Assembly (NCBI RefSeq): GCF_007993755.1
Contig: NZ_CP042467.1
Coordinates: 248,001-312,000 of the forward strand
Source of the DNA: Microvenator marinus
Lineage (GTDB): Bacteria; Myxococcota_A; Bradymonadia; Bradymonadales; Bradymonadaceae
Direction: 5' to 3'
Length of the DNA stretch: 64,000 bases
The position numbers and the translations under genes are program-made. This document shows, piece after piece, positions 1 through 64,000 of the stretch. Position 1 is the first letter of the stretch. The number at the start of each line of letters is the position of its first letter. The notes under the pieces are model-generated. The model had not been told where the DNA came from and ran no database searches. It saw nothing but the letters and a program-made list of their open reading frames with translations.

Positions 1-3000
1 CTCCGGTTCGTGAACGTTTTCTGTAATTCGCTCTAGGATATCGGCCACGTCTTCCCATCGCTCTTCTTTTGCATAGAGGCGTTCCAAGGCGCCGAGCGAG
101 ACAGGATCATTGGGCTCAAGTGTGAGAACTTCGACAAATGCCTCAATTGCGGTGTCTGGCTCATCGACGATGTCGGAGTTCAGCGTCCCGATTTGGCGCC
201 AGTAATCAGCCCGCGTGTGGTCTTCGCCAAAAACGGCCTGAAGCTTGAGGACACGCGTAAGGTTCGTCCAATCCTCGGTGGATTGATAAAGAACTTCGAG
301 AGCTCCAAGCGTTTCGAGGTCAGATTCGTTCTTTTCGAGTGCTGTCTCAAACGCATCGATGGCGTCCAGCGGACGATCCAAGGAATCGTGAAGGAGCGTT
401 CCAACTCGGCGCAAGATACTGCCCGCAACGATGGGGTCTGCGTTCTCAGCCGCTTCTTTGAGCGCGTCTACACAACGTTCTACCTGATCGATTCTCAGCG
501 CGAGATCTTCAAGCTTTTCGCGCCTACCTTCGTCATCCGGGAGAATCTTGACCGCTTCAGCACATGCGTCAAAGGCTTCCTCGTTTCGTCCTTGCTCGGC
601 AAGGAGCTCGGTGATCTCGTCGAGGAGAGCCACGCGTTCGAACACATCGGATTCGTCGTCCTTCCTAACACTGAGGACCGCCACAAGTTCAGCGCTCAAC
701 GCGTTGTCCCGATAATAGGGCTCGGTCAAGCGCCCAAGTGTAACACGAAGGGAAGTAGAGCCGCTTTCCGCCAAGGTTTGATCCCATTCTTCAGCGACGG
801 CCACGAGCTCGTGGTCTGAAGGGTCGTCGATGAAAATCTGGCTAAGTGTGTCCACGCCCGAGAACTGGTCGGCCATTTCGTTAAAACGCAGTCTTGCAAG
901 CTCGACTCTTAGCGCCTTCCGATACTCAGGATCTGAGGCCATATCGGCCTGCGAAGCGAGGTGTTCTCCAAGTTCGTTGAAGGACTCTCTATCTCGGAGG
1001 AGACGCCGAAGTTCGTCGGACGCCTTGCGATGCTCCGGCTCAATGAGGAGCAACTTACGATAGATATCCACGCCAAGGCCCGAGTCAGCGAGCACGTCAT
1101 CACTGATGCTGGCGGCCTCGAGCAGCAGTTTTACCTGCTCGTCAGGGGTTTCCACCAAATCGGCTCGAGCCTGAAGAATCTTGACTAGCTCTTCATGCTT
1201 TCCGAGCTGCCGATAGAGGCGCTCAAGAGCTTCGACGTGCGCGCTATCAAGCGGGTCGTACTCGTACAAAGTTTCCCAGGCGCCGAGAGCCTTTTCCTTA
1301 AGGTTGAGTTGATACTCACGAATCGCCGCAAGGTGGCGCAACAAGTCAAAGCGAGTGGCACTCGCCGAGGCATCTGTGGGCGCAAAGCGCGAGAAAATTT
1401 CTTCGATTTCCACCCATCGATTGAGCTTTGCACCAAGCTGTTCAAGTCGTAGCCAGATCTCGGAGCGCTCAGCGTCGAGCTCAAACTGTCTGCAGGCCCG
1501 TTCAAAGGCTAGCGGAATGTTCTCGGTTCGTTGATAAAGTGGAATGAGCTCGTCGAGGATTTCTGCCTCTTCAAAACGATCTGAAGCCACGGCGCGTCGG
1601 GCTTCTAGCGCTCGAATGAGTTCTTCGGGCCGATCGTAATCTCGGAAGATAGGCTCAATCAATAGTGCGGCTTCGCGTGCCTGCTCGGGTTCAGAGAGCA
1701 GGGTTTCCACAGAAGTCAAAGCGCGTTCGTTTCGGGGATCTTCGGTTAAGACTTCAGCGTAGTTTCGAAGTGCCTCGTCAAAACGCCCTAGTTTCTCGCG
1801 GTTTAGGTCTGCGAGTTCAAGTATCGCATTAAGTCGATTTTCGGGGTCGTTTATCGCACAAACGTTGACTTCGCGGAGCAAGCACTCGTTGACGTCGTCC
1901 CAGCGCTCGTCTTCTCGATAGAGTTCCTTCATACCGCGAAGAGCACGCAGGTGCTCGGGGTCGATATCAAGAATCTCCTGATAGGTCTTACGGGCTGAAT
2001 CAGACTCCCCGAGCGCTGAGCGTTGGACATCAGCAATCTTGGACAGTTCATCAACGAGGTCTTCACGCGCGGCACCACGTTCGGTGAGTACATCGATCTG
2101 GCGCCTGAGCACCTCGATTCTACGCTCGGATTCCCCGCTTTTGTCGAGTACCGACTCCAATTCCCCTAGAAACTCTAGGTCGGAGGGATGACGTTCGGTG
2201 AGTATCTCAAGGTACTTTCTCGAACTCGGCCAATTCTCCAGTTTTACGTATTCTTTGGCAATGAAGTACCAGAGCTGATCTTGGGTGGCGTCGTCGTCCA
2301 CGTCTTTTGAGAGGTCCTCGAGGTTTTCGAGATAGACCTCCATCATATCGGTCTGAGCCGCGAGCTCACGCCCCGCCTCAAGAGCCTCAGAATCAGATGG
2401 GTTGAGCTTAAGTGACTCCAAAGCCCAGGTCAGCGCGTTAGCTTGCTCGCCTCGAGCAATCTCGAGCTCTCGCAGTCGATTTGTAGTTTGAAGCCTGACC
2501 TCTTCCGAATCCGAGTTCTCAAGGATCACTCGGTTCATCGTGATCTCTTTCTCCACGTCGCCAGTCTTCGCGTACCAAGGGAGTAATTCCGTGGCCACTT
2601 CCGTATGTTCCGCGGAATCGCCCTTTGCTTCTTCGCGCAGGGCCTCGAGGCTCATGATGACTCGCGAATCGTCCTCCAGGTCTTCTGCCGCGAGCGTCGC
2701 CATTCGGCGATAAATCGGACGAGGGTCGGATTGGCTCGGAGCGAGGTTATCGAGCAACTCGAAATACACGTCGAGCTTGTCCTGGGCTCGATAGACCTCG
2801 TCAAGACCTTCGAGATCCATCGCTCGGATCAGAGACCCAGTCAAAGACGCAAACGCTTTGACGTGGCCGGGCTCGGTTTCCAATATCTGGCGCCAGATAA
2901 CGATGGCCTCGTCTTTTTGACCCAAATCGTTGTGAAGTATCTGTGCTGCTTCCTCGAGTAGCGAAATCCGATCTCCCTCGGAGAGCTCGGCTCTTCGCTT

Positions 3001-5304
3001 CAAGAGGTCAACGAGGCGCTCAGGCTCATTCGAACGGCGCACCATCGATTCGAGCTCGGCAAGGCTTTCGGCATCTTGAGGGTCGATTTCTAGAATTCGT
3101 TCGAGTACCGGGATCACCACGGCGGGCTCACGAGTCTTTTCCGAGGCCAAGACGCGAATCTCTTTGAGTCGCTTCAACTCGCCTTCTGCATCCTCGAGAG
3201 CAGCTTCTCGACAGAGGATCTCCACCAACGACTTGAAATCACGGCGTTGCTCATAAACTTCTTTAAGTTTTGAGAGGGTAGGGCCATGTGTCGGGTCGAT
3301 GTCCAGGATTCGTTCAAGGAAAGGTAGAGCCTGTGTGACGTTCCTGAGATTGTCCTGCCAAATCGTTGCGGCCTCATCCAGGCATTCGATAGCTTGCGCG
3401 GTGTTCCCAGAGGCAATCGCACGCTCAGCACGCTGCTCCAGAATATGGGAGAGATCGTTGTACCTTCTGCCTGACTCGAGCAGAGATTTCAGTTTAGTGA
3501 AGGCATCTTGGTCATCTGGGTCGACTTCGAGGATCGACTGCAAAGTTTGAATGACCATAGGTTCAAGCCGCAAATGCTCTTCATAGATCCCGGCCATTTC
3601 GTGCAGAAGTTCAAGCTTCTCGGCGCCTTCCTGTGATTCGAGGTCTTCTTTGTAGACATCGATGAGTGCGCTCCACTTTTGATGCGATTTGTAGAGCGTT
3701 CGCAGCTCGTTGTGGGCGTTTTGGTCGTCGGGCACCATACGCTGATAAGATTTCCAGACGTTGATGGCCTTATCGGCACTACCCATCTGGTTTTCAGCGA
3801 GCTCGGCGAGTCGGCGCGTGATCTCGAGTTTTTGGTCGTCGGACTCTGCTTGTTGTTGAACGGAGCTAAGCAAAGCAAAGAGTTTTGGCCACTCTTCCTC
3901 CTGCTCGTACCATTCCTCATAGAACGCGAGCACGGCAGGATGTTCTGGATTCAGGAGCTTTAGCCGTTTGAACCAGTACTCAGCGCGTTCATAATCACCA
4001 AGAACGTTCCAATGCAATCTTGAGATGGCCAACATGGCCGTCTCCTCGCCGTCTTTCTTTCGCAGGCGCTTGAGTGCGTTCTCCAACGTTTCGTCCACGT
4101 CTTTGGACCGCGATTTGACGTCGGGATGCTCGAGAACAAAGTCGTATAGCTCGACGGACTCAGGATTTTTGCTGATTGCTTTGAGCAATTGGTCAAGGCT
4201 TTCGAGGTCCACCTCGCCAGAATCCCCTTCTTGCCGCTTGGCCAGATCTTCTTCGATCTCCTTCTTTTGGATAGGAGTCAGCATCTGAGTGGGTTCGCGA
4301 TCCTCTGGATCGGAATCCTCGTCCAAGTCTTCTTCTTCGGCTTGTTCCTCGGCCTGTTCTTGCTTGGCTGGTTCTTCCTCGGCTTGTTCTTCTTCGGCTT
4401 CTTCACGCGCGTCGGACGTGTCCAAATGAACCGGTGCCATCACGGAAACTACGGAGTCCTGCGGCTCTGGTTCGCGCCCCAAACGGTCCAGAACACCGTC
4501 TCTGAGTGACTGAGCCTCAGGGTTTCTCGCATCCAGCGTTAAAGCTTCTCGAGCCCATTCGAGTGCGCTCTCGAGGTCGCCGCCCTCGCGGAGCGATTCC
4601 CATTTGGCAGCCCGGATGAGCTTCTTGGCGGCTTCCTTTGTGTCTCCGTCCCTGAGAAGCTCGTGGCCACGTTTGACCTCTTCTTGAACTTCGGTGTGAA
4701 GTGAGGATTTGCGTGTGTAGATCTCTTTGAGGTCTGCAGCCAGTGCGTTATTCGAATCGAGCTCGATCGCTTGGTCGAGAACTTCGAGCGCCTTTTTGAG
4801 GTCTCGAAGGTCATCTCCATAAATCTGTGCGGCGCACGTCAAAGTGCGGCTTCGCTCGATAGGCTCCGTTTTAACTTTAAGTTCGAGCTTATAGAGCAAA
4901 ATAATGCGCTCAAAATCTGAACTCTTTCGATAGATCGCTCGCGCCCGATCTAAACATGTGACGTCGGCAGGGAACACCACATACGACTCTTGGTATGCTT
5001 TCATCGCCTCATCACGGCTTCCCGCGTAGTTCATGAGCGCGTCACCGAGGGCCACGAGGAATGGTCCACGTTCTTCAGGTTCTGTGACCTGCTCGCCGAT
5101 GTACTTCATCCTCTTGACAAGATTCGTCCCAAATTCCGGATCGCTCCCGAATTTTGAAGACGCGTCTTGGTAGAGGCGCATGAGTTCTCGCCAGTTTCCA
5201 CGCTCGGCGTAGAGCTCTTGGAGAGCGGCGAAGGTGTCGTAATTGCCGGGTTGTTCCCGCCAGAGAATCTCAAGTTCGTTTAGATCGGTGGCCATCAACT
5301 CCAT
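1..5304 (-). CDS. Giant TPR-repeat protein (3' end outside window)
   Basis: The minus-strand frame is open from the start codon to the window edge, about 1,765 codons, with no stop. The product is almost wholly helical, with repeats of 30-45 residues in which A/L-x-x-L and Y-x-x-I/L patterns precede a D-P-x-x-x-A/D turn (for example ILEIDPQDAESLAEL). This is typical of TPR or HAT-like scaffolds. A very acidic Glu/Ala-rich linker lies near residues 265-300. I see no signal peptide or membrane segment, so a cytoplasmic scaffold is likely. Two in-frame ATGs compete, at 5304 and 5295; the sequence between them contains GGAG, which could serve the second. It is divergent from the tol operon. Large TPR proteins sit beside TolQR-type motors in myxobacterial motility loci, so a functional link is possible but unproven. 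Confidence 0.88.
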   Translation of the reverse strand, partial: MELMATDLNELEILWREQPGNYDTFAALQELYAERGNWRELMRLYQDASSKFGSDPEFGTNLVKRMKYIGEQVTEPEERGPFLVALGDALMNYAGSRDEAMKAYQESYVVFPADVTCLDRARAIYRKSSDFERIILLYKLELKVKTEPIERSRTLTCAAQIYGDDLRDLKKALEVLDQAIELDSNNALAADLKEIYTRKSSLHTEVQEEVKRGHELLRDGDTKEAAKKLIRAAKWESLREGGDLESALEWAREALTLDARNPEAQSLRDGVLDRLGREPEPQDSVVSVMAPVHLDTSDAREEAEEEQAEEEPAKQEQAEEQAEEEDLDEDSDPEDREPTQMLTPIQKKEIEEDLAKRQEGDSGEVDLESLDQLLKAISKNPESVELYDFVLEHPDVKSRSKDVDETLENALKRLRKKDGEETAMLAISRLHWNVLGDYERAEYWFKRLKLLNPEHPAVLAFYEEWYEQEEEWPKLFALLSSVQQQAESDDQKLEITRRLAELAENQMGSADKAINVWKSYQRMVPDDQNAHNELRTLYKSHQKWSALIDVYKEDLESQEGAEKLELLHEMAGIYEEHLRLEPMVIQTLQSILEVDPDDQDAFTKLKSLLESGRRYNDLSHILEQRAERAIASGNTAQAIECLDEAATIWQDNLRNVTQALPFLERILDIDPTHGPTLSKLKEVYEQRRDFKSLVEILCREAALEDAEGELKRLKEIRVLASEKTREPAVVIPVLERILEIDPQDAESLAELESMVRRSNEPERLVDLLKRRAELSEGDRISLLEEAAQILHNDLGQKDEAIVIWRQILETEPGHVKAFASLTGSLIRAMDLEGLDEVYRAQDKLDVYFELLDNLAPSQSDPRPIYRRMATLAAEDLEDDSRVIMSLEALREEAKGDSAEHTEVATELLPWYAKTGDVEKEITMNRVILENSDSEEVRLQTTNRLRELEIARGEQANALTWALESLKLNPSDSEALEAGRELAAQTDMMEVYLENLEDLSKDVDDDATQDQLWYFIAKEYVKLENWPSSRKYLEILTERHPSDLEFLGELESVLDKSGESERRIEVLRRQIDVLTERGAAREDLVDELSKIADVQRSALGESDSARKTYQEILDIDPEHLRALRGMKELYREDERWDDVNECLLREVNVCAINDPENRLNAILELADLNREKLGRFDEALRNYAEVLTEDPRNERALTSVETLLSEPEQAREAALLIEPIFRDYDRPEELIRALEARRAVASDRFEEAEILDELIPLYQRTENIPLAFERACRQFELDAERSEIWLRLEQLGAKLNRWVEIEEIFSRFAPTDASASATRFDLLRHLAAIREYQLNLKEKALGAWETLYEYDPLDSAHVEALERLYRQLGKHEELVKILQARADLVETPDEQVKLLLEAASISDDVLADSGLGVDIYRKLLLIEPEHRKASDELRRLLRDRESFNELGEHLASQADMASDPEYRKALRVELARLRFNEMADQFSGVDTLSQIFIDDPSDHELVAVAEEWDQTLAESGSTSLRVTLGRLTEPYYRDNALSAELVAVLSVRKDDESDVFERVALLDEITELLAEQGRNEEAFDACAEAVKILPDDEGRREKLEDLALRIDQVERCVDALKEAAENADPIVAGSILRRVGTLLHDSLDRPLDAIDAFETALEKNESDLETLGALEVLYQSTEDWTNLTRVLKLQAVFGEDHTRADYWRQIGTLNSDIVDEPDTAIEAFVEVLTLEPNDPVSLGALERLYAKEERWEDVADILERITENVHEPE

Positions 5305-5353
5305 CCGTGCGGAAGTGGTTGAGAAAAGTGATGCTAGCTTCTGAGGCGCGCGG

Positions 5354-5382
5354 ATCGTATCAGACGTATACTAGGGCCGCAA
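5354..5382 (-). promoter_or_regulatory. Candidate promoter of the giant TPR gene
   Basis: On the minus strand a TTGCGG element (5377-5382) is followed after 17 bases by TACGAT (5354-5359), preceded by a TG that would make an extended -10. It lies about 50 bases upstream of the TPR start codon. The match is partial, so this is a suggestion only. Confidence 0.35.
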
Positions 5383-5456
5383 CGCGCGAGTGGTTGACAT
5401 TGCACGGTGAGTTTGGCCCGTGTTAGTAGGAATTGATACTGAATGGAGTGGCATCG

Positions 5457-6191
5457 ATGTTGGAAACAGTGTGGGTGAATCTAGTTCTCGCTCAAAGTGC
5501 AAACCCTACGAAGCCAAAGGGTGTGCTTGAGATTCTGCTGGAAGCAGACGGCGTGGTCATGGGTGTGATCTTCATCCTCGTCGCCCTGAGCGTGGTGTCT
5601 TGGTACATCATTGGCTACAAGGCGTGGTACATGCGACGGGCTCGCGTCGAAACCCAGAAGTTTTTAGAGATCTTCTGGCAATCCAAACGCTTGGACGCGA
5701 TTTACCAGTCCGCTGAACAAACAAGCCGATCGCCGGTCTCCCAAGTCTTTAAGGCGGGCTATATCGAGCTTTCCAAGCTGAAGAGTGCGGAAGGAGACGA
5801 TAAAGAAACGATGCGCACCCAACTCGGTGGCATTGAGAACGTGGAGCGTGCTCTTCGACGTGCGATGACCACAGAAACTACACAGCTCGAAAGTCTCTTG
5901 CCATTCCTCGCGACCGTGGGCTCGAACGCAGTGTTCATCGGTCTCTTCGGTACTGTCTGGGGAATTATGGTCGCGTTCGTCAACATCAACGCCCAAGGGG
6001 CGGCGGGCCTCGATGTGGTTGCAGCCCCGATCGCTGAGGCGTTGATCGTGACAGCAATGGGCCTCGTGGCGGCTATCCCTGCTGGTGTGGCCTACAACTT
6101 TTACGTGACGCGCGTGAACATCATGTCGGCCGAGATGGACAACTTCTCAAACGACTTTCTGAATATCGTGAAGCGACACTTCTTCAAGTAG
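5457..6191 (+). CDS. tolQ: TolQ/ExbB-family proton-channel protein
   Basis: The 244-residue product is an inner-membrane proton-channel subunit that, with TolR, turns the proton motive force into work on the outer membrane. It has an N-terminal membrane segment at about residues 32-55, a cytoplasmic loop containing a GGIENVERALRRAM-like stretch, and two C-terminal membrane helices around ATVGSNAVFIGLFGTVWG and PIAEALIVTAMGLVAAIPAG, the family's diagnostic region. I chose the ATG at 5457, preceded by GGAG nine bases upstream, over an in-frame TTG 24 bases earlier. TolR follows nine bases after the stop. MotA/ExbB paralogues such as AglR cannot be told apart by sequence alone; the tolB gene downstream favours TolQ. 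Confidence 0.93.
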   Translation: MLETVWVNLVLAQSANPTKPKGVLEILLEADGVVMGVIFILVALSVVSWYIIGYKAWYMRRARVETQKFLEIFWQSKRLDAIYQSAEQTSRSPVSQVFKAGYIELSKLKSAEGDDKETMRTQLGGIENVERALRRAMTTETTQLESLLPFLATVGSNAVFIGLFGTVWGIMVAFVNINAQGAAGLDVVAAPIAEALIVTAMGLVAAIPAGVAYNFYVTRVNIMSAEMDNFSNDFLNIVKRHFFK

Positions 6192-6200
6192 GCGCGAGTT

Positions 6201-6701
6201 ATGGGTGCAAAAATTCCAAGCGGCAGGGGGATGGTCTCCGAGATCAACGTGGCGCCAATGGTGGACGTCATGCTCGTGCTTCTCATCATCTTCATGGTTA
6301 CAGCGCCGATGATCGCGAAGGACGAAGAAAAGCGGAAGGTCGATCTGGACCTGCCTGTGACTCGGGAGAACGCCAACCGTATCGATCCCGAGCAAACCGA
6401 CAAGATGATCCTGGAGATCGATGCGGACCTGGTGGTGCGAATCAAAGACGAAGTCATTACGAATTGCACAGAATCGTTGAGTCAAACGAATAAAGATCGC
6501 TTCGAGGTGTGTTTCGACGAGGTAGAGACGAAGCTCGGCCAGAACGTCAAGCTTCAAGAGGATCAGGAGATTTATCTGTTGGCACATACGGACATCCCAT
6601 ACGGTTTTGTGGTGGGGACCATGGCGCGGATTAAACGCGCGGGTGTCAACAAGGTCGGCATGATCACGAATCCCGAGTATTTGGACGAGACCGCGAAATG
6701 A
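6201..6701 (+). CDS. tolR: TolR/ExbD-family protein
   Basis: The 166-residue product is the partner of TolQ: one N-terminal membrane helix followed by a periplasmic domain. The helix (about residues 17-40) carries the conserved proton-conducting aspartate in the APMVDVMLVLLIIFMV motif. The periplasmic part ends in the usual region DIPYGFVVGTMARIKRAGVNKVGMIT, split here around the V-x-x-x-M-A-x-x-K core. It also contains a Cys pair (NC near residue 91 and VCF near 103) that could form a disulfide; that is an inference. It overlaps the next gene by four bases (ATGA), which points to translational coupling. Confidence 0.93.
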   Translation: MGAKIPSGRGMVSEINVAPMVDVMLVLLIIFMVTAPMIAKDEEKRKVDLDLPVTRENANRIDPEQTDKMILEIDADLVVRIKDEVITNCTESLSQTNKDRFEVCFDEVETKLGQNVKLQEDQEIYLLAHTDIPYGFVVGTMARIKRAGVNKVGMITNPEYLDETAK

Positions 6702-7495
6702 GTGCCTCTGCTCAGATCCCAGGGTGGGAGAAGCACGAGGTTTTGACCTCGCATATCGTCATGGGGGTGGTGGTCTCTATCTTGACCCACGGTCTTCTGA
6801 TTGGCGTGGTTGTCTTTGGGACGATGCGCGGTGAGGCAAAGCTGGAAGCTGATATTGAGCCGAAAATGCTCGAGTTTGAAGAGGTCGAGCTGCTCGCATT
6901 GGGAGTTGAGAAGCCTCCCGAGCAGCTGGTCCGGATTTCGAACCCAGAGCCGGCCACCAAGGCGCCTGATGAAATCGTCATTGAACAACCGAACGAGCCC
7001 GTCGTCGAACTCGAGAAACCTGAGCCCGAACCCGAGGCCAAGGAAGACGACAGGAAACGAAAGATGATGGAAGCTTTGAGCGCGCTACATAATCCGAACC
7101 GTCCCACCAACGAGGACGTCCCGGAGGGGAGCGAAGAAGGCGTGATCGGCGGAACCGCCCTCAATTCGATTTTGGGCGGCTACGCGTCCAAACTCGTAGC
7201 CGAAATCACCAAAGAATGGGAAATCCCGGCCACCATCACCGCCGACGAAGCTCGTGGGCTCGCCGACAAAGTCGAAGTCTATGTGCGACTTTCTGAGAGC
7301 GGCAATATCGTTACCTTCCAATTCAGGCGTCGAAGCGGCAACGAACAATTTGACGATAGTATCGAGCGGCGCCTCAAGCGCTTTCAGGTGCAATACGGGG
7401 GAAACAAGCTTCCACTGCCGGAAGAGCCGTCAGCGCGTGCTGCGGTGATTCGGGAAGGTCTTAATTTGAAGAACTGGGAGTACACAGGACTCTAG
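6698..7495 (+). CDS. tolA: TolA/TonB-like energy-transducer protein
   Basis: The 265-residue protein has the layout of TolA or TonB. A short cytoplasmic start is followed by one membrane helix (residues about 19-42). Then comes a periplasmic Glu/Pro-rich stretch (about 50-120) containing repeated PEPEPE-type runs, and a C-terminal domain (about 155-265) with the YVRLSESGNIVTFQFRRRSG pattern of TolA/TonB C-terminal domains. It is shorter than Escherichia coli TolA and lacks a long helical stalk, which is common outside the Gammaproteobacteria. The gene overlaps tolR by four bases, and tolB starts on the base after its stop. The position makes TolA the best name, but the sequence alone would also allow TonB. 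Confidence 0.8.
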   Translation: MSASAQIPGWEKHEVLTSHIVMGVVVSILTHGLLIGVVVFGTMRGEAKLEADIEPKMLEFEEVELLALGVEKPPEQLVRISNPEPATKAPDEIVIEQPNEPVVELEKPEPEPEAKEDDRKRKMMEALSALHNPNRPTNEDVPEGSEEGVIGGTALNSILGGYASKLVAEITKEWEIPATITADEARGLADKVEVYVRLSESGNIVTFQFRRRSGNEQFDDSIERRLKRFQVQYGGNKLPLPEEPSARAAVIREGLNLKNWEYTGL

Positions 7496-8830
7496 ATGAG
7501 TATGAGAATGATGAAATTGGTACAGGGATTGGTGCTCGTGTTCTTTTGTTGCTTTGCGACCATGGCGGGTGCACAGGACGCACCTCCACCGCCTCCCAAA
7601 GGGATTGATATCTCGGTGAAAGGCGGGGCACGCCGTGTCCTCTTACCGATGGCTGTGCCGGATACCTTGGAAGAAGGCAGTACCAAAGGCGCCGCCGCAC
7701 GCGTTCAGGAGACTTTGAGGCGTGACCTCGATCTGGCCGGCCTCTTTAAGGTCTTGCCATCGGATTCGTTTTTTTTCGACCCGTCAAAGGAGGGAATGAA
7801 CGTCACAGATATCAATTTCCAGAACTGGTTTAATGTCGGCGCGCAGGGTTTGATTAAGAGTTCGGCAAAACTCAAAGGGGACTCCGTGGTCCTCGACCTC
7901 CGCCTCTACATTGTGGACAAAGGTGAGCAGGTCAAACTCAAGTACACTCCCGGCCCCGTGGGGCGGGACAAAGTTGCTGACGAAGTACATAAATTTGTGA
8001 ACGCTGTTGTGGAGCACTTCACCGGAACTCCAGGGATTTTTGGAACCCGAGTGGCCTACGTTCAGAAAATGAAAGGCGGAACCAAACAGATTTACGTCAT
8101 GGACATGGACGGGACTAACGCTGGCCGGGTCTCAAAGCACGACGCCATCAATATTTTGCCGACCTGGGGCCCGAATGGTGGCGTCTACTACACGAGTTAT
8201 GCCGACAAGAACCCGGACCTATGGATGGCTCGTGCAGGGAAGGTAAAGAAGGTTTCCTCGAAACGCGGACAAAACTCAGGTGCGGCCTATTGCAACGGGA
8301 AGGTCGCCTTGACGCTCTCTATGGGAGGCGAGAATGCGGACGTCTATCTGGTCAATCCAGAGACGGGCGACGTTGTGAAGCGACTCACGGACCATTGGGC
8401 CATCGACACATCGCCAAGTTGGAGCCCGGACTGCTCAAAGATCGCCTTTGTATCCAGTCGCTCCGGTGGACCTCAAATTTATGTGATGAATGCTGATGGA
8501 TCCGACCAGCGTCGCCTCACATTTCAGGGCACGTACAACACATCGCCTGATTGGTCGCCAAAAGGAGATAAGATCGCGTTCACCGCTCGCGACGAGCGCG
8601 CCCGCTTCGATATCTTCGTCGTTGATTTGGAAGGTGCGATAGAACGTCTGACCCAGGACCAGGGAAACAATCAGGACCCTAGTTGGAGCCCTGATGGCCG
8701 CTACATCATGTTCTCAAGCGACCGCGGCGGCAAAGGCGACCGAATCTGGATGATGACGGACGATGGCGAGATTCAGAGGCTGATTACAACTTCTGGGTCG
8801 GGATATACTTCACCAGTTTGGGCACGCTGA
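7496..8830 (+). CDS. tolB: TolB beta-propeller protein
   Basis: The 444-residue periplasmic protein starts directly after the tolA stop. A signal peptide ends near residue 26 (MAGA-QDA). The N-terminal domain, including LRRDLDLAGLFKVLP, matches TolB_N, and the rest is a six-bladed propeller of PD40 repeats with motifs such as SPSWSPDCSKIAFVSSR, SPDWSPKGDKIAFTAR and DPSWSPDGRYIMFSSD. In known systems TolB binds Pal and outer-membrane proteins and helps keep the envelope intact during division. No pal gene follows; the next gene is a peptidase-fold protein starting on the base after the stop. Confidence 0.95.
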   Translation: MSMRMMKLVQGLVLVFFCCFATMAGAQDAPPPPPKGIDISVKGGARRVLLPMAVPDTLEEGSTKGAAARVQETLRRDLDLAGLFKVLPSDSFFFDPSKEGMNVTDINFQNWFNVGAQGLIKSSAKLKGDSVVLDLRLYIVDKGEQVKLKYTPGPVGRDKVADEVHKFVNAVVEHFTGTPGIFGTRVAYVQKMKGGTKQIYVMDMDGTNAGRVSKHDAINILPTWGPNGGVYYTSYADKNPDLWMARAGKVKKVSSKRGQNSGAAYCNGKVALTLSMGGENADVYLVNPETGDVVKRLTDHWAIDTSPSWSPDCSKIAFVSSRSGGPQIYVMNADGSDQRRLTFQGTYNTSPDWSPKGDKIAFTARDERARFDIFVVDLEGAIERLTQDQGNNQDPSWSPDGRYIMFSSDRGGKGDRIWMMTDDGEIQRLITTSGSGYTSPVWAR

Positions 8831-9712
8831 ATGACGCCAATAAAGAAGAAACTGGACGCGATCGAAGCGGAGCTCGGACGTGCGGTGTTCGTTGTAGCAT
8901 CCGCCCATGAGCGCTTCTTTGAGCCCGACGAGGATGCGATTCGGGTGTTCATGGAGGCTGCGCATCGTCGCTCAGAGAAAGGACGGCCTTTCGAAAAAGC
9001 TGCGCTCCTGCTGATAGGGCAGGGCGGTCATCCGGCGTTTGCTGAAGGTGTTGTCCGCGCCTTGAGGGCATTTTGGCCTGCCTTCGACCTGATTCTTGTC
9101 AGCCGAACACGCGGGGTGGCCACGCTCCTGACATTCAAGGCAGAACGCGTGGTTATGCACCCTTGGGCGAGCGTTGGCGCCTACGATGCTGGCCCAATCT
9201 TAAATGGTCCTTCGAAACTCAGTCCGTCGGTTTGGGATGATATCCCGGCGATGCAAGGGGTTGAGACCGAGGAGCATTTCGCGTCACAACTGGCTCGACA
9301 CCGTCATCACGCCCGGCTTGCCCGCTCGCTAGCTCGACGATGGGCCGGCGACTCTAAGGCGCTCCTCGATTCTCTCTCGGAATACGAGTTGGGTGCGGGT
9401 CTAGGTCTTGGAGCTGATGAGTTGGAAGAGTTTGGGATTAAGGCCGAAATTGCCGAGGATCCTTTGCGCAGTACTGTTTGGGATCTCTACCAGATCTACG
9501 AAAAGGAACTTGGCCTTTTGAAAGAACCCGCACCACGTTATTCGCCGTCAGATATTGCGGATGAGGTGGAGTTTGAGCCGGCCGAGTATTTGAGCGCTGG
9601 AATCGTGGAAACTACCGTTGATGACTTCGTTTATCAGGTGGACACCGGTCGTCCGCATCCCGAGACGGGAGCATTGTTGGGGGAGTGGATGATGGAAAAA
9701 TCAGAAATTTGA
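8831..9712 (+). CDS. SDH_sah/ClpP-fold protein lacking the catalytic Ser
   Basis: This 293-residue protein closes the tol operon and abuts tolB with no gap. Residues about 55-125 resemble the core of the SDH_sah (serine dehydrogenase proteinase) and SppA/ClpP fold: a hydrophobic strand with a GG turn (LLIGQGGHPA), then ILVSRTRGVATLLTFKAERV and the VMHPWASVGAYDAGP segment, equivalent to the VM-P-x-x-LGPIDP signature. Where active members have K-S-A-G-T, this protein has T-R-G-V-A-T, so the nucleophilic serine appears to be glycine 95. There is no signal peptide, so it is probably cytoplasmic. It may be an inactive scaffold or binding protein. The family call rests on motif reading and is moderate. 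Confidence 0.62.
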   Translation: MTPIKKKLDAIEAELGRAVFVVASAHERFFEPDEDAIRVFMEAAHRRSEKGRPFEKAALLLIGQGGHPAFAEGVVRALRAFWPAFDLILVSRTRGVATLLTFKAERVVMHPWASVGAYDAGPILNGPSKLSPSVWDDIPAMQGVETEEHFASQLARHRHHARLARSLARRWAGDSKALLDSLSEYELGAGLGLGADELEEFGIKAEIAEDPLRSTVWDLYQIYEKELGLLKEPAPRYSPSDIADEVEFEPAEYLSAGIVETTVDDFVYQVDTGRPHPETGALLGEWMMEKSEI

Positions 9713-9722
9713 AACTTCGAGG

Positions 9723-9749
9723 TTGCGGGTTCATACGAGTTTGTATACG
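9723..9749 (+). promoter_or_regulatory. Candidate promoter of tRNA-Leu
   Basis: TTGCGG (9723-9728) and TATACG (9744-9749) lie 15 bases apart, just upstream of the tRNA. The -10-like element ends 13 bases before the mature tRNA, which suits a short 5' leader. The spacing is shorter than ideal. Confidence 0.35.
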
Positions 9750-9762
9750 TTCCCTCACCTTC

Positions 9763-9846
9763 GCCGGAGTGGCGGAATCGGTAGACGCACCGGATTCAAA
9801 ATCCGGCGGCCGCGAGGCTGTGCGGGTTCAAGTCCCGCCTCCGGTA
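9763..9846 (+). tRNA. tRNA-Leu (anticodon CAA)
   Basis: A class II tRNA of 84 bases. The acceptor arm GCCGGAG pairs with CTCCGGT (one G-U pair), with A as discriminator. The anticodon arm CCGGA / TCCGG encloses the loop TTCAAAA, giving anticodon CAA, which reads TTG leucine codons. A long variable arm (GGCCGCGAGGCTG region) and the T arm GCGGG-TTCAAGT-CCCGC are clear. The 3' CCA is not encoded. An intrinsic terminator begins three bases downstream. Confidence 0.95.
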
Positions 9847-9848
9847 TG

Positions 9849-9886
9849 AAAAAGCCCCGTTCTTTAACAAGACGGGGCTTTTTTCG
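9849..9886 (+). terminator. Intrinsic terminator after tRNA-Leu
   Basis: AAAGCCCCGT-TCTT and AAG-ACGGGGCTTT form a strong GC-rich hairpin followed by a run of T residues. It ends tRNA transcription and perhaps read-through from the tol operon. Confidence 0.9.
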
Positions 9887-9961
9887 TTTTTGTCCGTCTC
9901 TTTTCACTTGGTCAATATGGTGTGTGTCCAGTAGTCTCCGTGTGCTATGACGAGGTGTATG

Positions 9962-10135
9962 ATGTGGAGATGGCTCATCTTTGCGATGATTTTTGGGGCT
10001 TGCGAAAAACCCAAAGAGAAACCTTATGTGGATAAGAAGAACGAAGAGCTCAAGGAGCTGAAGTCGGACCTTCAAGGCACGATGGATGACCGTGATAACT
10101 TCGAGAAACCTGAACAACCGGCAAAGGAAGAATGA
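9962..10135 (+). CDS. Small putative lipoprotein
   Basis: A 57-residue product with a lipoprotein signal: MWRWLIFAMIFGAC, where the lipobox F-G-A-C would be cleaved before the cysteine at about residue 14. The mature part is short, highly charged and probably helical (KKNEELKELKSDLQG). I chose the ATG at 9962, six bases after GAGG; in-frame ATGs also occur at 9947 and 9959. It overlaps the next gene by four bases (ATGA). I do not recognise a family. Confidence 0.65.
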   Translation: MWRWLIFAMIFGACEKPKEKPYVDKKNEELKELKSDLQGTMDDRDNFEKPEQPAKEE

Positions 10136-10584
10136 GAATGCGAGTACTAATCACGCTAGCTTTGTTGAGCATGCCAGTGTTGGGCTTTGCTTATCAACCG
10201 TTTACCAGCGTTCAAAGCGTCTGTGAGACGTGTCCAAATCCCAAATCAGACGTGCTTACGTTGAATGATGGGAACAAGATTCGCGGAAGCATTATCGGCG
10301 AGAATACAGCGTTCTACGTGATGCTGAAGCATCTTGAGGTCCGTGCCATCCAGAAGACGGAGGTGCAGACCGTGGAATACGCCGGTGGCACAAAGCCTGG
10401 ATTTTTGGCGTCTCAAGATCAAATCTTGCTGAAGACCGGACACGTGCTTAACGGCGAGATTACTGAGGACAAAGAGAAACCGGCGTTGTTCCAAGTGCGT
10501 TCCTCTCACGGCAACGTGTCTTTTGTGGTGTTTAAGTCCGAAGTTTCTAAGGTCTATAAGAAAGGCCTTGAGTCGTCGTTCTAG
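10132..10584 (+). CDS. Secreted protein with two similar small beta domains
   Basis: The 150-residue product begins with a signal peptide (cut near LGFA-YQP). Two segments look alike: residues about 40-83 (VLTLNDGNKIRGSIIGEN ... IQKTEVQTVEY) and about 102-142 (ILLKTGHVLNGEITED ... VFKSEVSKVYK). Each starts with a hydrophobic strand, a DG/GH turn and a G-x-I strand, and ends with a K-x-E-V-x-x-V strand, so an internal duplication of a small SH3-like or Sm-like barrel is plausible. It is coupled to the small lipoprotein upstream. Function unknown. Confidence 0.75.
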   Translation: MRMRVLITLALLSMPVLGFAYQPFTSVQSVCETCPNPKSDVLTLNDGNKIRGSIIGENTAFYVMLKHLEVRAIQKTEVQTVEYAGGTKPGFLASQDQILLKTGHVLNGEITEDKEKPALFQVRSSHGNVSFVVFKSEVSKVYKKGLESSF

Positions 10585-10630
10585 TCCACAAGTACGTTGA
10601 TCCTTTAGGTTTGAGAATAACGAGGTTTCC

Positions 10631-11194
10631 ATGACTCAAGAGCGCCGCAGTTCGGTGAGGGTAAGAAGTTTATTGCCATGCGCGATGCGCCGGGTAGAGG
10701 CCGAGGAAGTGCCTGTAGTTGAGGCCAAGATCTTGGACGCCGCGGTTCTTGAGGCTGAAAGCGTAATGAGCGACAAGGCGGACTGGAGCGAGCGAACCGA
10801 CGACATCCCTAAAGAAACCGTCTTTTTGCTCAAGGAAATCCGGGCGCTTCGCCAACAGATTGCAGGCCTTCAGACGCTGGTGGAGCGGCAAGGCGGCGTG
10901 GCGCTTCAACCGCGATGGGTTGTTATCAATGATAACGGGCTTTTTCTCGCCAAGGACGAGTCCGAGTCTTGGTCGATCGGCGATTTGTGCGAAATCCGTG
11001 TTCAGATTCCAAGTCTTCAAAATCCCGATATCGTCGCATTGGGTGAGGTGGTTCGCGTGGGTGATGGAGATGACGGACCCGGGGTGGCGATCATTTTCCG
11101 GCATATTTCTGAGGCGCATTCCAAGGCGATTCTTCGCTATGCACTTCGCCGAGAGCGCCAAGGTGCACGTTCCTTACGATTCAAGTTCGAATAG
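10631..11194 (+). CDS. PilZ-like domain protein
   Basis: A 187-residue cytoplasmic protein preceded by a GAGG ribosome site. The N terminus carries ERRSSVRVRS, like the RxxxR half of the PilZ c-di-GMP site. A predicted helical coil covers about residues 55-90 (KEIRALRQQIAGLQTLVERQ), and the C-terminal half has a PilZ-like beta barrel (WVVINDNGLFLAKDE ... ALGEVVRVGDGDDGPGVAIIF). The second PilZ motif, normally D/N-x-S-x-x-G, reads N-D-N-G here without the serine, so c-di-GMP binding is doubtful. The order (RxxxR, coil, barrel) suggests a helical insertion within the domain. Confidence 0.7.
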   Translation: MTQERRSSVRVRSLLPCAMRRVEAEEVPVVEAKILDAAVLEAESVMSDKADWSERTDDIPKETVFLLKEIRALRQQIAGLQTLVERQGGVALQPRWVVINDNGLFLAKDESESWSIGDLCEIRVQIPSLQNPDIVALGEVVRVGDGDDGPGVAIIFRHISEAHSKAILRYALRRERQGARSLRFKFE

Positions 11195-11197
11195 ACC

Positions 11198-11782
11198 ATG
11201 TTACATCTTGCACAGGACACGGATCCCGGCTGGTTCGAGCGGATTCGGGATAGTTTGGACACGATTCTGGTGGACCACTGCCATCTTGAGAAAAGGGCAG
11301 CCTCCAACGCATTGAATCTTATCTTCAGATACACCGGGTGTGAAGGTATTCCTCGCGAACTCTCAGAGGTAGTGCGCGAGGAGATGGAGCATTTCACCCA
11401 GGTCCTTGACATCCTCGATGCCCGTGGAATTGAGTTCACGCGTCTGCCTCCGAGCCCTTACGCGACAGCGTTGCAGGCGGAATTGCGAAAGAACGAGCCG
11501 GGTGCCTTCTTGGATAAGCTCTTGATGGCGGGCTTTATTGAAGCTCGTAGTTGTGAGCGGTTCAAGATTTTGAGTCAGGGCTTGGCGGAGGACGAGCCTG
11601 AGCTGGCGGCGTTCTACCGCGAATTGATGATCGCCGAGGCCCGGCACCATCTGCTCTACACGAATATCGCTCGTCGTTTTTACTCCGACTCCGTCGTCAA
11701 AGCTCGCCTCAAAGAACTCGCGCCCGCTGAAGTAGCCGCTCTCAAGGCTGCCGGTGAGGTTCCGCGTTTGCACAGTTGGTAG
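11198..11782 (+). CDS. miaE: tRNA 2-methylthio-N6-isopentenyladenosine hydroxylase MiaE
   Basis: The 194-residue protein matches MiaE, a non-haem di-iron monooxygenase that hydroxylates the isopentenyl group at tRNA position 37. Iron-ligand motifs are visible in order: H-C-H-L-E-K (about residue 30), E-E-M-E-H-F (about 63), E-A-R-S-C-E-R-F (about 110) and E-A-R-H-H (about 145). The family's C-terminal R-L-H-S-W/F end is also present. It starts three bases after the PilZ-like gene stops, so the two are probably co-transcribed. No miaA or miaB is nearby. Confidence 0.9.
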   Translation: MLHLAQDTDPGWFERIRDSLDTILVDHCHLEKRAASNALNLIFRYTGCEGIPRELSEVVREEMEHFTQVLDILDARGIEFTRLPPSPYATALQAELRKNEPGAFLDKLLMAGFIEARSCERFKILSQGLAEDEPELAAFYRELMIAEARHHLLYTNIARRFYSDSVVKARLKELAPAEVAALKAAGEVPRLHSW

Positions 11783-11847
11783 TGGGTTAATCCTCGCGTT
11801 TGATGGGGCAACTTGCTATGTTCTTCGACAATCGATTGGAGGTTGGA

Positions 11848-14364
11848 ATGTTGCGATTGTTGTTCGTTACGACGTTGATTCTTGGTTTTGGTAGCGCATG
11901 CGGCAAAGACGCGCTGCAGCGTGCATGTGCGGACGATGAAGACTGCCGTTCCGGCGAAGTTTGCGCCGGAGGATTGTGTCTCGATGAGTCCGATGTAGAT
12001 GCCGGCGAAAATAACCCTCCATGCGAAGGCGACGAGTGCCCGAGCGTATGTGAGGACGATAGCGATTGCCCAGACGGCGATTCCTGCAACCGTGAGATTG
12101 GTGCATGTGTCTCCGGCGAGTGCCGTGCCGAAGGCATGCTTTGCGTTCAAACACTTTGTACAGAAGAAGGATGTGGAGACGAGTTGTGCCCGGTAGGCCC
12201 ATGTCCTCCTGGATTTGCCGCTGAGGGTTGCGATTGCGCTCCTGCTCCTTGCGAGTCCAATGAAGCATGTGACGGCCTCTTTTGCGTGGAAGGTCAGTGT
12301 CAAGGATGCGCTGATGATAGTTGGTGCGCCGAAGGCGAGTTCTGCGACGAAAGTGGTGCCTGCCTCGAAGATACCCGATGCATGTCAGACGATGATTGTG
12401 ATCCTGAAGAGCGTTGTCGCCGAGACGTGTGTATTCCACGCGCCGAATGCTTCTTGGACGACGATTGCCGCAGGGCAGGGGAACTCTGTATCGGTGGCCA
12501 GTGCATTTTGGCTCCTGAGTGCTCGGAAGACCAGGATTGCCGCGAAGGATTTGAATGTATCGGTGGAAATTGCCTCGAGCAGTTGTGCCGCGGCCCTCAA
12601 GATTGTGAGAACGGCCAGCTTTGCGACGGTGGCGAATGTATCGACCCTCCAATTGCGACCTCTTGTTTCGTGGCAACCCCAAGCGGCTTGATTAGCCCTG
12701 GCGAGCAGGTCCGGCTTGAGGCGTTTGCGGTCAATGCCCAAGGCGTTGGAGTGTCGGCAACCTTCGCGTGGACCTCCAGCAATCCAGCTGTGGCAGCTGT
12801 CAACCAGCAAGTCGCCGTTGGTGGAAATGGCACGGGCGCTACCACCATTACGGCAACTCTCGCGGGTGGCGATCCAGTGGTATGTTCGGGCGAGGTTCGT
12901 TTGACCAATCCGGGGCCTGTGCCGGTCACAGGCATGCGGGTTGTGGTCGTGAATCTCCAAACCGGTGCACCGATCACGAACGCGAACGTTATCGTCGGCA
13001 ACAATACCCAAACGACGAATCAGGCGGGCGTAGCCAATCTCCCGAATCCCAACGGTACGTATGAAGTCACCGTTGTTCACCCGGATTACAATATTCTGAC
13101 AGTACAAGGCGTTGATTCGACTGATATTCGTCTGCCCTTGAGTCAGCGCCGTGGCTCCGGCCCCGTCGGCGGTTTCACCGGACAGTTCGATACCTCGGCA
13201 ATTGGTTCATCAGGAGAAGTCACGATTGGTCTCGCTGGCGCATCGTTGGCAGGCGGTCTCTTGGAAGTCGACCTGATTTCCCTGCTGGGTGACACGTTTG
13301 ACTCGGCAATTCAGATTCCTGGCATCGTAGACACCACGTTCCCGCTGCCGGGGGGGATCGTGGCGTACGGCGCGGCGTTCGGGTTCACTTTGAACATCAA
13401 GGACACCTACTACGCGCGGTCCGCGGCGGGAGCGCGTATGGCGTGGGGGCTCGCCGGAAAGATTCCTCTCAGCGAGATTTTGAGCCTTGCACAAGGCGGT
13501 GGACAAGACTTGGTGCTCGCCACCTTGTTGCCGCTTTTCAATCGCTTTGATCATCAGGCGACGCCGTTCCTTTCGGCCGCGATTCCTCAAGTTCCGGATA
13601 CTCAAGACATCAACGCCAACGGCGATACGACGGAGTTGATCCCTGACTACGACTCCATGCCCGAGATCGAGCTTCGACCTTCGCAGCGTCAGACCTTGAG
13701 TACAGATGTCGAGATTTCGAACTTCCCTGTTTTGACCAATGGGCCGGCTGAGTTGGCGGTACTTATTGGGGGAACAGTGCTCGACTCACCAGGTTTGGTT
13801 CCTCTGGGGATTAGTGCGACAAACGACGAAGACCAGGATGGACGCCCAGATTCAAGGCGTCTCTCAATTGCGCCGCCATCGGGCTCGTTGGTCGGCGGGC
13901 GTTACGCTCTGGTTGCAATTGCCTTCACCACGGACGGTGGCGGCTTCGGCCCAGATGGTCTGCCGAACGATTTGTCGGTTTCACTTTGGAACGGACAAAG
14001 TTTCCCCTCGTCGATTAGGCTTGGCACATTCCCAGGCGCCTCCACGACGTCGTTCGACGCAAGCAGCCGTCAGGTGAGCTTCACTGCCTCCGCGGGCCCC
14101 GTCTACAGGGTTCGAGTCGTGGGCCCAAATCGTACGTGGGATATTTGGTCCACGGGGGCAGCAGGCCAAATGGGAACCTTTAACCATACGATTTCGATTC
14201 CAAATTCACCTCTCTCCGGTGTAGACCCACTGCAGAACGGCGAGATATTGCTCGATGCGATTCGGACCAACGTGACGACCGATGATTTGGTCAGGTCCAC
14301 CGGTGTGGGCCTCAAGAATGCAGGTCTCGTTTCGACGGCTTTCAATCGTTCGACCGTTCGTTAA
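11848..14364 (+). CDS. Cys-rich repeat surface lipoprotein with Ig-like domain
   Basis: The 838-residue protein has a lipoprotein signal (MLRLLFVTTLILGFGSAC). GGAGG six bases upstream supports the ATG at 11848 over earlier in-frame starts. Residues about 25-270 hold roughly eight Cys-rich modules of the CxxDxDCxxGxxCxxGxC type, common in secreted proteins of Myxococcota and Bradymonadales. A Big2/Ig-like domain follows (about 275-365, with FAWTSSNPAVAAV), then a carboxypeptidase-regulatory-like beta domain (about 375-440, with GAPITNANVIVGNN and GTYEVTVVHPDY). The last 400 residues are beta-rich and unassigned. It is probably on the outer-membrane surface. A role in adhesion is inferred only from architecture. 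Confidence 0.85.
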   Translation: MLRLLFVTTLILGFGSACGKDALQRACADDEDCRSGEVCAGGLCLDESDVDAGENNPPCEGDECPSVCEDDSDCPDGDSCNREIGACVSGECRAEGMLCVQTLCTEEGCGDELCPVGPCPPGFAAEGCDCAPAPCESNEACDGLFCVEGQCQGCADDSWCAEGEFCDESGACLEDTRCMSDDDCDPEERCRRDVCIPRAECFLDDDCRRAGELCIGGQCILAPECSEDQDCREGFECIGGNCLEQLCRGPQDCENGQLCDGGECIDPPIATSCFVATPSGLISPGEQVRLEAFAVNAQGVGVSATFAWTSSNPAVAAVNQQVAVGGNGTGATTITATLAGGDPVVCSGEVRLTNPGPVPVTGMRVVVVNLQTGAPITNANVIVGNNTQTTNQAGVANLPNPNGTYEVTVVHPDYNILTVQGVDSTDIRLPLSQRRGSGPVGGFTGQFDTSAIGSSGEVTIGLAGASLAGGLLEVDLISLLGDTFDSAIQIPGIVDTTFPLPGGIVAYGAAFGFTLNIKDTYYARSAAGARMAWGLAGKIPLSEILSLAQGGGQDLVLATLLPLFNRFDHQATPFLSAAIPQVPDTQDINANGDTTELIPDYDSMPEIELRPSQRQTLSTDVEISNFPVLTNGPAELAVLIGGTVLDSPGLVPLGISATNDEDQDGRPDSRRLSIAPPSGSLVGGRYALVAIAFTTDGGGFGPDGLPNDLSVSLWNGQSFPSSIRLGTFPGASTTSFDASSRQVSFTASAGPVYRVRVVGPNRTWDIWSTGAAGQMGTFNHTISIPNSPLSGVDPLQNGEILLDAIRTNVTTDDLVRSTGVGLKNAGLVSTAFNRSTVR

Positions 14365-14388
14365 AAAACGATTCAGCAGGTAGTACCC

Positions 14389-16644
14389 ATGCGAAACAAG
14401 GAAGTTTTTGCGTGGCTGGGCTTTGCGGCCGTATTGAGCGGTTGTCAGCCCAAGCCCTCTCAGGTCGATGTAATTGACTCTCCGGATACGAGAGCAACAC
14501 AGGAGAGTCCGGAAACGGCACAGGCCGAAGTGGTGCCTGAAAAGCCTCCGGAACCCGTCATACCCAAGGTCAAGGAGCCGTTTCGGGTGGCCTTCGATCT
14601 GGTGGCCAATAAGCCGCTTGCTCATCGGTTTGACCCTTCAGCCAACGCTTATCTCGTGGACGCTAGTGGTTTGGACTTCGTGCGCTACATCCACGGAAAT
14701 CACCCCGGGGAGTGGAGCCTAGACGTAGACATGGACGGTCGAAAGGGTGCGGCTCTGAGCAAGAAGCGCATCGGGAAGATTTGGGCACCGTCACCCGTCG
14801 AAGGTGAGGGAATCATCGCGATGGAGGTGTTTGCTGCTTCGAAGACCAAGCTCAAGCTTGAGGTCAACTCCGAGGAAACTCAAGAGTTAGCCCTTGAGGA
14901 AGGTTGGCAGAAGGTGGAGTTTGCCTCCAAGTCTCTAAAGGGAGAAAATGAGATTCGGCTTATCTTCTCTGGGATGGGACGGATTGCGAAAGTCCTCTCT
15001 GGTGGTGGGCTAGCTAGCCTCAGCATCGGAGCAAAGGCCTCTGAGACGGCTCCTCTCGCGTTGGAGCAAGCGGCGATTCAGCTCGGCACCCAAAGTGGTC
15101 TCTCGTATCATCTCTGGGCTTTGAAGGAGTCTAAGCTCGCCTTTTCAGCCAAGCCTTCCGAATGCGATTTGAAGTTGGAGTGGTTTGGCGAAAAAGAGGG
15201 CGGCGTAGTCTCGATTGGCGTTGAGACTTTGGACCTTGAAAAGGGGCTCGATTCGTACGTGACCCCTCCGGTTTTTGACGAGGTGGTACGTCTACACGTT
15301 CAGGCGGCTGGTGAATGCGGAGGTGTGGAGTTGGACAAGGCCGAGCTTGTGGTCGAAGGCGCCCCAATCGCTCGGCCAGATGTTCCAAAGCCTAAGCGAA
15401 TCGTTTTTTGGCTCATCGACACTTTGCGCGCCGATTACCTTCCCATCCACTTTGAGACTAATGTCCGCGCTCCTAATCTCAAGCGACTCGCAGCCGAAGG
15501 TGCAAGTTTCAAACTCGCCTACGTGCAAGGCAATGAGTCAAAGACCTCTCATGCTTCGCTCTTCTCGGCCATGTACCCCAGCAAACATGGTGTTGTCGGC
15601 AGAGGAAGTCTGAAGCCGCATCATGAGATTATGTCTGAAGCCATCAAAGCTCAGGGTTACAAGACACTAGCGAGCGTCTCGAACGGCTACGTCTCAGGTC
15701 CGTGGGGCTTTGAGCAGGGATGGGATTTCTACAAGAACAACATCCGGCAAGAACTGCGTATAGACGGAAAGTCGATGGCTAAAGAAGGCCTTGAGTGGTC
15801 GATTGAAAACGCGGAAAAGCCGTTTTTCCTCTATCTCGGTACCATCGATCCCCATGTCACATATCGTGAACACGAAGATATCATTGGAAATTACGACACC
15901 ACGCCGTACTCAGGCCGATTTAAGCGCGCCTGTTATGGCGAGGACTTGGGCCAAATTAAAAATGGGTCTTTAAAGGTCACTGAGCGAGACAAAGAGCGAA
16001 TCATCAATCTCTACAAGAACGAGATTGAGTTCAACGATAGGTCATTTGGGGAGCTCCGGGCTGGCCTGGAGGAGGCTGGTCTCTGGGAAGACACCATGGT
16101 GGTCGTTACCTCTGACCACGGCGACGAGTTCTGGGAACATGGAAGCGTCGGACACGGTCATTCACTCTATCAGGATCAGGTCCACGTGCCGTTCATCGTG
16201 TACTATCCACCCTTGATTCCTGCAGGAACGGTGGTCGAAGCGGGTGTGGACGTGTTGGACATGTACCCAACGATTGTGGATGCGATGAGGGCGGAGCGCC
16301 CCGAAAACCTTCAAGGCAAAAGCGTGTTGCCATTGATTTTCAAAGAGCATGCGGATTACCCGGAGCCCTCGATCGCCACGCAGTACAAGCTTCATTATGC
16401 GATGCAAATGCAAGAGTGGAAGCTCTACCTTCGACGAGGTGAGTACCAACTCTACGATCGCAAGGCAGATAGCCTTGAACTAAAGGATGTGGCCAAGGAT
16501 CATCCGTTGGCCTCTCGTTGGCTCTTGGACTCGATGGGATGGTTTAGACCCTATCGAACGGAATGGGACAAGCAGTCCTGGGGTGTAGCAAGCCGCTTGA
16601 GCCCTGAGTTCCTCGAGCTCGCTTCAAAAGCCAAGCGGAACTAA
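14389..16644 (+). CDS. Sulfatase-fold (alkaline-phosphatase superfamily) lipoprotein
   Basis: A 751-residue lipoprotein (AAVLSGC lipobox, AGGT ribosome site). Residues about 1-335 form an N-terminal beta-rich region, perhaps carbohydrate-binding-like. The sulfatase domain runs from about 339: FWLIDTLRADYLP supplies metal-binding Asp residues, SKTSHASLFSAMYPSKHG is the nucleophile region, and VVVTSDHGDEFWEHGSVGHG is the C-terminal metal site. Classical sulfatases have C/S-x-P-x-R at the nucleophile; here it is S-K-T-S-H, so formylglycine chemistry of the standard type is unlikely. A phosphodiesterase or phosphotransferase role is as plausible as a sulfatase one. It ends in a four-base overlap with the convergent gene. 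Confidence 0.82.
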   Translation: MRNKEVFAWLGFAAVLSGCQPKPSQVDVIDSPDTRATQESPETAQAEVVPEKPPEPVIPKVKEPFRVAFDLVANKPLAHRFDPSANAYLVDASGLDFVRYIHGNHPGEWSLDVDMDGRKGAALSKKRIGKIWAPSPVEGEGIIAMEVFAASKTKLKLEVNSEETQELALEEGWQKVEFASKSLKGENEIRLIFSGMGRIAKVLSGGGLASLSIGAKASETAPLALEQAAIQLGTQSGLSYHLWALKESKLAFSAKPSECDLKLEWFGEKEGGVVSIGVETLDLEKGLDSYVTPPVFDEVVRLHVQAAGECGGVELDKAELVVEGAPIARPDVPKPKRIVFWLIDTLRADYLPIHFETNVRAPNLKRLAAEGASFKLAYVQGNESKTSHASLFSAMYPSKHGVVGRGSLKPHHEIMSEAIKAQGYKTLASVSNGYVSGPWGFEQGWDFYKNNIRQELRIDGKSMAKEGLEWSIENAEKPFFLYLGTIDPHVTYREHEDIIGNYDTTPYSGRFKRACYGEDLGQIKNGSLKVTERDKERIINLYKNEIEFNDRSFGELRAGLEEAGLWEDTMVVVTSDHGDEFWEHGSVGHGHSLYQDQVHVPFIVYYPPLIPAGTVVEAGVDVLDMYPTIVDAMRAERPENLQGKSVLPLIFKEHADYPEPSIATQYKLHYAMQMQEWKLYLRRGEYQLYDRKADSLELKDVAKDHPLASRWLLDSMGWFRPYRTEWDKQSWGVASRLSPEFLELASKAKRN

Positions 16645-16991
16645 TCTCGGGAAAGCCAGAGAAGGCCGATATGAAGGATGGTCAACGCGACCAGGCCCAG
16701 CCCTGCTACAGGCAATGGAACCGTGCCTGAGAGTAATACGAGATAGAATGGAAAGGCCCAGAATCTGGGGGATGTGATTCTGAGGAGTCGAACACTCTTG
16801 CGACTCAGATCAAGAGGCCTTTCTAGCTTGCCAGAATCCTCGAGAATCCATCGGGCGAACTCCGACACACTCATCAACCCAAGTCCCGCCAAGAGCAGCG
16901 TGGTTTGTCCCTCTTGCGTAAAGAGGCTCGCTCCCAGTCCTAAAAAGACGAGAGCCAAAGAGAGTTGTTCGGCGGCCTTGAGCCCACGCAT
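16641..16991 (-). CDS. Small integral membrane protein
   Basis: A 116-residue protein with about four hydrophobic segments (ALVFLGLGASLF, TLLLAGLGLMSV, FWAFPFYLVLLSGTV, LVALTILHIGLLWL) and positively charged loops. It starts two bases after the SEC-C gene stops and is the last gene of the minus-strand operon. No family recognised. Confidence 0.7.
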   Translation of the reverse strand: MRGLKAAEQLSLALVFLGLGASLFTQEGQTTLLLAGLGLMSVSEFARWILEDSGKLERPLDLSRKSVRLLRITSPRFWAFPFYLVLLSGTVPLPVAGLGLVALTILHIGLLWLSRD

Positions 16992-16993
16992 TG

Positions 16994-17638
16994 CTAAGAT
17001 TGGGCTTCAAGAGTCGGGGAGACCGGTGAGCGTGCTTCCTCGGGGTGAGTCCATGCCTCTTCCCAGGTATAGCCGAGGTCAGAAAGGCCAACCTCTTCTC
17101 CTTTGGGTCGCTCGAATCTTTCGATGTCCCAAATTCTGAACCCACGGAAGTTCGCTCCACGAAGCTTACGGCTTGCGTCGAACTCGTTAGGTCGAATTCG
17201 GATGACGTCGAGGTTAACGGACGCTGCCTTAGGGTCGTGAATACCTTTGTTAAGCAAGAGGATTACGTCCGGGCCATCTACGCGCATTCTCCTCAAGTCA
17301 AAATCATCAGACGCAGGTAACTTAAACTCGCCTTGGTCTGAAGCGAGGAGGAACGCTTCAAGGGTCGGGTATTTCTTACGGAGCGGTCCTTCTTCGTGCA
17401 GGAATTCGTAGAAGAGCGCACTGAGATTATCTTCGTGAATCATGCGCAGGAGCTTGTAAAAGTTCCACGCGTGAGTGTTCGGACCGACGAGTTGCTGAAC
17501 AGAACGAGTCTTTTTCTCGGCAACTTTCTGAAGCTTGAGCGTCTTCTCGTGACACTTCTTAAATTTTTGTCCGCTTCCGCATGGGCAAGGGTCATTCCGA
17601 CTCACGTCTTTAAACAATTCGGGATTCACTTCAGTCAT
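16994..17638 (-). CDS. SEC-C motif protein
   Basis: A 214-residue cytoplasmic protein whose N terminus has the zinc-binding SEC-C motif RNDPCPCGSGQKFKKCH (residues about 14-30), in the CxCx8CH form. In SecA and many small proteins this motif binds zinc and often contacts SecB or the ribosome. The remainder (about 50-214) is not recognisable: it includes a helical segment, then DVILLLNKG and a strand-rich part with RKLRGANFRGFRIWDIERFE. The function is unknown beyond the motif. Confidence 0.82.
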   Translation of the reverse strand: MTEVNPELFKDVSRNDPCPCGSGQKFKKCHEKTLKLQKVAEKKTRSVQQLVGPNTHAWNFYKLLRMIHEDNLSALFYEFLHEEGPLRKKYPTLEAFLLASDQGEFKLPASDDFDLRRMRVDGPDVILLLNKGIHDPKAASVNLDVIRIRPNEFDASRKLRGANFRGFRIWDIERFERPKGEEVGLSDLGYTWEEAWTHPEEARSPVSPTLEAQS

Positions 17639-17683
17639 ATTTAGGTCTCGTTTGAATCTAATCTCAATCTTAAGAGGCCCGCA

Positions 17684-18385
17684 TTAGCGGCGCCGGAACT
17701 GCATTTGCGCTTGCTGAGCAGGAGGAGCATCCAGATGGAACTGGTACCAGAGAAGGTTCCATCCGCGCATCTTCATCTTCTTGTTGTTCTGGAGCGCTTT
17801 AAGGTTCGAACTGGTCTTGTCGTCGGCCTTGATGTGCTCGAGAGCTCGGTTGAGTACTTTGATAGCTTCGTCTCGCTCATTGGTCTTCCAGAGGCAATAC
17901 GCATAGATATTCCAGAGAAGCGCTTCCTTCTTGTTGTGCTGAACTGCGTCCTCGAAGACTTCTTTCATTTCATCGTACTTCTTGCGCTTGTAGAGAAGGG
18001 TGCCGAGCATGGCTCGAGGTACCCAATTTTTCTTAAATGCCCGGCGCAAGTAGGGCTCAGCATCATCAAATTTCTTCGACATGTAGAGGATGTAGCCGAT
18101 CTGACCGTCGATTTGTGAGGAAACCAGAAATTGCCATTTACCGATTGGGTAGGCCGATTTCATGATCTCGACGCCGCGTTCAATCCTCTGGTTCTTCATT
18201 TCCTCTTGGGCAGAGTTCATGATGCCCTCGACCTGCTTCATCGAGCGACGGGCCAGAAGAATATAAGCCACGATGAGGGCAATGACACCGGGGCCAATCC
18301 CGTACCAAATCTTGCCACCAAGAACGGCAGAAAAGAGAGCCGTTGTGGCCACCGAAATTGCGATGGAGATCAGGAGATTATACAT
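17684..18385 (-). CDS. Membrane-anchored TPR protein
   Basis: A 233-residue protein with two N-terminal membrane helices (about residues 5-22 and 28-46), followed by TPR-like helices in the cytoplasm or periplasm (GYILYMSKKFDDAEPYLRRAF, LWNIYAYCLWKTNERDEAIKVLNRALEHI). The C terminus is Gln/Arg-rich. It lies 14 bases downstream of glyA in the same operon. Function unknown; a small assembly or tethering role is possible. Confidence 0.78.
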   Translation of the reverse strand: MYNLLISIAISVATTALFSAVLGGKIWYGIGPGVIALIVAYILLARRSMKQVEGIMNSAQEEMKNQRIERGVEIMKSAYPIGKWQFLVSSQIDGQIGYILYMSKKFDDAEPYLRRAFKKNWVPRAMLGTLLYKRKKYDEMKEVFEDAVQHNKKEALLWNIYAYCLWKTNERDEAIKVLNRALEHIKADDKTSSNLKALQNNKKMKMRGWNLLWYQFHLDAPPAQQAQMQFRRR

Positions 18386-18399
18386 GATTTAGAGTTCAA

Positions 18400-19641
18400 T
18401 CAGGGCACAGGAAACGATTGGCAAAATTCACGAACTTCTTGATTGATACGGCCAAGAGCGCTTTCGTCTTCGCGAGAAAGCACCGCTTTGTCAATCCATC
18501 CAACGATCGTATCCATATGCTCGGGCTTCATGCCGCGGGTGGTGATTGCTGCGGTTCCTATCCGCACGCCCGAAGGGTCGAAGGGCTTTCGCGTGTCGAA
18601 CGGAATCGAATTCGCGTTGGCCACGATGCCGGCCTTTTCCATGGCGACCGCAGCCGCTTTTCCGCCGACATCTTTCGACGTGAGATCCACAAGAAGCAAG
18701 TGGTTGTCGGTGCCGCCCGTAACCAGGCGATATCCGCGCGATAGAAACGCCTCAGCCATGGCTTTTGCGTTCGCGACCACCGTAGATGCGTAGTCCTTAA
18801 AGTCAGGCTGAGAGGCCTCATGGAGTGCAACGGCTAAGGCTGCGATGGCGTGGACATGGGGCCCGCCCTGACAAGCAGGGAACACAGCGCGGTCAATATC
18901 CTTTGCGAATTTATCTTTGCAAAGAATGATGCCTGACCTCGGTCCCCTTAGAGTCTTATGGGTGGTCGAGGTTACGACGTCGGCTACTGGAACCGGACTC
19001 GGGTGTACGCCTGCAGCCACAAGTCCAGAGATATGAGCAATGTCGGCCACGAGATACGCGCCGACTTCGTCCGCAATGGATTTGAAGGCTTCGAAGTCTA
19101 TCTCGCGAGGGTACGCTGAGGCTCCGCACATCAAGAGTTTTGGACGCTCCTGAAGGGCGATTCGGCGGACTTCGTCGTAGTCAATTCTCTCGGTTTCCGG
19201 ATTCACGCCGTAGGCCGAGGCTGTGTAGAATCGACCTGAGAAGTTGACGTTCCAACCGTGTGTCAGGTGACCGCCATGTGGAAGTCCCATACCGAGAATC
19301 TTGTCTCCGAGTTCAAGGAGCGCGTAGTACATCTCGAGATTTGCCGGAGAGCCAGAGTAGGGCTGAACATTGACGTGCTCAGCACCGAAGACACTCTTCG
19401 CACGCTCGATGGCCAGTCTTTCGATCTGGTCGACGAACTCTTGCCCCAGATAGTAACGCTTTCCGGCATAACCTTCAGCGTATTTGTTCGTAAAGACAGA
19501 CCCTGAAGCCTGCATCACAGCTTGCGATGCGTAGTTCTCGCTCGCGATGAGCCGGATGGTATTGCGCTGCCGGTCTTCTTCGTTGGAGATGATTTCCCAG
19601 GTAGTGGGATCGATTTCTTTTACGGCGTCCATCCACGACAT
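18400..19641 (-). CDS. glyA: Serine hydroxymethyltransferase
   Basis: The 413-residue PLP enzyme interconverts serine and glycine and supplies one-carbon units on tetrahydrofolate. The length is normal for bacteria. Motifs include NRYAEGYAGKRYYLG-like TNKYAEGYAGKRYYLGQE, the Asp/His of DIAHISGLVAAG, and the PLP-lysine segment VTSTTHKTLRGPRSG (Lys about 230). It starts five bases downstream of the Fe-S oxidoreductase gene. PurF and other one-carbon users lie nearby on the opposite strand. Confidence 0.97.
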   Translation of the reverse strand: MSWMDAVKEIDPTTWEIISNEEDRQRNTIRLIASENYASQAVMQASGSVFTNKYAEGYAGKRYYLGQEFVDQIERLAIERAKSVFGAEHVNVQPYSGSPANLEMYYALLELGDKILGMGLPHGGHLTHGWNVNFSGRFYTASAYGVNPETERIDYDEVRRIALQERPKLLMCGASAYPREIDFEAFKSIADEVGAYLVADIAHISGLVAAGVHPSPVPVADVVTSTTHKTLRGPRSGIILCKDKFAKDIDRAVFPACQGGPHVHAIAALAVALHEASQPDFKDYASTVVANAKAMAEAFLSRGYRLVTGGTDNHLLLVDLTSKDVGGKAAAVAMEKAGIVANANSIPFDTRKPFDPSGVRIGTAAITTRGMKPEHMDTIVGWIDKAVLSREDESALGRINQEVREFCQSFPVP

Positions 19642-19646
19642 AGATT

Positions 19647-21704
19647 TTACTCGGCTGCGGCCACGTGTGGCACTTCTGGAGCTTCATCGGCCAAATTCTC
19701 GGCCACGATCTCTGCAAGGTCTTTGAGAGGAATGCCCTCGGCACCCCGATTCTTGAGACCGTCATCAAACATCGTCAAACAGAACGGACACGCCACGGCG
19801 ATGGCGTCTGGGTTCGTCGCGAGAGCTTGGTCGGTTCTTTCGATATTGACGCGTTTGCCTTCGTGCTCTTCCATCCACATACGTCCGCCACCGGCACCAC
19901 AGCAGAAGCTCTGAGCCTTGTTCAGCTCCATCTCTTGGGCTTGGATGTTCGGAATCGAGTTCAGGATCGCGCGTGGAGCGTCGTAGGAATTGTTCCAACG
20001 TCCGATATAACACGAGTCGTGATACGTGATCTTGGTGTTCACAGCGGGCTTGAGACGAATCCGATTCTCGTTGATCAAGCTGTTCAAGAGTTCGGTGTGG
20101 TGGACCACTTCGTACTCACCACCGAGCTGTGGATATTCTTTTCCAATCGTGTGGAAACAGTGCGGGCATGTGGTGATGATCTTTCGCACCTTGTAGGAAT
20201 TTAGCGTCTCGATGTTCTGGGTCGCGAGCATCCAATAAAGGTACTCGTTACCAATGCGTCGAGCGGGGTCGCCGGTGCATCCCTCTTCTGATCCAAGGAT
20301 TGCGAAGCTTACGCCAGCGTTCTTGAGGATTTTTGCAAAGGCCTGAGAGACCTTTTTCTGCCGGTCATCGAAGCTTCCTGCGCATCCCACCCAGAAGAGA
20401 TACTCTGGCGGCTCAGCGAGTTCGCTAAGCATCGGGATGTCGAGGCCGTCGGCCCAGTCTCCACGATACGACGAGGAGATACCCCAAGGGTTGGAGTTGT
20501 TCTCCATATTCTTGAAGGTACGGCTGACCTCTGGGCTAAAGTCTGCTTCCATCAGCGCGATATAGCGCCGCATATCGATGATGGTGTCCACATGTTCGAT
20601 GAACACAGGGCAGTTCGCCACACATGCGCCGCACGTGGTGCAGGCCATGAGCTCTTCCTTGCTGATGATGCCACCGGCGAGCACGGGCCACTCATGGTCC
20701 TCGCCCACCGATTTCTTGCGGAGCACGGCTTCGCCTTTCTCCCTCATATGGTCTTTCAATTTGTGGATGACCATCATCGGGTTGAGCGCTTTGCCGGTGT
20801 TGAATGCTGGGCAGTAGTGCTCGCATCGTCCACATTCAGTGCACGCATAGGTGTCCAGGAGTTGTTTCCAGCTCAAGTCCTCTACTTTTGCGGCTCCATA
20901 GGACTCGATATTTTCGTCTTCCATATCGATGGGCTTAAGCGCACCGAGTAGACCGAGCTTGCGGAAGAACACGTTCGGCATGGCACCGATCAGGTGAAGG
21001 TGCTTTCCAAAAGGGATATAGCAAGAGAGCGCGCCAACGATGAGCAAGTGAGCCGAGAAGTTGATGTGATACATCCAAGGCTGGGCGACGCCGATATTTG
21101 CCATCTGGGCGCCTAACCAGGCCGCGATGGGTGTGTAAGCTGGGTCGTGAGCCAGTGCTTCACCTGCGAGTTGGATCTCGGCACCATTGGTGAAGAATTT
21201 CGTGATCATGAGCAATGAAATACCCACGATAATTACGAGGGCATCTATACTGTTCTTGATGTGTTTGGGGCGCACCACGTAACGGCGGACAGCAGCGAGT
21301 CCAAGCGCTGTCAATACGAGCGCGCCGGCCATATCCTGCAAGAAGAGGAGCAGGTTGTAGAGGGTATCCCCAATCAACATACTCGTATGGAAATTGTAGA
21401 AGATCCCGCGGACGAGATACTCCAATGTTTCCAGCTGCAAGATGACGAATCCCCAGAAGATGAAGAGGTGAAGCACCCCAGCTGGTTCACTGATCACGCG
21501 TCGTTGTCCGACTACGTAAACGAGGAATCCTCGAACTCTTTCACCGATCTGGTCAAAACCTGGCCGACCTGAGCCTGCCGCTACGTATCGAAGCAGCCAG
21601 TACACTATTCCGCCCGCAACTACGAAGCAGGACAGCGTGATTAGGGTTGTCGCTCCACGTAGGATGACCCAGATACCATCAACATACTCGGGATATGCGT
21701 CCAC
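19647..21704 (-). CDS. EtfD/HdrD-like membrane Fe-S oxidoreductase
   Basis: The 685-residue fusion has an N-terminal NarI-like membrane part with about five to six helices (residues about 10-250), a double 4Fe-4S ferredoxin domain (CTECGRCEHYCP at about 288 and CTTCGACVANCPVF at about 362), and two CCG cysteine-rich domains (GCTGDPARRIGNE ... CPHCFHTIGKEYP; CYIGRWNNSYDAPR ... CCGAGGG). This is the layout of EtfD, the ETF:menaquinone oxidoreductase typified by mycobacterial Rv0338c, which passes electrons from acyl-CoA oxidation to quinone. A role with other donors, as in HdrD/DsrK relatives, cannot be excluded. The start is GTG with GAGAGG upstream. No etfAB lies in the window. Confidence 0.88.
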   Translation of the reverse strand: MDAYPEYVDGIWVILRGATTLITLSCFVVAGGIVYWLLRYVAAGSGRPGFDQIGERVRGFLVYVVGQRRVISEPAGVLHLFIFWGFVILQLETLEYLVRGIFYNFHTSMLIGDTLYNLLLFLQDMAGALVLTALGLAAVRRYVVRPKHIKNSIDALVIIVGISLLMITKFFTNGAEIQLAGEALAHDPAYTPIAAWLGAQMANIGVAQPWMYHINFSAHLLIVGALSCYIPFGKHLHLIGAMPNVFFRKLGLLGALKPIDMEDENIESYGAAKVEDLSWKQLLDTYACTECGRCEHYCPAFNTGKALNPMMVIHKLKDHMREKGEAVLRKKSVGEDHEWPVLAGGIISKEELMACTTCGACVANCPVFIEHVDTIIDMRRYIALMEADFSPEVSRTFKNMENNSNPWGISSSYRGDWADGLDIPMLSELAEPPEYLFWVGCAGSFDDRQKKVSQAFAKILKNAGVSFAILGSEEGCTGDPARRIGNEYLYWMLATQNIETLNSYKVRKIITTCPHCFHTIGKEYPQLGGEYEVVHHTELLNSLINENRIRLKPAVNTKITYHDSCYIGRWNNSYDAPRAILNSIPNIQAQEMELNKAQSFCCGAGGGRMWMEEHEGKRVNIERTDQALATNPDAIAVACPFCLTMFDDGLKNRGAEGIPLKDLAEIVAENLADEAPEVPHVAAAE

Positions 21705-21750
21705 TCAAACCTCTCACAAAAGTCGCCGTTTGGTGCTTTCGGCAGGGCCC

Positions 21751-21779
21751 TACATAGCCGACGCCGTGTGCAACCGCAA
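21751..21779 (-). promoter_or_regulatory. Candidate promoter of the EtfD-like/glyA operon
   Basis: On the minus strand TTGCGG (21774-21779) is separated by 17 bases from TATGTA (21751-21756), about 50 bases upstream of the start codon. It shares its -35 sequence with two other candidates in the window. Partial match, low certainty. Confidence 0.33.
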
Positions 21780-21901
21780 CACTCCAACACACGAGTGAGC
21801 GGAAAGATTCTTCTGAAGATGTTGAATCTGGACTTTTAAGGTTGGCTGGGGGAGTCTAATCTCGCAAAAGCGCAAATTCAGAAAGCAGAGAGTGAGTTGT
21901 C

Positions 21902-23761
21902 ATGAGTGACATTGTACTTGGAATCGATCTTGGGACGTCCAATTCGGTGGTTTCGGTCATGTTGGAGGGCGAGCCAATCGTGATTCCGGATGAGGCAGGG
22001 AACCGAATTCACCCATCTATCGTGTACTTCTTCGAGGATGGCTCTACGGTTATTGGCAATGACGCGCGGCCCTTCTTGATGAAGGACCCGGCACACACGG
22101 TCTACTCCGCAAAGCGCTTGATTGGTCGTCCATTTGATAGTCCAGACCTTCGCGTCCTAATCGGGTCTTTCCCTTTCAAGATTGTGTCGTCTGGTGATGG
22201 TGCACCACGCCTTAATATCTACGGGGCGCTTCACCCTCCGGAAGGAATCTCAGCACGCGTTCTCTTGCATCTCAAAGAGCTCGCGGAAAACTACCTCGGA
22301 ATGTCGGTTTCCAAGGCCGTCATCACCGTACCGGCGAATTTTGATGAAGGTCAGCGTCGCGCCACCAAACGGGCAGGGGAGCTCGCCGGGCTCGAAGTCC
22401 TTCGTCTAATCAACGAGCCCACCGCCGCCGCGCTTGCCTACGGCCATGGGCAGAATCGTCGAGAGAAAGTAGCCATCTACGATTTCGGGGGAGGAACCTT
22501 TGACATTACGGTGCTCGAGATCCGACAGAACGTGTTCCAAGTCTTAAGTACTGCAGGCAACAGCTATCTTGGGGGCGACGATTTCGATAATCGCCTCGTT
22601 CAATCCATGCTCACAGCGTTCGAAAAACAGTACGGCTACGATTTGTCAGGCGAAGAGGTGATTATCCAACGCCTCAAGAACGTGGCTCAGAACATTAAGC
22701 ATCGTCTAAGCGAGCAAGATCTAGTGACGGCGCGCGTAAGCGAAATGGTTCCTGGCACGCTGACCGAGCTCGAGCTCGAGTTTTCGCTTTCACGCGACGC
22801 GTTTAATAAGCGCTGCGGGGATATCGTGGAGCAAAGCCTCACGACGTGTGAAGAGGCGCTTCAGATTGCCGGGATGCAGCGTGCCGAGATCGACCATCTT
22901 GTTTTGGTCGGCGGTACGACTCGCGTGCCCTTGGTCGCGCAACGCGTCCGAGAGTTCTTCAACCGCGAACCGGTCGCCGGGATCAATCCCGATGAAGTGG
23001 TCAGCGTGGGTGCAGCAATTTTCGGTGCGTCTATGATCGAGACCGAAGAAGCGCCCGAGCCTATGGCGCCTGCCATGCCCGTCTCGCATATGGATCATAT
23101 GTCGGACGACGAGTGGATCGAGGAGCTCGACGAGTTCGAGGAGGACACCGGGATCCATCGGTCCTCGCCGCCCCCGCTCCGTCAGGCTCCGCCAGAGATT
23201 CCTTCCTCGAACGACTGGGGTGCGACCGGGCAGTGGGAACATCGGCCGCAAACGCCTCCTGTGACTCCTGGTCAAATCCACGGTGGTAATGCCCACGGCG
23301 GGGATGCTTTTCAGAGACAGCCAGCCTATCAACCGGCACCGCAAGCACCTGCTCCAGCGCGCTCCCCGCTCTTGATCGACGTGACGCCCCACGCCTTGGG
23401 TATCGCCACGGTCGGTGGCGTGATGGACATTATCATCGAGCGTAACGGTTCATTGCCTCTGGCAAGAGCACGGCACTTCTCGACATCGAGGGACGATCAG
23501 ACCCGCGTCGTGTTGCCGATCTACTCGGGAAATAGCCGCCGGATCGAAGAGAACAGCCAGCTCGGCGTTCTGGAATTGGTGAATATCCCGCCGGGCCCCA
23601 GAGAAGATGTGCAGATCGAAGTTCAGTTCGAAGTAGACACCAACGGCATGCTCAACGTGCGGGCCACGGATTTGCGAACAGGCATGAACCAAATGGCGCG
23701 CCTCTCGATCCTGGGCGACTCCAACGCCGACTATTACGACACATCCGACCTCTTGATGTAG
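21902..23761 (+). CDS. Hsp70/DnaK homologue with long linker and no lid
   Basis: A 619-residue Hsp70 protein. The ATPase domain (residues 1 to about 378) is complete: GIDLGTSNSVVSV, INEPTAAALAYG, IYDFGGGTFDITVLE and LVLVGGTTRVPLV. In ordinary DnaK a short linker leads directly to the substrate domain. Here about 110 residues rich in Pro, Gln, His and acidic groups intervene before LLIDVTPHALGIATVGG (about 492), the start of the beta substrate-binding domain. The protein stops about 120 residues later, so the helical lid and the C-terminal EEVD-like tail are missing. No dnaJ or grpE is adjacent. It is more likely a specialised chaperone, comparable to extra DnaK paralogues in myxobacteria such as SglK, than the housekeeping DnaK. 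Confidence 0.92.
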   Translation: MSDIVLGIDLGTSNSVVSVMLEGEPIVIPDEAGNRIHPSIVYFFEDGSTVIGNDARPFLMKDPAHTVYSAKRLIGRPFDSPDLRVLIGSFPFKIVSSGDGAPRLNIYGALHPPEGISARVLLHLKELAENYLGMSVSKAVITVPANFDEGQRRATKRAGELAGLEVLRLINEPTAAALAYGHGQNRREKVAIYDFGGGTFDITVLEIRQNVFQVLSTAGNSYLGGDDFDNRLVQSMLTAFEKQYGYDLSGEEVIIQRLKNVAQNIKHRLSEQDLVTARVSEMVPGTLTELELEFSLSRDAFNKRCGDIVEQSLTTCEEALQIAGMQRAEIDHLVLVGGTTRVPLVAQRVREFFNREPVAGINPDEVVSVGAAIFGASMIETEEAPEPMAPAMPVSHMDHMSDDEWIEELDEFEEDTGIHRSSPPPLRQAPPEIPSSNDWGATGQWEHRPQTPPVTPGQIHGGNAHGGDAFQRQPAYQPAPQAPAPARSPLLIDVTPHALGIATVGGVMDIIIERNGSLPLARARHFSTSRDDQTRVVLPIYSGNSRRIEENSQLGVLELVNIPPGPREDVQIEVQFEVDTNGMLNVRATDLRTGMNQMARLSILGDSNADYYDTSDLLM

Positions 23762-23806
23762 AAATTTCGTCCGTGTGGGTTTGACATCGAGGCACGGGTT
23801 TGGAAT

Positions 23807-23840
23807 CCTCCGCTGGCCTTTTGTCTGGCGGAGGAGAGAA
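23807..23840 (+). promoter_or_regulatory. Hairpin covering a ribosome binding site
   Basis: CCTCCGC (23807-23813) can pair with GCGGAGG (23828-23834), which contains the GGAGG Shine-Dalgarno of the lipoprotein gene starting at 23842. A TTGACA lies upstream at 23781-23786. The pairing could limit translation, but there are only seven base pairs and no ligand domain is visible. Confidence 0.35.
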
Positions 23841-23841
23841 C

Positions 23842-24531
23842 ATGAAGTATTGGGCGTTGATTGCGGTAGGGCTTGTCTTTGCAGCCTGTGATAAAAACGA
23901 TGAGTTCGCTGAGGCTCCGAGTGTAGAAGCGCCAGCGCCTGCAGAAGGTGCTGCTCCCGCCAAGGGAAGTGCGACGGACTTGCCTCAAAATCATCCGACA
24001 ATGCCCACGAACGCACCTCAAGCGGGTGCAGCGCTTCCGGGTTCTCCTGTCAGTTTCAATAGCGTTGATGAGTTTGGCAAAACTGGAGCATTGCTCTGGG
24101 AGGCTCCAGAAGGTTGGGAGGCGCGCAAGCCCTCGAGCTCCATGAGACTCGCCGAATATATCGTGAACGCAGAAGCGGGCCCGGCGGAGCTCACGATCTT
24201 CTATTTTGGTGTGGGCGGCGGTGGCGGTGTGGATGCAAATATCACCCGCTGGATTGGCCAGTTTTCAAATCCTGACGGGTCGGCGGTTAACGCTGAGCGC
24301 AGTACCTTGGAGAGCCCCGTGAAGACGCACCTCGTGAGTGCCGAGGGAACGTTCAATCCGGGCATGGCTGGCTCGAGTCCTCCAAAGGAAGGTCAGAAGA
24401 TGCTTGGCGCGATCGCTGAGAGTTCTGTCGGCCTCTTTTTCTTTAAGTTGGTTGGGCCTAAGGCCACAGTGGATGCAAACGCGCAAGCCTTTGATAGTTT
24501 TGTAAAGTCTTTCAAGCCAGGTAAGTCCTGA
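23842..24531 (+). CDS. Putative lipoprotein
   Basis: The 229-residue protein starts at an ATG preceded by a strong GGAGGAG site. Its signal MKYWALIAVGLVFAAC has a clear lipobox. After an Ala/Pro-rich linker (about residues 20-60), the mature domain (about 75-229) contains WEAPEGWEARKPSSSMRLAEY, a Gly-rich loop (GVGGGGGVDANITRWIGQF) and FDSFVKSFK at the end. This resembles small beta-rich proteins that occur as lipoproteins in deltaproteobacteria. No function can be assigned. Confidence 0.8.
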   Translation: MKYWALIAVGLVFAACDKNDEFAEAPSVEAPAPAEGAAPAKGSATDLPQNHPTMPTNAPQAGAALPGSPVSFNSVDEFGKTGALLWEAPEGWEARKPSSSMRLAEYIVNAEAGPAELTIFYFGVGGGGGVDANITRWIGQFSNPDGSAVNAERSTLESPVKTHLVSAEGTFNPGMAGSSPPKEGQKMLGAIAESSVGLFFFKLVGPKATVDANAQAFDSFVKSFKPGKS

Positions 24532-24546
24532 GTTGGAGTTGTACCG

Positions 24547-25488
24547 ATGAGTTCAGAAATTCACGAGTTACCAGAGATCAAGCCATCATCGTGTTCGCAT
24601 GATACGCCACGCGAAGACGATCAGGGCAGCGTTGAGTTCCCGGCACGAGCGATGTCGGAGTGGAAGTTGCATCGCCGATGGGACCGAGCAGGTAGGCTGC
24701 TCGGTGAGCCCGCGATGGAGAGTTTGAGTCAAAAGCACGTGGTTGTGTTCGGCTTGGGAGGCGTAGGTAGCTTCACAGCTGAAAGCCTCGCGCGTACCGG
24801 GTTTGGCAAGCTTACACTGGTCGACTTCGACAAGGTATGCGGCACCAACACCAACCGGCAGCTTCACGCGATGAAAGGTACTTACGGCAAGTGGAAGGCC
24901 GACCTCATGGCGGAGCGCTGTTCGATGATTGCACCAGAGACTCACGTGATTGGCCGCCGAGCCTTCTACCACGAAGCGACGAGCGATGATTTGCTCGGAC
25001 CTGATGTGGATTATGTTGTGGATGCCATCGACAATATCAGCGCGAAAGTCCATTTGCTCAAGACGTGTCTGGAGCGGGGCATTCCCGTGGTCTCCTGTAT
25101 GGGTGCGGCCGGAAAAATGGACCCCACCAAGGTTCAAATCGACGACCTCTCCAAGACCCATACGGACCCATTGGCGAGGGCGGTTCGACGCATCATGCGT
25201 GAAAAATACGATATCGACACATCGAAGCGTACCGGTATCAAGACGGTGTTTAGCGTTGAGCCACGTCATGAGCCTCAAGGCCTTAGCTACGATGGTACAG
25301 CGGGCTTCGTGTGCATTTGCCCTACCAAAGGCAATAATTTGCACGGCTGTGAGACTCGCAATCTGATCGAAGGCACCATGAGTTTCATCACCGGGACCTT
25401 CGGTTTGATGGCTGCCAGTGTGGTCGTTCGCGACCTGACTGCTGAGTTCTTCCAAGAAGCCGAGAAGCCCCAGGCAAACCATGCTTGA
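24547..25488 (+). CDS. tcdA: tRNA threonylcarbamoyladenosine dehydratase
   Basis: This ThiF/E1-like enzyme uses ATP to cyclise t6A at tRNA position 37 into ct6A. The 313-residue reading includes the adenylation motif VVVFGLGGVGSFTAESLARTG, the nucleotide Asp in LTLVDFDKV, the NTNRQLHAM motif, and the family's VVDAIDNISAKVHLL and SCMGAAGKMDPT segments. Relative to known TcdA there are about 35 extra N-terminal residues. An in-frame ATG at 24652 would give the usual length, but the upstream ATG at 24547 has a GGAG site, so the longer form may be real. It overlaps purF by eight bases. Confidence 0.9.
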   Translation: MSSEIHELPEIKPSSCSHDTPREDDQGSVEFPARAMSEWKLHRRWDRAGRLLGEPAMESLSQKHVVVFGLGGVGSFTAESLARTGFGKLTLVDFDKVCGTNTNRQLHAMKGTYGKWKADLMAERCSMIAPETHVIGRRAFYHEATSDDLLGPDVDYVVDAIDNISAKVHLLKTCLERGIPVVSCMGAAGKMDPTKVQIDDLSKTHTDPLARAVRRIMREKYDIDTSKRTGIKTVFSVEPRHEPQGLSYDGTAGFVCICPTKGNNLHGCETRNLIEGTMSFITGTFGLMAASVVVRDLTAEFFQEAEKPQANHA

Positions 25489-26881
25489 CGAAGAACGCCG
25501 GCATCTCATTGAAGAGAAGTGCGGTGTCTTCGGAATCGTAGGACATAACGAAGCTGCACACATGACCTATCTGGGTCTGCACGCCTTGCAGCATCGTGGT
25601 CAGGAAAGTGCGGGTATTGTGACGTGGTCGGCGGAAGGGATGTGTGTGCAGCGGCGCACAGGCTTGGTGTCCGAAGGCTTTACGGAGGAAGTTCTAGAAA
25701 CTCTTCCTGGTCCGGTGGCCATCGGCCATGTCCGGTATAGCACCACAGGTGGAACGGGGATTAAGAACGCTCAGCCGCTGACGTTTTTCACGAAATTTGG
25801 ACGGCTCGCCCTCGCGCATAATGGAAATTTAACAAACGCCGTACGGCTCCGAAAAGAGCTTGAGTCTGAAGGCAGCATCTTCGGTACTGCGACGGATACT
25901 GAGGTCATTGCTCACCTCGTGGCGCGTTCTCAATGCGAGAATATCGTTGATGCCCTCGTGGATGCTCTTCGAAAGGTTACCGGAGCCTATTCGTTGTTGG
26001 CCTTGACCGAGGAGCATCTCATCGCGTGCCGAGACCCTAATGGGGTTCGTCCATTGGTGCTTGGTCGTGTGGGCGAGTCGAGCGCGATTGCGAGCGAGCC
26101 CGTTAGTTTTGGACTCATGGGTGGGGTGCTCGAACGCGAGATTGAGCCCGGCGAGATGCTTATTCTCAAGAATTCCGACGGCGGGCGTGTCTGGAGAAAG
26201 CCTTTTGACGTGGTCTCACCTACGCCTTGTATCTTTGAACTCGTCTATTTTGCGCGGCCCGACAACACCATTTTTGGTCGGGATGTTTATGAAACGCGCA
26301 AGGAGATGGGGCGAACGCTCGCCCGCGAGGCGCCGGCTAAAGCCGACCTCGTGATCCCCGTGCCAGATAGCGGTGTTCCGGCTGCCCTCGGATATGCGCA
26401 AGAATCGGGTTTGCCGTTCGAAATGGGGCTTGTGCGCTCGCACTACATCGGGCGGACTTTCATCGAACCGTCCAATTCCATTCGACATTTCGGCGTGAAA
26501 CTCAAACTCTCGCCGGTTCGGTCGTTGATCGAAGGAAAGCGGATCGTCGTGGTGGATGACTCGATTGTGCGCGGTACAACGTGCCGGAAGATCATTAAGA
26601 TGCTCAGGGAAGCCGGAGCGGCCGAGATTCATTTTCGAGTATCCTCTCCGCCAACCACCCATCCTTGTTTCTATGGAATCGATACTCCGGAGCGCTCGCA
26701 ACTCATCGCGTTCACGCACACCGTCGAGGAAACACGGCGCTACATCACGGCCGACACACTCGCGTATCTATCTCGCGAAGGCCTCTTTCGCTCAGCATCA
26801 GCCACGATCGGACAAATGTGCGACGCGTGTTTCACGGGCGAATACCCGATAAGTTTAGAGTCGGAATCGCGCTCTACTTGA
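25481..26881 (+). CDS. purF: Amidophosphoribosyltransferase
   Basis: The 466-residue enzyme makes phosphoribosylamine from PRPP and glutamine, the first step of purine synthesis. It has a short N-terminal propeptide ending at EEK, with the catalytic cysteine exposed in CGVFGIVGH (Cys about 14). The Ntn glutaminase domain and the PRTase motif VVVDDSIVRGTT follow. Cysteines in the TPCIFELVYFARPD, HPCFYGID and MCDACFTGEYP segments correspond to the ligands of the 4Fe-4S cluster in the Bacillus-type enzyme. Its end overlaps the convergent signal peptidase gene by eight bases. Confidence 0.97.
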   Translation: MLDEERRHLIEEKCGVFGIVGHNEAAHMTYLGLHALQHRGQESAGIVTWSAEGMCVQRRTGLVSEGFTEEVLETLPGPVAIGHVRYSTTGGTGIKNAQPLTFFTKFGRLALAHNGNLTNAVRLRKELESEGSIFGTATDTEVIAHLVARSQCENIVDALVDALRKVTGAYSLLALTEEHLIACRDPNGVRPLVLGRVGESSAIASEPVSFGLMGGVLEREIEPGEMLILKNSDGGRVWRKPFDVVSPTPCIFELVYFARPDNTIFGRDVYETRKEMGRTLAREAPAKADLVIPVPDSGVPAALGYAQESGLPFEMGLVRSHYIGRTFIEPSNSIRHFGVKLKLSPVRSLIEGKRIVVVDDSIVRGTTCRKIIKMLREAGAAEIHFRVSSPPTTHPCFYGIDTPERSQLIAFTHTVEETRRYITADTLAYLSREGLFRSASATIGQMCDACFTGEYPISLESESRST

Positions 26882-27824
26882 TAAGCTTTCCAAAACGTTC
26901 CCAGCGTACGCCATCTTCTCCAAGCGAGAGCCAAAGTACCAAGGCTCTGCCTTTGATATGAGAAATGGGCACCTGACCCCAACAACGGCTGTCGAGGGAC
27001 TGATTGCGGTTGTCTCCCATTACGAACACATGTCCTGGGGCGATTTTGACGGGCCCGAAGTTTTCCTCAACAGGGCTTACGAACCGTACCGTATAGGTGT
27101 GTTCATCTAGCTTTTCTCGTTCGAGGTTTTCATAGGGTGTCAGATAGTTTCCGGTGGGCTCCTTGGCCAAGAAGACGCGCTTAAGAGGCTCGGAGTTAAC
27201 TACGAGCGTCCCTTTGCGAATCTCGAGCGTATCGCCTTCGACGGCGACAATACGCTTGATGATGTCCTTTTCTTCTTTGAGGCTTCGAGAGTCGATGCAG
27301 GCGCGTTTCGCGGCCGGCTGCATCTGGATGTGTTTGGTGGCCTCTTGCACCGGGAAGTTGAACACCACAATCTCGCCGCGCTCGGGTCGCGAAAACTCGA
27401 CCAAATATTTGTCGGCGAACGGAAGTCGGATGCCATACGAGAACTTCGTCACAAAGAGGTGGTCGCCGACTAGGAGCGTGGGTTTCATGCTGCCGGACGG
27501 GATTTTAAACGCCTCGATGGCAAAGGCCCGCAAGAATAATGCGGCGAGGATAGCGATGCCGATGGCTTCAAAGTACTCGCGAGTCGCACTTTTTTCGTAC
27601 GGGAGTAGGTGCGTTTCGGCGAGGTTTTCAACTTTTTGCCGTTTCTCCCGAACGCTTGAAATCTCGTCTTCACGAAGGCTCTTTCTGAGCTCGTTGAGCG
27701 CCGACTCTATGGCCTTTCGCCCGTCTTCAGGGGCCCGCTTGGCACGCCCAAGTCTCTCATCGAGGTCTTTTGTGAGACGTCTCGTTTCGTCGAGAAATCG
27801 GCTATCGGAATTTTCTTTAGTCAC
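26874..27824 (-). CDS. lepB: Signal peptidase I (copy 1)
   Basis: The enzyme cleaves signal peptides at the outer face of the inner membrane. With the GTG start at 27824 (AGGA five bases upstream) it has 316 residues; an in-frame ATG at 27956 would add 44 residues with no similarity to the second copy. An N-terminal charged helical region (about 1-75) precedes one membrane helix (FEAIGIAILAALFLRAFAIEAF). The catalytic Ser is in KIPSGSMKPTLLVGD and the Lys in IIKRIVAVEGD. Box E reads GDNRNQSLDSRCWGQV. An insertion of about 20 residues with ACIDSRSLKEEKD precedes the Lys box, as in the copy at 57.2 kb. Confidence 0.93.
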   Translation of the reverse strand: MTKENSDSRFLDETRRLTKDLDERLGRAKRAPEDGRKAIESALNELRKSLREDEISSVREKRQKVENLAETHLLPYEKSATREYFEAIGIAILAALFLRAFAIEAFKIPSGSMKPTLLVGDHLFVTKFSYGIRLPFADKYLVEFSRPERGEIVVFNFPVQEATKHIQMQPAAKRACIDSRSLKEEKDIIKRIVAVEGDTLEIRKGTLVVNSEPLKRVFLAKEPTGNYLTPYENLEREKLDEHTYTVRFVSPVEENFGPVKIAPGHVFVMGDNRNQSLDSRCWGQVPISHIKGRALVLWLSLGEDGVRWERFGKLIK

Positions 27825-27901
27825 GGACGTCCTGCATTGCTTTGGCAAGAGTAGGCAGACTTTTGCGGGGAAACAAGTGCGGAGGATATAAGGGCGGCGC
27901 A

Positions 27902-27931
27902 TTGACAGTTTATGCCCCTGATGGTTACAAG
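27902..27931 (+). promoter_or_regulatory. Candidate sigma70-type promoter of prfB
   Basis: A perfect TTGACA (27902-27907) is followed after 18 bases by TACAAG (27926-27931), about 60 bases upstream of the prfB start. The -10 matches four of six consensus bases. Confidence 0.45.
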
Positions 27932-27989
27932 GTCGGGCCTTCGAGTGGACCACCAATTCAGTGGCGTTTTGGGCATATGGAGTAGAGGG

Positions 27990-29127
27990 ATGACACCCGC
28001 AGAAATTAAAGAAGAAATCAAAGAGCTTGGCGAGCGATTAGCCGAGCTCGGGAGGCATCTTTGACCTGGCTCAGAAAGAAGCTCGGTTAGAAGAATTGGA
28101 TGCGATTTCGCAAGACCCTAGTTTTTGGAATGACGCCGCAAAGGCGCAAACGTTGATGCGTGAGCGCGGCGATATCTCCGAAGTGCTCACGAATATGCGT
28201 GGGTTGAAGCAGAGTATTGAAGATGCGGGCGTCTTCCTTGAACTTTCGGAAGAATCCGGCGGTGACCAGGGGCTGATCGACGATGCAGCCACAGCGCTCA
28301 AAGCCGTCGAGAACACCCTGAACGAGATGGAAAAGCTTCGAATGCTCAGTGGTCCGCACGACCAGTTGAGCGCGATTGTCACGATCAAGCCAGGTGCCGG
28401 TGGCACAGAGAGCCAAGATTGGGCCAGCATTCTCTATCGGATGTACCTGCGCTACTGCCAGCAAAAGGGTTGGGCGGTTGAAGTCACCGACTATCAGGAC
28501 GGAGAAGAAGCGGGCATCAAGATGGCCGAATTTCGAGTCGAAGGACCGTTCGCCTTTGGGTATCTGAAGGCCGAAGATGGTGTGCATCGACTTGTTCGCA
28601 TCTCGCCGTTTGACTCGAATAAGCGGCGTCACACGAGCTTTGCCGCTGTGTCAGTGGTGCCGGAGATCGACGACGATATCGAGGTCGAGATCAACAACGC
28701 AGACTTGCGAATCGACACGTACCGCGCGTCGGGAGCGGGTGGCCAGCACGTCAACCGTACGGATTCGGCCGTGAGGATTACTCACTTGCCGACGGGTGTG
28801 GTGGTTCAGTGTCAGGCTGAGAGATCGCAGCATAAGAACCGCGACAAAGCCTTTAAGATGCTTCGAGCAAAACTATACGAGCGCGAGCTCAAGGCGCGTG
28901 AGGCTGCTGCAGAACAAAGTTTTGCGGAACAGAAAGACGTCGCCTTCGGTTCTCAGATTCGCTCTTACGTGCTCCACCCCTATAAGCAGATCAAAGATTT
29001 GAGGACCGGGTACACCGTGGGCAATGTTGAGCCGGTTCTCGACGGGCACCTCGAGCCATTTGTGGAAGCCTATCTGCTTAAGGCAGGCAGCGGAGAGCTC
29101 CTTGAGGGCGTGGAAGACATTGATTGA
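27990..29127 (+). CDS. prfB: Peptide chain release factor 2 (programmed +1 frameshift)
   Basis: RF2 ends translation at UGA and UAA. The gene is read as 27990-28061 joined to 28063-29127, giving 378 residues. The first 24 codons end at CTT followed by an in-frame TGA at 28062-28064; a +1 slip continues as DLAQKEARLEELDA, and the joined protein has the normal RF2 length. The RF2 anticodon-like tripeptide is in RISPFDSNKRRHTS and the catalytic GGQ is in GAGGQHVNRTDSAVRITH. The ribosome site before ATG 27990 is weak or very close (AGAGGG). The stop overlaps the ATG of the Lol permease by one base. Confidence 0.95.
28050..28064 (+). promoter_or_regulatory. RF2 programmed +1 frameshift site
   Basis: The stimulator GGGAGG, three spacer bases CAT, the slippery CTT and the TGA stop followed by C reproduce the spacing of the known prfB recoding site (Shine-Dalgarno-like element, three bases, CUU UGA C). 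It makes RF2 synthesis self-regulating: scarce RF2 lets the ribosome pause at UGA and slip. Confidence 0.95.
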
Positions 29128-30560
29128 TGAGTTATGAACGCTTCATAGGCACGCGCTACTTGATGGCGAAAAAGAGCGCGAGCTTGCTCTCGATCATCAC
29201 CCTGATTTCGGTCTTAGGCGTAGCCCTCGGTGTTACGGCGCTGATCGTAGTCTTGAGCGTGATGGGGGGCTTTAAGAAGGACCTCAAAGAAAAGATTTTG
29301 GGGACGAAGGCTCACGCGGTCGTTCGACCGGTAGATGGTGAGGTTCTGCGCGAGTGGGAGCCTCTCGTGAAGATCACTAGCGAGGTGCCCGAGGTTGTCG
29401 GCGTTAGTCCCTACATAGAGTCAGAGGTGATGATTTCATCGCCCACCAATTTGAGCGGTGTGTTCCTTCGTGGGATCGACACCAAAAGGGTGGCGTCGGT
29501 CTCGAATCTCGTGACGAGCATTGAAGAGGGGAAGATAGAGTACCTTGTGGACGACTCTGAGCTCGACGCGGATCTTCGAAAGAAGCGCGGCGAGGAACTC
29601 GATGACCTGCTCAAGAAAGTGCAGAATGAGCGCGATGAAGCTGAGTTGGAAATCGAGGCCGCCGAAGAGGACCGCTACGGAGAGGAGGGATTTATGCCCT
29701 CGATATTCGACGACGAGGCTGAGTCGGAAGAGGGTGAAATGCCTGGAATATTCGACGAGCCCGAGCCCTCGAAGCTCCCTGGTTTGATCATTGGAAAGGA
29801 ACTCGCCCGAAGCCTACAGGTTTCACTTGGTCAAGAGGTCAATGTGGTCACCCCGAATGGGGAAATGGGCCCGATGGGGCCTATGCCTCGTTCCCGTCCA
29901 TTTAAGATCGTGGGTGTGTTCTACAGCGGCATGTACGAGTACGACGCGAATATGGCGTATACAGCGCTCTCAGACACCCAGGACTTTCTAGATATCGATG
30001 GGGTCACGGGACTCGAGATCAAGACCGTGGATGTTGAGCGGGCGGATGTCATCGCTCAGGGTGTGAGAGCCGCGGTTTCGGATAGAGCGCGGGTGCTCGA
30101 CTGGCAGGAGCTCAACCGAAGTCTCTTCTACGCGCTTAAACTCGAAAAGATCGCCATGTTCGTAGTCCTGACGTTCATCATTTTGGTGGCGAGTTTTAGC
30201 ATTGTGGCGATGCTCGTCATGATCGTGATCGAGAAAGGGCGGGAAATCGCGATTCTGAAGGCTCTCGGGGCCCCCAATGTGGGGATTATGAGGACCTTTG
30301 TTTTTCAAGGTACTGTGATCGGAGTGGTAGGCGCATTTGCCGGTTTATGCCTCGGGTTGGGAATCTGCTACTTCCTATCGGAGTTCGGGTTCCCTCTAAA
30401 TTCCGAGGTCTACTACATCTCGACTCTGCCGGTTGACGTCGACCCCGTCGAGATCGTGTCTGTCGTGATCGCGGCTATCCTCATCAGTTTTTTAGCGACG
30501 ATTTATCCGTCGATCCAAGCGGCCAAACTTAATCCGGTGGAAGGGCTTCGAAATGAGTGA
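29127..30560 (+). CDS. lolC: LolC/LolE-family lipoprotein-releasing permease
   Basis: The 477-residue inner-membrane protein belongs to the FtsX-like ABC permeases that extract outer-membrane lipoproteins for LolA. It has one N-terminal membrane helix (about 22-45), a periplasmic MacB-like domain, and three C-terminal helices (around VVLTFIILVASFSIVAMLVMI, VFQGTVIGVVGAFAGLCLG and IVSVVIAAILISFLATIYPS). In the periplasmic domain an acidic segment of about 85 residues (about 130-215) contains a charged helix and two similar motifs, MPSIFDDE and MPGIFDEPE. A single permease beside lolD suggests a LolF-like homodimer. It overlaps lolD by eight bases. Confidence 0.9.
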   Translation: MSYERFIGTRYLMAKKSASLLSIITLISVLGVALGVTALIVVLSVMGGFKKDLKEKILGTKAHAVVRPVDGEVLREWEPLVKITSEVPEVVGVSPYIESEVMISSPTNLSGVFLRGIDTKRVASVSNLVTSIEEGKIEYLVDDSELDADLRKKRGEELDDLLKKVQNERDEAELEIEAAEEDRYGEEGFMPSIFDDEAESEEGEMPGIFDEPEPSKLPGLIIGKELARSLQVSLGQEVNVVTPNGEMGPMGPMPRSRPFKIVGVFYSGMYEYDANMAYTALSDTQDFLDIDGVTGLEIKTVDVERADVIAQGVRAAVSDRARVLDWQELNRSLFYALKLEKIAMFVVLTFIILVASFSIVAMLVMIVIEKGREIAILKALGAPNVGIMRTFVFQGTVIGVVGAFAGLCLGLGICYFLSEFGFPLNSEVYYISTLPVDVDPVEIVSVVIAAILISFLATIYPSIQAAKLNPVEGLRNE

Positions 30561-31341
30561 AAATGCGTTGATTCAGATGCGAAATCTGAGCAAGACATTC
30601 CTTCATCGTGGGCGCGAGCTCAACGTGCTTCGAAGTGTCGATCTGACCATTCAAGCCGGCGACCGCGTGGCCATCATGGGCTCAAGTGGTGCTGGAAAGA
30701 GCACGCTTCTTCAGATTATGGGAACTCTTGATTCTCCGTCGGCTGGGCAGCTCTTGTTCAACGGCGAAGAGATCTTTAAGCGTTCTGAAAAGAGCCTCGC
30801 GAAGTTTCGCAATGAGCATGTCGGTTTTGTGTTTCAGTTTCACCACCTTTTGCCGGAGTTCACGGCGTTGGAAAATGTGATGATGCCAGGGCTCATTCAC
30901 CGACAGAAGCGCGCCGAGGCCGAGAACCACGCTACGGAGCTTTTGGAAAAGGTTGGTTTGAAGGAGCGCTTGCACCACCAGCCGGGTGAACTATCAGGCG
31001 GTGAGCAGCAACGTGTGGCCATCGCGCGAGCGCTCTTTATGAAGCCCCGAATTTTGCTCGCCGACGAACCCACGGGGAACCTTGACCTTACGACCGGTGG
31101 TGAGATACATGGCCTTTTGCGCGAGCTCAATGAGAGCACGGGAATCACTGTGGTTGTGGTGACTCACGACCCAATGTTGGCCAATCAAATGGATGTACGC
31201 TTGTTGGTGGATGACGGAGAGATTATTCCGATGGTGACCGGGGACCCTAAAGTTGGCGACCGCGTGCCAGAGGCGTTGTTGCACCGCAAACCCACTCGTC
31301 CAATCGTGACTTCCCGAGAACAAAGTGAGTTGGCCACGTGA
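30553..31341 (+). CDS. lolD: LolD-type ABC transporter ATPase
   Basis: The 262-residue ATPase powers lipoprotein release. The Walker A motif is GSSGAGKST, the signature motif LSGGEQQRVAIARAL, Walker B ILLADEPTGNLD, and the switch His is in VVVTHDPMLA. The C-terminal tail is about 30 residues longer than usual (VTGDPKVGDRVPEALLHRK). It overlaps the permease by eight bases and bamA by four, so envelope lipoprotein and barrel assembly genes are translationally coupled. Confidence 0.95.
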   Translation: MSENALIQMRNLSKTFLHRGRELNVLRSVDLTIQAGDRVAIMGSSGAGKSTLLQIMGTLDSPSAGQLLFNGEEIFKRSEKSLAKFRNEHVGFVFQFHHLLPEFTALENVMMPGLIHRQKRAEAENHATELLEKVGLKERLHHQPGELSGGEQQRVAIARALFMKPRILLADEPTGNLDLTTGGEIHGLLRELNESTGITVVVVTHDPMLANQMDVRLLVDDGEIIPMVTGDPKVGDRVPEALLHRKPTRPIVTSREQSELAT

Positions 31342-33785
31342 AAGTTGTATTGGTGGTACTACTCTTTTGCTTGCCCTGGGTCGCAAGCGCTCAGGAAGCA
31401 GGTCTGCCGACGTCAGATAGCTTTCAACCTGCTGAGGCCGCTGTGGAGGTTCCAAAGCGGTTCGAGCCTGACCAGCCGCTCCCTGAAGGAAGTCCGGCAC
31501 AACCTGGTGACACGATCGATGAGATTCGAGTCAACGGCAACCGACGTGTAGAAACTCAAGCCGTGATTTCGCAGCTGCGTACCACCGCAGGCCAACCGCT
31601 CTCGGCGCAGACGATTTCGGAAGACTTGAAACGCGTGTTTCGCCTGGGATTCTTCGATGACGTGAAGGTCGACGGCACAAAGACTGCCGACTCGAAGGTT
31701 ATCGTGACCTTTATCGTAAGCGAGAAGCCAGCGGTTGCTGAAATCACCTACGAAGGGATTAACGAGCTTGAGCTCGACGATGTGACCGCGGTGATCAACA
31801 TCGAGCCGAACTCCATCCTCGATGTGAGCGTTGTCAAAGCCAATGCCGAAAAGCTCAGGGAACTCTATGCTGAGAAGGGTTTCTTCTTGGCCGAGGTCGA
31901 CTATGAAATCGTCATCGACCCTGAGATTCCAGAACTCGCCAATGTAGTCTTTAAGGTCACTGAATTCGCGAAGATCGAAGTCCGGAAAATTTCATTCCTT
32001 GGAAATGAGGCGCTCTCTGATGAAGAACTCAAGAGCGTGATGATGACCCGCGAGGGAGATTGGGGCTCGTTCTTGACGAGTTTTGGCTCGTTCAAAGAGA
32101 CGGACTTCCAGCAGGACCTGCAGCGAATTACGGCGTTTTATTACGACAAAGGCTACGTTCAAGTGAAAGTCAAACGCCCAGTCGTAAGGCTATCGCGCGA
32201 TAAGAAGCATTTGTTTATCACCATAGCCGTTGAAGAAGGCCCGCAATTTGGCGTGGGGACGGTTGATATTCAAGGAGACTTCATCAAGGACAAAGAAGAG
32301 CTTTTGGAGAACGTGAAGCTCGGTGAAGATGAGATTTTCAGCTACACGCGACTTAGGTCGGATATGGAGGGATTGCGCCGTGAATACATGGATGCCGGCT
32401 ATGCGTACGTGAACATCAATCCTTTGACTCAGGTTCTGGAGGACACGCGCAAAGTCAACGTTTCCTACGATATTCAGCGTGGAGAGAAGGTCTATATCGG
32501 CCGCATTGAAGTCGTAGGTAACACCAAGACTCGGGACAAAGTAATTCGCCGCGAGCTCGCGATTGAAGAGGGTGAGTTGTTCTCTCAATCCAAGATTGAG
32601 ACGAGCAAGAGTCTTGTGACGCGTCTGGGTTATTTTGAGCGAGTAGAGCTCAATACCAAGCGGGTAGAGCGTAGTGACACAATCGATCTTGAAGTCGTGG
32701 TCGCAGAACGTCCAACGGGTACTTTCCAAGTCGGCGCAGGATTTTCGAGCCTTGAGAGTTTCATTTTGAACGCTCAGGTCTCGCAGAACAACCTTTTTGG
32801 TCGAGGACAGACCCTGGCTTTCCAGGCGCAGATCTCAAGCATTAGAACGCTCTTCAACATCCAGTTCGCTGAGCCGTACTTCCTTGATTCCAACTGGTCG
32901 TTTGCCTTCGAACTCTACAACTTCGACTACCTATTCCAAGATTTCGCTCGTAGGTCTCGCGGAGGTAACCTCTCTTTTGGTTATCCGATTACCGACGAGC
33001 TGCGAGCCAATCTCACCTACAAGCTCGAGGACGTGGATTTGAGGCCGGGAGGGCGGACAGGACGAAACGCGCAGCGTGTGGGCAACCTCTTTCGGGGTGG
33101 TTTGACGAGTTCGTTGCAATTCGGTCTCTCGTACGACTCACGCGATGATCGCATGTTCCCTAAAAACGGGACGTTTTCGAGCGCTCGAGTGGAGTGGGCT
33201 GATGATAACTTCACGCTGAGCGAAGTGGAGTTCATTAAATACGACATGGACTCTCGCTGGTATTTCCCGCTCTTCTGGGAGTTTGTCCTCCGCCTAAACG
33301 TGGAGGCTGGTTACGTCCAGAGTACCGACCCAACCAAGCCCGTGCCCCTTTTTCAGCGCTATTTTGTTGGAGGACCGACCACTGTGCGCGGGTTTGATCG
33401 TTTCAGCCTCGGACCCACGAGAACTGTTGCGCGCGACACGAGTGACCCCGGAACCTTGAGCTCCGAGTTCAATATCGGCGGTAACAAACGCTTACAGCTG
33501 ACGGCTGAGATCGAGTTCCCGATCTTGACCGCGATTGGCATCCGAGGCGTAGTATTTGCAGACGCCGGGAATGCTTTTGATGACGGGGAACCTATAACAC
33601 TTGCGTTGGATCTTTTGTCCGACGACGAAGATGAATACATGGATGTTCTGAGAACATCAGTCGGTTTGGGATTCCGATGGCTAAGTCCGATTGGACCACT
33701 CCGATTTGAATGGGGTATTCCCCTCGCGCGTCTCCGAGATGAGAAGCCGCTGGTCTTTGACTTCAGTATCGGAAACGCTTTTTAA
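31338..33785 (+). CDS. bamA: Outer-membrane protein assembly factor BamA
   Basis: The 815-residue protein is the core of the BAM complex, which folds beta-barrels into the outer membrane. It starts at GTG and has a signal peptide (ASAQ-EAG) and a Pro/Glu-rich linker. Five POTRA domains follow (about 55-430, with repeats such as VRKISFLGNEALSDEELKSVM and IGRIEVVGNTKTRDKVIRREL), then the Omp85 barrel (about 440-815). The barrel includes the lid-loop VRGF motif in FVGGPTTVRGFDRFSLGP and a C-terminal strand ending in FSIGNAF with the terminal aromatic residue. It is followed by skp. Confidence 0.97.
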   Translation: MKVVLVVLLFCLPWVASAQEAGLPTSDSFQPAEAAVEVPKRFEPDQPLPEGSPAQPGDTIDEIRVNGNRRVETQAVISQLRTTAGQPLSAQTISEDLKRVFRLGFFDDVKVDGTKTADSKVIVTFIVSEKPAVAEITYEGINELELDDVTAVINIEPNSILDVSVVKANAEKLRELYAEKGFFLAEVDYEIVIDPEIPELANVVFKVTEFAKIEVRKISFLGNEALSDEELKSVMMTREGDWGSFLTSFGSFKETDFQQDLQRITAFYYDKGYVQVKVKRPVVRLSRDKKHLFITIAVEEGPQFGVGTVDIQGDFIKDKEELLENVKLGEDEIFSYTRLRSDMEGLRREYMDAGYAYVNINPLTQVLEDTRKVNVSYDIQRGEKVYIGRIEVVGNTKTRDKVIRRELAIEEGELFSQSKIETSKSLVTRLGYFERVELNTKRVERSDTIDLEVVVAERPTGTFQVGAGFSSLESFILNAQVSQNNLFGRGQTLAFQAQISSIRTLFNIQFAEPYFLDSNWSFAFELYNFDYLFQDFARRSRGGNLSFGYPITDELRANLTYKLEDVDLRPGGRTGRNAQRVGNLFRGGLTSSLQFGLSYDSRDDRMFPKNGTFSSARVEWADDNFTLSEVEFIKYDMDSRWYFPLFWEFVLRLNVEAGYVQSTDPTKPVPLFQRYFVGGPTTVRGFDRFSLGPTRTVARDTSDPGTLSSEFNIGGNKRLQLTAEIEFPILTAIGIRGVVFADAGNAFDDGEPITLALDLLSDDEDEYMDVLRTSVGLGFRWLSPIGPLRFEWGIPLARLRDEKPLVFDFSIGNAF

Positions 33786-33798
33786 GAGAGAGAAATTT

Positions 33799-34332
33799 AT
33801 GACATTTAGAACGACACAAAAACTCGTCCAGATTCTGCTCGCTGTATTCGCCACCTTCTTGATTGCGATTCCCAGCGTAAGTGCTCAAGACATGAAGGTC
33901 GCTTACGTGGACCTTCAAAAAGCACTCAATGAAGTGGGAGAGGGCAAGAGCGCAAAAGCGAAGCTCAAGAAAGAGTTCGATGAGAAGCAAAAGCAGCTCG
34001 ACAAGAAGCAAGAGGACGTCAAGAAACTCAAGGAGAACCTTGAGTCTCAAGCGATGATGCTCTCTGAAGATGCACGTCGCGAGCGAGCCATGGAACTCCA
34101 GAAGAAGATGTATGAGCTGCAACAACTCTACATCCAGCTCCAAGGTGATTTGTCGAAAAAGGAAGCCGAAGCCACGAAGAAGATTTTCGAAAAGATGGGC
34201 AAAATCATTGAGGAAATCGGCAAAGAGAAAGGCTACGACATGATTCTTGAACGGTCTGAGTCCTCGATCCTCTTTGCGAAACCCGGCATGGATATCACCG
34301 ACGAACTAGTGCGCCGCTACAACAAAAAGTGA
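33799..34332 (+). CDS. skp: OmpH/Skp-family periplasmic chaperone
   Basis: The 177-residue protein has a signal peptide (VSAQ-DMK) and the start motif MKVAYVDLQKALNEVGEGKSAKAKL typical of OmpH/Skp (read here in two pieces around the ALNE helix). Long Lys/Glu-rich helices follow (about 50-130) and form the tentacles of the jellyfish-like trimer. Skp protects unfolded outer-membrane proteins on their way to BamA, the gene directly upstream. I chose the ATG at 33799 after GAGAGA; an upstream in-frame start lies inside bamA. Confidence 0.92.
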   Translation: MTFRTTQKLVQILLAVFATFLIAIPSVSAQDMKVAYVDLQKALNEVGEGKSAKAKLKKEFDEKQKQLDKKQEDVKKLKENLESQAMMLSEDARRERAMELQKKMYELQQLYIQLQGDLSKKEAEATKKIFEKMGKIIEEIGKEKGYDMILERSESSILFAKPGMDITDELVRRYNKK

Positions 34333-34333
34333 A

Positions 34334-35989
34334 ATGAAGCGCGCTTTTTTGCTCTTTGCATCTCTGGGGATACTTGGACCAGCATGTGATTGTGAAGACA
34401 CAATTCGTAAGAAGGTCTCGGACCGTCCCGCCGAGGCGAAACCTGTTGAAGTTCCTACCGAGTCGTCAGCGCCTTCTGAAACCGAGCCGAACGATTCAGC
34501 CGAGTCCGCAACTCGAATCGAGATTCATAAGGAATTGCGACCGCTCAAAGCAGAGCTTGGAACGGTTTCAGACGTGGACTGGTTCGCGATTTCGGGAATG
34601 CCAGGCGCGTACGAAATTACAGTACAACCTTCGTCCGAACTTGATATCTCGCTGCATCTGGCCGGAACTCAGTTTTCCATTCCGGCAAGCACTTACAACG
34701 TAGGCGGGGTAGGCGAGCAAGAGAGCATACCACTGGTCTTCTTGAATGAGGGAGAGGTTGTATACTTCGCGCTCCGGTCGGTTGGCAGCGGTTCTGGTCC
34801 ATATGAAATTAGGTTGATGCGTCGAATCGTTTCCGGAGGGCTCGAAGCCGAGCCTAACGACCGACGCGAGAACGCCAACGAACTCAAGATCGGTGGGCAG
34901 GTCCAAGGAATGTTCGATCGTAGCGATGATCGAGATTTCTACCGTATTCCTTCGTCTGATACAGACCGCTACTTTCAAGTCGAACTCACTCCAGCGTCGA
35001 ATCTGACACAGAAGTTCCGTGTGTATGGGAGTGATTCAACGACAAAGCTGGTCGAGCTCACGGTCGGCCAAGAGCCTTTGAGAATTCCTGCCTTCAAGCA
35101 GGCAGCGGGAGAGGAGTTGTGGTTGAAGCTCAAGACCGAGTCGGGGTTTGACATCAAGTCGATGTACACGCTCTCGCTGGTGGACCTGAAGGAAGTGGCT
35201 CCGGATGTGGAGCTTGAGCCAAACGATATTGCGCCCCAAGTTTTTGGGATTCCAGCCGAGGTTCGAGGAAAGCTCTTCTATGCGGGTGATATTGACCGAC
35301 TCGGCTTTGGAAAGCCGCTTGAGGAAGCCGCGAAGCCTCCAACGGTGGAAGGTGAGCGACAACGTTGGGACTCGATAAGTAACGTCGAAGTTAGGGCTGT
35401 GTCGGAATCGAAGTTGGATGTGAATATCATCACGTCCAAGGGTTTGGCGGAACTTGGGGTTGATGCTGAAGGTACGGCGTGGAACGCATGTGGACTGAGT
35501 TTTCGGCCTGGAGAGCTTGAGATTTCAATTAAGGCCAAGGAATACGTGACCACTTCGGATCTGGACTATCACGTCAAGATTAGCGATTTGAGCCAGATTG
35601 AGGGGTTTGAGTGGGAGCCGAATAATAGCCTGGATGAAGCGGAGGAGATGTTTGGAGTCCGGCGTGGTGTTATCGAATCCGCGCAAACATCGGACTACTA
35701 CAGTTTCGAAGTTTTCGATGAGTTAGAGACGCTCGATTTGAGTCTCTCGCCGTCGGAAACCAATTTTGAGCTCTTGGACTCAGCAGGAGCTAGGGTTGCG
35801 GCAGGGAACCAGGGAAAGATTCAGGTGGATTTGCCAAAGGGTAAGTATTTTGTGCGCGTTTTTGCAGCCGAGATCGGAGAGTGCCCTATCTATTCGCTCG
35901 AGGTCGACCCTCCTCGTGTTCCTCTGGTTGAGCCTCCCAAAGAAACTGAGGGTTTGGCTCCCGTCTTAGAAGGGGAGAAGAGCCCGTAG
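34334..35989 (+). CDS. Lipoprotein with four PPC-like repeats
   Basis: The 551-residue lipoprotein has the lipobox LGPAC. Four domains each begin with E-x-E-P-N-D/N (ETEPNDSAESATRI at about 48, EAEPNDRRENANEL at about 173, ELEPNDIAPQVFG at about 293, EWEPNNSLDEAEEM at about 430). Each is followed by a D-x-D-W/F/Y-x-x-F/I strand (DVDWFAIS, DRDFYRIP, DIDRLGFG, TSDYYSFEV). This is the bacterial pre-peptidase C-terminal (PPC) pattern, a beta-sandwich usually appended to secreted proteases, but no protease domain is present. Its 3' end overlaps the convergent kinase gene by 24 bases. Confidence 0.83.
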   Translation: MKRAFLLFASLGILGPACDCEDTIRKKVSDRPAEAKPVEVPTESSAPSETEPNDSAESATRIEIHKELRPLKAELGTVSDVDWFAISGMPGAYEITVQPSSELDISLHLAGTQFSIPASTYNVGGVGEQESIPLVFLNEGEVVYFALRSVGSGSGPYEIRLMRRIVSGGLEAEPNDRRENANELKIGGQVQGMFDRSDDRDFYRIPSSDTDRYFQVELTPASNLTQKFRVYGSDSTTKLVELTVGQEPLRIPAFKQAAGEELWLKLKTESGFDIKSMYTLSLVDLKEVAPDVELEPNDIAPQVFGIPAEVRGKLFYAGDIDRLGFGKPLEEAAKPPTVEGERQRWDSISNVEVRAVSESKLDVNIITSKGLAELGVDAEGTAWNACGLSFRPGELEISIKAKEYVTTSDLDYHVKISDLSQIEGFEWEPNNSLDEAEEMFGVRRGVIESAQTSDYYSFEVFDELETLDLSLSPSETNFELLDSAGARVAAGNQGKIQVDLPKGKYFVRVFAAEIGECPIYSLEVDPPRVPLVEPPKETEGLAPVLEGEKSP

Positions 35990-37414
35990 CGCTGGCACGA
36001 AAAAGAAGAGCGCGGCAAGGAGTACAAGAACACCTAAGACAAACGGCCAGATTGGAGGACGTGTTGAGATCGCCGAAAAGTCCGAACTCTGTGCTGGATG
36101 GTCGCCAGTGGGGACGCTTTCGCCCCATTGCCAACCGTCCTCTGGAACCACGGCAGCTGTTCCCTGTTGTGGGGTTGTCAGCGGCTGTGAGGCGACCATT
36201 GAGGTGTCTACCCGCTGAATACGTTCGTGTGAATCACCCGCGCCACTTGGGGTAGGTTCCTTGCGAGTAGTCAAAACGATGACTTCGTCATCTTGAGCCG
36301 CTTCAATCACCCTGATGATTGAGGATGAGGTGGTGGAGCCCTGCGCCACAATTGCTGCGGGTGGTGGCGTTAGATGTGACCCATTTTTGAGTGAATCAAA
36401 AGGAATCTCGTCTGCGGATTTGCGCTGGGAATCTACGAACTGAAGAGTCTGATGAAAAACGTCCTCTTCAGCCTCGGAGCTTGGCGCTGAAAGTTCTTCG
36501 AGCTTGCGAAGCTCCACTCCTTGCACTTTGGGTCTTGCGACCGGTTCGCCGGCCAAGGCTAGAAGAAATTCATTGGCGTTTTGGAACCGGTCGGGGAGTT
36601 CCTTTTCAAGAGCCTTGCGGATGACTCTCTCGATGACGCTCCCTTCGAGTTCTTTGATCCTCATGGGAGGAACATCATCAAAGAGATGAGATCTCATGAC
36701 TTTGACGGGGTCTCGGTTGTGGAAGGGCGGTCGCCCGTTGATCATCTCGTAGAGGATCACGCCCAGCGTGTAGAGGTCGCTTTGTCCTGTGACTTCCTCA
36801 CCAGCAGCCTGTTCCGGAGACATGTAGGTGGGCGTTCCCACCGTAGAGCCTGAAATGGTCAACGCGCGGTTCTTCTCGTCATGCGCGTCTTCGGGGCGCG
36901 GAGAGGCGAGCTTTGCGATACCAAAATCGAGGACTTTGACGACGTCGGTATCTTCCCCGACGATGCTCAGGAACACGTTTTCCGGCTTCAGGTCTCGGTG
37001 AACAATCCCTTGTTCGTGCGCCTCCGAAAGGCTCTTGAGCACCTGCCGCGCAATCTTTATCGCGCGCTTCACCGGGAGCTTTCCGTCTCGCTTCAGCACG
37101 TCAGCCAGGTCTTCACCGGTCAGTAGTTCCATCACGATATAGAGCACGTTCTCGTGGCTACCGTAGTCGTGAAGGGTGATGGTGTTGGGGTGTCTGAGCC
37201 GACTTGCGAGCTGGGCTTCGCGCTTAAAACGCTCCACAACGTCAGGGATTGCCATGAAGTTGGGCGGTAGCAACTTCACCGCGACCTCGCGGTCCATGTT
37301 CAACTGCTTTGCTCGATAGACCATGCCAAAGCCGCCACGACCGATTTCATCAATCAGTTCGTAACGCTCAGCGAGGATAGTCCCCGGGCCCACTGTAGGA
37401 GTTAGGTCGGACAT
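35966..37414 (-). CDS. Ser/Thr protein kinase with C-terminal membrane anchor
   Basis: The 482-residue product is a Hanks-type kinase. The catalytic domain (about 18-285) has GRGGFGMVYRA, VAVKLL (ATP Lys), HRDLKPENVFL, DFGIAK and GTPTYMSPEQAAGE, so it should be active. A low-complexity, Ser/Thr-rich linker follows (about 290-440). One membrane helix (PFVLGVLVLLAALFFFVPAL) lies at the very C terminus, with only a few residues beyond it, so there is no periplasmic sensor. The ATG at 37414 is preferred: a longer reading to 37561 would overlap the divergent methyltransferase. Confidence 0.92.
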   Translation of the reverse strand: MSDLTPTVGPGTILAERYELIDEIGRGGFGMVYRAKQLNMDREVAVKLLPPNFMAIPDVVERFKREAQLASRLRHPNTITLHDYGSHENVLYIVMELLTGEDLADVLKRDGKLPVKRAIKIARQVLKSLSEAHEQGIVHRDLKPENVFLSIVGEDTDVVKVLDFGIAKLASPRPEDAHDEKNRALTISGSTVGTPTYMSPEQAAGEEVTGQSDLYTLGVILYEMINGRPPFHNRDPVKVMRSHLFDDVPPMRIKELEGSVIERVIRKALEKELPDRFQNANEFLLALAGEPVARPKVQGVELRKLEELSAPSSEAEEDVFHQTLQFVDSQRKSADEIPFDSLKNGSHLTPPPAAIVAQGSTTSSSIIRVIEAAQDDEVIVLTTRKEPTPSGAGDSHERIQRVDTSMVASQPLTTPQQGTAAVVPEDGWQWGESVPTGDHPAQSSDFSAISTRPPIWPFVLGVLVLLAALFFFVPALRALLPF

Positions 37415-37473
37415 CGGACGTTTTGTGAAATTGGGGTTTTTCCCCAGACGCCCAGTAGCATAGATTGAAACAG

Positions 37474-39066
37474 ATGTATGAAGCAAGCGCGATACCTGAG
37501 AGTACGAGGCAACGGTGCACAAATTTGGTGGCAACTCTGTGCCAAGTGGTCGAGGTTTCATTAGGTAAGCCCGTCACTCGCCTAGACTTTGTGACGTGGC
37601 TTGGCCAACGCGTGAGTTCGAACCTTTCGGATTTTGTATGTTCGGTGAGTGAAGTTGGCGTTCCGATTGAGTCCTTCGAGATTGAACGCGCTGATCGACT
37701 TTTTGCCCAGAAAGACCGAAAACGTGGAGGGATTTACTTCACACCTCGGTCTCTCGCTGAGCGCATGTTGGCTCATTTGGGGGGCTGCGATGGGACGGTT
37801 GTCGATATTTCATGCGGTTCGGGCGAACTGCTTCTTGCCGCTCTGAGACACGGCGCTAGTGGCGTTTATGGGGTTGAGATTGAGCCGGAGAGCGCTCTTG
37901 TGGCTGCAACTCGATTGGCGATTGAGTTTCCAGACGCCGATGTGTTTATCGAGTGGGGCGATGGCCTTTTGCCGAGGCAGATAGAGGACGTTGGGGCCGT
38001 GGTAGGAAATCCTCCATATCTCGGCGAAAAGGGAAACCGTGAGTTCTTTCAGAGCGTGCGCCACGCCTACCCCGACCTCGCCGCGATTCACGCTGCGCGG
38101 ATGGACCTCGCGTACTTCTTCATCGCAAGGAGTGCTGCAATCGCTGACGGAAAGCCACTCGTTCTCTTGACGAGTGAGTATTGGCTGCAAGCGGATAGCG
38201 CCGCGAAGTTGAGAAGCTATCTATGTGAACTTGCTCCTCCCACAACGTTGGAAACTCTAGGAGCGGAGAATTTCGATGATGCCCCCGGCCATCATTCGCT
38301 CATCTTTGTCAGTCAAGCTGGAAAGCCGCCACTCTTTCAGAACGGAGACGCCTGGAACAGGGGGGAAATAGCAGTTCCGGAATCTCATGTGTCACTTGAG
38401 GTGCTTTGCCTCGATCGCCAAGGTTTTGTGAGTGGGGCGGACAGAGTTGATGGGAAATCCTGCTTTTTGAGAGATGACGTGGAAGGGGCGTGGTCAGGGG
38501 CTATTCGGCCAGTATTGCGGTCGAGTCTGTGTGCGGCAAATCGGGTTTTTTTGGTCGCGCCTCAAACGCCGCAGGTTATCTGGATTGATGAAGAGCTGAA
38601 TCCCGATGACGTTGAATTTGTATCTGAATGGTTGGGCGGCGCGCGCACGAGACTTGAGGGACGGCGCGAAGTTCAGAACGGCATGCCGTGGTATCGGCTT
38701 CACTGGCCGCGCAGGCGCGAGGAGATGGTAGGGCCAAAACTCGTGGTGCCCCGGCGTGCTCCGGAGCCAAGATTTTGTCTAGATCTTTCGGGAAGTGCGA
38801 TATCGAGTGATTGCACCTATCTCGTGGCGCCACCCGAAGTAGAAGAACCCGTGGAGTACTTGATTCGGCTGATGTTGGCTTTGAATTCCCCTTGGGTTTC
38901 CAAGTGGTTGGAGTGCAATGGCAAACGCAAGGGCAAGATGTTTGAGTTCTATTCGACACCGCTTCGCTCGTTGCCGGTGGAGCCTTTGAAGGATTTTTCG
39001 GAGCGTGCCCGCCTTGGACTGAGTCAAGTGCTCGAAAGCAAAGAAGCGTTTGTCGATCTGCGTTGA
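37474..39066 (+). CDS. Solitary adenine-N6 DNA methyltransferase (TaqI/Eco57I-like)
   Basis: The 530-residue protein has the gamma-class N6-adenine methyltransferase order: motif X (GGIYFTPRSLAERML), motif I (VVDISCGSGELLLAAL), motif II (YGVEIEPESA) and catalytic motif IV (VVGNPPYLGEKGN). The C-terminal half (about 300-530) probably holds the target recognition domain. There is no nuclease domain and no restriction gene nearby, which fits an orphan enzyme of the TaqI/Eco57I methylase type. The ATG at 37474 is preferred over the TTG three codons earlier. It is divergent from the kinase, with 59 bases between them. Confidence 0.85.
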   Translation: MYEASAIPESTRQRCTNLVATLCQVVEVSLGKPVTRLDFVTWLGQRVSSNLSDFVCSVSEVGVPIESFEIERADRLFAQKDRKRGGIYFTPRSLAERMLAHLGGCDGTVVDISCGSGELLLAALRHGASGVYGVEIEPESALVAATRLAIEFPDADVFIEWGDGLLPRQIEDVGAVVGNPPYLGEKGNREFFQSVRHAYPDLAAIHAARMDLAYFFIARSAAIADGKPLVLLTSEYWLQADSAAKLRSYLCELAPPTTLETLGAENFDDAPGHHSLIFVSQAGKPPLFQNGDAWNRGEIAVPESHVSLEVLCLDRQGFVSGADRVDGKSCFLRDDVEGAWSGAIRPVLRSSLCAANRVFLVAPQTPQVIWIDEELNPDDVEFVSEWLGGARTRLEGRREVQNGMPWYRLHWPRRREEMVGPKLVVPRRAPEPRFCLDLSGSAISSDCTYLVAPPEVEEPVEYLIRLMLALNSPWVSKWLECNGKRKGKMFEFYSTPLRSLPVEPLKDFSERARLGLSQVLESKEAFVDLR

Positions 39067-39117
39067 AGATCGCGGACATGCTCGTTATGCTCCGCGCCCG
39101 TTTCTGAGCGGAAGGCC

Positions 39118-42100
39118 ATGCGACTTCGTCGAATCGACATTGTGGGATTCAAATCGTTCAGGGACAAGATGTCTCTGGAGTTCAGCGAGGGAATGACCGC
39201 CATCGTCGGGCCCAATGGGTGCGGCAAAAGCAACGTCGTTGATGCCATGAAGTGGGCTATGGGAGACATGTCTCCGAAGAGCCTTCGCGGTCAGTCGATG
39301 GAGGATGTGATCTTCGCGGGGAGCGAAAGTGCGCGTCCTTTGGGGATGGCTGAAGTCACGTTGACCTTCGAGAATGACGGATCCGCTCAATGGGATGACT
39401 CCATTCCCCGCGAATTCCGAGAGATCAGCGAAATCGCAGTCACTCGCCGACTCCATCGTTCCGGAGATTCGGAATATTTGATCAATAGGGTGGGCTGCCG
39501 CTTGATGGATATTCAGAATCTCCTAGCGGGAACCGGCGTTGGAAAGCAGGGCTACAGCATCATCGAGCAAAATCAGGTCGGCTTTATCGTCAGTGCCCGA
39601 CCCTCCGAGCGTCGACTGCTCATCGAGGAAGCCAGCGGGATTACGCGCTACAAGGCGCAGCGAGAGCGCACGGTAAAGCGCCTGGAGAAGGCTGAAGAAA
39701 ACCTACAGCGGTCCGAAGACGTGCTCTTGGAAGTGACACGTCAGATCCGGTCGTTGGAACGGCAGGCCCAAAGGGCAGCCCAGCATCGACGTCTGAGCGA
39801 AGAACTCTTTGGATTAGAGCTTGCGTTGTTAACTCGTAGGTACGACGCGCTTCATGAGAGGGAAGGGCGAGAACGAGAACGTTTGGCCGCGGCAAAAAAT
39901 GAACTCGAAGAAGCGGTCGAGAGGCTCGAGCGACATGAGAAGGCATTGGGCGACCTCCGAGACGCAGTCCAGATTTCGGAAAGGCATCTGAGCGATGCTC
40001 GAGAAGCATTCTTCAAGCTGGAGACGCGCAACTCGCTCGCCCAAACGAACTTGAGCCACGCAACCACAAGTCTGAGGGACGTCCAAGAACGTCTGTCAAA
40101 TGCGAGACATGAAGCGTCGTCTCAGGCGGACCGTGCAGCACGACTTAAGCGCGAGCTCGAGGGGGTTGAGAGAGAACTCGCGGAGCTCGATCAGGGCTCG
40201 CGCGTGGATTCACAGGTCAACGAAGAGGAGAAGGAGTTAAGAGAACTCAGGGATGCTCTTGTTCGGACTGAAACTGACGCCCAGGAAGTTAAAGCTGCGC
40301 TTGAGAGGGTTCGCTCGGAGTTCCATCGGGCGCAGGATCGCGTGGCGTGGCTTAAGTCTCAACTTGAAGAAATGGCCGGCCGTGAAGCCGAGATCAATGA
40401 GGTCATCAAGTCGAGTTCCGTGCAGATGGATCGATGGTCTAAGCGGGTGGATGAAGAGTTGAACGCGTTGGAGGCTCTCGAGGAGCAGGTCGCCAAGGGC
40501 AAAGTTAACCTCGATGGGCTCAGAGTGGCGAAGACCGAGCTAGAATCGAGGTGCCTTGCTTTGAGACGTGAGCACGAGAAGGCACGAGGAGAGCTGCTTT
40601 CGACTCAGGCGAGGCTTGATTCAATGAAGTCGATCCGCGCGTCAGGTGAAGGTTTTGCCGGGTCTGTTCAAGACGTGATGAAGTGGGCGAGTCGTGAAGG
40701 AGAAAACGAGGTTTTGGGACCGCTGGGCAATTTCCTCGACGTTCCGGCTCACCTTGAATCAGCTGTGGCACGTTGGCTTGGTCCAAGGCTTGAGCACATC
40801 ATTGTGAGGTCTCGAGAAGTCGCATTTCGTGCGGCACAAAGGCGCATCAAAGGGCGAATCGTGTTCGAAGTCTGGAGTGATTTCGACGGTCCGACGTTTT
40901 CTGAAACTCTCGTGTCCTCCTTCGAGTCTCTGGCCGCAGATTCTGGGCTCCCCCCAAAGGAACAAAAGGTTTTTGTGTTCGAATCCGGGGTTTTGGTCGC
41001 TGATGAATTGGTGGTGGCTGGTGAGGCCCTACCTGCCGGTGCTGAAGCCCTTAGGCGGGCCAACCAGATCAAGGAGTTGGAGAGCACCGTGGTCGCCATG
41101 GACTCGGGTGAGAAAGAAGCTCTCAAGGCACTTGAGATTGCCCAGGCCGAGCGCGAAGAGACCTGGGGCAAGTGGGACGAAGCTCGGCGCAGTCTTGAAT
41201 CAGCAGAGCTCGGAGCTCGTGAACAATCCCGAAAGATCGAGGAGTTTCGGCGTGAGGTCACGCGCTCAAAAGCAGAGATCGACCGCTCACGAAGTCAACT
41301 CTTGCCTATGCTGCGTCGACGAGAACAGTGTCAGGAGGAACTCGAAGACCTGCAAGGGAGGGAGTCACAGAACGTGGCAACGAGGGAGGAGCTCGCTCAG
41401 CAATTTGCGGCCCGCGAGTCCGAGGTCAAAGAGCTTCGTCGTGCTGTTGAGACCCTTCACCTCTCACTTACGGAAAAGCGAGTTGAACAGGCCAAAGCCA
41501 GGGAACGGCGGCGAAGCCTCGAAGAGAGTTTTGAGCGGATAAGAAGAGGGATTCAATCTGCCGTATCGCTTGAAGAACGCTACGTGAACGAACGAAAGGA
41601 GTTGGAAAAGAAGTCGGCTGAATTCGAGGTCATAATAAAGGATTCGAACCAGGGATTGGCTCAGATGTCGGGCGAACTCGAGCAGGCGAAGGCCACGGTG
41701 GAGATCCGTACCAAGGAGGCGAGCGAGGCTCAGAATCGTTCCCGCGAAGCCGAACTCATGTTGCGTGAAAAGAGGGCGCAAACCGAGAAGGCTCGGGAGG
41801 CGTTGATGGTTGGTGAGGGCGCACTACGAGAGGTCCAGATTGAAATCGAGCATACCAATGAGAAGTTGAAGGAAAGGTTCGATGGGAATTGGCAAGAGGC
41901 GCGCGTCATCGCGGCTCAGGTGGAGCTCCCCGAAGGTGAACAAGAGTCTCGCCGCGACTATCTTCGGCGCCGTCTTGAACAGATGGGGCCGGTAAACGCC
42001 ATGGCGGAAGAGGAATACGAAGAGGCGCAGGGCCGCGAGGTCTTCTTAACTGAGCAACGAGACGATCTCCTTCGCAGTGTCTCGGATTTGAGGAAAGCGA

Positions 42101-42597
42101 TTGCCGAGATGGATCGGGAAAGTCGAAAGCGATTCCGAGAAACGTTTGATGCGGTGGACGCTCAGTTTCGAGAGATTTTCCCAAAGCTCTTTAGAGGTGG
42201 ACATGCGCGCCTCATTCTCACGGACCCGAACGATATGTTGACGACGGGTGTGGATATTGAGGTGTGTCCGCCCGGAAAACGGCTCCAAAATGTGACGCTT
42301 CTCTCAGGTGGTGAAAAGGCTCTGACGGCTGTCAGTCTGATCTTCTCCATTTTCATGCTTAAACCGACGCCATTCTCAATCCTTGACGAGGTTGACGCAC
42401 CGCTTGACGAGGCAAACGTGGGCCGATTCGCGGAGATGGTGCGTCAAATGAGTGAGATGTCTCAGATGATCGTGATCACGCACAGTCGAAGGACTATGGA
42501 GGCTGCGCAAATGTTGTATGGCGTCACGATGGAGGACGCAGGCATTTCGAAGATCGTCTCCGTCAAGCTCTCGGACGCCGAAGAACTCGTGTCATGA
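39118..42597 (+). CDS. smc: Chromosome segregation ATPase SMC
   Basis: The 1,159-residue protein organises and segregates the chromosome as a ring-forming dimer with ScpA and ScpB. Its parts in order are the N-terminal ATPase half with Walker A IVGPNGCGKSN, a long coiled coil, the hinge (about 510-640, with EVLGPLGNFLDVPAHLE), the second coiled coil, and the C-terminal half with signature LLSGGEKALTAVSL and Walker B FSILDEVDAPLDEANV. Length and order are typical. ftsY follows, as in many bacteria where the two genes are linked. Confidence 0.97.
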   Translation: MRLRRIDIVGFKSFRDKMSLEFSEGMTAIVGPNGCGKSNVVDAMKWAMGDMSPKSLRGQSMEDVIFAGSESARPLGMAEVTLTFENDGSAQWDDSIPREFREISEIAVTRRLHRSGDSEYLINRVGCRLMDIQNLLAGTGVGKQGYSIIEQNQVGFIVSARPSERRLLIEEASGITRYKAQRERTVKRLEKAEENLQRSEDVLLEVTRQIRSLERQAQRAAQHRRLSEELFGLELALLTRRYDALHEREGRERERLAAAKNELEEAVERLERHEKALGDLRDAVQISERHLSDAREAFFKLETRNSLAQTNLSHATTSLRDVQERLSNARHEASSQADRAARLKRELEGVERELAELDQGSRVDSQVNEEEKELRELRDALVRTETDAQEVKAALERVRSEFHRAQDRVAWLKSQLEEMAGREAEINEVIKSSSVQMDRWSKRVDEELNALEALEEQVAKGKVNLDGLRVAKTELESRCLALRREHEKARGELLSTQARLDSMKSIRASGEGFAGSVQDVMKWASREGENEVLGPLGNFLDVPAHLESAVARWLGPRLEHIIVRSREVAFRAAQRRIKGRIVFEVWSDFDGPTFSETLVSSFESLAADSGLPPKEQKVFVFESGVLVADELVVAGEALPAGAEALRRANQIKELESTVVAMDSGEKEALKALEIAQAEREETWGKWDEARRSLESAELGAREQSRKIEEFRREVTRSKAEIDRSRSQLLPMLRRREQCQEELEDLQGRESQNVATREELAQQFAARESEVKELRRAVETLHLSLTEKRVEQAKARERRRSLEESFERIRRGIQSAVSLEERYVNERKELEKKSAEFEVIIKDSNQGLAQMSGELEQAKATVEIRTKEASEAQNRSREAELMLREKRAQTEKAREALMVGEGALREVQIEIEHTNEKLKERFDGNWQEARVIAAQVELPEGEQESRRDYLRRRLEQMGPVNAMAEEEYEEAQGREVFLTEQRDDLLRSVSDLRKAIAEMDRESRKRFRETFDAVDAQFREIFPKLFRGGHARLILTDPNDMLTTGVDIEVCPPGKRLQNVTLLSGGEKALTAVSLIFSIFMLKPTPFSILDEVDAPLDEANVGRFAEMVRQMSEMSQMIVITHSRRTMEAAQMLYGVTMEDAGISKIVSVKLSDAEELVS

Positions 42598-42679
42598 CTT
42601 GACCTTTTGAAATCGTTCCAACATTGTCCCCGACGATGAGAGCGGTAGAACGATATTTTACAGATGAACCGGAACTAAA

Positions 42680-44008
42680 ATGCAGATGATTCCTTTACTC
42701 GCAAATACTGGTCAGGGCGTTGATCCCATCGTGATTGGCGTGATTGCCGCAATCCTTGTGATTGTCGCGATCGTGTTCTTCGTGATGCGGAGCAAACCGA
42801 AGCCTCCTGCAGACATTGAGGTTAAGGCTGACGCTCCTAAGCCGAAGAAGAGCGCGCTTGATGACAGGCTCGAGGTAGAGGCGCCCGTCGAAATTACCGA
42901 CGATATGTCTCTGGCAGAGATCAAACGTGCCAAGGCGGCGAAAATCACCGGGGACAAAGGAAAGCGAGAAACCGCAGTTGAGGCCACCGAAAAGTCGAAA
43001 GTGGATCACGAGGCCCAAAAGCCCAAGGAAGACGCGGGTGAAGACAAGCTTGAGGAGGTTTCAGCGGGCTGGGATGCGATGCTCGAGGAAGAGTCCGTCT
43101 CGGAAACTGGAACGAAGCTCTCCGAAGGTCTTGCAAAGACACGGACGGGGTTCATTGGCAGGCTCTCGGCTCTCTTTAAGGGCGAAGAGCTCAACGAGAA
43201 TCTCGTTGATGAAATCGAGGAAGTTCTCTTCACAGCGGATATCGGAACCTCTGCGGCCAACGATATTCTGGAAGCAGTGCAAGAACACCTCAATGGGGAT
43301 CAGAAACAAGATCCCGCAACAGTTTGGGCGTTCGTACGTCAATACGTGCTGAAGAAGCTCAAGGCGCGGGAAGGAAAACTCGATCTCGATGCTCATCATC
43401 CCTTCGTAATTCTGGTGGTGGGCGTCAACGGTGTTGGCAAGACAACGACCATTGGAAAGCTCGCCAGTAAGTACAAGAAGCAAGGGAAGTCAGTGCTGAT
43501 GGTAGCCGGGGACACATTTCGCGCCGCTGCAGTAGAACAGCTAGGCGTGTGGGGCGAGCGTACGAATATCCCGGTTCATCAAGGTGAGCAGGACTCAGAT
43601 CCGTCCTCGGTGATTTATGCCGGGATCGAGCGGGGTGCAAAAGAAGGTTTTGACGTTATCATTTGTGATACGGCGGGACGATTGCACACAAAAGCCAATC
43701 TTTTAGACGAGCTGCGCAAGATGAATCGTGTGGCCTCAAAAGTCATCGATACCGCGCCGCATGAGACGATCCTCGTGTTGGACGCGAATACCGGCCAGAA
43801 CGCGATTCAACAGGCGAAGCTTTTCAAAGAAGCCGTAGACATCTCGGGAATCGTACTCACGAAGCTCGACGGCACCGCCAAAGGTGGTGTGATTCTTGGT
43901 ATATGTGAAGAACTTGACTCACCCATTCGCTTTATCGGTATCGGTGAATCGGTCACCGATTTACGTGAGTTTAAGGCGGATGAGTTTGTGGAAGCACTTT
44001 TCATGTGA
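42680..44008 (+). CDS. ftsY: Signal recognition particle receptor FtsY
   Basis: The 442-residue GTPase docks SRP-ribosome complexes at the membrane. An N-terminal hydrophobic segment (about 15-37) would anchor it, unlike E. coli FtsY, which uses an amphipathic helix. An acidic, Lys/Glu-rich A domain follows (about 40-135), then the NG domain with G1 VVGVNGVGKTTTIGKLA, the insertion-box motif AGDTFRAAA, G3 DTAGRLH, G4 TKLDGTAKGG and the end FIGIGESVTDLREF. A membrane-anchored form is known in some lineages. Confidence 0.96.
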   Translation: MQMIPLLANTGQGVDPIVIGVIAAILVIVAIVFFVMRSKPKPPADIEVKADAPKPKKSALDDRLEVEAPVEITDDMSLAEIKRAKAAKITGDKGKRETAVEATEKSKVDHEAQKPKEDAGEDKLEEVSAGWDAMLEEESVSETGTKLSEGLAKTRTGFIGRLSALFKGEELNENLVDEIEEVLFTADIGTSAANDILEAVQEHLNGDQKQDPATVWAFVRQYVLKKLKAREGKLDLDAHHPFVILVVGVNGVGKTTTIGKLASKYKKQGKSVLMVAGDTFRAAAVEQLGVWGERTNIPVHQGEQDSDPSSVIYAGIERGAKEGFDVIICDTAGRLHTKANLLDELRKMNRVASKVIDTAPHETILVLDANTGQNAIQQAKLFKEAVDISGIVLTKLDGTAKGGVILGICEELDSPIRFIGIGESVTDLREFKADEFVEALFM

Positions 44009-44018
44009 CCAAACTTCC

Positions 44019-44048
44019 TTGTCGACCGTTTGAGGCTCATGGTATAGC
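44019..44048 (+). promoter_or_regulatory. Candidate promoter of the outer-membrane barrel cluster
   Basis: TTGTCG (44019-44024) and TATAGC (44043-44048) are 18 bases apart, about 45 bases upstream of the first barrel gene. Each matches four of six consensus bases. It would drive the 44-54 kb cluster. Confidence 0.38.
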
Positions 44049-44092
44049 CTTGGCGGTCTCATAGAGTTAGCAAGTATTACGACGGACGGCGC

Positions 44093-44818
44093 ATGACAAA
44101 GGCAACAGTTTCGCTCTTGGGGTGCACTTTAGTTTCCCTGCTGAGCATAGCCCTTCCCTCGGTCGCTGAGGCTCAGCAAGTTAGAGCCCAGTTTGACGAC
44201 AAAATTCACGTACTTCAGCCGAAACCCGTGCTGCAGAAGGGCCGTTTTGAACTGGCTCCACGCTTCGGTGTTTCCGTGAACGACGATGTCTATCGTTCGT
44301 TTAAGCTGGGATTAAACGCGAATTACCATTTGTCGGAGACCTTCTACATCGGCGGATTGTTCGATTGGTTCGATTTTGGTGACGCCATAGGCGGCGTCAC
44401 TGCCTCGTATGAGGCAATCGCGAACCAGACGGGCGCTTCGGCAGATTCACCCGTTGTGCAGTGGGCAGGCGGTCTGGAGTTGGGATACGTGCCTTTTATG
44501 GGCAAGCTCTCCCTCTTCAACTCAGCCATCGTCTACTACGACTTCGCAGTGAGTGTGGGAGGTATGTGGATCAACGCAGGTAGCGTCTCGATTCCAAGTG
44601 CTGCAGGAAAGCCGGGCGGGACGATCGCTCTTTCCGGCCGTTTCTTCACCAACAAGTGGATCGCATTTACGGTCGAGGTTCGAGACCTGATCTTCATGCA
44701 AGACCTCGAGGGCGTCAGTGGGGCTCTTTCGAATGTGTTGACGTTCGCAGGTGGCTTTAGTTTCTATCTGCCAACGACGTTTGAATATACCCAAGAGTTC
44801 GTGGATTCGGAGGACTGA
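44093..44818 (+). CDS. Outer-membrane beta-barrel protein (myxobacterial OMP type)
   Basis: The 241-residue protein has a signal peptide (AEAQ-QVR) and alternating hydrophobic and polar strands (FELAPRFGVSVNDDVYRSFKLG, NYHLSETFYIGGLFDW, ALSGRFFTNKWIAFTVEVRD) ending in an aromatic-rich strand. The pattern F-E-L-A-P-x-x-G-x-S-x-N-D-x-Y resembles the outer-membrane beta-barrel family described in Myxococcota (OMP_myx_plus type), to which GltA and GltB of the Myxococcus gliding complex have been assigned. A second copy follows directly. It is probably a structural outer-membrane channel or anchor, not a general porin. Confidence 0.82.
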   Translation: MTKATVSLLGCTLVSLLSIALPSVAEAQQVRAQFDDKIHVLQPKPVLQKGRFELAPRFGVSVNDDVYRSFKLGLNANYHLSETFYIGGLFDWFDFGDAIGGVTASYEAIANQTGASADSPVVQWAGGLELGYVPFMGKLSLFNSAIVYYDFAVSVGGMWINAGSVSIPSAAGKPGGTIALSGRFFTNKWIAFTVEVRDLIFMQDLEGVSGALSNVLTFAGGFSFYLPTTFEYTQEFVDSED

Positions 44819-44819
44819 G

Positions 44820-45566
44820 ATGTTGATTGAACAAGTATCGAATCGGCGAATTTTGGTGGCGGTAATTTCATGCTTCATGGCCTTCGCCATGGTGGTTGTG
44901 GAACCCAGCGACGCCTTCGCAGAGGATGCGGCGGTGAGCCAGGGTGATATCGTCCGACGCAAACTGCTCTACCGTTCCACAAGGTTTGAAGTAGCTCCAA
45001 CTATCGGGTTTACGTTGGCCGACTCATTTCGGCGCAACATGCTCGTGGGTGCAAACCTCTCGTATCACCTGACGAACGAATGGTCGCTTGGTGTCTCAGG
45101 TGGCTACGGGTTGCTCCAGCTCGAGACCGATCTCTCGAACAATATCGCAGACACACTCAGCCCGGGCCGGCTCAATGAGGTTTCATACTCGTACCTCGCC
45201 TGGCAGGCCGACGTGGGAATTCACTGGGTTCCGATCTTCGGCAAATTCAGTCTCTTCAAAAGCACCAGCGTGTCTTACGACTTCCACATGGGCGCGGGTT
45301 TCCTCTTCGCAAATGAAGATGCTGTCGCGGCTGGAAACGGAGAGGTCGATGAGGCTTTGACCGGCATCAAGCCAGGTGCTGCGTTGACATTCGGCGTACG
45401 TCTTTTCCTCTCCGACATGCTTTCCCTCAATATCGATCTCAAGAATATGCTCTATTCGCGCGCAGAGATCAGCCGAGGGACCGCCACACCTGAATTCACC
45501 GACACCGTGCTTCTGAATATCGGGCTCGGAATTTTCCTCCCCGGTGACGTCAAGATTTCCAAATAG
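44820..45566 (+). CDS. Second outer-membrane beta-barrel protein
   Basis: A 248-residue paralogue of the preceding gene, starting two bases after its stop with GGAGG upstream. A signal peptide (AFAE-DAA) precedes YRSTRFEVAPTIGFTLADSFRRN, equivalent to the first strands of its neighbour. Shared landmarks include the S-Y-H-L-T/S strand, the V-P/W-V-P-I-F/M-G-K-x-S-L-F turn and the L-F-L/F-S/T-x-x-x-x-x-x-x-x-x-R/K-D strand. Tandem barrels of this family followed by a TPR protein recall gltA-gltB-gltC. Confidence 0.82.
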   Translation: MLIEQVSNRRILVAVISCFMAFAMVVVEPSDAFAEDAAVSQGDIVRRKLLYRSTRFEVAPTIGFTLADSFRRNMLVGANLSYHLTNEWSLGVSGGYGLLQLETDLSNNIADTLSPGRLNEVSYSYLAWQADVGIHWVPIFGKFSLFKSTSVSYDFHMGAGFLFANEDAVAAGNGEVDEALTGIKPGAALTFGVRLFLSDMLSLNIDLKNMLYSRAEISRGTATPEFTDTVLLNIGLGIFLPGDVKISK

Positions 45567-45577
45567 CCCTCACTCCG

Positions 45578-48205
45578 ATGAGTTTCGTCAAACGGGCTGA
45601 ACGTGCACACACAAGAGGGGACGAGACTCGGGCCATTATGGTCCTCATTGAGGGCCTAAAGAGGGAGCCCGGACGTCAGGATGCCATCGAGCTTTTGGTC
45701 CTTTGGTTTAGCGTGGAATCGCCAACCAGGGGTCTTGAGGCGGACCTCGTCAAAATGCTTGGGGTCCAGCCTGAAAAGGACGATATTTTCAGCGCGATTT
45801 TGGACAATCTGCGAGCCAATGGTCGCGACGATATCGCCGAGGCTCTGGTCGGGCCTGCGAGCCGCGCGGGCTTGACCTATATTCCGATGAAACCAAAGAA
45901 AGACGAACCTCTTGAGAACGAGCCTGCAGAGGACACGCACTTAGATGTCTCGCAATTTGATGTCTCGCAATCCGACCAAACCGTGGACGGATTTGCGCAC
46001 GTTGAGCTTGAAGAGCCTGAGGAAGTTGAACACGTTGAAGCTCCGGTTGAACAAGCTATTCCGGAACCTGAGCGAGAGCCAGCTCCAAAGCCTCCGGAAC
46101 CTGCCCGGGAAAAGGCCACAAAGAGGAGAGAAATCCGCTGGACTAAGAGGCATAGCTTTGGAGCAATCTTCTTGATGTTGGTTACTCTAGGCGTCTCTTG
46201 GTACTGGGTTGAAGGTCGTCGAGTCGCTGAGATTCATTCCCTGGACACATTGATTGGAACGCTAGATCCCCTTGATTTCAATGAGGCTCTTGGACAGGCG
46301 GGGACGGCTGCTCGAAATCACCCGGGGTCAAAAGAGATCGAGGAACGATATCAGTTCTTACTCGCGCTCCAAGGTTCAGAAAGTCAGTACGAACTACAAG
46401 ATGGTGCAGGAGAGTGGGGCGTAACGCACGCCTTCTTGAAGGCGTTGGAGGCCAAGGACCTTGAAAGTGCGATTCGGCTCTCCAAGGAGTTGGAACTCAA
46501 GTACCCAGACTCGCTTGCCTCGCTTTGGACAGCGGCCATGCTGGCCGAGTTCCGGGGTGATGAAGGTGCCCAAGACCTTGCTTTCGACGAGTTAAACCGG
46601 CTCTATCCTGAATTCTTAGATGGGTGGCTTGGGAAACTAAGACTGGCGGTCCGACGCGGGGATGCTCAAGGAGTAGAGCTTGCACGAGAGCGTATCGGAC
46701 AGTTGGTTCCAGACCATCCCTACTTGCGTCTCAATTACGAGAACCAGCGTCTGCAGACCGTGTTGATGGGAGCTGAGCTAGACGACACTGGCGGACTTGT
46801 TCTCCGGGAAGGTGCACAAGGTTCGATGTGGGAGTTCGATTCGCCCCCAGTTAAAACCTCTGCCGCACGTTTCTTCTCCGCTTTTGGCCACTATCAGCGA
46901 GCCCTTTGGGCTGCGGAGGGAGGCGAGCGAGCGAAGGCCCAAGAGGAGGTTGCTCTCGCGTTGGAGATCGAGACTGAACTTGGGCCAGCCCGAGTCCTTC
47001 AAGGCGCGTTGCGATTGCGAGGTTTCGATGCAGAAGGAATTCAGGATTTGCGCCTCTTGAGGTTCGTCGGGTCAGCGCATGGTGACTTCCTTGATCTAGG
47101 GTTTGGATTTGGGGCGATTGCTTCGGTAGGCATCGGAAATCCTAGTTTGGCCCATGGTTTGCTGAAAGGCCAAGATGGTCCGTGGAGTAAACTGGCTGCA
47201 AGTCATCTTGACCACGAGCTACGCGGAGAAGCGCTTCAATCCGATGCCAATTTCTTCCAGGCTACCGAGGATTTCAGAACCGCCTTTCAGGTCTCCGATA
47301 CAGAAGCTGAGCGTTTACTTGGTGCTCGAACGGGCCTCTTGCCTGACCTCTTGCTCGAAGGCCCTCGTTTGTGGATGCGGGCCTACTTAAAGGACCCAAA
47401 CGTGGCGGAGGACCTCAAACACCGTATGTCCTCGTTGGGCAAGGAGAGTGTTTTCTTACGCGTTTGGCTGATCGACTCACTTCTCTGGCTTGGAGATCGA
47501 GGTGCGTTCGACCACTTGGAATCGATAGAGGAAGGCCACGGTTTTCATTTCCATTGGGTCTCCGCGATCGTTTCTCGTGCGAAGGGGGAATATCGAGACG
47601 CTGATGTTCACTTTAGCAATGCAGGAGTTGAGAACTCGGCAAGCCTCGCGAATTACGCCATGAGATTGGAGCGCCTCGGCGCATGGGATGAATCACGAAA
47701 GATGTATCACAAGTCTTTGCTATCCGACCGAGCCAACATGGAAGCCATTCAGGGCCTTGGAAGGACGTATCTCAAACTCGGGGGAGAAACCGCGGCCCGT
47801 GACATGGAGCGGATTGCGCTCGGCTACAACGGCGGAGACTACGTGGCGCAACGTGCGGAGAGTTTGAAGTGGTTCGGGATCATCCTGGGAGTTCGCTCAG
47901 GGGATGAGACCGCTCTTTCAAAGATTGAAGCTGCGATAGAGGCCGTGGGACCGAGAGCCGATCTCTTGGTGGAGGTCGGGCATTATTGGTTCGCGCGTTC
48001 AGACCTCAATCAGGCCAGAGTATCCTTTTCGCAGGCACTACAAGCCGATTCCACAAACGCCGACGCGCATTATGGCTTGGGCCGCGTCGCATGGGAGACC
48101 CGTGATTTTCAGATCGCTGAGGATCATCTCAGGAAGTATCTTGAACTTCAGCCCCGTGGTGAACATCGAAAATGGGTAGAGGAACGACTCTCCAGGCTGA
48201 AATGA
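45578..48205 (+). CDS. Inner-membrane protein with a large periplasmic TPR domain
   Basis: The 875-residue product has a cytoplasmic N-terminal part of about 190 residues with TPR-like helices (1-95). A Glu/Pro-rich linker follows (105-180) that contains a tandem 15-base duplication giving LDVSQFDVSQ. A single membrane helix spans about 193-211, with KRREIRWTKRH on the cytoplasmic side. The remaining 660 residues are periplasmic TPR or TPR-like helices; the last, LNQARVSFSQALQADSTNADAHYGLGRVAWE, split around LQAD, is a clear TPR. It could join a cytoplasmic partner to the barrels upstream. It overlaps the next gene by four bases. Confidence 0.85.
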   Translation: MSFVKRAERAHTRGDETRAIMVLIEGLKREPGRQDAIELLVLWFSVESPTRGLEADLVKMLGVQPEKDDIFSAILDNLRANGRDDIAEALVGPASRAGLTYIPMKPKKDEPLENEPAEDTHLDVSQFDVSQSDQTVDGFAHVELEEPEEVEHVEAPVEQAIPEPEREPAPKPPEPAREKATKRREIRWTKRHSFGAIFLMLVTLGVSWYWVEGRRVAEIHSLDTLIGTLDPLDFNEALGQAGTAARNHPGSKEIEERYQFLLALQGSESQYELQDGAGEWGVTHAFLKALEAKDLESAIRLSKELELKYPDSLASLWTAAMLAEFRGDEGAQDLAFDELNRLYPEFLDGWLGKLRLAVRRGDAQGVELARERIGQLVPDHPYLRLNYENQRLQTVLMGAELDDTGGLVLREGAQGSMWEFDSPPVKTSAARFFSAFGHYQRALWAAEGGERAKAQEEVALALEIETELGPARVLQGALRLRGFDAEGIQDLRLLRFVGSAHGDFLDLGFGFGAIASVGIGNPSLAHGLLKGQDGPWSKLAASHLDHELRGEALQSDANFFQATEDFRTAFQVSDTEAERLLGARTGLLPDLLLEGPRLWMRAYLKDPNVAEDLKHRMSSLGKESVFLRVWLIDSLLWLGDRGAFDHLESIEEGHGFHFHWVSAIVSRAKGEYRDADVHFSNAGVENSASLANYAMRLERLGAWDESRKMYHKSLLSDRANMEAIQGLGRTYLKLGGETAARDMERIALGYNGGDYVAQRAESLKWFGIILGVRSGDETALSKIEAAIEAVGPRADLLVEVGHYWFARSDLNQARVSFSQALQADSTNADAHYGLGRVAWETRDFQIAEDHLRKYLELQPRGEHRKWVEERLSRLK

Positions 48206-49983
48206 ATCAGAAGCCCACAAAAATCCGCGCACTTCATGCAAACGTGGCCATGTTTTTCATGGGCCTTGCATTGTGGACCGGCGCTGCCCACGCCCTGGAG
48301 CTGAGGGTTAAGGGCAAAGCCAATCTGGAGGTTAGTGCGGTTGCTGCGGGGACGCTCGCTCAGGTAAGTGGTACCCTTAGCGACGAGACGGGTCGGGCGA
48401 TTGGATACCGCAGCGTGGTCGTCCGCATTATCGGACCTCAAGGCAGGAACATCACTCAAGAGGTCTCAACCAAAGAGACAGGGCAGTTCATTTTCCAAGA
48501 CGAATTGCCGCCCGGCGAGTATCGAGTCGTCGTAGAGCGCGCGAACGATATCCATTTTGAAGGGGACGTTCGGGATGTGTCGATGACACTTGAACCCGTG
48601 GCATTTGAGCTTGATGCAATAGCTCCAGAACACGTCTTTGGGCGAGAAAGTCCAGTCTTGGTTTATGCGAATGCTCGCGCAGCAGGTGTGCCCGTGACTC
48701 TTGGGCCTCAGGTGTACCTGAACGGTGTCTGGTTGGGGCAGATCGACATGGATACATCCGGGCGCGGAAGCTTCAACGTCAACGACTACCTCAAAGAGGG
48801 CATCAACACGTTAGAGCTTGTGCTCCCGCCCTCCAACTATCGCGACGAGGTCCGCGCGAGCGCCCAGATTCGTTTCACGGAAAAGGCCCAGATAAGCGCG
48901 GATATGCAAGTTCGGATTTCTGGTCTCTCACGCGGAATGAGTATCAGCGGGAAGGTCGAGTCCCTGGGCGATCCACTTGCGAATCTGCGGGTCCAAGGCT
49001 CTTTTGTGCCGGTATTGGAAGGACACGACGACCTTCGAGAATCCATTACCGAATCCACTCGGACCGACGACGAAGGAAACTTCGAGGTCTTTGTTCCGAG
49101 CCTGAGATTGGGGAACGGGGTTTGGGAAGGGCGTGTGCGAGTTATTCCGAATGTTGGAAAGACTGAAACCGTGGACGTGACCCCCGTTCTCATCGAACCG
49201 TCTAGAGCGCGGAAGGTGACGGGTTGGTTCGGGGTAGTTGCTATCGTGATTGGACTGCTCTTTATCTTTCAACAGGGCCTCCTGAGGCTTAGAGAGCGCT
49301 GGAAAGCCTGGCGCAATGCTCAGGCGAAGCAGAAGCGCGATCGACAAGCCCTGGAAAAAGAGGAAGTTCTCGTGCCCGTTTTCCTGGAAGAGGTGACCGA
49401 GGCTGGGGCGCGTGATGACCTGGGCGGGGTGGTTTGGGACGTGTGGCAAAATCAGCCCGCAAAGGGGTGTCAGGTTCGGCTGGTCAGAGGTGAGCGCCAT
49501 TCAGAGCCGCTAGAAGTCGACTCACGAGGGAGATTTCGCTTCGTCGATGTGGAGCCCGGTGAGTGGGAGATGGAGGTTCGTGGGCGAGGCTTTGTGACCG
49601 GAAAGATGCGCGTGAAAGTCCCACATCAAGGGCGTTGGGCCGCGATGAGAGTGGATATGGTGGCGGTTCCGTTGAAAATTCGAAGGCTCTACCAGACAAC
49701 GCTTGAAGGGGTGTTTGGAGACGACCCGTGGGGGCAGCTCAGCCCCGACGAGATCGACAAGGAGCTGCGTCAACTTCTTGAAGTTGTGGAGCCCCGAGAG
49801 CGTGAGTCGCTCGAGGCGTTGGCTCGCGAATCTGAAAACCTTTCTCATATCCTCGATGCACTGGCATCACTGGTGGAAGAGAGCTACTTCTCAGGAAAAA
49901 TCTATGACGAAGGGGTTTGGCTAAATGCCCGAGATTTGGTGGTGAACCTGCGTCGTCGAGCAGGGGTTGAGGTTCACGAATGA
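48202..49983 (+). CDS. Membrane protein with carboxypeptidase-regulatory-like domains
   Basis: A 593-residue protein starting in an ATGA overlap. The signal peptide (AHAL-ELR) is followed by beta-sandwich domains of the carboxypeptidase regulatory or SpaA kind (FIFQDELPPGEYRVVVERA at about 105; later GNFEVFVPSLRLGNGVWEGRVRV, split around the LGNG turn). A membrane helix (FGVVAIVIGLLFIFQQGLL) at about 345-363 is followed by a basic stretch (RERWKAWRNAQAKQKRD), so the C-terminal third is cytoplasmic. That part contains another small beta domain (GRFRFVDVEPGEWEMEVRG) and a helical end. A beta-sandwich domain on both sides of the membrane is unusual. Confidence 0.8.
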   Translation: MNQKPTKIRALHANVAMFFMGLALWTGAAHALELRVKGKANLEVSAVAAGTLAQVSGTLSDETGRAIGYRSVVVRIIGPQGRNITQEVSTKETGQFIFQDELPPGEYRVVVERANDIHFEGDVRDVSMTLEPVAFELDAIAPEHVFGRESPVLVYANARAAGVPVTLGPQVYLNGVWLGQIDMDTSGRGSFNVNDYLKEGINTLELVLPPSNYRDEVRASAQIRFTEKAQISADMQVRISGLSRGMSISGKVESLGDPLANLRVQGSFVPVLEGHDDLRESITESTRTDDEGNFEVFVPSLRLGNGVWEGRVRVIPNVGKTETVDVTPVLIEPSRARKVTGWFGVVAIVIGLLFIFQQGLLRLRERWKAWRNAQAKQKRDRQALEKEEVLVPVFLEEVTEAGARDDLGGVVWDVWQNQPAKGCQVRLVRGERHSEPLEVDSRGRFRFVDVEPGEWEMEVRGRGFVTGKMRVKVPHQGRWAAMRVDMVAVPLKIRRLYQTTLEGVFGDDPWGQLSPDEIDKELRQLLEVVEPRERESLEALARESENLSHILDALASLVEESYFSGKIYDEGVWLNARDLVVNLRRRAGVEVHE

Positions 49984-51320
49984 GAATACTCGCCGTGCTT
50001 CTCTTCATTTTGGGCGTTGCGTTGCCCTCGTCGGCTCAGGATTTGGCCGATTACGACCCTCTTAGTGACGAGTGGCACGGTCTTCGAGACTTTGTGGGCG
50101 CGGCTGAGACGCTCGGGATTCAGGTTGAAATTACTTCAACGTTGGACCTGGCGTCGCTCGATGAGAACTCAAGATTGGTCGTCGTCTATCCGCAAGCTCC
50201 GATGAACGGTCAAGAGCTTGGCCAGTGGCTTTCCGACGGCGGGCGAATGCTCCTTTTTGATGATTTTGGAACGAGCGAACAACTCTTAGAAAGGCTTGAG
50301 ATCACGCGCGTTGTGCCGTCTAAAGGGAACTTTCCACACGGAGAGTTTGCCGACGGGCGCTTTGCATTTCCCGTTTTCTCGCCTCTTGGACGCCACCCCC
50401 TTCTCGAAGGGGTAGGGCGTGTGGTGGCTAATCACCCGGCGGTCCTGACAAACCCTGGAGGCGCAGTAATCGGATACGAGGCGGGCGGCGCGCTGGTCTA
50501 CGACATGAACCTCGGCTCCGGAAAGGCTATCGTGGTGGCGGATTCGAGCCTCGTGATTAATCAGATGCTCGAGAGTGCGGATAATCTGATTTTCGCGCGG
50601 AACGCGCTGTCCTATGTGTGTGATAGCGCCCCGAATTGCGTGGTTACGCTCTTGACGGGCGAGTTCGAGGTCAGCGGCACGTATCGCGGGGAACCGACCA
50701 TTGGAGCCGAAGATGTCGGCGACACAATCAGCGCTCTGAATGAAGCCATCGAACAAGCCATGCGCACGATTCTTGGCGAGCTGCTCTTTTACATGTCCAT
50801 TCTTCTCGTGATCGGCATAGGGGCTTACCTCCTGACGATCCTACCGATGCGGCCCACGAGGGCGTATAGTGCGTATGTGAGTGATTTTTTCGCAAAGATT
50901 CCAAATCCTCAGAGTGAGTTTGACTGGAATATTTCAAGGTTTGGTCGAGGTGCTCGTGCCGCGAATCACGCTCTACCCATGTCGATCCTGAAGGAGACCT
51001 TCGAAGAGCTCTTTCTCAAAGAGATGGGGTATTGGGGAAGCAAAGCAACTGAGCGCCCAGGAATTGAAAACATCGCTGATGCGTTCACCCAACGTTATTT
51101 GGAGCGGTTTCCAGAACCCAAGAAGAAGGCGCTGCGTTCGGCTACACTTGAGCTTCTGGCGCTAATGGCGACGATTCCGCCTCGAAATCGAGTGTTTTTG
51201 GATAGTGATGCGCATTTTACTCAAGCTGATTTGTTGAAAGCGCACAGAAGAGTTCGTGAAACTTTGACCTTAATGGGAATAGATAATGAGTACATTAGAC
51301 GTGCCTCCGGTGATTTCTGA
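49980..51320 (+). CDS. DUF4350-domain membrane protein
   Basis: The 446-residue product has a signal peptide (SSAQ-DLA) and a DUF4350-like domain (about 30-215) of the GATase-like fold, with VVVYPQAPMNGQELGQWLSDGGRMLLFDDFG split at the NGQE turn. A membrane helix follows (about 262-285, LLFYMSILLVIGIGAYLLTI), with a cytoplasmic helical tail (about 290-446). Genes of this kind habitually stand beside moxR and DUF58 genes. It overlaps the previous gene by four bases and moxR by 35, which implies tight coupling. Confidence 0.85.
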   Translation: MRILAVLLFILGVALPSSAQDLADYDPLSDEWHGLRDFVGAAETLGIQVEITSTLDLASLDENSRLVVVYPQAPMNGQELGQWLSDGGRMLLFDDFGTSEQLLERLEITRVVPSKGNFPHGEFADGRFAFPVFSPLGRHPLLEGVGRVVANHPAVLTNPGGAVIGYEAGGALVYDMNLGSGKAIVVADSSLVINQMLESADNLIFARNALSYVCDSAPNCVVTLLTGEFEVSGTYRGEPTIGAEDVGDTISALNEAIEQAMRTILGELLFYMSILLVIGIGAYLLTILPMRPTRAYSAYVSDFFAKIPNPQSEFDWNISRFGRGARAANHALPMSILKETFEELFLKEMGYWGSKATERPGIENIADAFTQRYLERFPEPKKKALRSATLELLALMATIPPRNRVFLDSDAHFTQADLLKAHRRVRETLTLMGIDNEYIRRASGDF

Positions 51321-52272
51321 TCCTCTCGAAGCGCGCATGGCGCCTTATAGAGAGCCAATCCATAAGGTCTTGTCCGAGGTGTCCCGTATCTATATCGGGC
51401 CCGCCACCGTGGTAGAGGGGCTCCTAATCACGCTCTTTGCGGCCGGTCATGCCCTTTTGGAAGGGGTGCCAGGCGTTGCAAAAACTACTCTTGTAAGGAC
51501 GTTTTCGCAAACCATCGATTCGGAGTTCAAACGCATTCAGTTTACGCCGGACATGCTGCCTTCGGACATCACTGGGGTCTACATTCCCAACCTGCAGACG
51601 CAGGAGTTTACGCTGAGAAAGGGGCCGATTTTCGCCAACGTGATCCTGGGCGATGAAATCAACCGCGCGCCCGCCAAAACTCAATCGGCGCTCCTCGAAG
51701 CCATGCAGGAATATCAGGTCACAATCGAAGGTGTGACCCACGTTCTACCTCGACCATTTTTGGTACTCGCCACGCAAAACCCTATCGAGCAAGAGGGGGT
51801 CTACGAGCTTCCAGAAGCCCAGCTCGACCGATTCTTGATGAAGCTCCATATCGACTACCCAAGCGCCGATCAGGAACTCAAAGTCCTGAAGACCCATCAG
51901 CGTGCGCACGAAGCGGTGCCCAAGGTGTTGAGTGGCGCGGATATTCTGGAGATTAGGAAGATCGTAGAGGACGTTCATGTATCGGATGAGCTCGCGCAGT
52001 ATATCGTGCGTATCGTGCGATTCACGCGCGAGCACCCGCAAACGGCGCTCGGAGCTTCTCCAAGGGCGGCGCTCGCGCTCCTGCGTGCTTCGAAAGCTCG
52101 GGCGATTGTCAACGAGCGGACCTTTGTCTTACCCGATGACGTCAAGGCGTTAGTGAGAAAGGTTCTCGCGCATCGCATCATCATGCAGCCTGAAGCCGAG
52201 CTCTCGGGCGTCAGCGGTGAAGACGTGGTCAAACAGGCTTTGGATAGAGTGAAGTACTCGGAGTCAGCTTGA
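51286..52272 (+). CDS. MoxR-family AAA+ ATPase
   Basis: The 328-residue ATPase has the MoxR-specific Walker A GVPGVAKTTLV, Walker B ILGDEINRAPAKTQSALLEAMQE (read as ILGDEINR and ALLEAMQE), sensor 1 VLATQNPIEQEG and the arginine-finger region ELPEAQLDRFLM. MoxR ATPases act as chaperones for maturation of partner complexes, usually with a VWA or DUF58 protein. Its start lies inside the DUF4350 gene and its stop overlaps the TTG start of the DUF58 gene. Confidence 0.95.
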   Translation: MSTLDVPPVISDPLEARMAPYREPIHKVLSEVSRIYIGPATVVEGLLITLFAAGHALLEGVPGVAKTTLVRTFSQTIDSEFKRIQFTPDMLPSDITGVYIPNLQTQEFTLRKGPIFANVILGDEINRAPAKTQSALLEAMQEYQVTIEGVTHVLPRPFLVLATQNPIEQEGVYELPEAQLDRFLMKLHIDYPSADQELKVLKTHQRAHEAVPKVLSGADILEIRKIVEDVHVSDELAQYIVRIVRFTREHPQTALGASPRAALALLRASKARAIVNERTFVLPDDVKALVRKVLAHRIIMQPEAELSGVSGEDVVKQALDRVKYSESA

Positions 52273-53870
52273 ACCCATTCTTGCGAAATCAAGGCAAGTG
52301 GGTCTTCTTGGCAGGAGCGTGTTTTCTAGTCGGTGGCGTGTTCCTTTCAAGCCCCTTGCTGGTGCTGCTCGGACAGGTACACATCGTACTTTTGATGGTG
52401 TCTCTTGTGCTTCTCGTGCCAGGTGTACTTGCGCTCGACCGAAGATTTGTCTCGATCGATGTGCTGGACGCCGCGGAATCTCCTGGCACGGGCAAGGTGG
52501 TCGGTGAGCGAGAACGCCTCGCGCTGGGATTTCGAAACACTTCGGGTGTTGGGCTCTACCACGTGCGCGCCAAGCCGTTCGCTTCAGCCGGGTTGGATAT
52601 TGAGCCCCTCTCGCTACGTGACCCTTTGAGAGGCGGTCGGGCGTTGGCCACTGAGGTGGCCGTTGAAGGCAAGCGGGCAGGGCGTTGGGTTCTACATGGG
52701 TTTGACCTGACGGTATCGGACCCGCTCGGGCTCGTGGATGGGCGCGACTATCTGCCGTGCACTCATGCCTTTGAGGTGTATCCACTTGCGGGCCCCATCT
52801 TGCGTCGTAAGAGTGCACGAAGAAATCAGGCGATAAGCGATCTTGGAGTTCATGTGGTGGACCAGGTAGGGTCCGGCTCCGACCTGAGAGAGTTGCGAGA
52901 CTATCAGCCGGGCGACCCTCTGCGTGATATCGCTTGGAAGACCTCGTTAAGGGCTCGGAAACTCGTCTCTCGCGACTACGAAAACGAGATAACCACCAAT
53001 ACCTACCTCGTCTTGGATATCTCGAGCTCGATGCGTGGAGGGCAATGGGCGGGCCAGAAGCTTGATTTTGGTCTTCAGCTCCTTGTGGACCGCGCGGATG
53101 CGGTGATTCGGCGCAAGGATCGTGTAGGCATCGTGACGTTTGACGAGCGCGTCTATGGGCATGTTCCCCTGGGACATTCGAGCGCCCACATGAAGCGGAT
53201 TCTTCACCATTTGGTGGGGCTAAACGCGGTTGTCGATCCTGACCTCACAGAACTTGATGAAACAGATGTTGAGCGGCTCGCGGCTGACTATCTGCTGGTG
53301 CAGGAACGACTGGATTTCCGCAAAGGCGAGACCGATCCCGAGTCCGGTGTAAACGGGGGATTGCTGCGACGATGGATTGAGACTCAGCCCGAATCAAAGA
53401 GCCTCAAGAGTCCGGTTTTGACTCAGGGTATCGTGAACGGTCACGCCTCGGGATTGCGGCGCTTCTTGCAGCTACGTGGAGTCGACGTGCCGTTTCGAGT
53501 TGAGGCACGTCTCGGGATGAAGGAGCGCGGCATCGCCCACGCTATTGAAACGATCATGAGCCACGCCCCGAAGGGTACCAAAGTCGTGGTCATCTCGGAT
53601 CTTTGTGGGATCTTGAATCCAGACATGCTTTCCAAGGTCTTGAGGCAGGCGGCAGCCAATAGGTTTGATATTGAGTTCGAAGTGCTATTCACACCGGATT
53701 TTTATCAAGATTCCGAAATGACGCAGAGTTATCAGGTGGTTCGCGGCCTTTTTACGTCGGCCGAAGCCGAGGAACGCTCAAAAATAGTTAAGAAATTGCG
53801 TGCGATGGGGGTTAAGGTCAGAGTAAAAGGACCCTCGAAGGGGCTTGCGTTGGAAAATCGCAGTGTTTAG
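52269..53870 (+). CDS. DUF58-family protein with VWA-like domain
   Basis: The 533-residue protein starts at TTG overlapping the moxR stop. Two N-terminal membrane helices (about 10-28 and 33-52) precede a beta domain, then the DUF58 signature SDLRELRDYQPGDPLRDIAWK. A VWA-like domain follows with the MIDAS-type D-I-S-S-S motif (TYLVLDISSSMRGG) and, later, KVVVISDLCGILNP. It contains an insertion of roughly 100 residues (about 320-420) relative to short DUF58 proteins. It is the standard partner of MoxR and probably a metal-dependent binding platform at the membrane. Confidence 0.92.
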   Translation: MNPFLRNQGKWVFLAGACFLVGGVFLSSPLLVLLGQVHIVLLMVSLVLLVPGVLALDRRFVSIDVLDAAESPGTGKVVGERERLALGFRNTSGVGLYHVRAKPFASAGLDIEPLSLRDPLRGGRALATEVAVEGKRAGRWVLHGFDLTVSDPLGLVDGRDYLPCTHAFEVYPLAGPILRRKSARRNQAISDLGVHVVDQVGSGSDLRELRDYQPGDPLRDIAWKTSLRARKLVSRDYENEITTNTYLVLDISSSMRGGQWAGQKLDFGLQLLVDRADAVIRRKDRVGIVTFDERVYGHVPLGHSSAHMKRILHHLVGLNAVVDPDLTELDETDVERLAADYLLVQERLDFRKGETDPESGVNGGLLRRWIETQPESKSLKSPVLTQGIVNGHASGLRRFLQLRGVDVPFRVEARLGMKERGIAHAIETIMSHAPKGTKVVVISDLCGILNPDMLSKVLRQAAANRFDIEFEVLFTPDFYQDSEMTQSYQVVRGLFTSAEAEERSKIVKKLRAMGVKVRVKGPSKGLALENRSV

Positions 53871-53894
53871 TCTCGGGGAAACTCGGAGGTTTCG

Positions 53895-54473
53895 ATGAAA
53901 TGGATGATTTTGGGTCTGGTTGGTGTGATTGTGACGGGGTGTTCCGGTGCTGACGAGCGACCTGATTCAGAGTTGATCCTCGGAGGCCAAACGAAGATGA
54001 CGCGGGCTAAAGATGGTAACTGGCTTCAGGAATTCGACGTCGACGGGGACGGGCGTGTAGACGTGACCAAAGTGATGGAGGAGTACCCGGACCCCAACGA
54101 CCCCTCTGTGACCAAGACCCGCATGATCGAAAAGCGAGTAGATGTGAACTCCGACGGCAAGCTCAATATCGTTCGAAAGTACAACGAGGAAGGCCGTGTG
54201 ATGTTGGAAGACGTGGATACCGATCTCGACGGTGTTTTTGACTTCCGAAACCATCTCGATGCAGGCCGTATCGTAAAAAAAGAACTCTACGACGCTGAAG
54301 GGCGCATTGTGGCTACTCGTTATTACGACAAAGGCGAAATACAGCGGGTAGAAAAGGATACGACCGGTGATCAGAAAGTGGATTACTGGGAGTTCTATGA
54401 ACAAGGTGTTCTGGACCGAATTGGTCGCGATCTCAATGCGGATGGGCGTGCAGATACGTGGCAGACCCAATAA
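53895..54473 (+). CDS. Lipoprotein with EF-hand-like calcium loops
   Basis: The 192-residue lipoprotein (lipobox VTGC) has five repeats, each with a D-x-D/N-x-D-G-x-x-D/N loop followed by a strand: DVDGDGRVDV, DVNSDGKLNI, DTDLDGVFDF, DTTGDQKVDYW and DLNADGRADTW. These resemble calcium-binding loops of dockerin or thrombospondin type-3 repeats. Between them lie Y-x-x-x-G-x-I/V strands like those of MORN/YD-type repeats. It is 24 bases downstream of the DUF58 gene, probably in the same transcription unit. Calcium binding is inferred. Confidence 0.85.
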   Translation: MKWMILGLVGVIVTGCSGADERPDSELILGGQTKMTRAKDGNWLQEFDVDGDGRVDVTKVMEEYPDPNDPSVTKTRMIEKRVDVNSDGKLNIVRKYNEEGRVMLEDVDTDLDGVFDFRNHLDAGRIVKKELYDAEGRIVATRYYDKGEIQRVEKDTTGDQKVDYWEFYEQGVLDRIGRDLNADGRADTWQTQ

Positions 54474-54512
54474 TATCACCACCAGATTTTTCCTCTTTCA
54501 ATAAGTGACCAG

Positions 54513-55286
54513 GTGAAAGACCGACTTAAGCAGTATTTCGGCGGTGCTTGGGAAGATATCGCGAACAACGGTGGAGTCGATCTACCGCTAGATCGACGCA
54601 GCGTAGCTGTGTTGATTTTGACGAGCGTACTTCTGACGTTCTTCTATTACTACGGGCGCCCTGTATTCTTTCGCTCATCGTTGGAGCGCGACGTCGTGGA
54701 GCTCTTGGGAATGGAGAAATCCACGTACCGAGGGCTGCTTTCTTACACGTATTGGGCGGTCACAAGCGTTACGTTTCGAATTGCGTTGCCCATGGTTATC
54801 ATCTGGTTCTGGTTCAAAGACTCGGTCGGAAACTATGGGTTTAGGCTCTGGGAGAAAGGGCACGGGAAGTACTACCTTGGGATGTTCCTCTTTATGTTGC
54901 CGCTCCTTGTGGGCGTGAGCTTTATGGAGAGTTTTCAGGACAAATATCCGTTCTACGATGATGCCGGGAAATCGGTGATTCACTTCGGAACCTACCAGGT
55001 CATGTACGGCATTCAGTTCTTCGCGCTCGAGGCCTTCTTTAGGGGCTTCTTGGTCTTCGCTCTCTTTAAGCGATTCGGATATTACGCCGTGATTATCATG
55101 ACGATTCCGTACTGTATGATTCACTTTGGTAAGCCCATCGCTGAGACTTTGGGAGCGGTAATCGCCGGTGTGATTCTGGGATACGCGGCTCTGAAGAGCA
55201 AATCTTGGCTTCCGGGAGCATTACTGCACTGGAGCGTAGGGTTTACTATGGATGTGCTTTGCACGATCCACGACAAAATCCGCTGA
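54513..55286 (+). CDS. CPBP/CAAX-protease-family membrane protein
   Basis: A 257-residue protein with about six to seven membrane helices, starting at GTG after AGGTG. The C-terminal half resembles the CPBP (Abi) intramembrane protease family: QFFALEAFFRGFLVFALF for motif 1, IPYCMIHFGKPIAETLGA for motif 2, and GALLHWSVGFTMDVL for motif 3. The first Glu of the canonical E-E-x-x-x-R pair is Leu here (L-E-A-F-F-R). The second Glu, the Arg and both His residues remain, so activity is uncertain. Confidence 0.85.
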   Translation: MKDRLKQYFGGAWEDIANNGGVDLPLDRRSVAVLILTSVLLTFFYYYGRPVFFRSSLERDVVELLGMEKSTYRGLLSYTYWAVTSVTFRIALPMVIIWFWFKDSVGNYGFRLWEKGHGKYYLGMFLFMLPLLVGVSFMESFQDKYPFYDDAGKSVIHFGTYQVMYGIQFFALEAFFRGFLVFALFKRFGYYAVIIMTIPYCMIHFGKPIAETLGAVIAGVILGYAALKSKSWLPGALLHWSVGFTMDVLCTIHDKIR

Positions 55287-55389
55287 GATTCGCATCGAAA
55301 CACAGGAGAGGGGTTTGACCTTGATCGGTCTGCTAAGGTAAAGAAACTCGCCCTATGGTGGGCGCTTGTTGCGCTCGGAAGTTGAACGA

Positions 55390-57207
55390 ATGTCAAAAAA
55401 TACCGTCGATCAGTCTAAAATCAGGAACTTTTCCATCATCGCCCATATCGATCATGGCAAGTCTACGCTTGCCGACCGAATTTTGGATGCGACGCACGCG
55501 GTCACAGACCGCGAGAAGAAAGAGCAATTTTTGGACAACATGGATCTTGAGCGTGAACGGGGAATCACGATTAAGGCTCAAACCGTGCGCTTGAGTTTCA
55601 CGTCCCAAGACGGTCAGACGTATATCTTGAATTTGATCGACACTCCCGGACACGTGGACTTTGCCTACGAAGTTTCTCGCAGCCTTGCGTGTTGCGAAGG
55701 CGCTCTCCTGGTTGTGGATTCTTCTCAGGGCGTCGAGGCTCAAACCGTGGCCAACGTCTATATGGCTGTGGATGCGAACCTTGAGATCGTGCCGGTTTTG
55801 AACAAGATCGACCTTCCCGCAGCAGATCCCACACGAGTGCGCGCCGAGATTGAAGATGTCATCGGAATTGACGCAAGTGAGGCTGTCGAAGCCAGTGCCA
55901 AAGCGGGAATCGGAATCGTTGAGATTCTGGAAGCCATCGTCAAGAATGTTCCCCCACCGACCGGCAACGCCGAAGCTCCGCTCAAAGCGCTGATCTTCGA
56001 CTCCTGGTTTGATCCCTATCGCGGTGTGATCAACCTTGTACGGGTCATGGATGGCCGTTTGAAGAAGGGGCAAAAGGTTCGGTGGATGGCCAGTGGAGCT
56101 GAGTCTGAAGTTCAGGAACTGGGTGTCTATGGGCCTTTCCCGCGACCGGTATCCGAACTGGGCCCCGGAGAGGTAGGTTTTGTTATCTCGATGATTAAAG
56201 AGGTTTCAAAGACCAAGATGGGCGATACGCTAACGGGCGTTCAGAACCCAGCGAAGGATCCTTTGCCAGGTTTCAAAGATGTCCAGCCCATGGTGTTTTG
56301 CGGTATCTTCCCGACCGATACCAAGGACTATCAGGAACTCCGGGATGCCCTGGACAAACTGGTGCTCAACGACTCGGCGTTCTCCTACGAACCCGAGACC
56401 TCGCAGGCGCTAGGCTTTGGCTTCCGCTGTGGATTCCTCGGCCTTTTGCACATGGAAATCGTGCAGGAGCGTCTAGAGCGTGAGTACAACCTTGAATTGA
56501 TCACCACTGCGCCTTCGGTGATTTACAAAGTCCATCTCAAGGACGGCACTATGGTGGATGTTGAAAACCCATCAAAACTGCCGCCCCTGATGGAGATCGA
56601 CAAGATCACCGAGCCGTTTATCAAGGCAACCATTCATGTGCCACCAGAGCACGTTGGACCGGTTCTCCAGCTTTGCGAAGAGCGCCGCGGAACTCAAATA
56701 GACATGCGCTATTCGGGTATGAGTCGCCTTATTTTGACCTACGAATTGCCGATGAACGAGGTTGTCTTTGACTTCTTCGACCGACTCAAGTCAGTGTCGC
56801 GCGGTTACGCGAGTTTTGATTATGAAATGATCGGACACCGTGCGGGAGATCTGGTCAAGCTCGACGTCTTGGTAAACGCAGAACCTGTAGATGCGCTGAG
56901 TTTCATCGTACACCGCAGCACTGCGTATGAGCGTGGGAAAGCCGTGTGCAAACGTCTTAAAGAGGTCATTCCTCGTCAGATGTTTGAGGTCCCAATTCAG
57001 ACCGCGATCGGTACGAAAGTAGTTGCACGCGAGACGATCAAGGCGTACCGAAAGAACGTGACCGCTAAGTGCTACGGTGGTGATATCAGCCGAAAGCGAA
57101 AGCTCTTGGAAAAACAAAAGGAAGGCAAGAAGCGCATGAAGCAGGTTGGCTCGGTGGAGATTCCACAAGAGGCTTTCCTTGCGGTGCTAAAAGTCGATCA
57201 AGACTGA
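55390..57207 (+). CDS. lepA: Translation factor LepA (EF4)
   Basis: The ribosomal GTPase LepA, 605 residues from the ATG at 55390 (GGAAG nine bases upstream). G1 is [14 protein letters not shown]2/switch [15 protein letters not shown]3 DTPGHVDF, G4 NKIDLP and G5 SAKAG. The LepA-specific C-terminal domain with [25 protein letters not shown] (read in two parts around KRKLL) is intact. It is followed by a signal peptidase gene ten bases downstream, the classical lepA-lepB pairing. Confidence 0.97.
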
Positions 57208-57217
57208 GGAACGTCAT

Positions 57218-58189
57218 TTGGCCGGTAAAGATGAAAAAAGTCGCTCGTTGAGTGAAATCCGCAGTGTTCTAAAGCGGGTCGAGCGGCATTTGGCTAAGTC
57301 GAAGGTCGGCGATGACGTGGCGCGTGATGTCGAAGCGTACGTGGTCAAGCTCAAAGCGGCCATCGAATCCGATAAGACCGGCGGTTTTCGCAAAGACCTG
57401 AGCGCATCGAGGCAGGCGGCGAAAGAGCTCGAAGATATTGCGGTCGCGAAGCTTGGTTATAAACCCAAGAGTCCAACCCGCGAGTACGTAGAGTCGATTG
57501 GCGTCGCGGTCCTAGTGGCGTTGCTTCTTCGTGCCTTTGTCGTGGAACCGTTTAAGATTCCAACAGGTTCCATGATCCCGACACTGCTCATCGGTGACCA
57601 TATCTTCGTGAGCAAGTTCACCTATGGTCTTCGGGTTCCATTTACAGAAATCTTCATGGTGGAGTTCGCAAAACCAGCACGCGGCGAAGTGGTGGTTTTC
57701 ACCTTCCCGGTGAAAGAGGCGCGTGCCCACGTCAAGAATACGCCTCGAGAGCAAGCGTGTATTGACGAGGGCTCCCTTAGAGAACCCAAAGACTTCATCA
57801 AACGAATCATCGGTCTGCCTGGCGATGTGATCGAAATTCGAGAGGGGCAACTCTATCTGAATCAGAACCCTCTTCCACGAACGTTGGAATCGCGCACTCC
57901 AACAGGTAGCTTTATGGCTCCCGTGTTGACCCAAGAGCGGGAGACGTCGGGTGAATACACCTACACGATTCAGTATCGACGTCCTCACGAAGACTTCGGT
58001 CCAGTGAAGGTCAATGAAGGGCACTTCTTCGTCATGGGAGATCACCGAGACGATAGCTCAGACAGCCGTTGTTGGGGACAAGTCCCCATGGAAAATATCA
58101 AGGGTCGGGCACTCTTCATTTGGCTCTCTCTAAGTGACCAAGAGGGCGAGTTCATACGCTGGAGCCGGTTCGGCTCGACAATTCACTGA
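57218..58189 (+). CDS. lepB: Signal peptidase I (copy 2)
   Basis: A 323-residue signal peptidase I starting at TTG after GAGGA. An N-terminal charged helical region (about 1-88) precedes one membrane helix (SIGVAVLVALLLRAFVVEPF). The catalytic Ser is in KIPTGSMIPTLLIGDH, the Lys in FIKRIIGLPGD, and box E is GDHRDDSSDSRCWGQVP. The segment before the Lys box, TPREQACIDEGSLREPKD, matches the same insertion in the copy at 26.9 kb. Its position behind lepA marks it as the likely ancestral copy. pyrB starts seven bases after its stop. Confidence 0.95.
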   Translation: MAGKDEKSRSLSEIRSVLKRVERHLAKSKVGDDVARDVEAYVVKLKAAIESDKTGGFRKDLSASRQAAKELEDIAVAKLGYKPKSPTREYVESIGVAVLVALLLRAFVVEPFKIPTGSMIPTLLIGDHIFVSKFTYGLRVPFTEIFMVEFAKPARGEVVVFTFPVKEARAHVKNTPREQACIDEGSLREPKDFIKRIIGLPGDVIEIREGQLYLNQNPLPRTLESRTPTGSFMAPVLTQERETSGEYTYTIQYRRPHEDFGPVKVNEGHFFVMGDHRDDSSDSRCWGQVPMENIKGRALFIWLSLSDQEGEFIRWSRFGSTIH

Positions 58190-58196
58190 GGCACAT

Positions 58197-59114
58197 ATGG
58201 ATTTGTTGGGAATAGATACTCTCGGTCGCACAGATATCGAGGGCTATTTGTCTCTTGCTTCCCGCTTCGTGGACAAGAACGAAAAGGCCATCACTCCGCC
58301 GGAGTTCAGGGATGCGCTACGTGGGGAAGTGGTTGGCTTGATGTTCATGGAGCCGAGCACCCGTACGCGCTCAAGCTTCGAAATCTCTGCGGTAAGACTC
58401 GGTGCGCATCCGCTTGTACTGCAGGCTCAGATGTCGAGTATCGAGAAGGGAGAAACGCTCCTTGATACCTGCCAGAACCTCGAAGCGATGGGTGTGGGAG
58501 CGTTTGTGATTCGTGACTCACAGCGTGCTCTTCCGTTAAGTATCGCTGAGCGGGTCGAGGCTGCTGTGATCAATGCCGGCAATGGTACCGGTGAACATCC
58601 CACCCAGGCTTTGATCGATGCGTTCACACTTACGCGAGCGCTAGGTCGAGAAGATTTGGACGGAGTCCGTGTCGCGATCATCGGCGATGTGTTGCACTCG
58701 CGGGTCGCACGAAGCAATGTCTTGGCGCTCTCAAAACTCGGTGCGGATGTCGTACTAGCTGGGCCACCGCAGCTCCTTCCTCGCTCCACGGACGGTTGGA
58801 ACGCGCAAACCATGACGTCACGCTCCGAGGCTCTAAAGGACGTGGATGCGGTGATTATGCTCAGATTGCAGGTGGAGCGTATGGTCGAGAATCTCGACCT
58901 CGACCAGTATGTTCAGGATTGGGGTGTCGACATGTCTGTCGTGGAGACGGAAATGCCGAAGCACGCCTTGATCATGCATCCGGGGCCCGTAATTCGAGGC
59001 GTTGAGCTCTCTACCGACGTGGTAGAATCTCACCGCAGTTTGATTCTGAAGCAGACCGGAAACGGTGTCGCGATTCGGCAAGCCGTGTTGTTAAAGGCGT
59101 TTGGGAGAGCATGA
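58197..59114 (+). CDS. pyrB: Aspartate carbamoyltransferase catalytic chain
   Basis: The 305-residue enzyme joins carbamoyl phosphate and aspartate in pyrimidine synthesis. The carbamoyl-phosphate motif is FMEPSTRTRSSFE, and the second signature is around AVINAGNGTGEHPTQALIDAFT (read as NAGNGTGEHPTQAL). HPGPVIRGVEL near the end contributes to the aspartate site. The ATG at 58197 follows GAGG. It overlaps carA by four bases. Confidence 0.97.
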   Translation: MDLLGIDTLGRTDIEGYLSLASRFVDKNEKAITPPEFRDALRGEVVGLMFMEPSTRTRSSFEISAVRLGAHPLVLQAQMSSIEKGETLLDTCQNLEAMGVGAFVIRDSQRALPLSIAERVEAAVINAGNGTGEHPTQALIDAFTLTRALGREDLDGVRVAIIGDVLHSRVARSNVLALSKLGADVVLAGPPQLLPRSTDGWNAQTMTSRSEALKDVDAVIMLRLQVERMVENLDLDQYVQDWGVDMSVVETEMPKHALIMHPGPVIRGVELSTDVVESHRSLILKQTGNGVAIRQAVLLKAFGRA

Positions 59115-60223
59115 TGTACAAAGCGATTCTGGTTTTGGAAGATGGGACGGTCTACGAGGGGTACTCACAGTTTGAACATGCCCAGAAATACGTCGGCGAA
59201 TTGGTGTTCAACACCAGCATGACTGGTTATCAAGAGGTGATGACCGACCCATCCTACGCCGGACAAATCGTGATGTTCACCCAGCCTCATGTTGGGAACT
59301 ATGGCGTCAGTTCCCGCGACAATGAATCGGAAGGGATCAAAGCGGCGGGCCTCGTGGCTCGCGAAGTGTCTATGGTTCCTAGCAATTACCGCTCTGAGTC
59401 GAGTTTGACCCAATGGCTTGGCAATGACGACGTTCCGGCATTCTGGGGCATCGATACGCGTGAGTTGACTCGCAGAATTCGGGACAAGGGAGCTCTTTTG
59501 GCATGCATCGCAACAGGCGAATCTCTCGACCCTGCGGCGACGTTGAGCTGGCTGAAAGCACAGCCCAAGTACGGTGAGCGTGATTTTGTCTCGGAGGTGA
59601 GCGTCAGCGAACCGGTGGCGCTTCGGCTCGAAGGACAGGGCGATCTTGAGAAGGTTTTGACCGGTGAAGCCGGCGGGGCAAAGCATGTGGTGGTTGTGGA
59701 CTACGGGGTTAAGCGCTCCATTGTTCGAAATCTCCTGCGACGTGGCGTCAACGTCACGCTTGTGCCCAACTCTTACGGCGTAGAGGAAATCGAGCGACTG
59801 CGGCCTGACGGGGTGCTTCTCTCGAACGGGCCTGGCGATCCTCAAGTTTTGTCGGCGCAGAGCGAAAAGATTTTGCGTCTAACCGAGCGATGGCCCACCT
59901 GGGGCATTTGCCTTGGGCACCAACTCCTCGCGCTCGCCTTTGGCGGAAAGACATACAAGCTAAAGTTTGGCCATCGAGGGCCGAACCAACCTGTGCAGTA
60001 CTTGCCCACCGGCAAAGTGGAAATGACGAGCCAGAATCACGGTTATGCGGTTTCAGAATTGCCTGAGTTCTTGGAGCTAACCCATATCAATCTCAATGAT
60101 GAAACGATTGAAGGGTTTCGCCATAAAGACAAGAATGTCGAAGCGGTGCAGTTCCACCCCGAAGCCGGGCCGGGTCCACACGATGCCGAAAACTTCTTCG
60201 ACAGGTTCTGTGGAGCAATTTGA
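59111..60223 (+). CDS. carA: Carbamoyl-phosphate synthase small chain
   Basis: The 370-residue glutaminase subunit supplies ammonia for carbamoyl phosphate. The N-terminal CPSase domain (NTSMTGYQEVMTDPSYAGQ) is followed by a class I glutaminase with VVDYGVKRSIVRNL, the nucleophile elbow GICLGHQLLALAFGG and the catalytic His/Glu in FHPEAGPGP. It starts with two ATGs, the first in an ATGA overlap with pyrB, so the two pyrimidine enzymes are coupled. carB and pyrC are not in the window. Confidence 0.97.
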   Translation: MMYKAILVLEDGTVYEGYSQFEHAQKYVGELVFNTSMTGYQEVMTDPSYAGQIVMFTQPHVGNYGVSSRDNESEGIKAAGLVAREVSMVPSNYRSESSLTQWLGNDDVPAFWGIDTRELTRRIRDKGALLACIATGESLDPAATLSWLKAQPKYGERDFVSEVSVSEPVALRLEGQGDLEKVLTGEAGGAKHVVVVDYGVKRSIVRNLLRRGVNVTLVPNSYGVEEIERLRPDGVLLSNGPGDPQVLSAQSEKILRLTERWPTWGICLGHQLLALAFGGKTYKLKFGHRGPNQPVQYLPTGKVEMTSQNHGYAVSELPEFLELTHINLNDETIEGFRHKDKNVEAVQFHPEAGPGPHDAENFFDRFCGAI

Positions 60224-60383
60224 GCTTTGGTCGGGATTTTTCGGGTGCGTGCTACTCAAGCTAAAGGTATAGTTTGAACAGGTACAGCTCGGAAAGTTCC
60301 AAAGACGCCACTCGCGGTGGCTTTCCTAAGTCGGTGTGACCATAGGATGGTCTCGCGCCACGCGAGGGTATGCAGGTGATTTA
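60224..60383. other. Intergenic region before the PP2C gene
   Basis: No gene is visible. It contains TATAGT at 60268-60273, a possible -10 without a convincing -35, and two small hairpins (GCCAC/GTGGC and CTCGCG/CGCGAG) near the PP2C start. A strong terminator for carA is not seen. Confidence 0.4.
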
Positions 60384-62111
60384 ATGGATTTAGAGTTTTG
60401 GGCCGCCACAGACGTCGGTCGAGTCCGTGATCATAACGAAGACAATTTCCTGGTCGATAAGCGTCTGAAGCTCTTTGTCGTATGTGACGGAATGGGTGGT
60501 CACGCAGCGGGTGAAGTTGCGAGCGCCATGAGCGTTAAGGTGGTTCGGGAGGTTTTCTCGGCTTCGCGAGAGGTTTTTGAAAAGCTTGACCAAGACCCCG
60601 ACCACCCTGAAAACCGCAAGGCCGTGTTAGCACTCTGTGAAAGGGCTATCCAAGAGGCTTGTCAGAGGATTTACCACGCGGCACAGGAAGACCAGAGCCG
60701 TCGCGGAATGGGTACGACATGTTCTCTGCTTGTACTGCACGATGGGCGAGGCTTTATCGGACATGTTGGCGATTCACGAGTCTATCTCTCGCGAAACAAC
60801 CAAATCCATCAAATCACCGAAGACCATTCTTTGATTAACGAGATGCTTCGACTCGGTAAGATCAAGCCGGGCGAAGAGCATCTCTTGCCGCACAAGAACG
60901 CTGTGACACGTGCCGTGGGCGTCAACGAGTTCGTCGAGGTCGATACCTTCGAGCTCGATGTGTTCTCGGGCGATGAATTCCTTCTCTGCTCCGACGGTCT
61001 CTGCGGTTATTTCCATGCCAATGAAGAGATCCTTGGCATGATGGGCCATTCGGATATCCGCGCAGCGACTGAAACCTTCATTCAATTCGCCAACGAGGCG
61101 GGTGGAAAAGACAATATCACCACGATTTTGGTTAGGGTTTCTGGCGAGGTTGGCAAGCGCCGCCATATCCAACAAGCCATCGACATCATGCGTCAATCTC
61201 CGCTATTCCAGTACCTCGCGTACAAAGAACTCGTGCAGGTCTTGAATCTCTCGGAGAGATTTGAGCTCAAGGCAGGAGATTTGGCGTGCGATGGCAAGTC
61301 CAATGATGGGCTTTTTCTGGTGCTGAGTGGGCATCTCGAGGTCGACCGACGAGGGGATAGCCTGGGCGTCTTTTCGGGTGGCTCTCATTTTGGAGACCAC
61401 GGTTTGGTAGACGAAGACGCGACACCACTTAAGGCCGTGGCGCTGGAACAAAGCCAGATCATGGTGATTAGACGTGGAAGGTTCCTCGAACTCTTGCGTC
61501 AAGAGCCGGACCTCGCGGTAAAACTCCTCTGGAATTTCTTGCAGAGCTTTTCGCGCCGTTTACGCGACGCAGAAGCCAGGATTCCAAATTCGGAGCCTGA
61601 AGATATGGCGGACTCGACGCCCGCGAGTGGCGTGCTCGTTTTCGAAGAGGACCTGCGCGAGACAGCGACCATCGATACGGATCAAACCATCGATATCAAC
61701 GCGGCTCGGGAAGAGCTGAGGAACGATTTTAGTCAAGCCCAAGAGGAATCGGTTTCTTTTGGCGGCGAGCCTCTGGATCCTGACGCAACGCTTGCACCTG
61801 GGTCACTTGCTCCAAACCTCTCTTCGGTGAAGGAAGAGAATACGGTGGATTGGGATGGACTCGAGGCCCTTATTTCATCAGGAGATGACGATGAGGAAGA
61901 CCTTCGTAAAACCGTTCGGATCGATGAGCTAAAGTCTAGGGATGACGCGAAGTTTTCGGGGATTTCAGGAGAGTCCGTAGTCAAGGATAACTTGCCTCGA
62001 GCCCAAGTCCTCAAACGGACCAAGCTCACCGGTGATACCGCCACCGAAACCAACCTCGCCGAGCGTCTGAAGGAAAAGCGTGCCAATTTGAAGAAGTCGG
62101 ATCGGAGCTAA
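60384..62111 (+). CDS. PP2C Ser/Thr phosphatase with cNMP-binding-like domain
   Basis: The 575-residue protein starts after AGGTGA. The PP2C phosphatase domain (1 to about 250) has the metal-binding residues HNEDNFLV, VVCDGMGGHAAGE, CSDGLCGYF and GGKDNITTILV, so it should remove phosphate from Ser/Thr. A cyclic-nucleotide-binding-like domain follows (about 275-395, with FLVLSGHLEV and GSHFGDHGLVDEDAT); its phosphate cassette lacks the usual Arg. The C-terminal 170 residues are acidic and disordered, with a repeated motif: EDLRETATID and EDLRKTVRIDEL. It probably balances Ser/Thr kinases such as the one at 36 kb. Confidence 0.93.
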   Translation: MDLEFWAATDVGRVRDHNEDNFLVDKRLKLFVVCDGMGGHAAGEVASAMSVKVVREVFSASREVFEKLDQDPDHPENRKAVLALCERAIQEACQRIYHAAQEDQSRRGMGTTCSLLVLHDGRGFIGHVGDSRVYLSRNNQIHQITEDHSLINEMLRLGKIKPGEEHLLPHKNAVTRAVGVNEFVEVDTFELDVFSGDEFLLCSDGLCGYFHANEEILGMMGHSDIRAATETFIQFANEAGGKDNITTILVRVSGEVGKRRHIQQAIDIMRQSPLFQYLAYKELVQVLNLSERFELKAGDLACDGKSNDGLFLVLSGHLEVDRRGDSLGVFSGGSHFGDHGLVDEDATPLKAVALEQSQIMVIRRGRFLELLRQEPDLAVKLLWNFLQSFSRRLRDAEARIPNSEPEDMADSTPASGVLVFEEDLRETATIDTDQTIDINAAREELRNDFSQAQEESVSFGGEPLDPDATLAPGSLAPNLSSVKEENTVDWDGLEALISSGDDDEEDLRKTVRIDELKSRDDAKFSGISGESVVKDNLPRAQVLKRTKLTGDTATETNLAERLKEKRANLKKSDRS

Positions 62112-62115
62112 TAGA

Positions 62116-62745
62116 ATGAAAATTCTTATTCTGCTTACGATGCTCGTCTTGGTGTCCTGCCAAACCCGAGAGATTGGGAGCGTAGCGAGCACCGATAAGA
62201 AGCTCGTTTTTTCAGATGACTTTGAACGCGCAGATCTTGGCGAGAACTGGGTGAGAGGCTCTGGCGAGGGCGGACCGGGTCAATGGACGATCAAAGATGG
62301 ATGGGTGGCCGGCGATCGCATAAAGAACGACCCTTTGTGGTACCGCGCGGCTTTGCCGGCCAAAGTTCGCGTGGAGTTCGACGCGCGTTCGCGTTCGGCC
62401 GATGGTGACCTAAAGTTCGAGATTTTTGGAGACGGAGATCGACACGAGTCAGGTTATATCGTGGTCTTGGGCGGCTGGAAAAACAGCCTTGATATCGTGG
62501 CTCGACTCGATGAGCACGGAGAAGATCGGCTCGAACAACCCACGATGAAGGTAGAGGCGAACAAAGTTTATAAGATTGCGGCTGAACGTGTTGACTCCGA
62601 GATTCGCATTTTTGTGGATGGGCGTTTGCACATGACCTATGCCGACGAGATTCCTCTCAAGGGTGCCAAACACAGATTTTTCGCCTTCAACGACTGGATG
62701 GTCCCAGTCGAGTTCGACAGCTTTCGTGTTTATGAACTTCAATGA
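62116..62745 (+). CDS. Lipoprotein with LamG/DUF1080-like beta-sandwich
   Basis: A 209-residue lipoprotein (lipobox LVSC) starting four bases after the phosphatase gene. The mature part begins VFSDDFERADLGENWVRGSG, followed by GQWTIKDGWVAGD and, at the end, MTYADEIPLKGAKHRFFAFND. This is the concanavalin-like jelly-roll pattern of LamG/DUF1080 domains, which often bind sugars. The ligand is unknown. Confidence 0.83.
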   Translation: MKILILLTMLVLVSCQTREIGSVASTDKKLVFSDDFERADLGENWVRGSGEGGPGQWTIKDGWVAGDRIKNDPLWYRAALPAKVRVEFDARSRSADGDLKFEIFGDGDRHESGYIVVLGGWKNSLDIVARLDEHGEDRLEQPTMKVEANKVYKIAAERVDSEIRIFVDGRLHMTYADEIPLKGAKHRFFAFNDWMVPVEFDSFRVYELQ

Positions 62746-62839
62746 CGAACCGTTCGGCTTGGGGTAGACTCCAGAAAACTTGGTGGTTTCGTTTTAATTT
62801 GTCCAGGGCCCTCTTGGCCTGAATGTAGTGCAGGGAACG

Positions 62840-64000
62840 ATGGAAACTCGTACCATTTTGCAGATCGTGCTTGGGGTGATTGTCACACTTATCGTGGCGT
62901 TGGGTGGATTCATTATCTACCAGCTTACAAGAGAAGCTGAGACCGTGGTGGTCAAGGAGATCATCGAGCCAGAGGTCGAGGAGCGCATCAACCCCTGGGC
63001 GGACAAAGGTGAAGCTGCAATATCCCTCGTTAAGCGACTAGAGGTGGTGCAACCACTCATCCCGAAAAAGGAAGAGCCCAAACCGAAGTCACGGCGCAAA
63101 CGAAAAGTCGAGGAGGAGGTCGAGCTTCCTCCGGTGACTTTCGACGAGGCATTTGCCAACGAAGAATTCGTGAAGTCGGTGCTCGGTGTTTCGGCCGAGG
63201 CCGTAGGTTGGGAGTCGCAATGGTGGGAAGAGACCAAGTTCGGACCACATTTCTTCATGGTGCGATTCGCGTTTAAGGACGGCGATATCAAACTAGGACC
63301 GGAGTGGATCGTTGACCTCAAGAATCGCAAGGTGGTTCCAAAGAACCTTCTTGCTCAAGTTGTCCAGAACCCAACCGAGGGTGTTAAGTCCGAGTATTAC
63401 GGCAAGAATCAGCAGATTGTTTCAGCGATTGGCAACCACCGGTTTGAATCGCGAATGTCGCTTGCGGGCGCATTATTGCTTTATTTTGAGCAGCGAGCGG
63501 ACTCTCAAAGTGATGACACCATCATCGGATGGACCATCAATCACGAGCGTGGAAACCTCTTTAAGGCGTATTTTCAGTGGTTGGAGAACAACGAATCAAC
63601 CTACGCCGAGTTTGAGTTTGATTTCGACCGTAAGGCACTCAAGCCGATCAATCTGCAAGCGGCGAATCTGATGAACGTAGGCGAAGATTTCGATCGTCAA
63701 AGGGTGTCGATCATGCCGATGACCTACAATGCTTCGGCTCCGAACCCAGCAAATCGTTGGATTGATGGTGCACGCAAGCAATGCCGAAAACCTGCGAACA
63801 AACCTGGTTGCGATGCTCTCGCGACAATCTTCGACCAGAAAGAGGTCGTCGAGACACTTGAGTGGCTCTTGACCGCTCAAGCAAATACCGCCGATGAGTT
63901 CGAAGAGTGCAAGAAGAAGCGCGAGTGCCGCTGGATTCCTTCGCCAAAATCAGGTTCGGAGTTCAACGTGAAGTACGCCTTCAATTTGAAGGGCAAGGAG
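62840..64000 (+). CDS. Membrane-anchored protein of unknown function (partial)
   Basis: The frame is open from the ATG at 62840 (AGGGAACG upstream) to the right edge, 387 codons without a stop. A membrane helix (ILQIVLGVIVTLIVALGGFIIYQ) at about 5-28 is followed by a Lys/Glu-rich linker (about 68-98), then a periplasmic domain with WWEETKFGPHFFMVRFAFKD and EWIVDLKNRKVVPKN. Cysteines at about 315, 323, 353 and 358 could form disulfides. No family recognised. Confidence 0.8.
   Translation, partial: METRTILQIVLGVIVTLIVALGGFIIYQLTREAETVVVKEIIEPEVEERINPWADKGEAAISLVKRLEVVQPLIPKKEEPKPKSRRKRKVEEEVELPPVTFDEAFANEEFVKSVLGVSAEAVGWESQWWEETKFGPHFFMVRFAFKDGDIKLGPEWIVDLKNRKVVPKNLLAQVVQNPTEGVKSEYYGKNQQIVSAIGNHRFESRMSLAGALLLYFEQRADSQSDDTIIGWTINHERGNLFKAYFQWLENNESTYAEFEFDFDRKALKPINLQAANLMNVGEDFDRQRVSIMPMTYNASAPNPANRWIDGARKQCRKPANKPGCDALATIFDQKEVVETLEWLLTAQANTADEFEECKKKRECRWIPSPKSGSEFNVKYAFNLKGKE

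Follow-up and report, generated by a model that had tools for sequence, protein, structure and literature searches.

Directly downstream of tolB in Microvenator marinus lies a gene, here called X, that was first noted as encoding a protease-like protein without the catalytic serine. The question raised by this locus is what kind of protein X is, and whether it belongs to the Tol-Pal system. The window, which is the whole stretch of DNA analysed, is 64,000 nucleotides in length, and the distribution of X was surveyed in 57 genomes of the class. The features of the locus are listed in Table 1.

Table 1. Features of the tol locus and of gene X, in positions of the window.
Feature	Position	Strand	Basis
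tolQ	5433..6191	+	Pfam/NCBIfam
tolR	6201..6701	+	Pfam/NCBIfam
tolA-like	6698..7495	+	Pfam/NCBIfam
tolB, stop codon adjoins X start	7496..8830	+	Pfam/NCBIfam
gene X, 293-aa soluble pseudo-protease, SDH-type/ClpP fold	8831..9712	+	ORF, profiles, predicted structure
ClpP-fold domain of X, residues 1-211	8831..9463	+	span of structure matches
Gly65-Gly66, aligned with GG invariant in serine-bearing relatives; kept in f1	9023..9028	+	
Gly95, column of catalytic serine (S-x-G-T motif)	9113..9115	+	joint alignment
Asp119, 20/20 f1 and 12/12 serine-bearing relatives	9185..9187	+	joint alignment
Ala189, column of His invariant in serine-bearing relatives	9395..9397	+	joint alignment
C-terminal region of X, residues 212-293: helix and small beta domain; motifs EVEF..A, DTG.P.P...G.W	9464..9709	+	
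tRNA-Leu(caa), downstream of X	9763..9846	+	

The tolB ORF ends with a TGA at 8828-8830 and the ATG of X follows at 8831, leaving 0 bp between the two genes, as the preliminary description had stated. The promoter scan gave no sigma-70-type site in positions 4900-10200, and terminator-like sites in the same interval number 7 against a shuffle mean of 5.1. The best 19-residue hydrophobicity mean is 1.23 in the window protein and 2.1-2.6 in TolQ, TolR, TolA, and TolB. Across 30 X proteins the highest such mean does not exceed 1.70. Because it has no strongly hydrophobic stretch, X is most likely located in the cytosol.

The AlphaFold2 model of X, based on a 13-sequence alignment, has a mean pLDDT of 86.4 and a pTM of 0.85. 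A Foldseek search of the PDB with this model returns ClpP at the top (E 1.3e-5, probability 1.00, TM 0.42 for the query and 0.62 for the target). The VIA comparison also aligns the model with ClpP chains, with Z up to 12.5, 174 residues aligned, and an rmsd of 4.4. These matches fall within model residues 1-211, and the predicted fold of this part is alike to ClpP at an identity of 8-14% among the matches listed. X differs from ClpP in lacking the catalytic serine and in having an extra C-terminal domain.

The X sequence of the window alone has no match in Pfam at E up to 1. Its only match in NCBIfam is a chance-level thiolase match (0.027) far under the cut-off, and a PDB search with the single sequence returned nothing useful. 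Genomes with X fall into the family of the window (f1), a neighbouring family (f2), and a third family (f4). Alignment A1 has 21 members, composed of the window X, 19 other f1 proteins, and one f2 row (G023), with the G008 fragment left out. PF01972 (SDH_protease) is matched by 10 of the 21 members, with a best value of 2e-8, and NfeD1b_N is matched by 7. In the genome search, the X of G004 passes the PF01972 cut-off. When the A1 profile is compared by hhalign with one built from nine SDH proteins that have the serine, one of which scores 374 bits to PF01972, the probability is 99.1% with an E of 1.8e-18. The profile of the serine-bearing relatives matches structures of the NfeD protease PH1510 (3bpp and others) at 5e-8 via the S-A-G-T motif. 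The A1 profile gave a doubtful LysR-type match in the PDB at 0.0018, and its match to a chain of PH1510 was no better than E 1.9.

On these comparisons, the profiles place X in the SDH-type/NfeD/SppA branch. Together with the predicted ClpP fold, this bears out the SDH_sah/SppA-like core that had been proposed for the protein. The core of X is alike to that of SDH_protease by profile-profile comparison, but X contains neither the serine nor the invariant histidine and has its own C-terminal beta domain. The PH1510-N protease has the S-A-G-T motif in common with the serine-bearing relatives of X; X itself lacks the serine and also lacks a strongly hydrophobic segment.

The active-site columns were read from a joint alignment of 45 proteins, which includes 20 f1, five f2, and five f4 proteins, three proteins of a further family (f3), and 12 serine-bearing relatives. 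The G008 protein, a contig-end fragment that begins past the serine site, was left out. The 12 serine-bearing rows leave out G161, G309, and G094, in which the serine motif is visible, and are kept apart from the three f3 proteins (G026, G032, and G035), in which the serine sits one residue earlier. In the serine column, all 12 serine-bearing relatives have Ser. The f1 proteins contain Gly in 19 of 20 cases and Ala in one (G005), and the f2 proteins contain Gly in all five. The replacement of the catalytic serine by glycine, claimed from the window sequence, is thus found across f1 and f2, and falls on Gly95. The TRG string first pointed out is peculiar to the window; relatives have, for example, DG, SG, NG, or GLGT at this site, and only the Gly is conserved. 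In f4 the column contains Ser in three of five proteins (G030, G036, and G041), Val in one, and Pro in one. In the three f3 proteins it contains P, A, and G.

A second column distinguishes the groups. It contains His in 12 of 12 serine-bearing relatives, and in none of the 20 f1, five f2, five f4, or three f3 proteins. Given this invariance, the histidine is probably catalytic in the serine-bearing relatives. Since it is missing from all of f4, the three f4 proteins that contain Ser also lack His. Two of these three (G030 and G036) are tol-linked, and the contig of G041 is too short to tell. The f3 proteins of G026, G032, and G035 (loci L143, L105, and L104) are SDH-like with no Tol gene in the fetched stretches, and possibly represent a further non-catalytic branch.

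Other residues that are invariant in the 12 serine-bearing relatives are retained within f1. In the joint alignment G65 is present in 20 of 20 f1 proteins, G66 in 19 of 20, and D119 in 20 of 20. The GG pair is presumably an oxyanion-type loop, judging from what is known of ClpP. Neither the GG pair nor the Asp is constant in f2 and f4, where they vary or are lost; no single binding site is therefore kept across the whole group.

The most conserved motifs of f1 sit outside the ClpP-fold domain, in residues 212-293. They consist of E245-V246-E247-F248, A251, D271-T272-G273, P275, P277, G284, and W286. Predicted alone, the C-terminal region has a pLDDT of 81 and a pTM of 0.58, and its model finds nothing better than E 0.76 in the PDB. 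In the 57 genomes, a profile of this region finds the 21 X genes and, in G002, a fragment of 36 aa at a contig end; no other match is better than E 0.03. The C-terminal ends of the f2 and f4 proteins are different, and the DTG string is missing from their rows. The high conservation, the restriction of the profile to the X genes of f1, and the different ends of f2 and f4 point to a putative binding surface particular to f1. An aspartic protease, as might be read from the DTG string, was considered and rejected. The string lies within a predicted strand, it is missing in f2 and f4, and the C-terminal model has no significant PDB match.

X is under purifying selection. The dN/dS values are 0.06-0.30 in eight of nine pairs and are rough, because dS is above 1 in five of the eight; the ninth pair is saturated. 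No stop codon is present inside the X match in any of the 21 f1 genomes. In G007 a longer match takes in one TAG, which lies upstream of the chosen start.

X is present at one locus in 21 of 21 f1 genomes and five of five f2 genomes, and it occurs in five of six f4 genomes, with none found in G027. The stretch that contains X also has tolB upstream of it in 17 of the 21 f1 genomes, all five f2 genomes, and three of the five X-bearing f4 genomes. The place of X in the tol locus is thus conserved in 25 of 31 X-bearing genomes. Four of the other six genomes (G006, G008, G039, and G041) have contigs that end too soon to tell. In G001, an f1 genome, X is detached from tol, and the 2.9 kb that precede it contain none of the tol genes. 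In its sister G012, X is probably detached as well, as no ORF of at least 120 aa is present in the 857 bp examined upstream. Because G001, and probably G012, keep X away from tol, membership in the operon is not needed for X to be retained.

Outside f1, f2, and f4, no X gene was found in most tol-bearing genomes of the class. The search also gave weak matches outside the class; twenty regions in all were fetched, of which five came from f4 or the f4 TolB locus. The f3 matches in G029, G051, and G055 were left out of the reading. Where the surroundings of serine-bearing relatives were fetched, the stretch contains no TolQ, TolR, TolA, or TolB match, although some of these stretches are short; these relatives differ in this from the tol-linked X. 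Among the relatives found in the contig search are a metagenome genome of the Bradymonadaceae and Lujinxingia vulgaris. The genus Lujinxingia is part of the Bradymonadales. Predators have been described in this order (PMC7460792).

The tree recovers f1, f2, and f4 each as a supported group, and f2 joins with f4. In the free tree f1 is not placed beside f2 and f4, but a tree that unites the three families in one clade is not rejected by the AU test (p-AU 0.355). A clade of f1, f2, and f4 with the three f3 proteins is likewise not rejected (0.287). The orthology of f1 with f2 and f4 rests on position and profile. That the tol-linked form arose once is suggested by gene position, and the tree does not prove it.

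X had been described as occupying the usual place of pal. This does not hold for the ancestral arrangement. A pal gene is present between tolB and X in eight of the 17 linked f1 genomes, in five of five f2 genomes, and in the three linked f4 genomes. It is absent from this position in the other nine linked f1 genomes, the window's included. The genome of the window contains OmpA-type Pal candidates elsewhere, one of them beside a CpoB-like gene (G000:C1 around 834,545). Replacement of pal by X was therefore rejected; the wider gene order is tolB-pal-X, with pal missing from the operon in the lineage of the window.

The distance between X and its upstream neighbor was measured from start codons chosen by the analyst. 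In f1 it is −4 to +49 bp in 14 of the 17 linked genomes, and 105, 124, and 192 bp in the others. In f2 it is −4 to +4 bp in four of five genomes and 809 bp in the fifth. The f4 genomes have approximately 860-890 bp between pal and X. In G033 this interval contains a Ppx/GppA phosphatase gene (L103:1687-2607), and the gap is about as large in G030 and G036.

The reading that best accounts for these results, with a chance somewhat better than even, is that X is a cytosolic pseudo-protease that serves as a binding or scaffold protein and is probably co-translated with Tol-Pal. The pseudo-protease part is well supported. With the serine and a second invariant residue, the histidine, both lost, X is most likely without catalysis and cuts no peptides. 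Purifying selection, the conserved groove glycines, and the conserved new domain suggest a binding protein. What suggests a role in Tol is the position of the gene. X would be translated together with the Tol-Pal proteins, its start lying at, near, or overlapping the stop codon of tolB or pal. A peptide or a partner would be held by the groove elements (GG, Gly95, and Asp119) and the C-terminal beta domain. X may form an oligomer, as other ClpP-fold proteins do, and could serve the Tol-Pal machine from the cytoplasm as a scaffold or regulator. A more specific form of this proposal is rather unlikely. It makes X an order-wide, lineage-specific cytoplasmic subunit of Tol-Pal, in which the dead groove and the C-terminal domain would bind either a division protein or the cytoplasmic face of the TolQRA motor, and X would thereby control the constriction of the outer membrane from within the cell. 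Of the pseudo-protease in the tol operon first described, the ClpP/SppA-like fold, the loss of Ser, to which that of His is now added, and the persistent linkage stand; the three f4 proteins with Ser, and the f1 X found off tol in one genome and probably two, do not fit a strict version of it.

X could also be a non-catalytic housekeeping protein that is unrelated to Tol and merely co-transcribed with it. The detached copies in G001 and probably G012 agree with this, as do the absence of X from most tol-bearing genomes outside the three families and the f3 relatives, which lack Ser in the column and have no Tol gene in their fetched stretches. A neighbor without a role in Tol is somewhat unlikely, given linkage that extends across three families, that persists with or without pal between the genes and in f4 despite the extra gene or gap, and that often involves overlapping or adjoining codons. 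The site can also be read as that of a crotonase-like enzyme. In crotonases the equivalent position is Gly, followed about 23 positions further on by an acidic residue. Gly95 would then resemble the oxyanion hole of enoyl-CoA hydratase, and Asp119 would act as acid/base on a thioester, rather like YbgC. GG65-66, Gly95, and Asp119 are kept together in f1, the profile of the serine-bearing relatives weakly reaches the enoyl-CoA hydratase structure 1uiy (6.1e-4), and one serine-bearing relative weakly matches ECH_1 (0.0073). The E. coli tol-pal operon does contain a gene for a cytosolic thioesterase, ybgC (PMC7391070, PMC12204202). Such an enzyme is nevertheless improbable here. In f2 and f4 the GG and the Asp vary or are lost, and in the family-profile search at E 0.1 not one of the 21 proteins of A1 matches the ECH family. 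The genome of the window also has YbgC-like genes of its own, all under the family cut-off, one about 13 kb before tolQ (G000:C1:240156-240503, 108 bits) and two elsewhere.

Two further readings start from the altered active site. A peptidase with a displaced nucleophile might use the Thr or Ser found three residues past the Gly column in 12 of 20 f1 proteins (T98 in the window), or T272 of the DTG string, which is nearly invariant. The other eight have Ala, Gly, or Val at residue 98, and the points raised above against an aspartic protease apply equally to T272, making a displaced nucleophile highly improbable. The loss of Ser and His could mark a decaying protease gene, which is scarcely credible where dN/dS is well below 1, none of the 21 f1 genomes has an internal stop, and the C-terminal motifs are the most conserved of all; decay was rejected on dN/dS. 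The binding or scaffold protein remains the preferred reading.

A precedent for ClpP-fold subunits without catalysis is found in ClpR, the non-catalytic subunits of the chloroplast Clp (PMC6508832). ClpR shares one core with active ClpP, whereas X has no such partner known. Within Tol-Pal, X is comparable to YbgC and CpoB, which are encoded by accessory genes of tol-pal, YbgC being cytoplasmic (PMC7391070). Their families are unrelated to X, and YbgC-like and CpoB-like genes are present elsewhere in the genome of the window. Replacement of YbgC by X is unsupported; YbgC-like genes, under the cut-off, are located elsewhere in four of four genomes searched.

Tol-Pal is described as an inner-membrane motor and transducer with periplasmic and outer-membrane parts, and YbgC, the sole cytoplasmic product of the E. 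coli operon, as an acyl-thioesterase of unknown function (PMC12204202). If X acts in Tol, this conserved protein of Bradymonadales-type bacteria would give the system a further cytoplasmic component, through which control of Tol from the cytoplasmic side could be probed. Next to ClpR, X would also be a further pseudo-enzyme with the ClpP fold. In the main text of a 2025 study of tol-pal organisation, the words "bradymonad" and "protease" occur 0 times and "peptidase" once, in the legend of the figure on TolB relatives (PMC12204202). The literature search returned no title on gene X among the matches listed, and no paper of the library searched names both "tol-pal" and "bradymonad".

The surroundings of the tol locus contain several further genes. 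The frame adjoining tolQ in the window is not ybgC but a very long divergent one (1-5304 on the minus strand) of at least 1,768 aa, which runs off the window and appears TPR-like by eye. All eight f5 genomes and the f6 genome G031 have two TolB matches each, which share a contig in seven of these nine; three of the five f2 genomes also have two. On the 3' side of the tol locus, positions 10132-11782 contain a 150-aa ORF followed by a PilZ protein and MiaE. Among 22 relative loci, the 150-aa ORF is matched in 10, MiaE in nine, and the PilZ protein in four.
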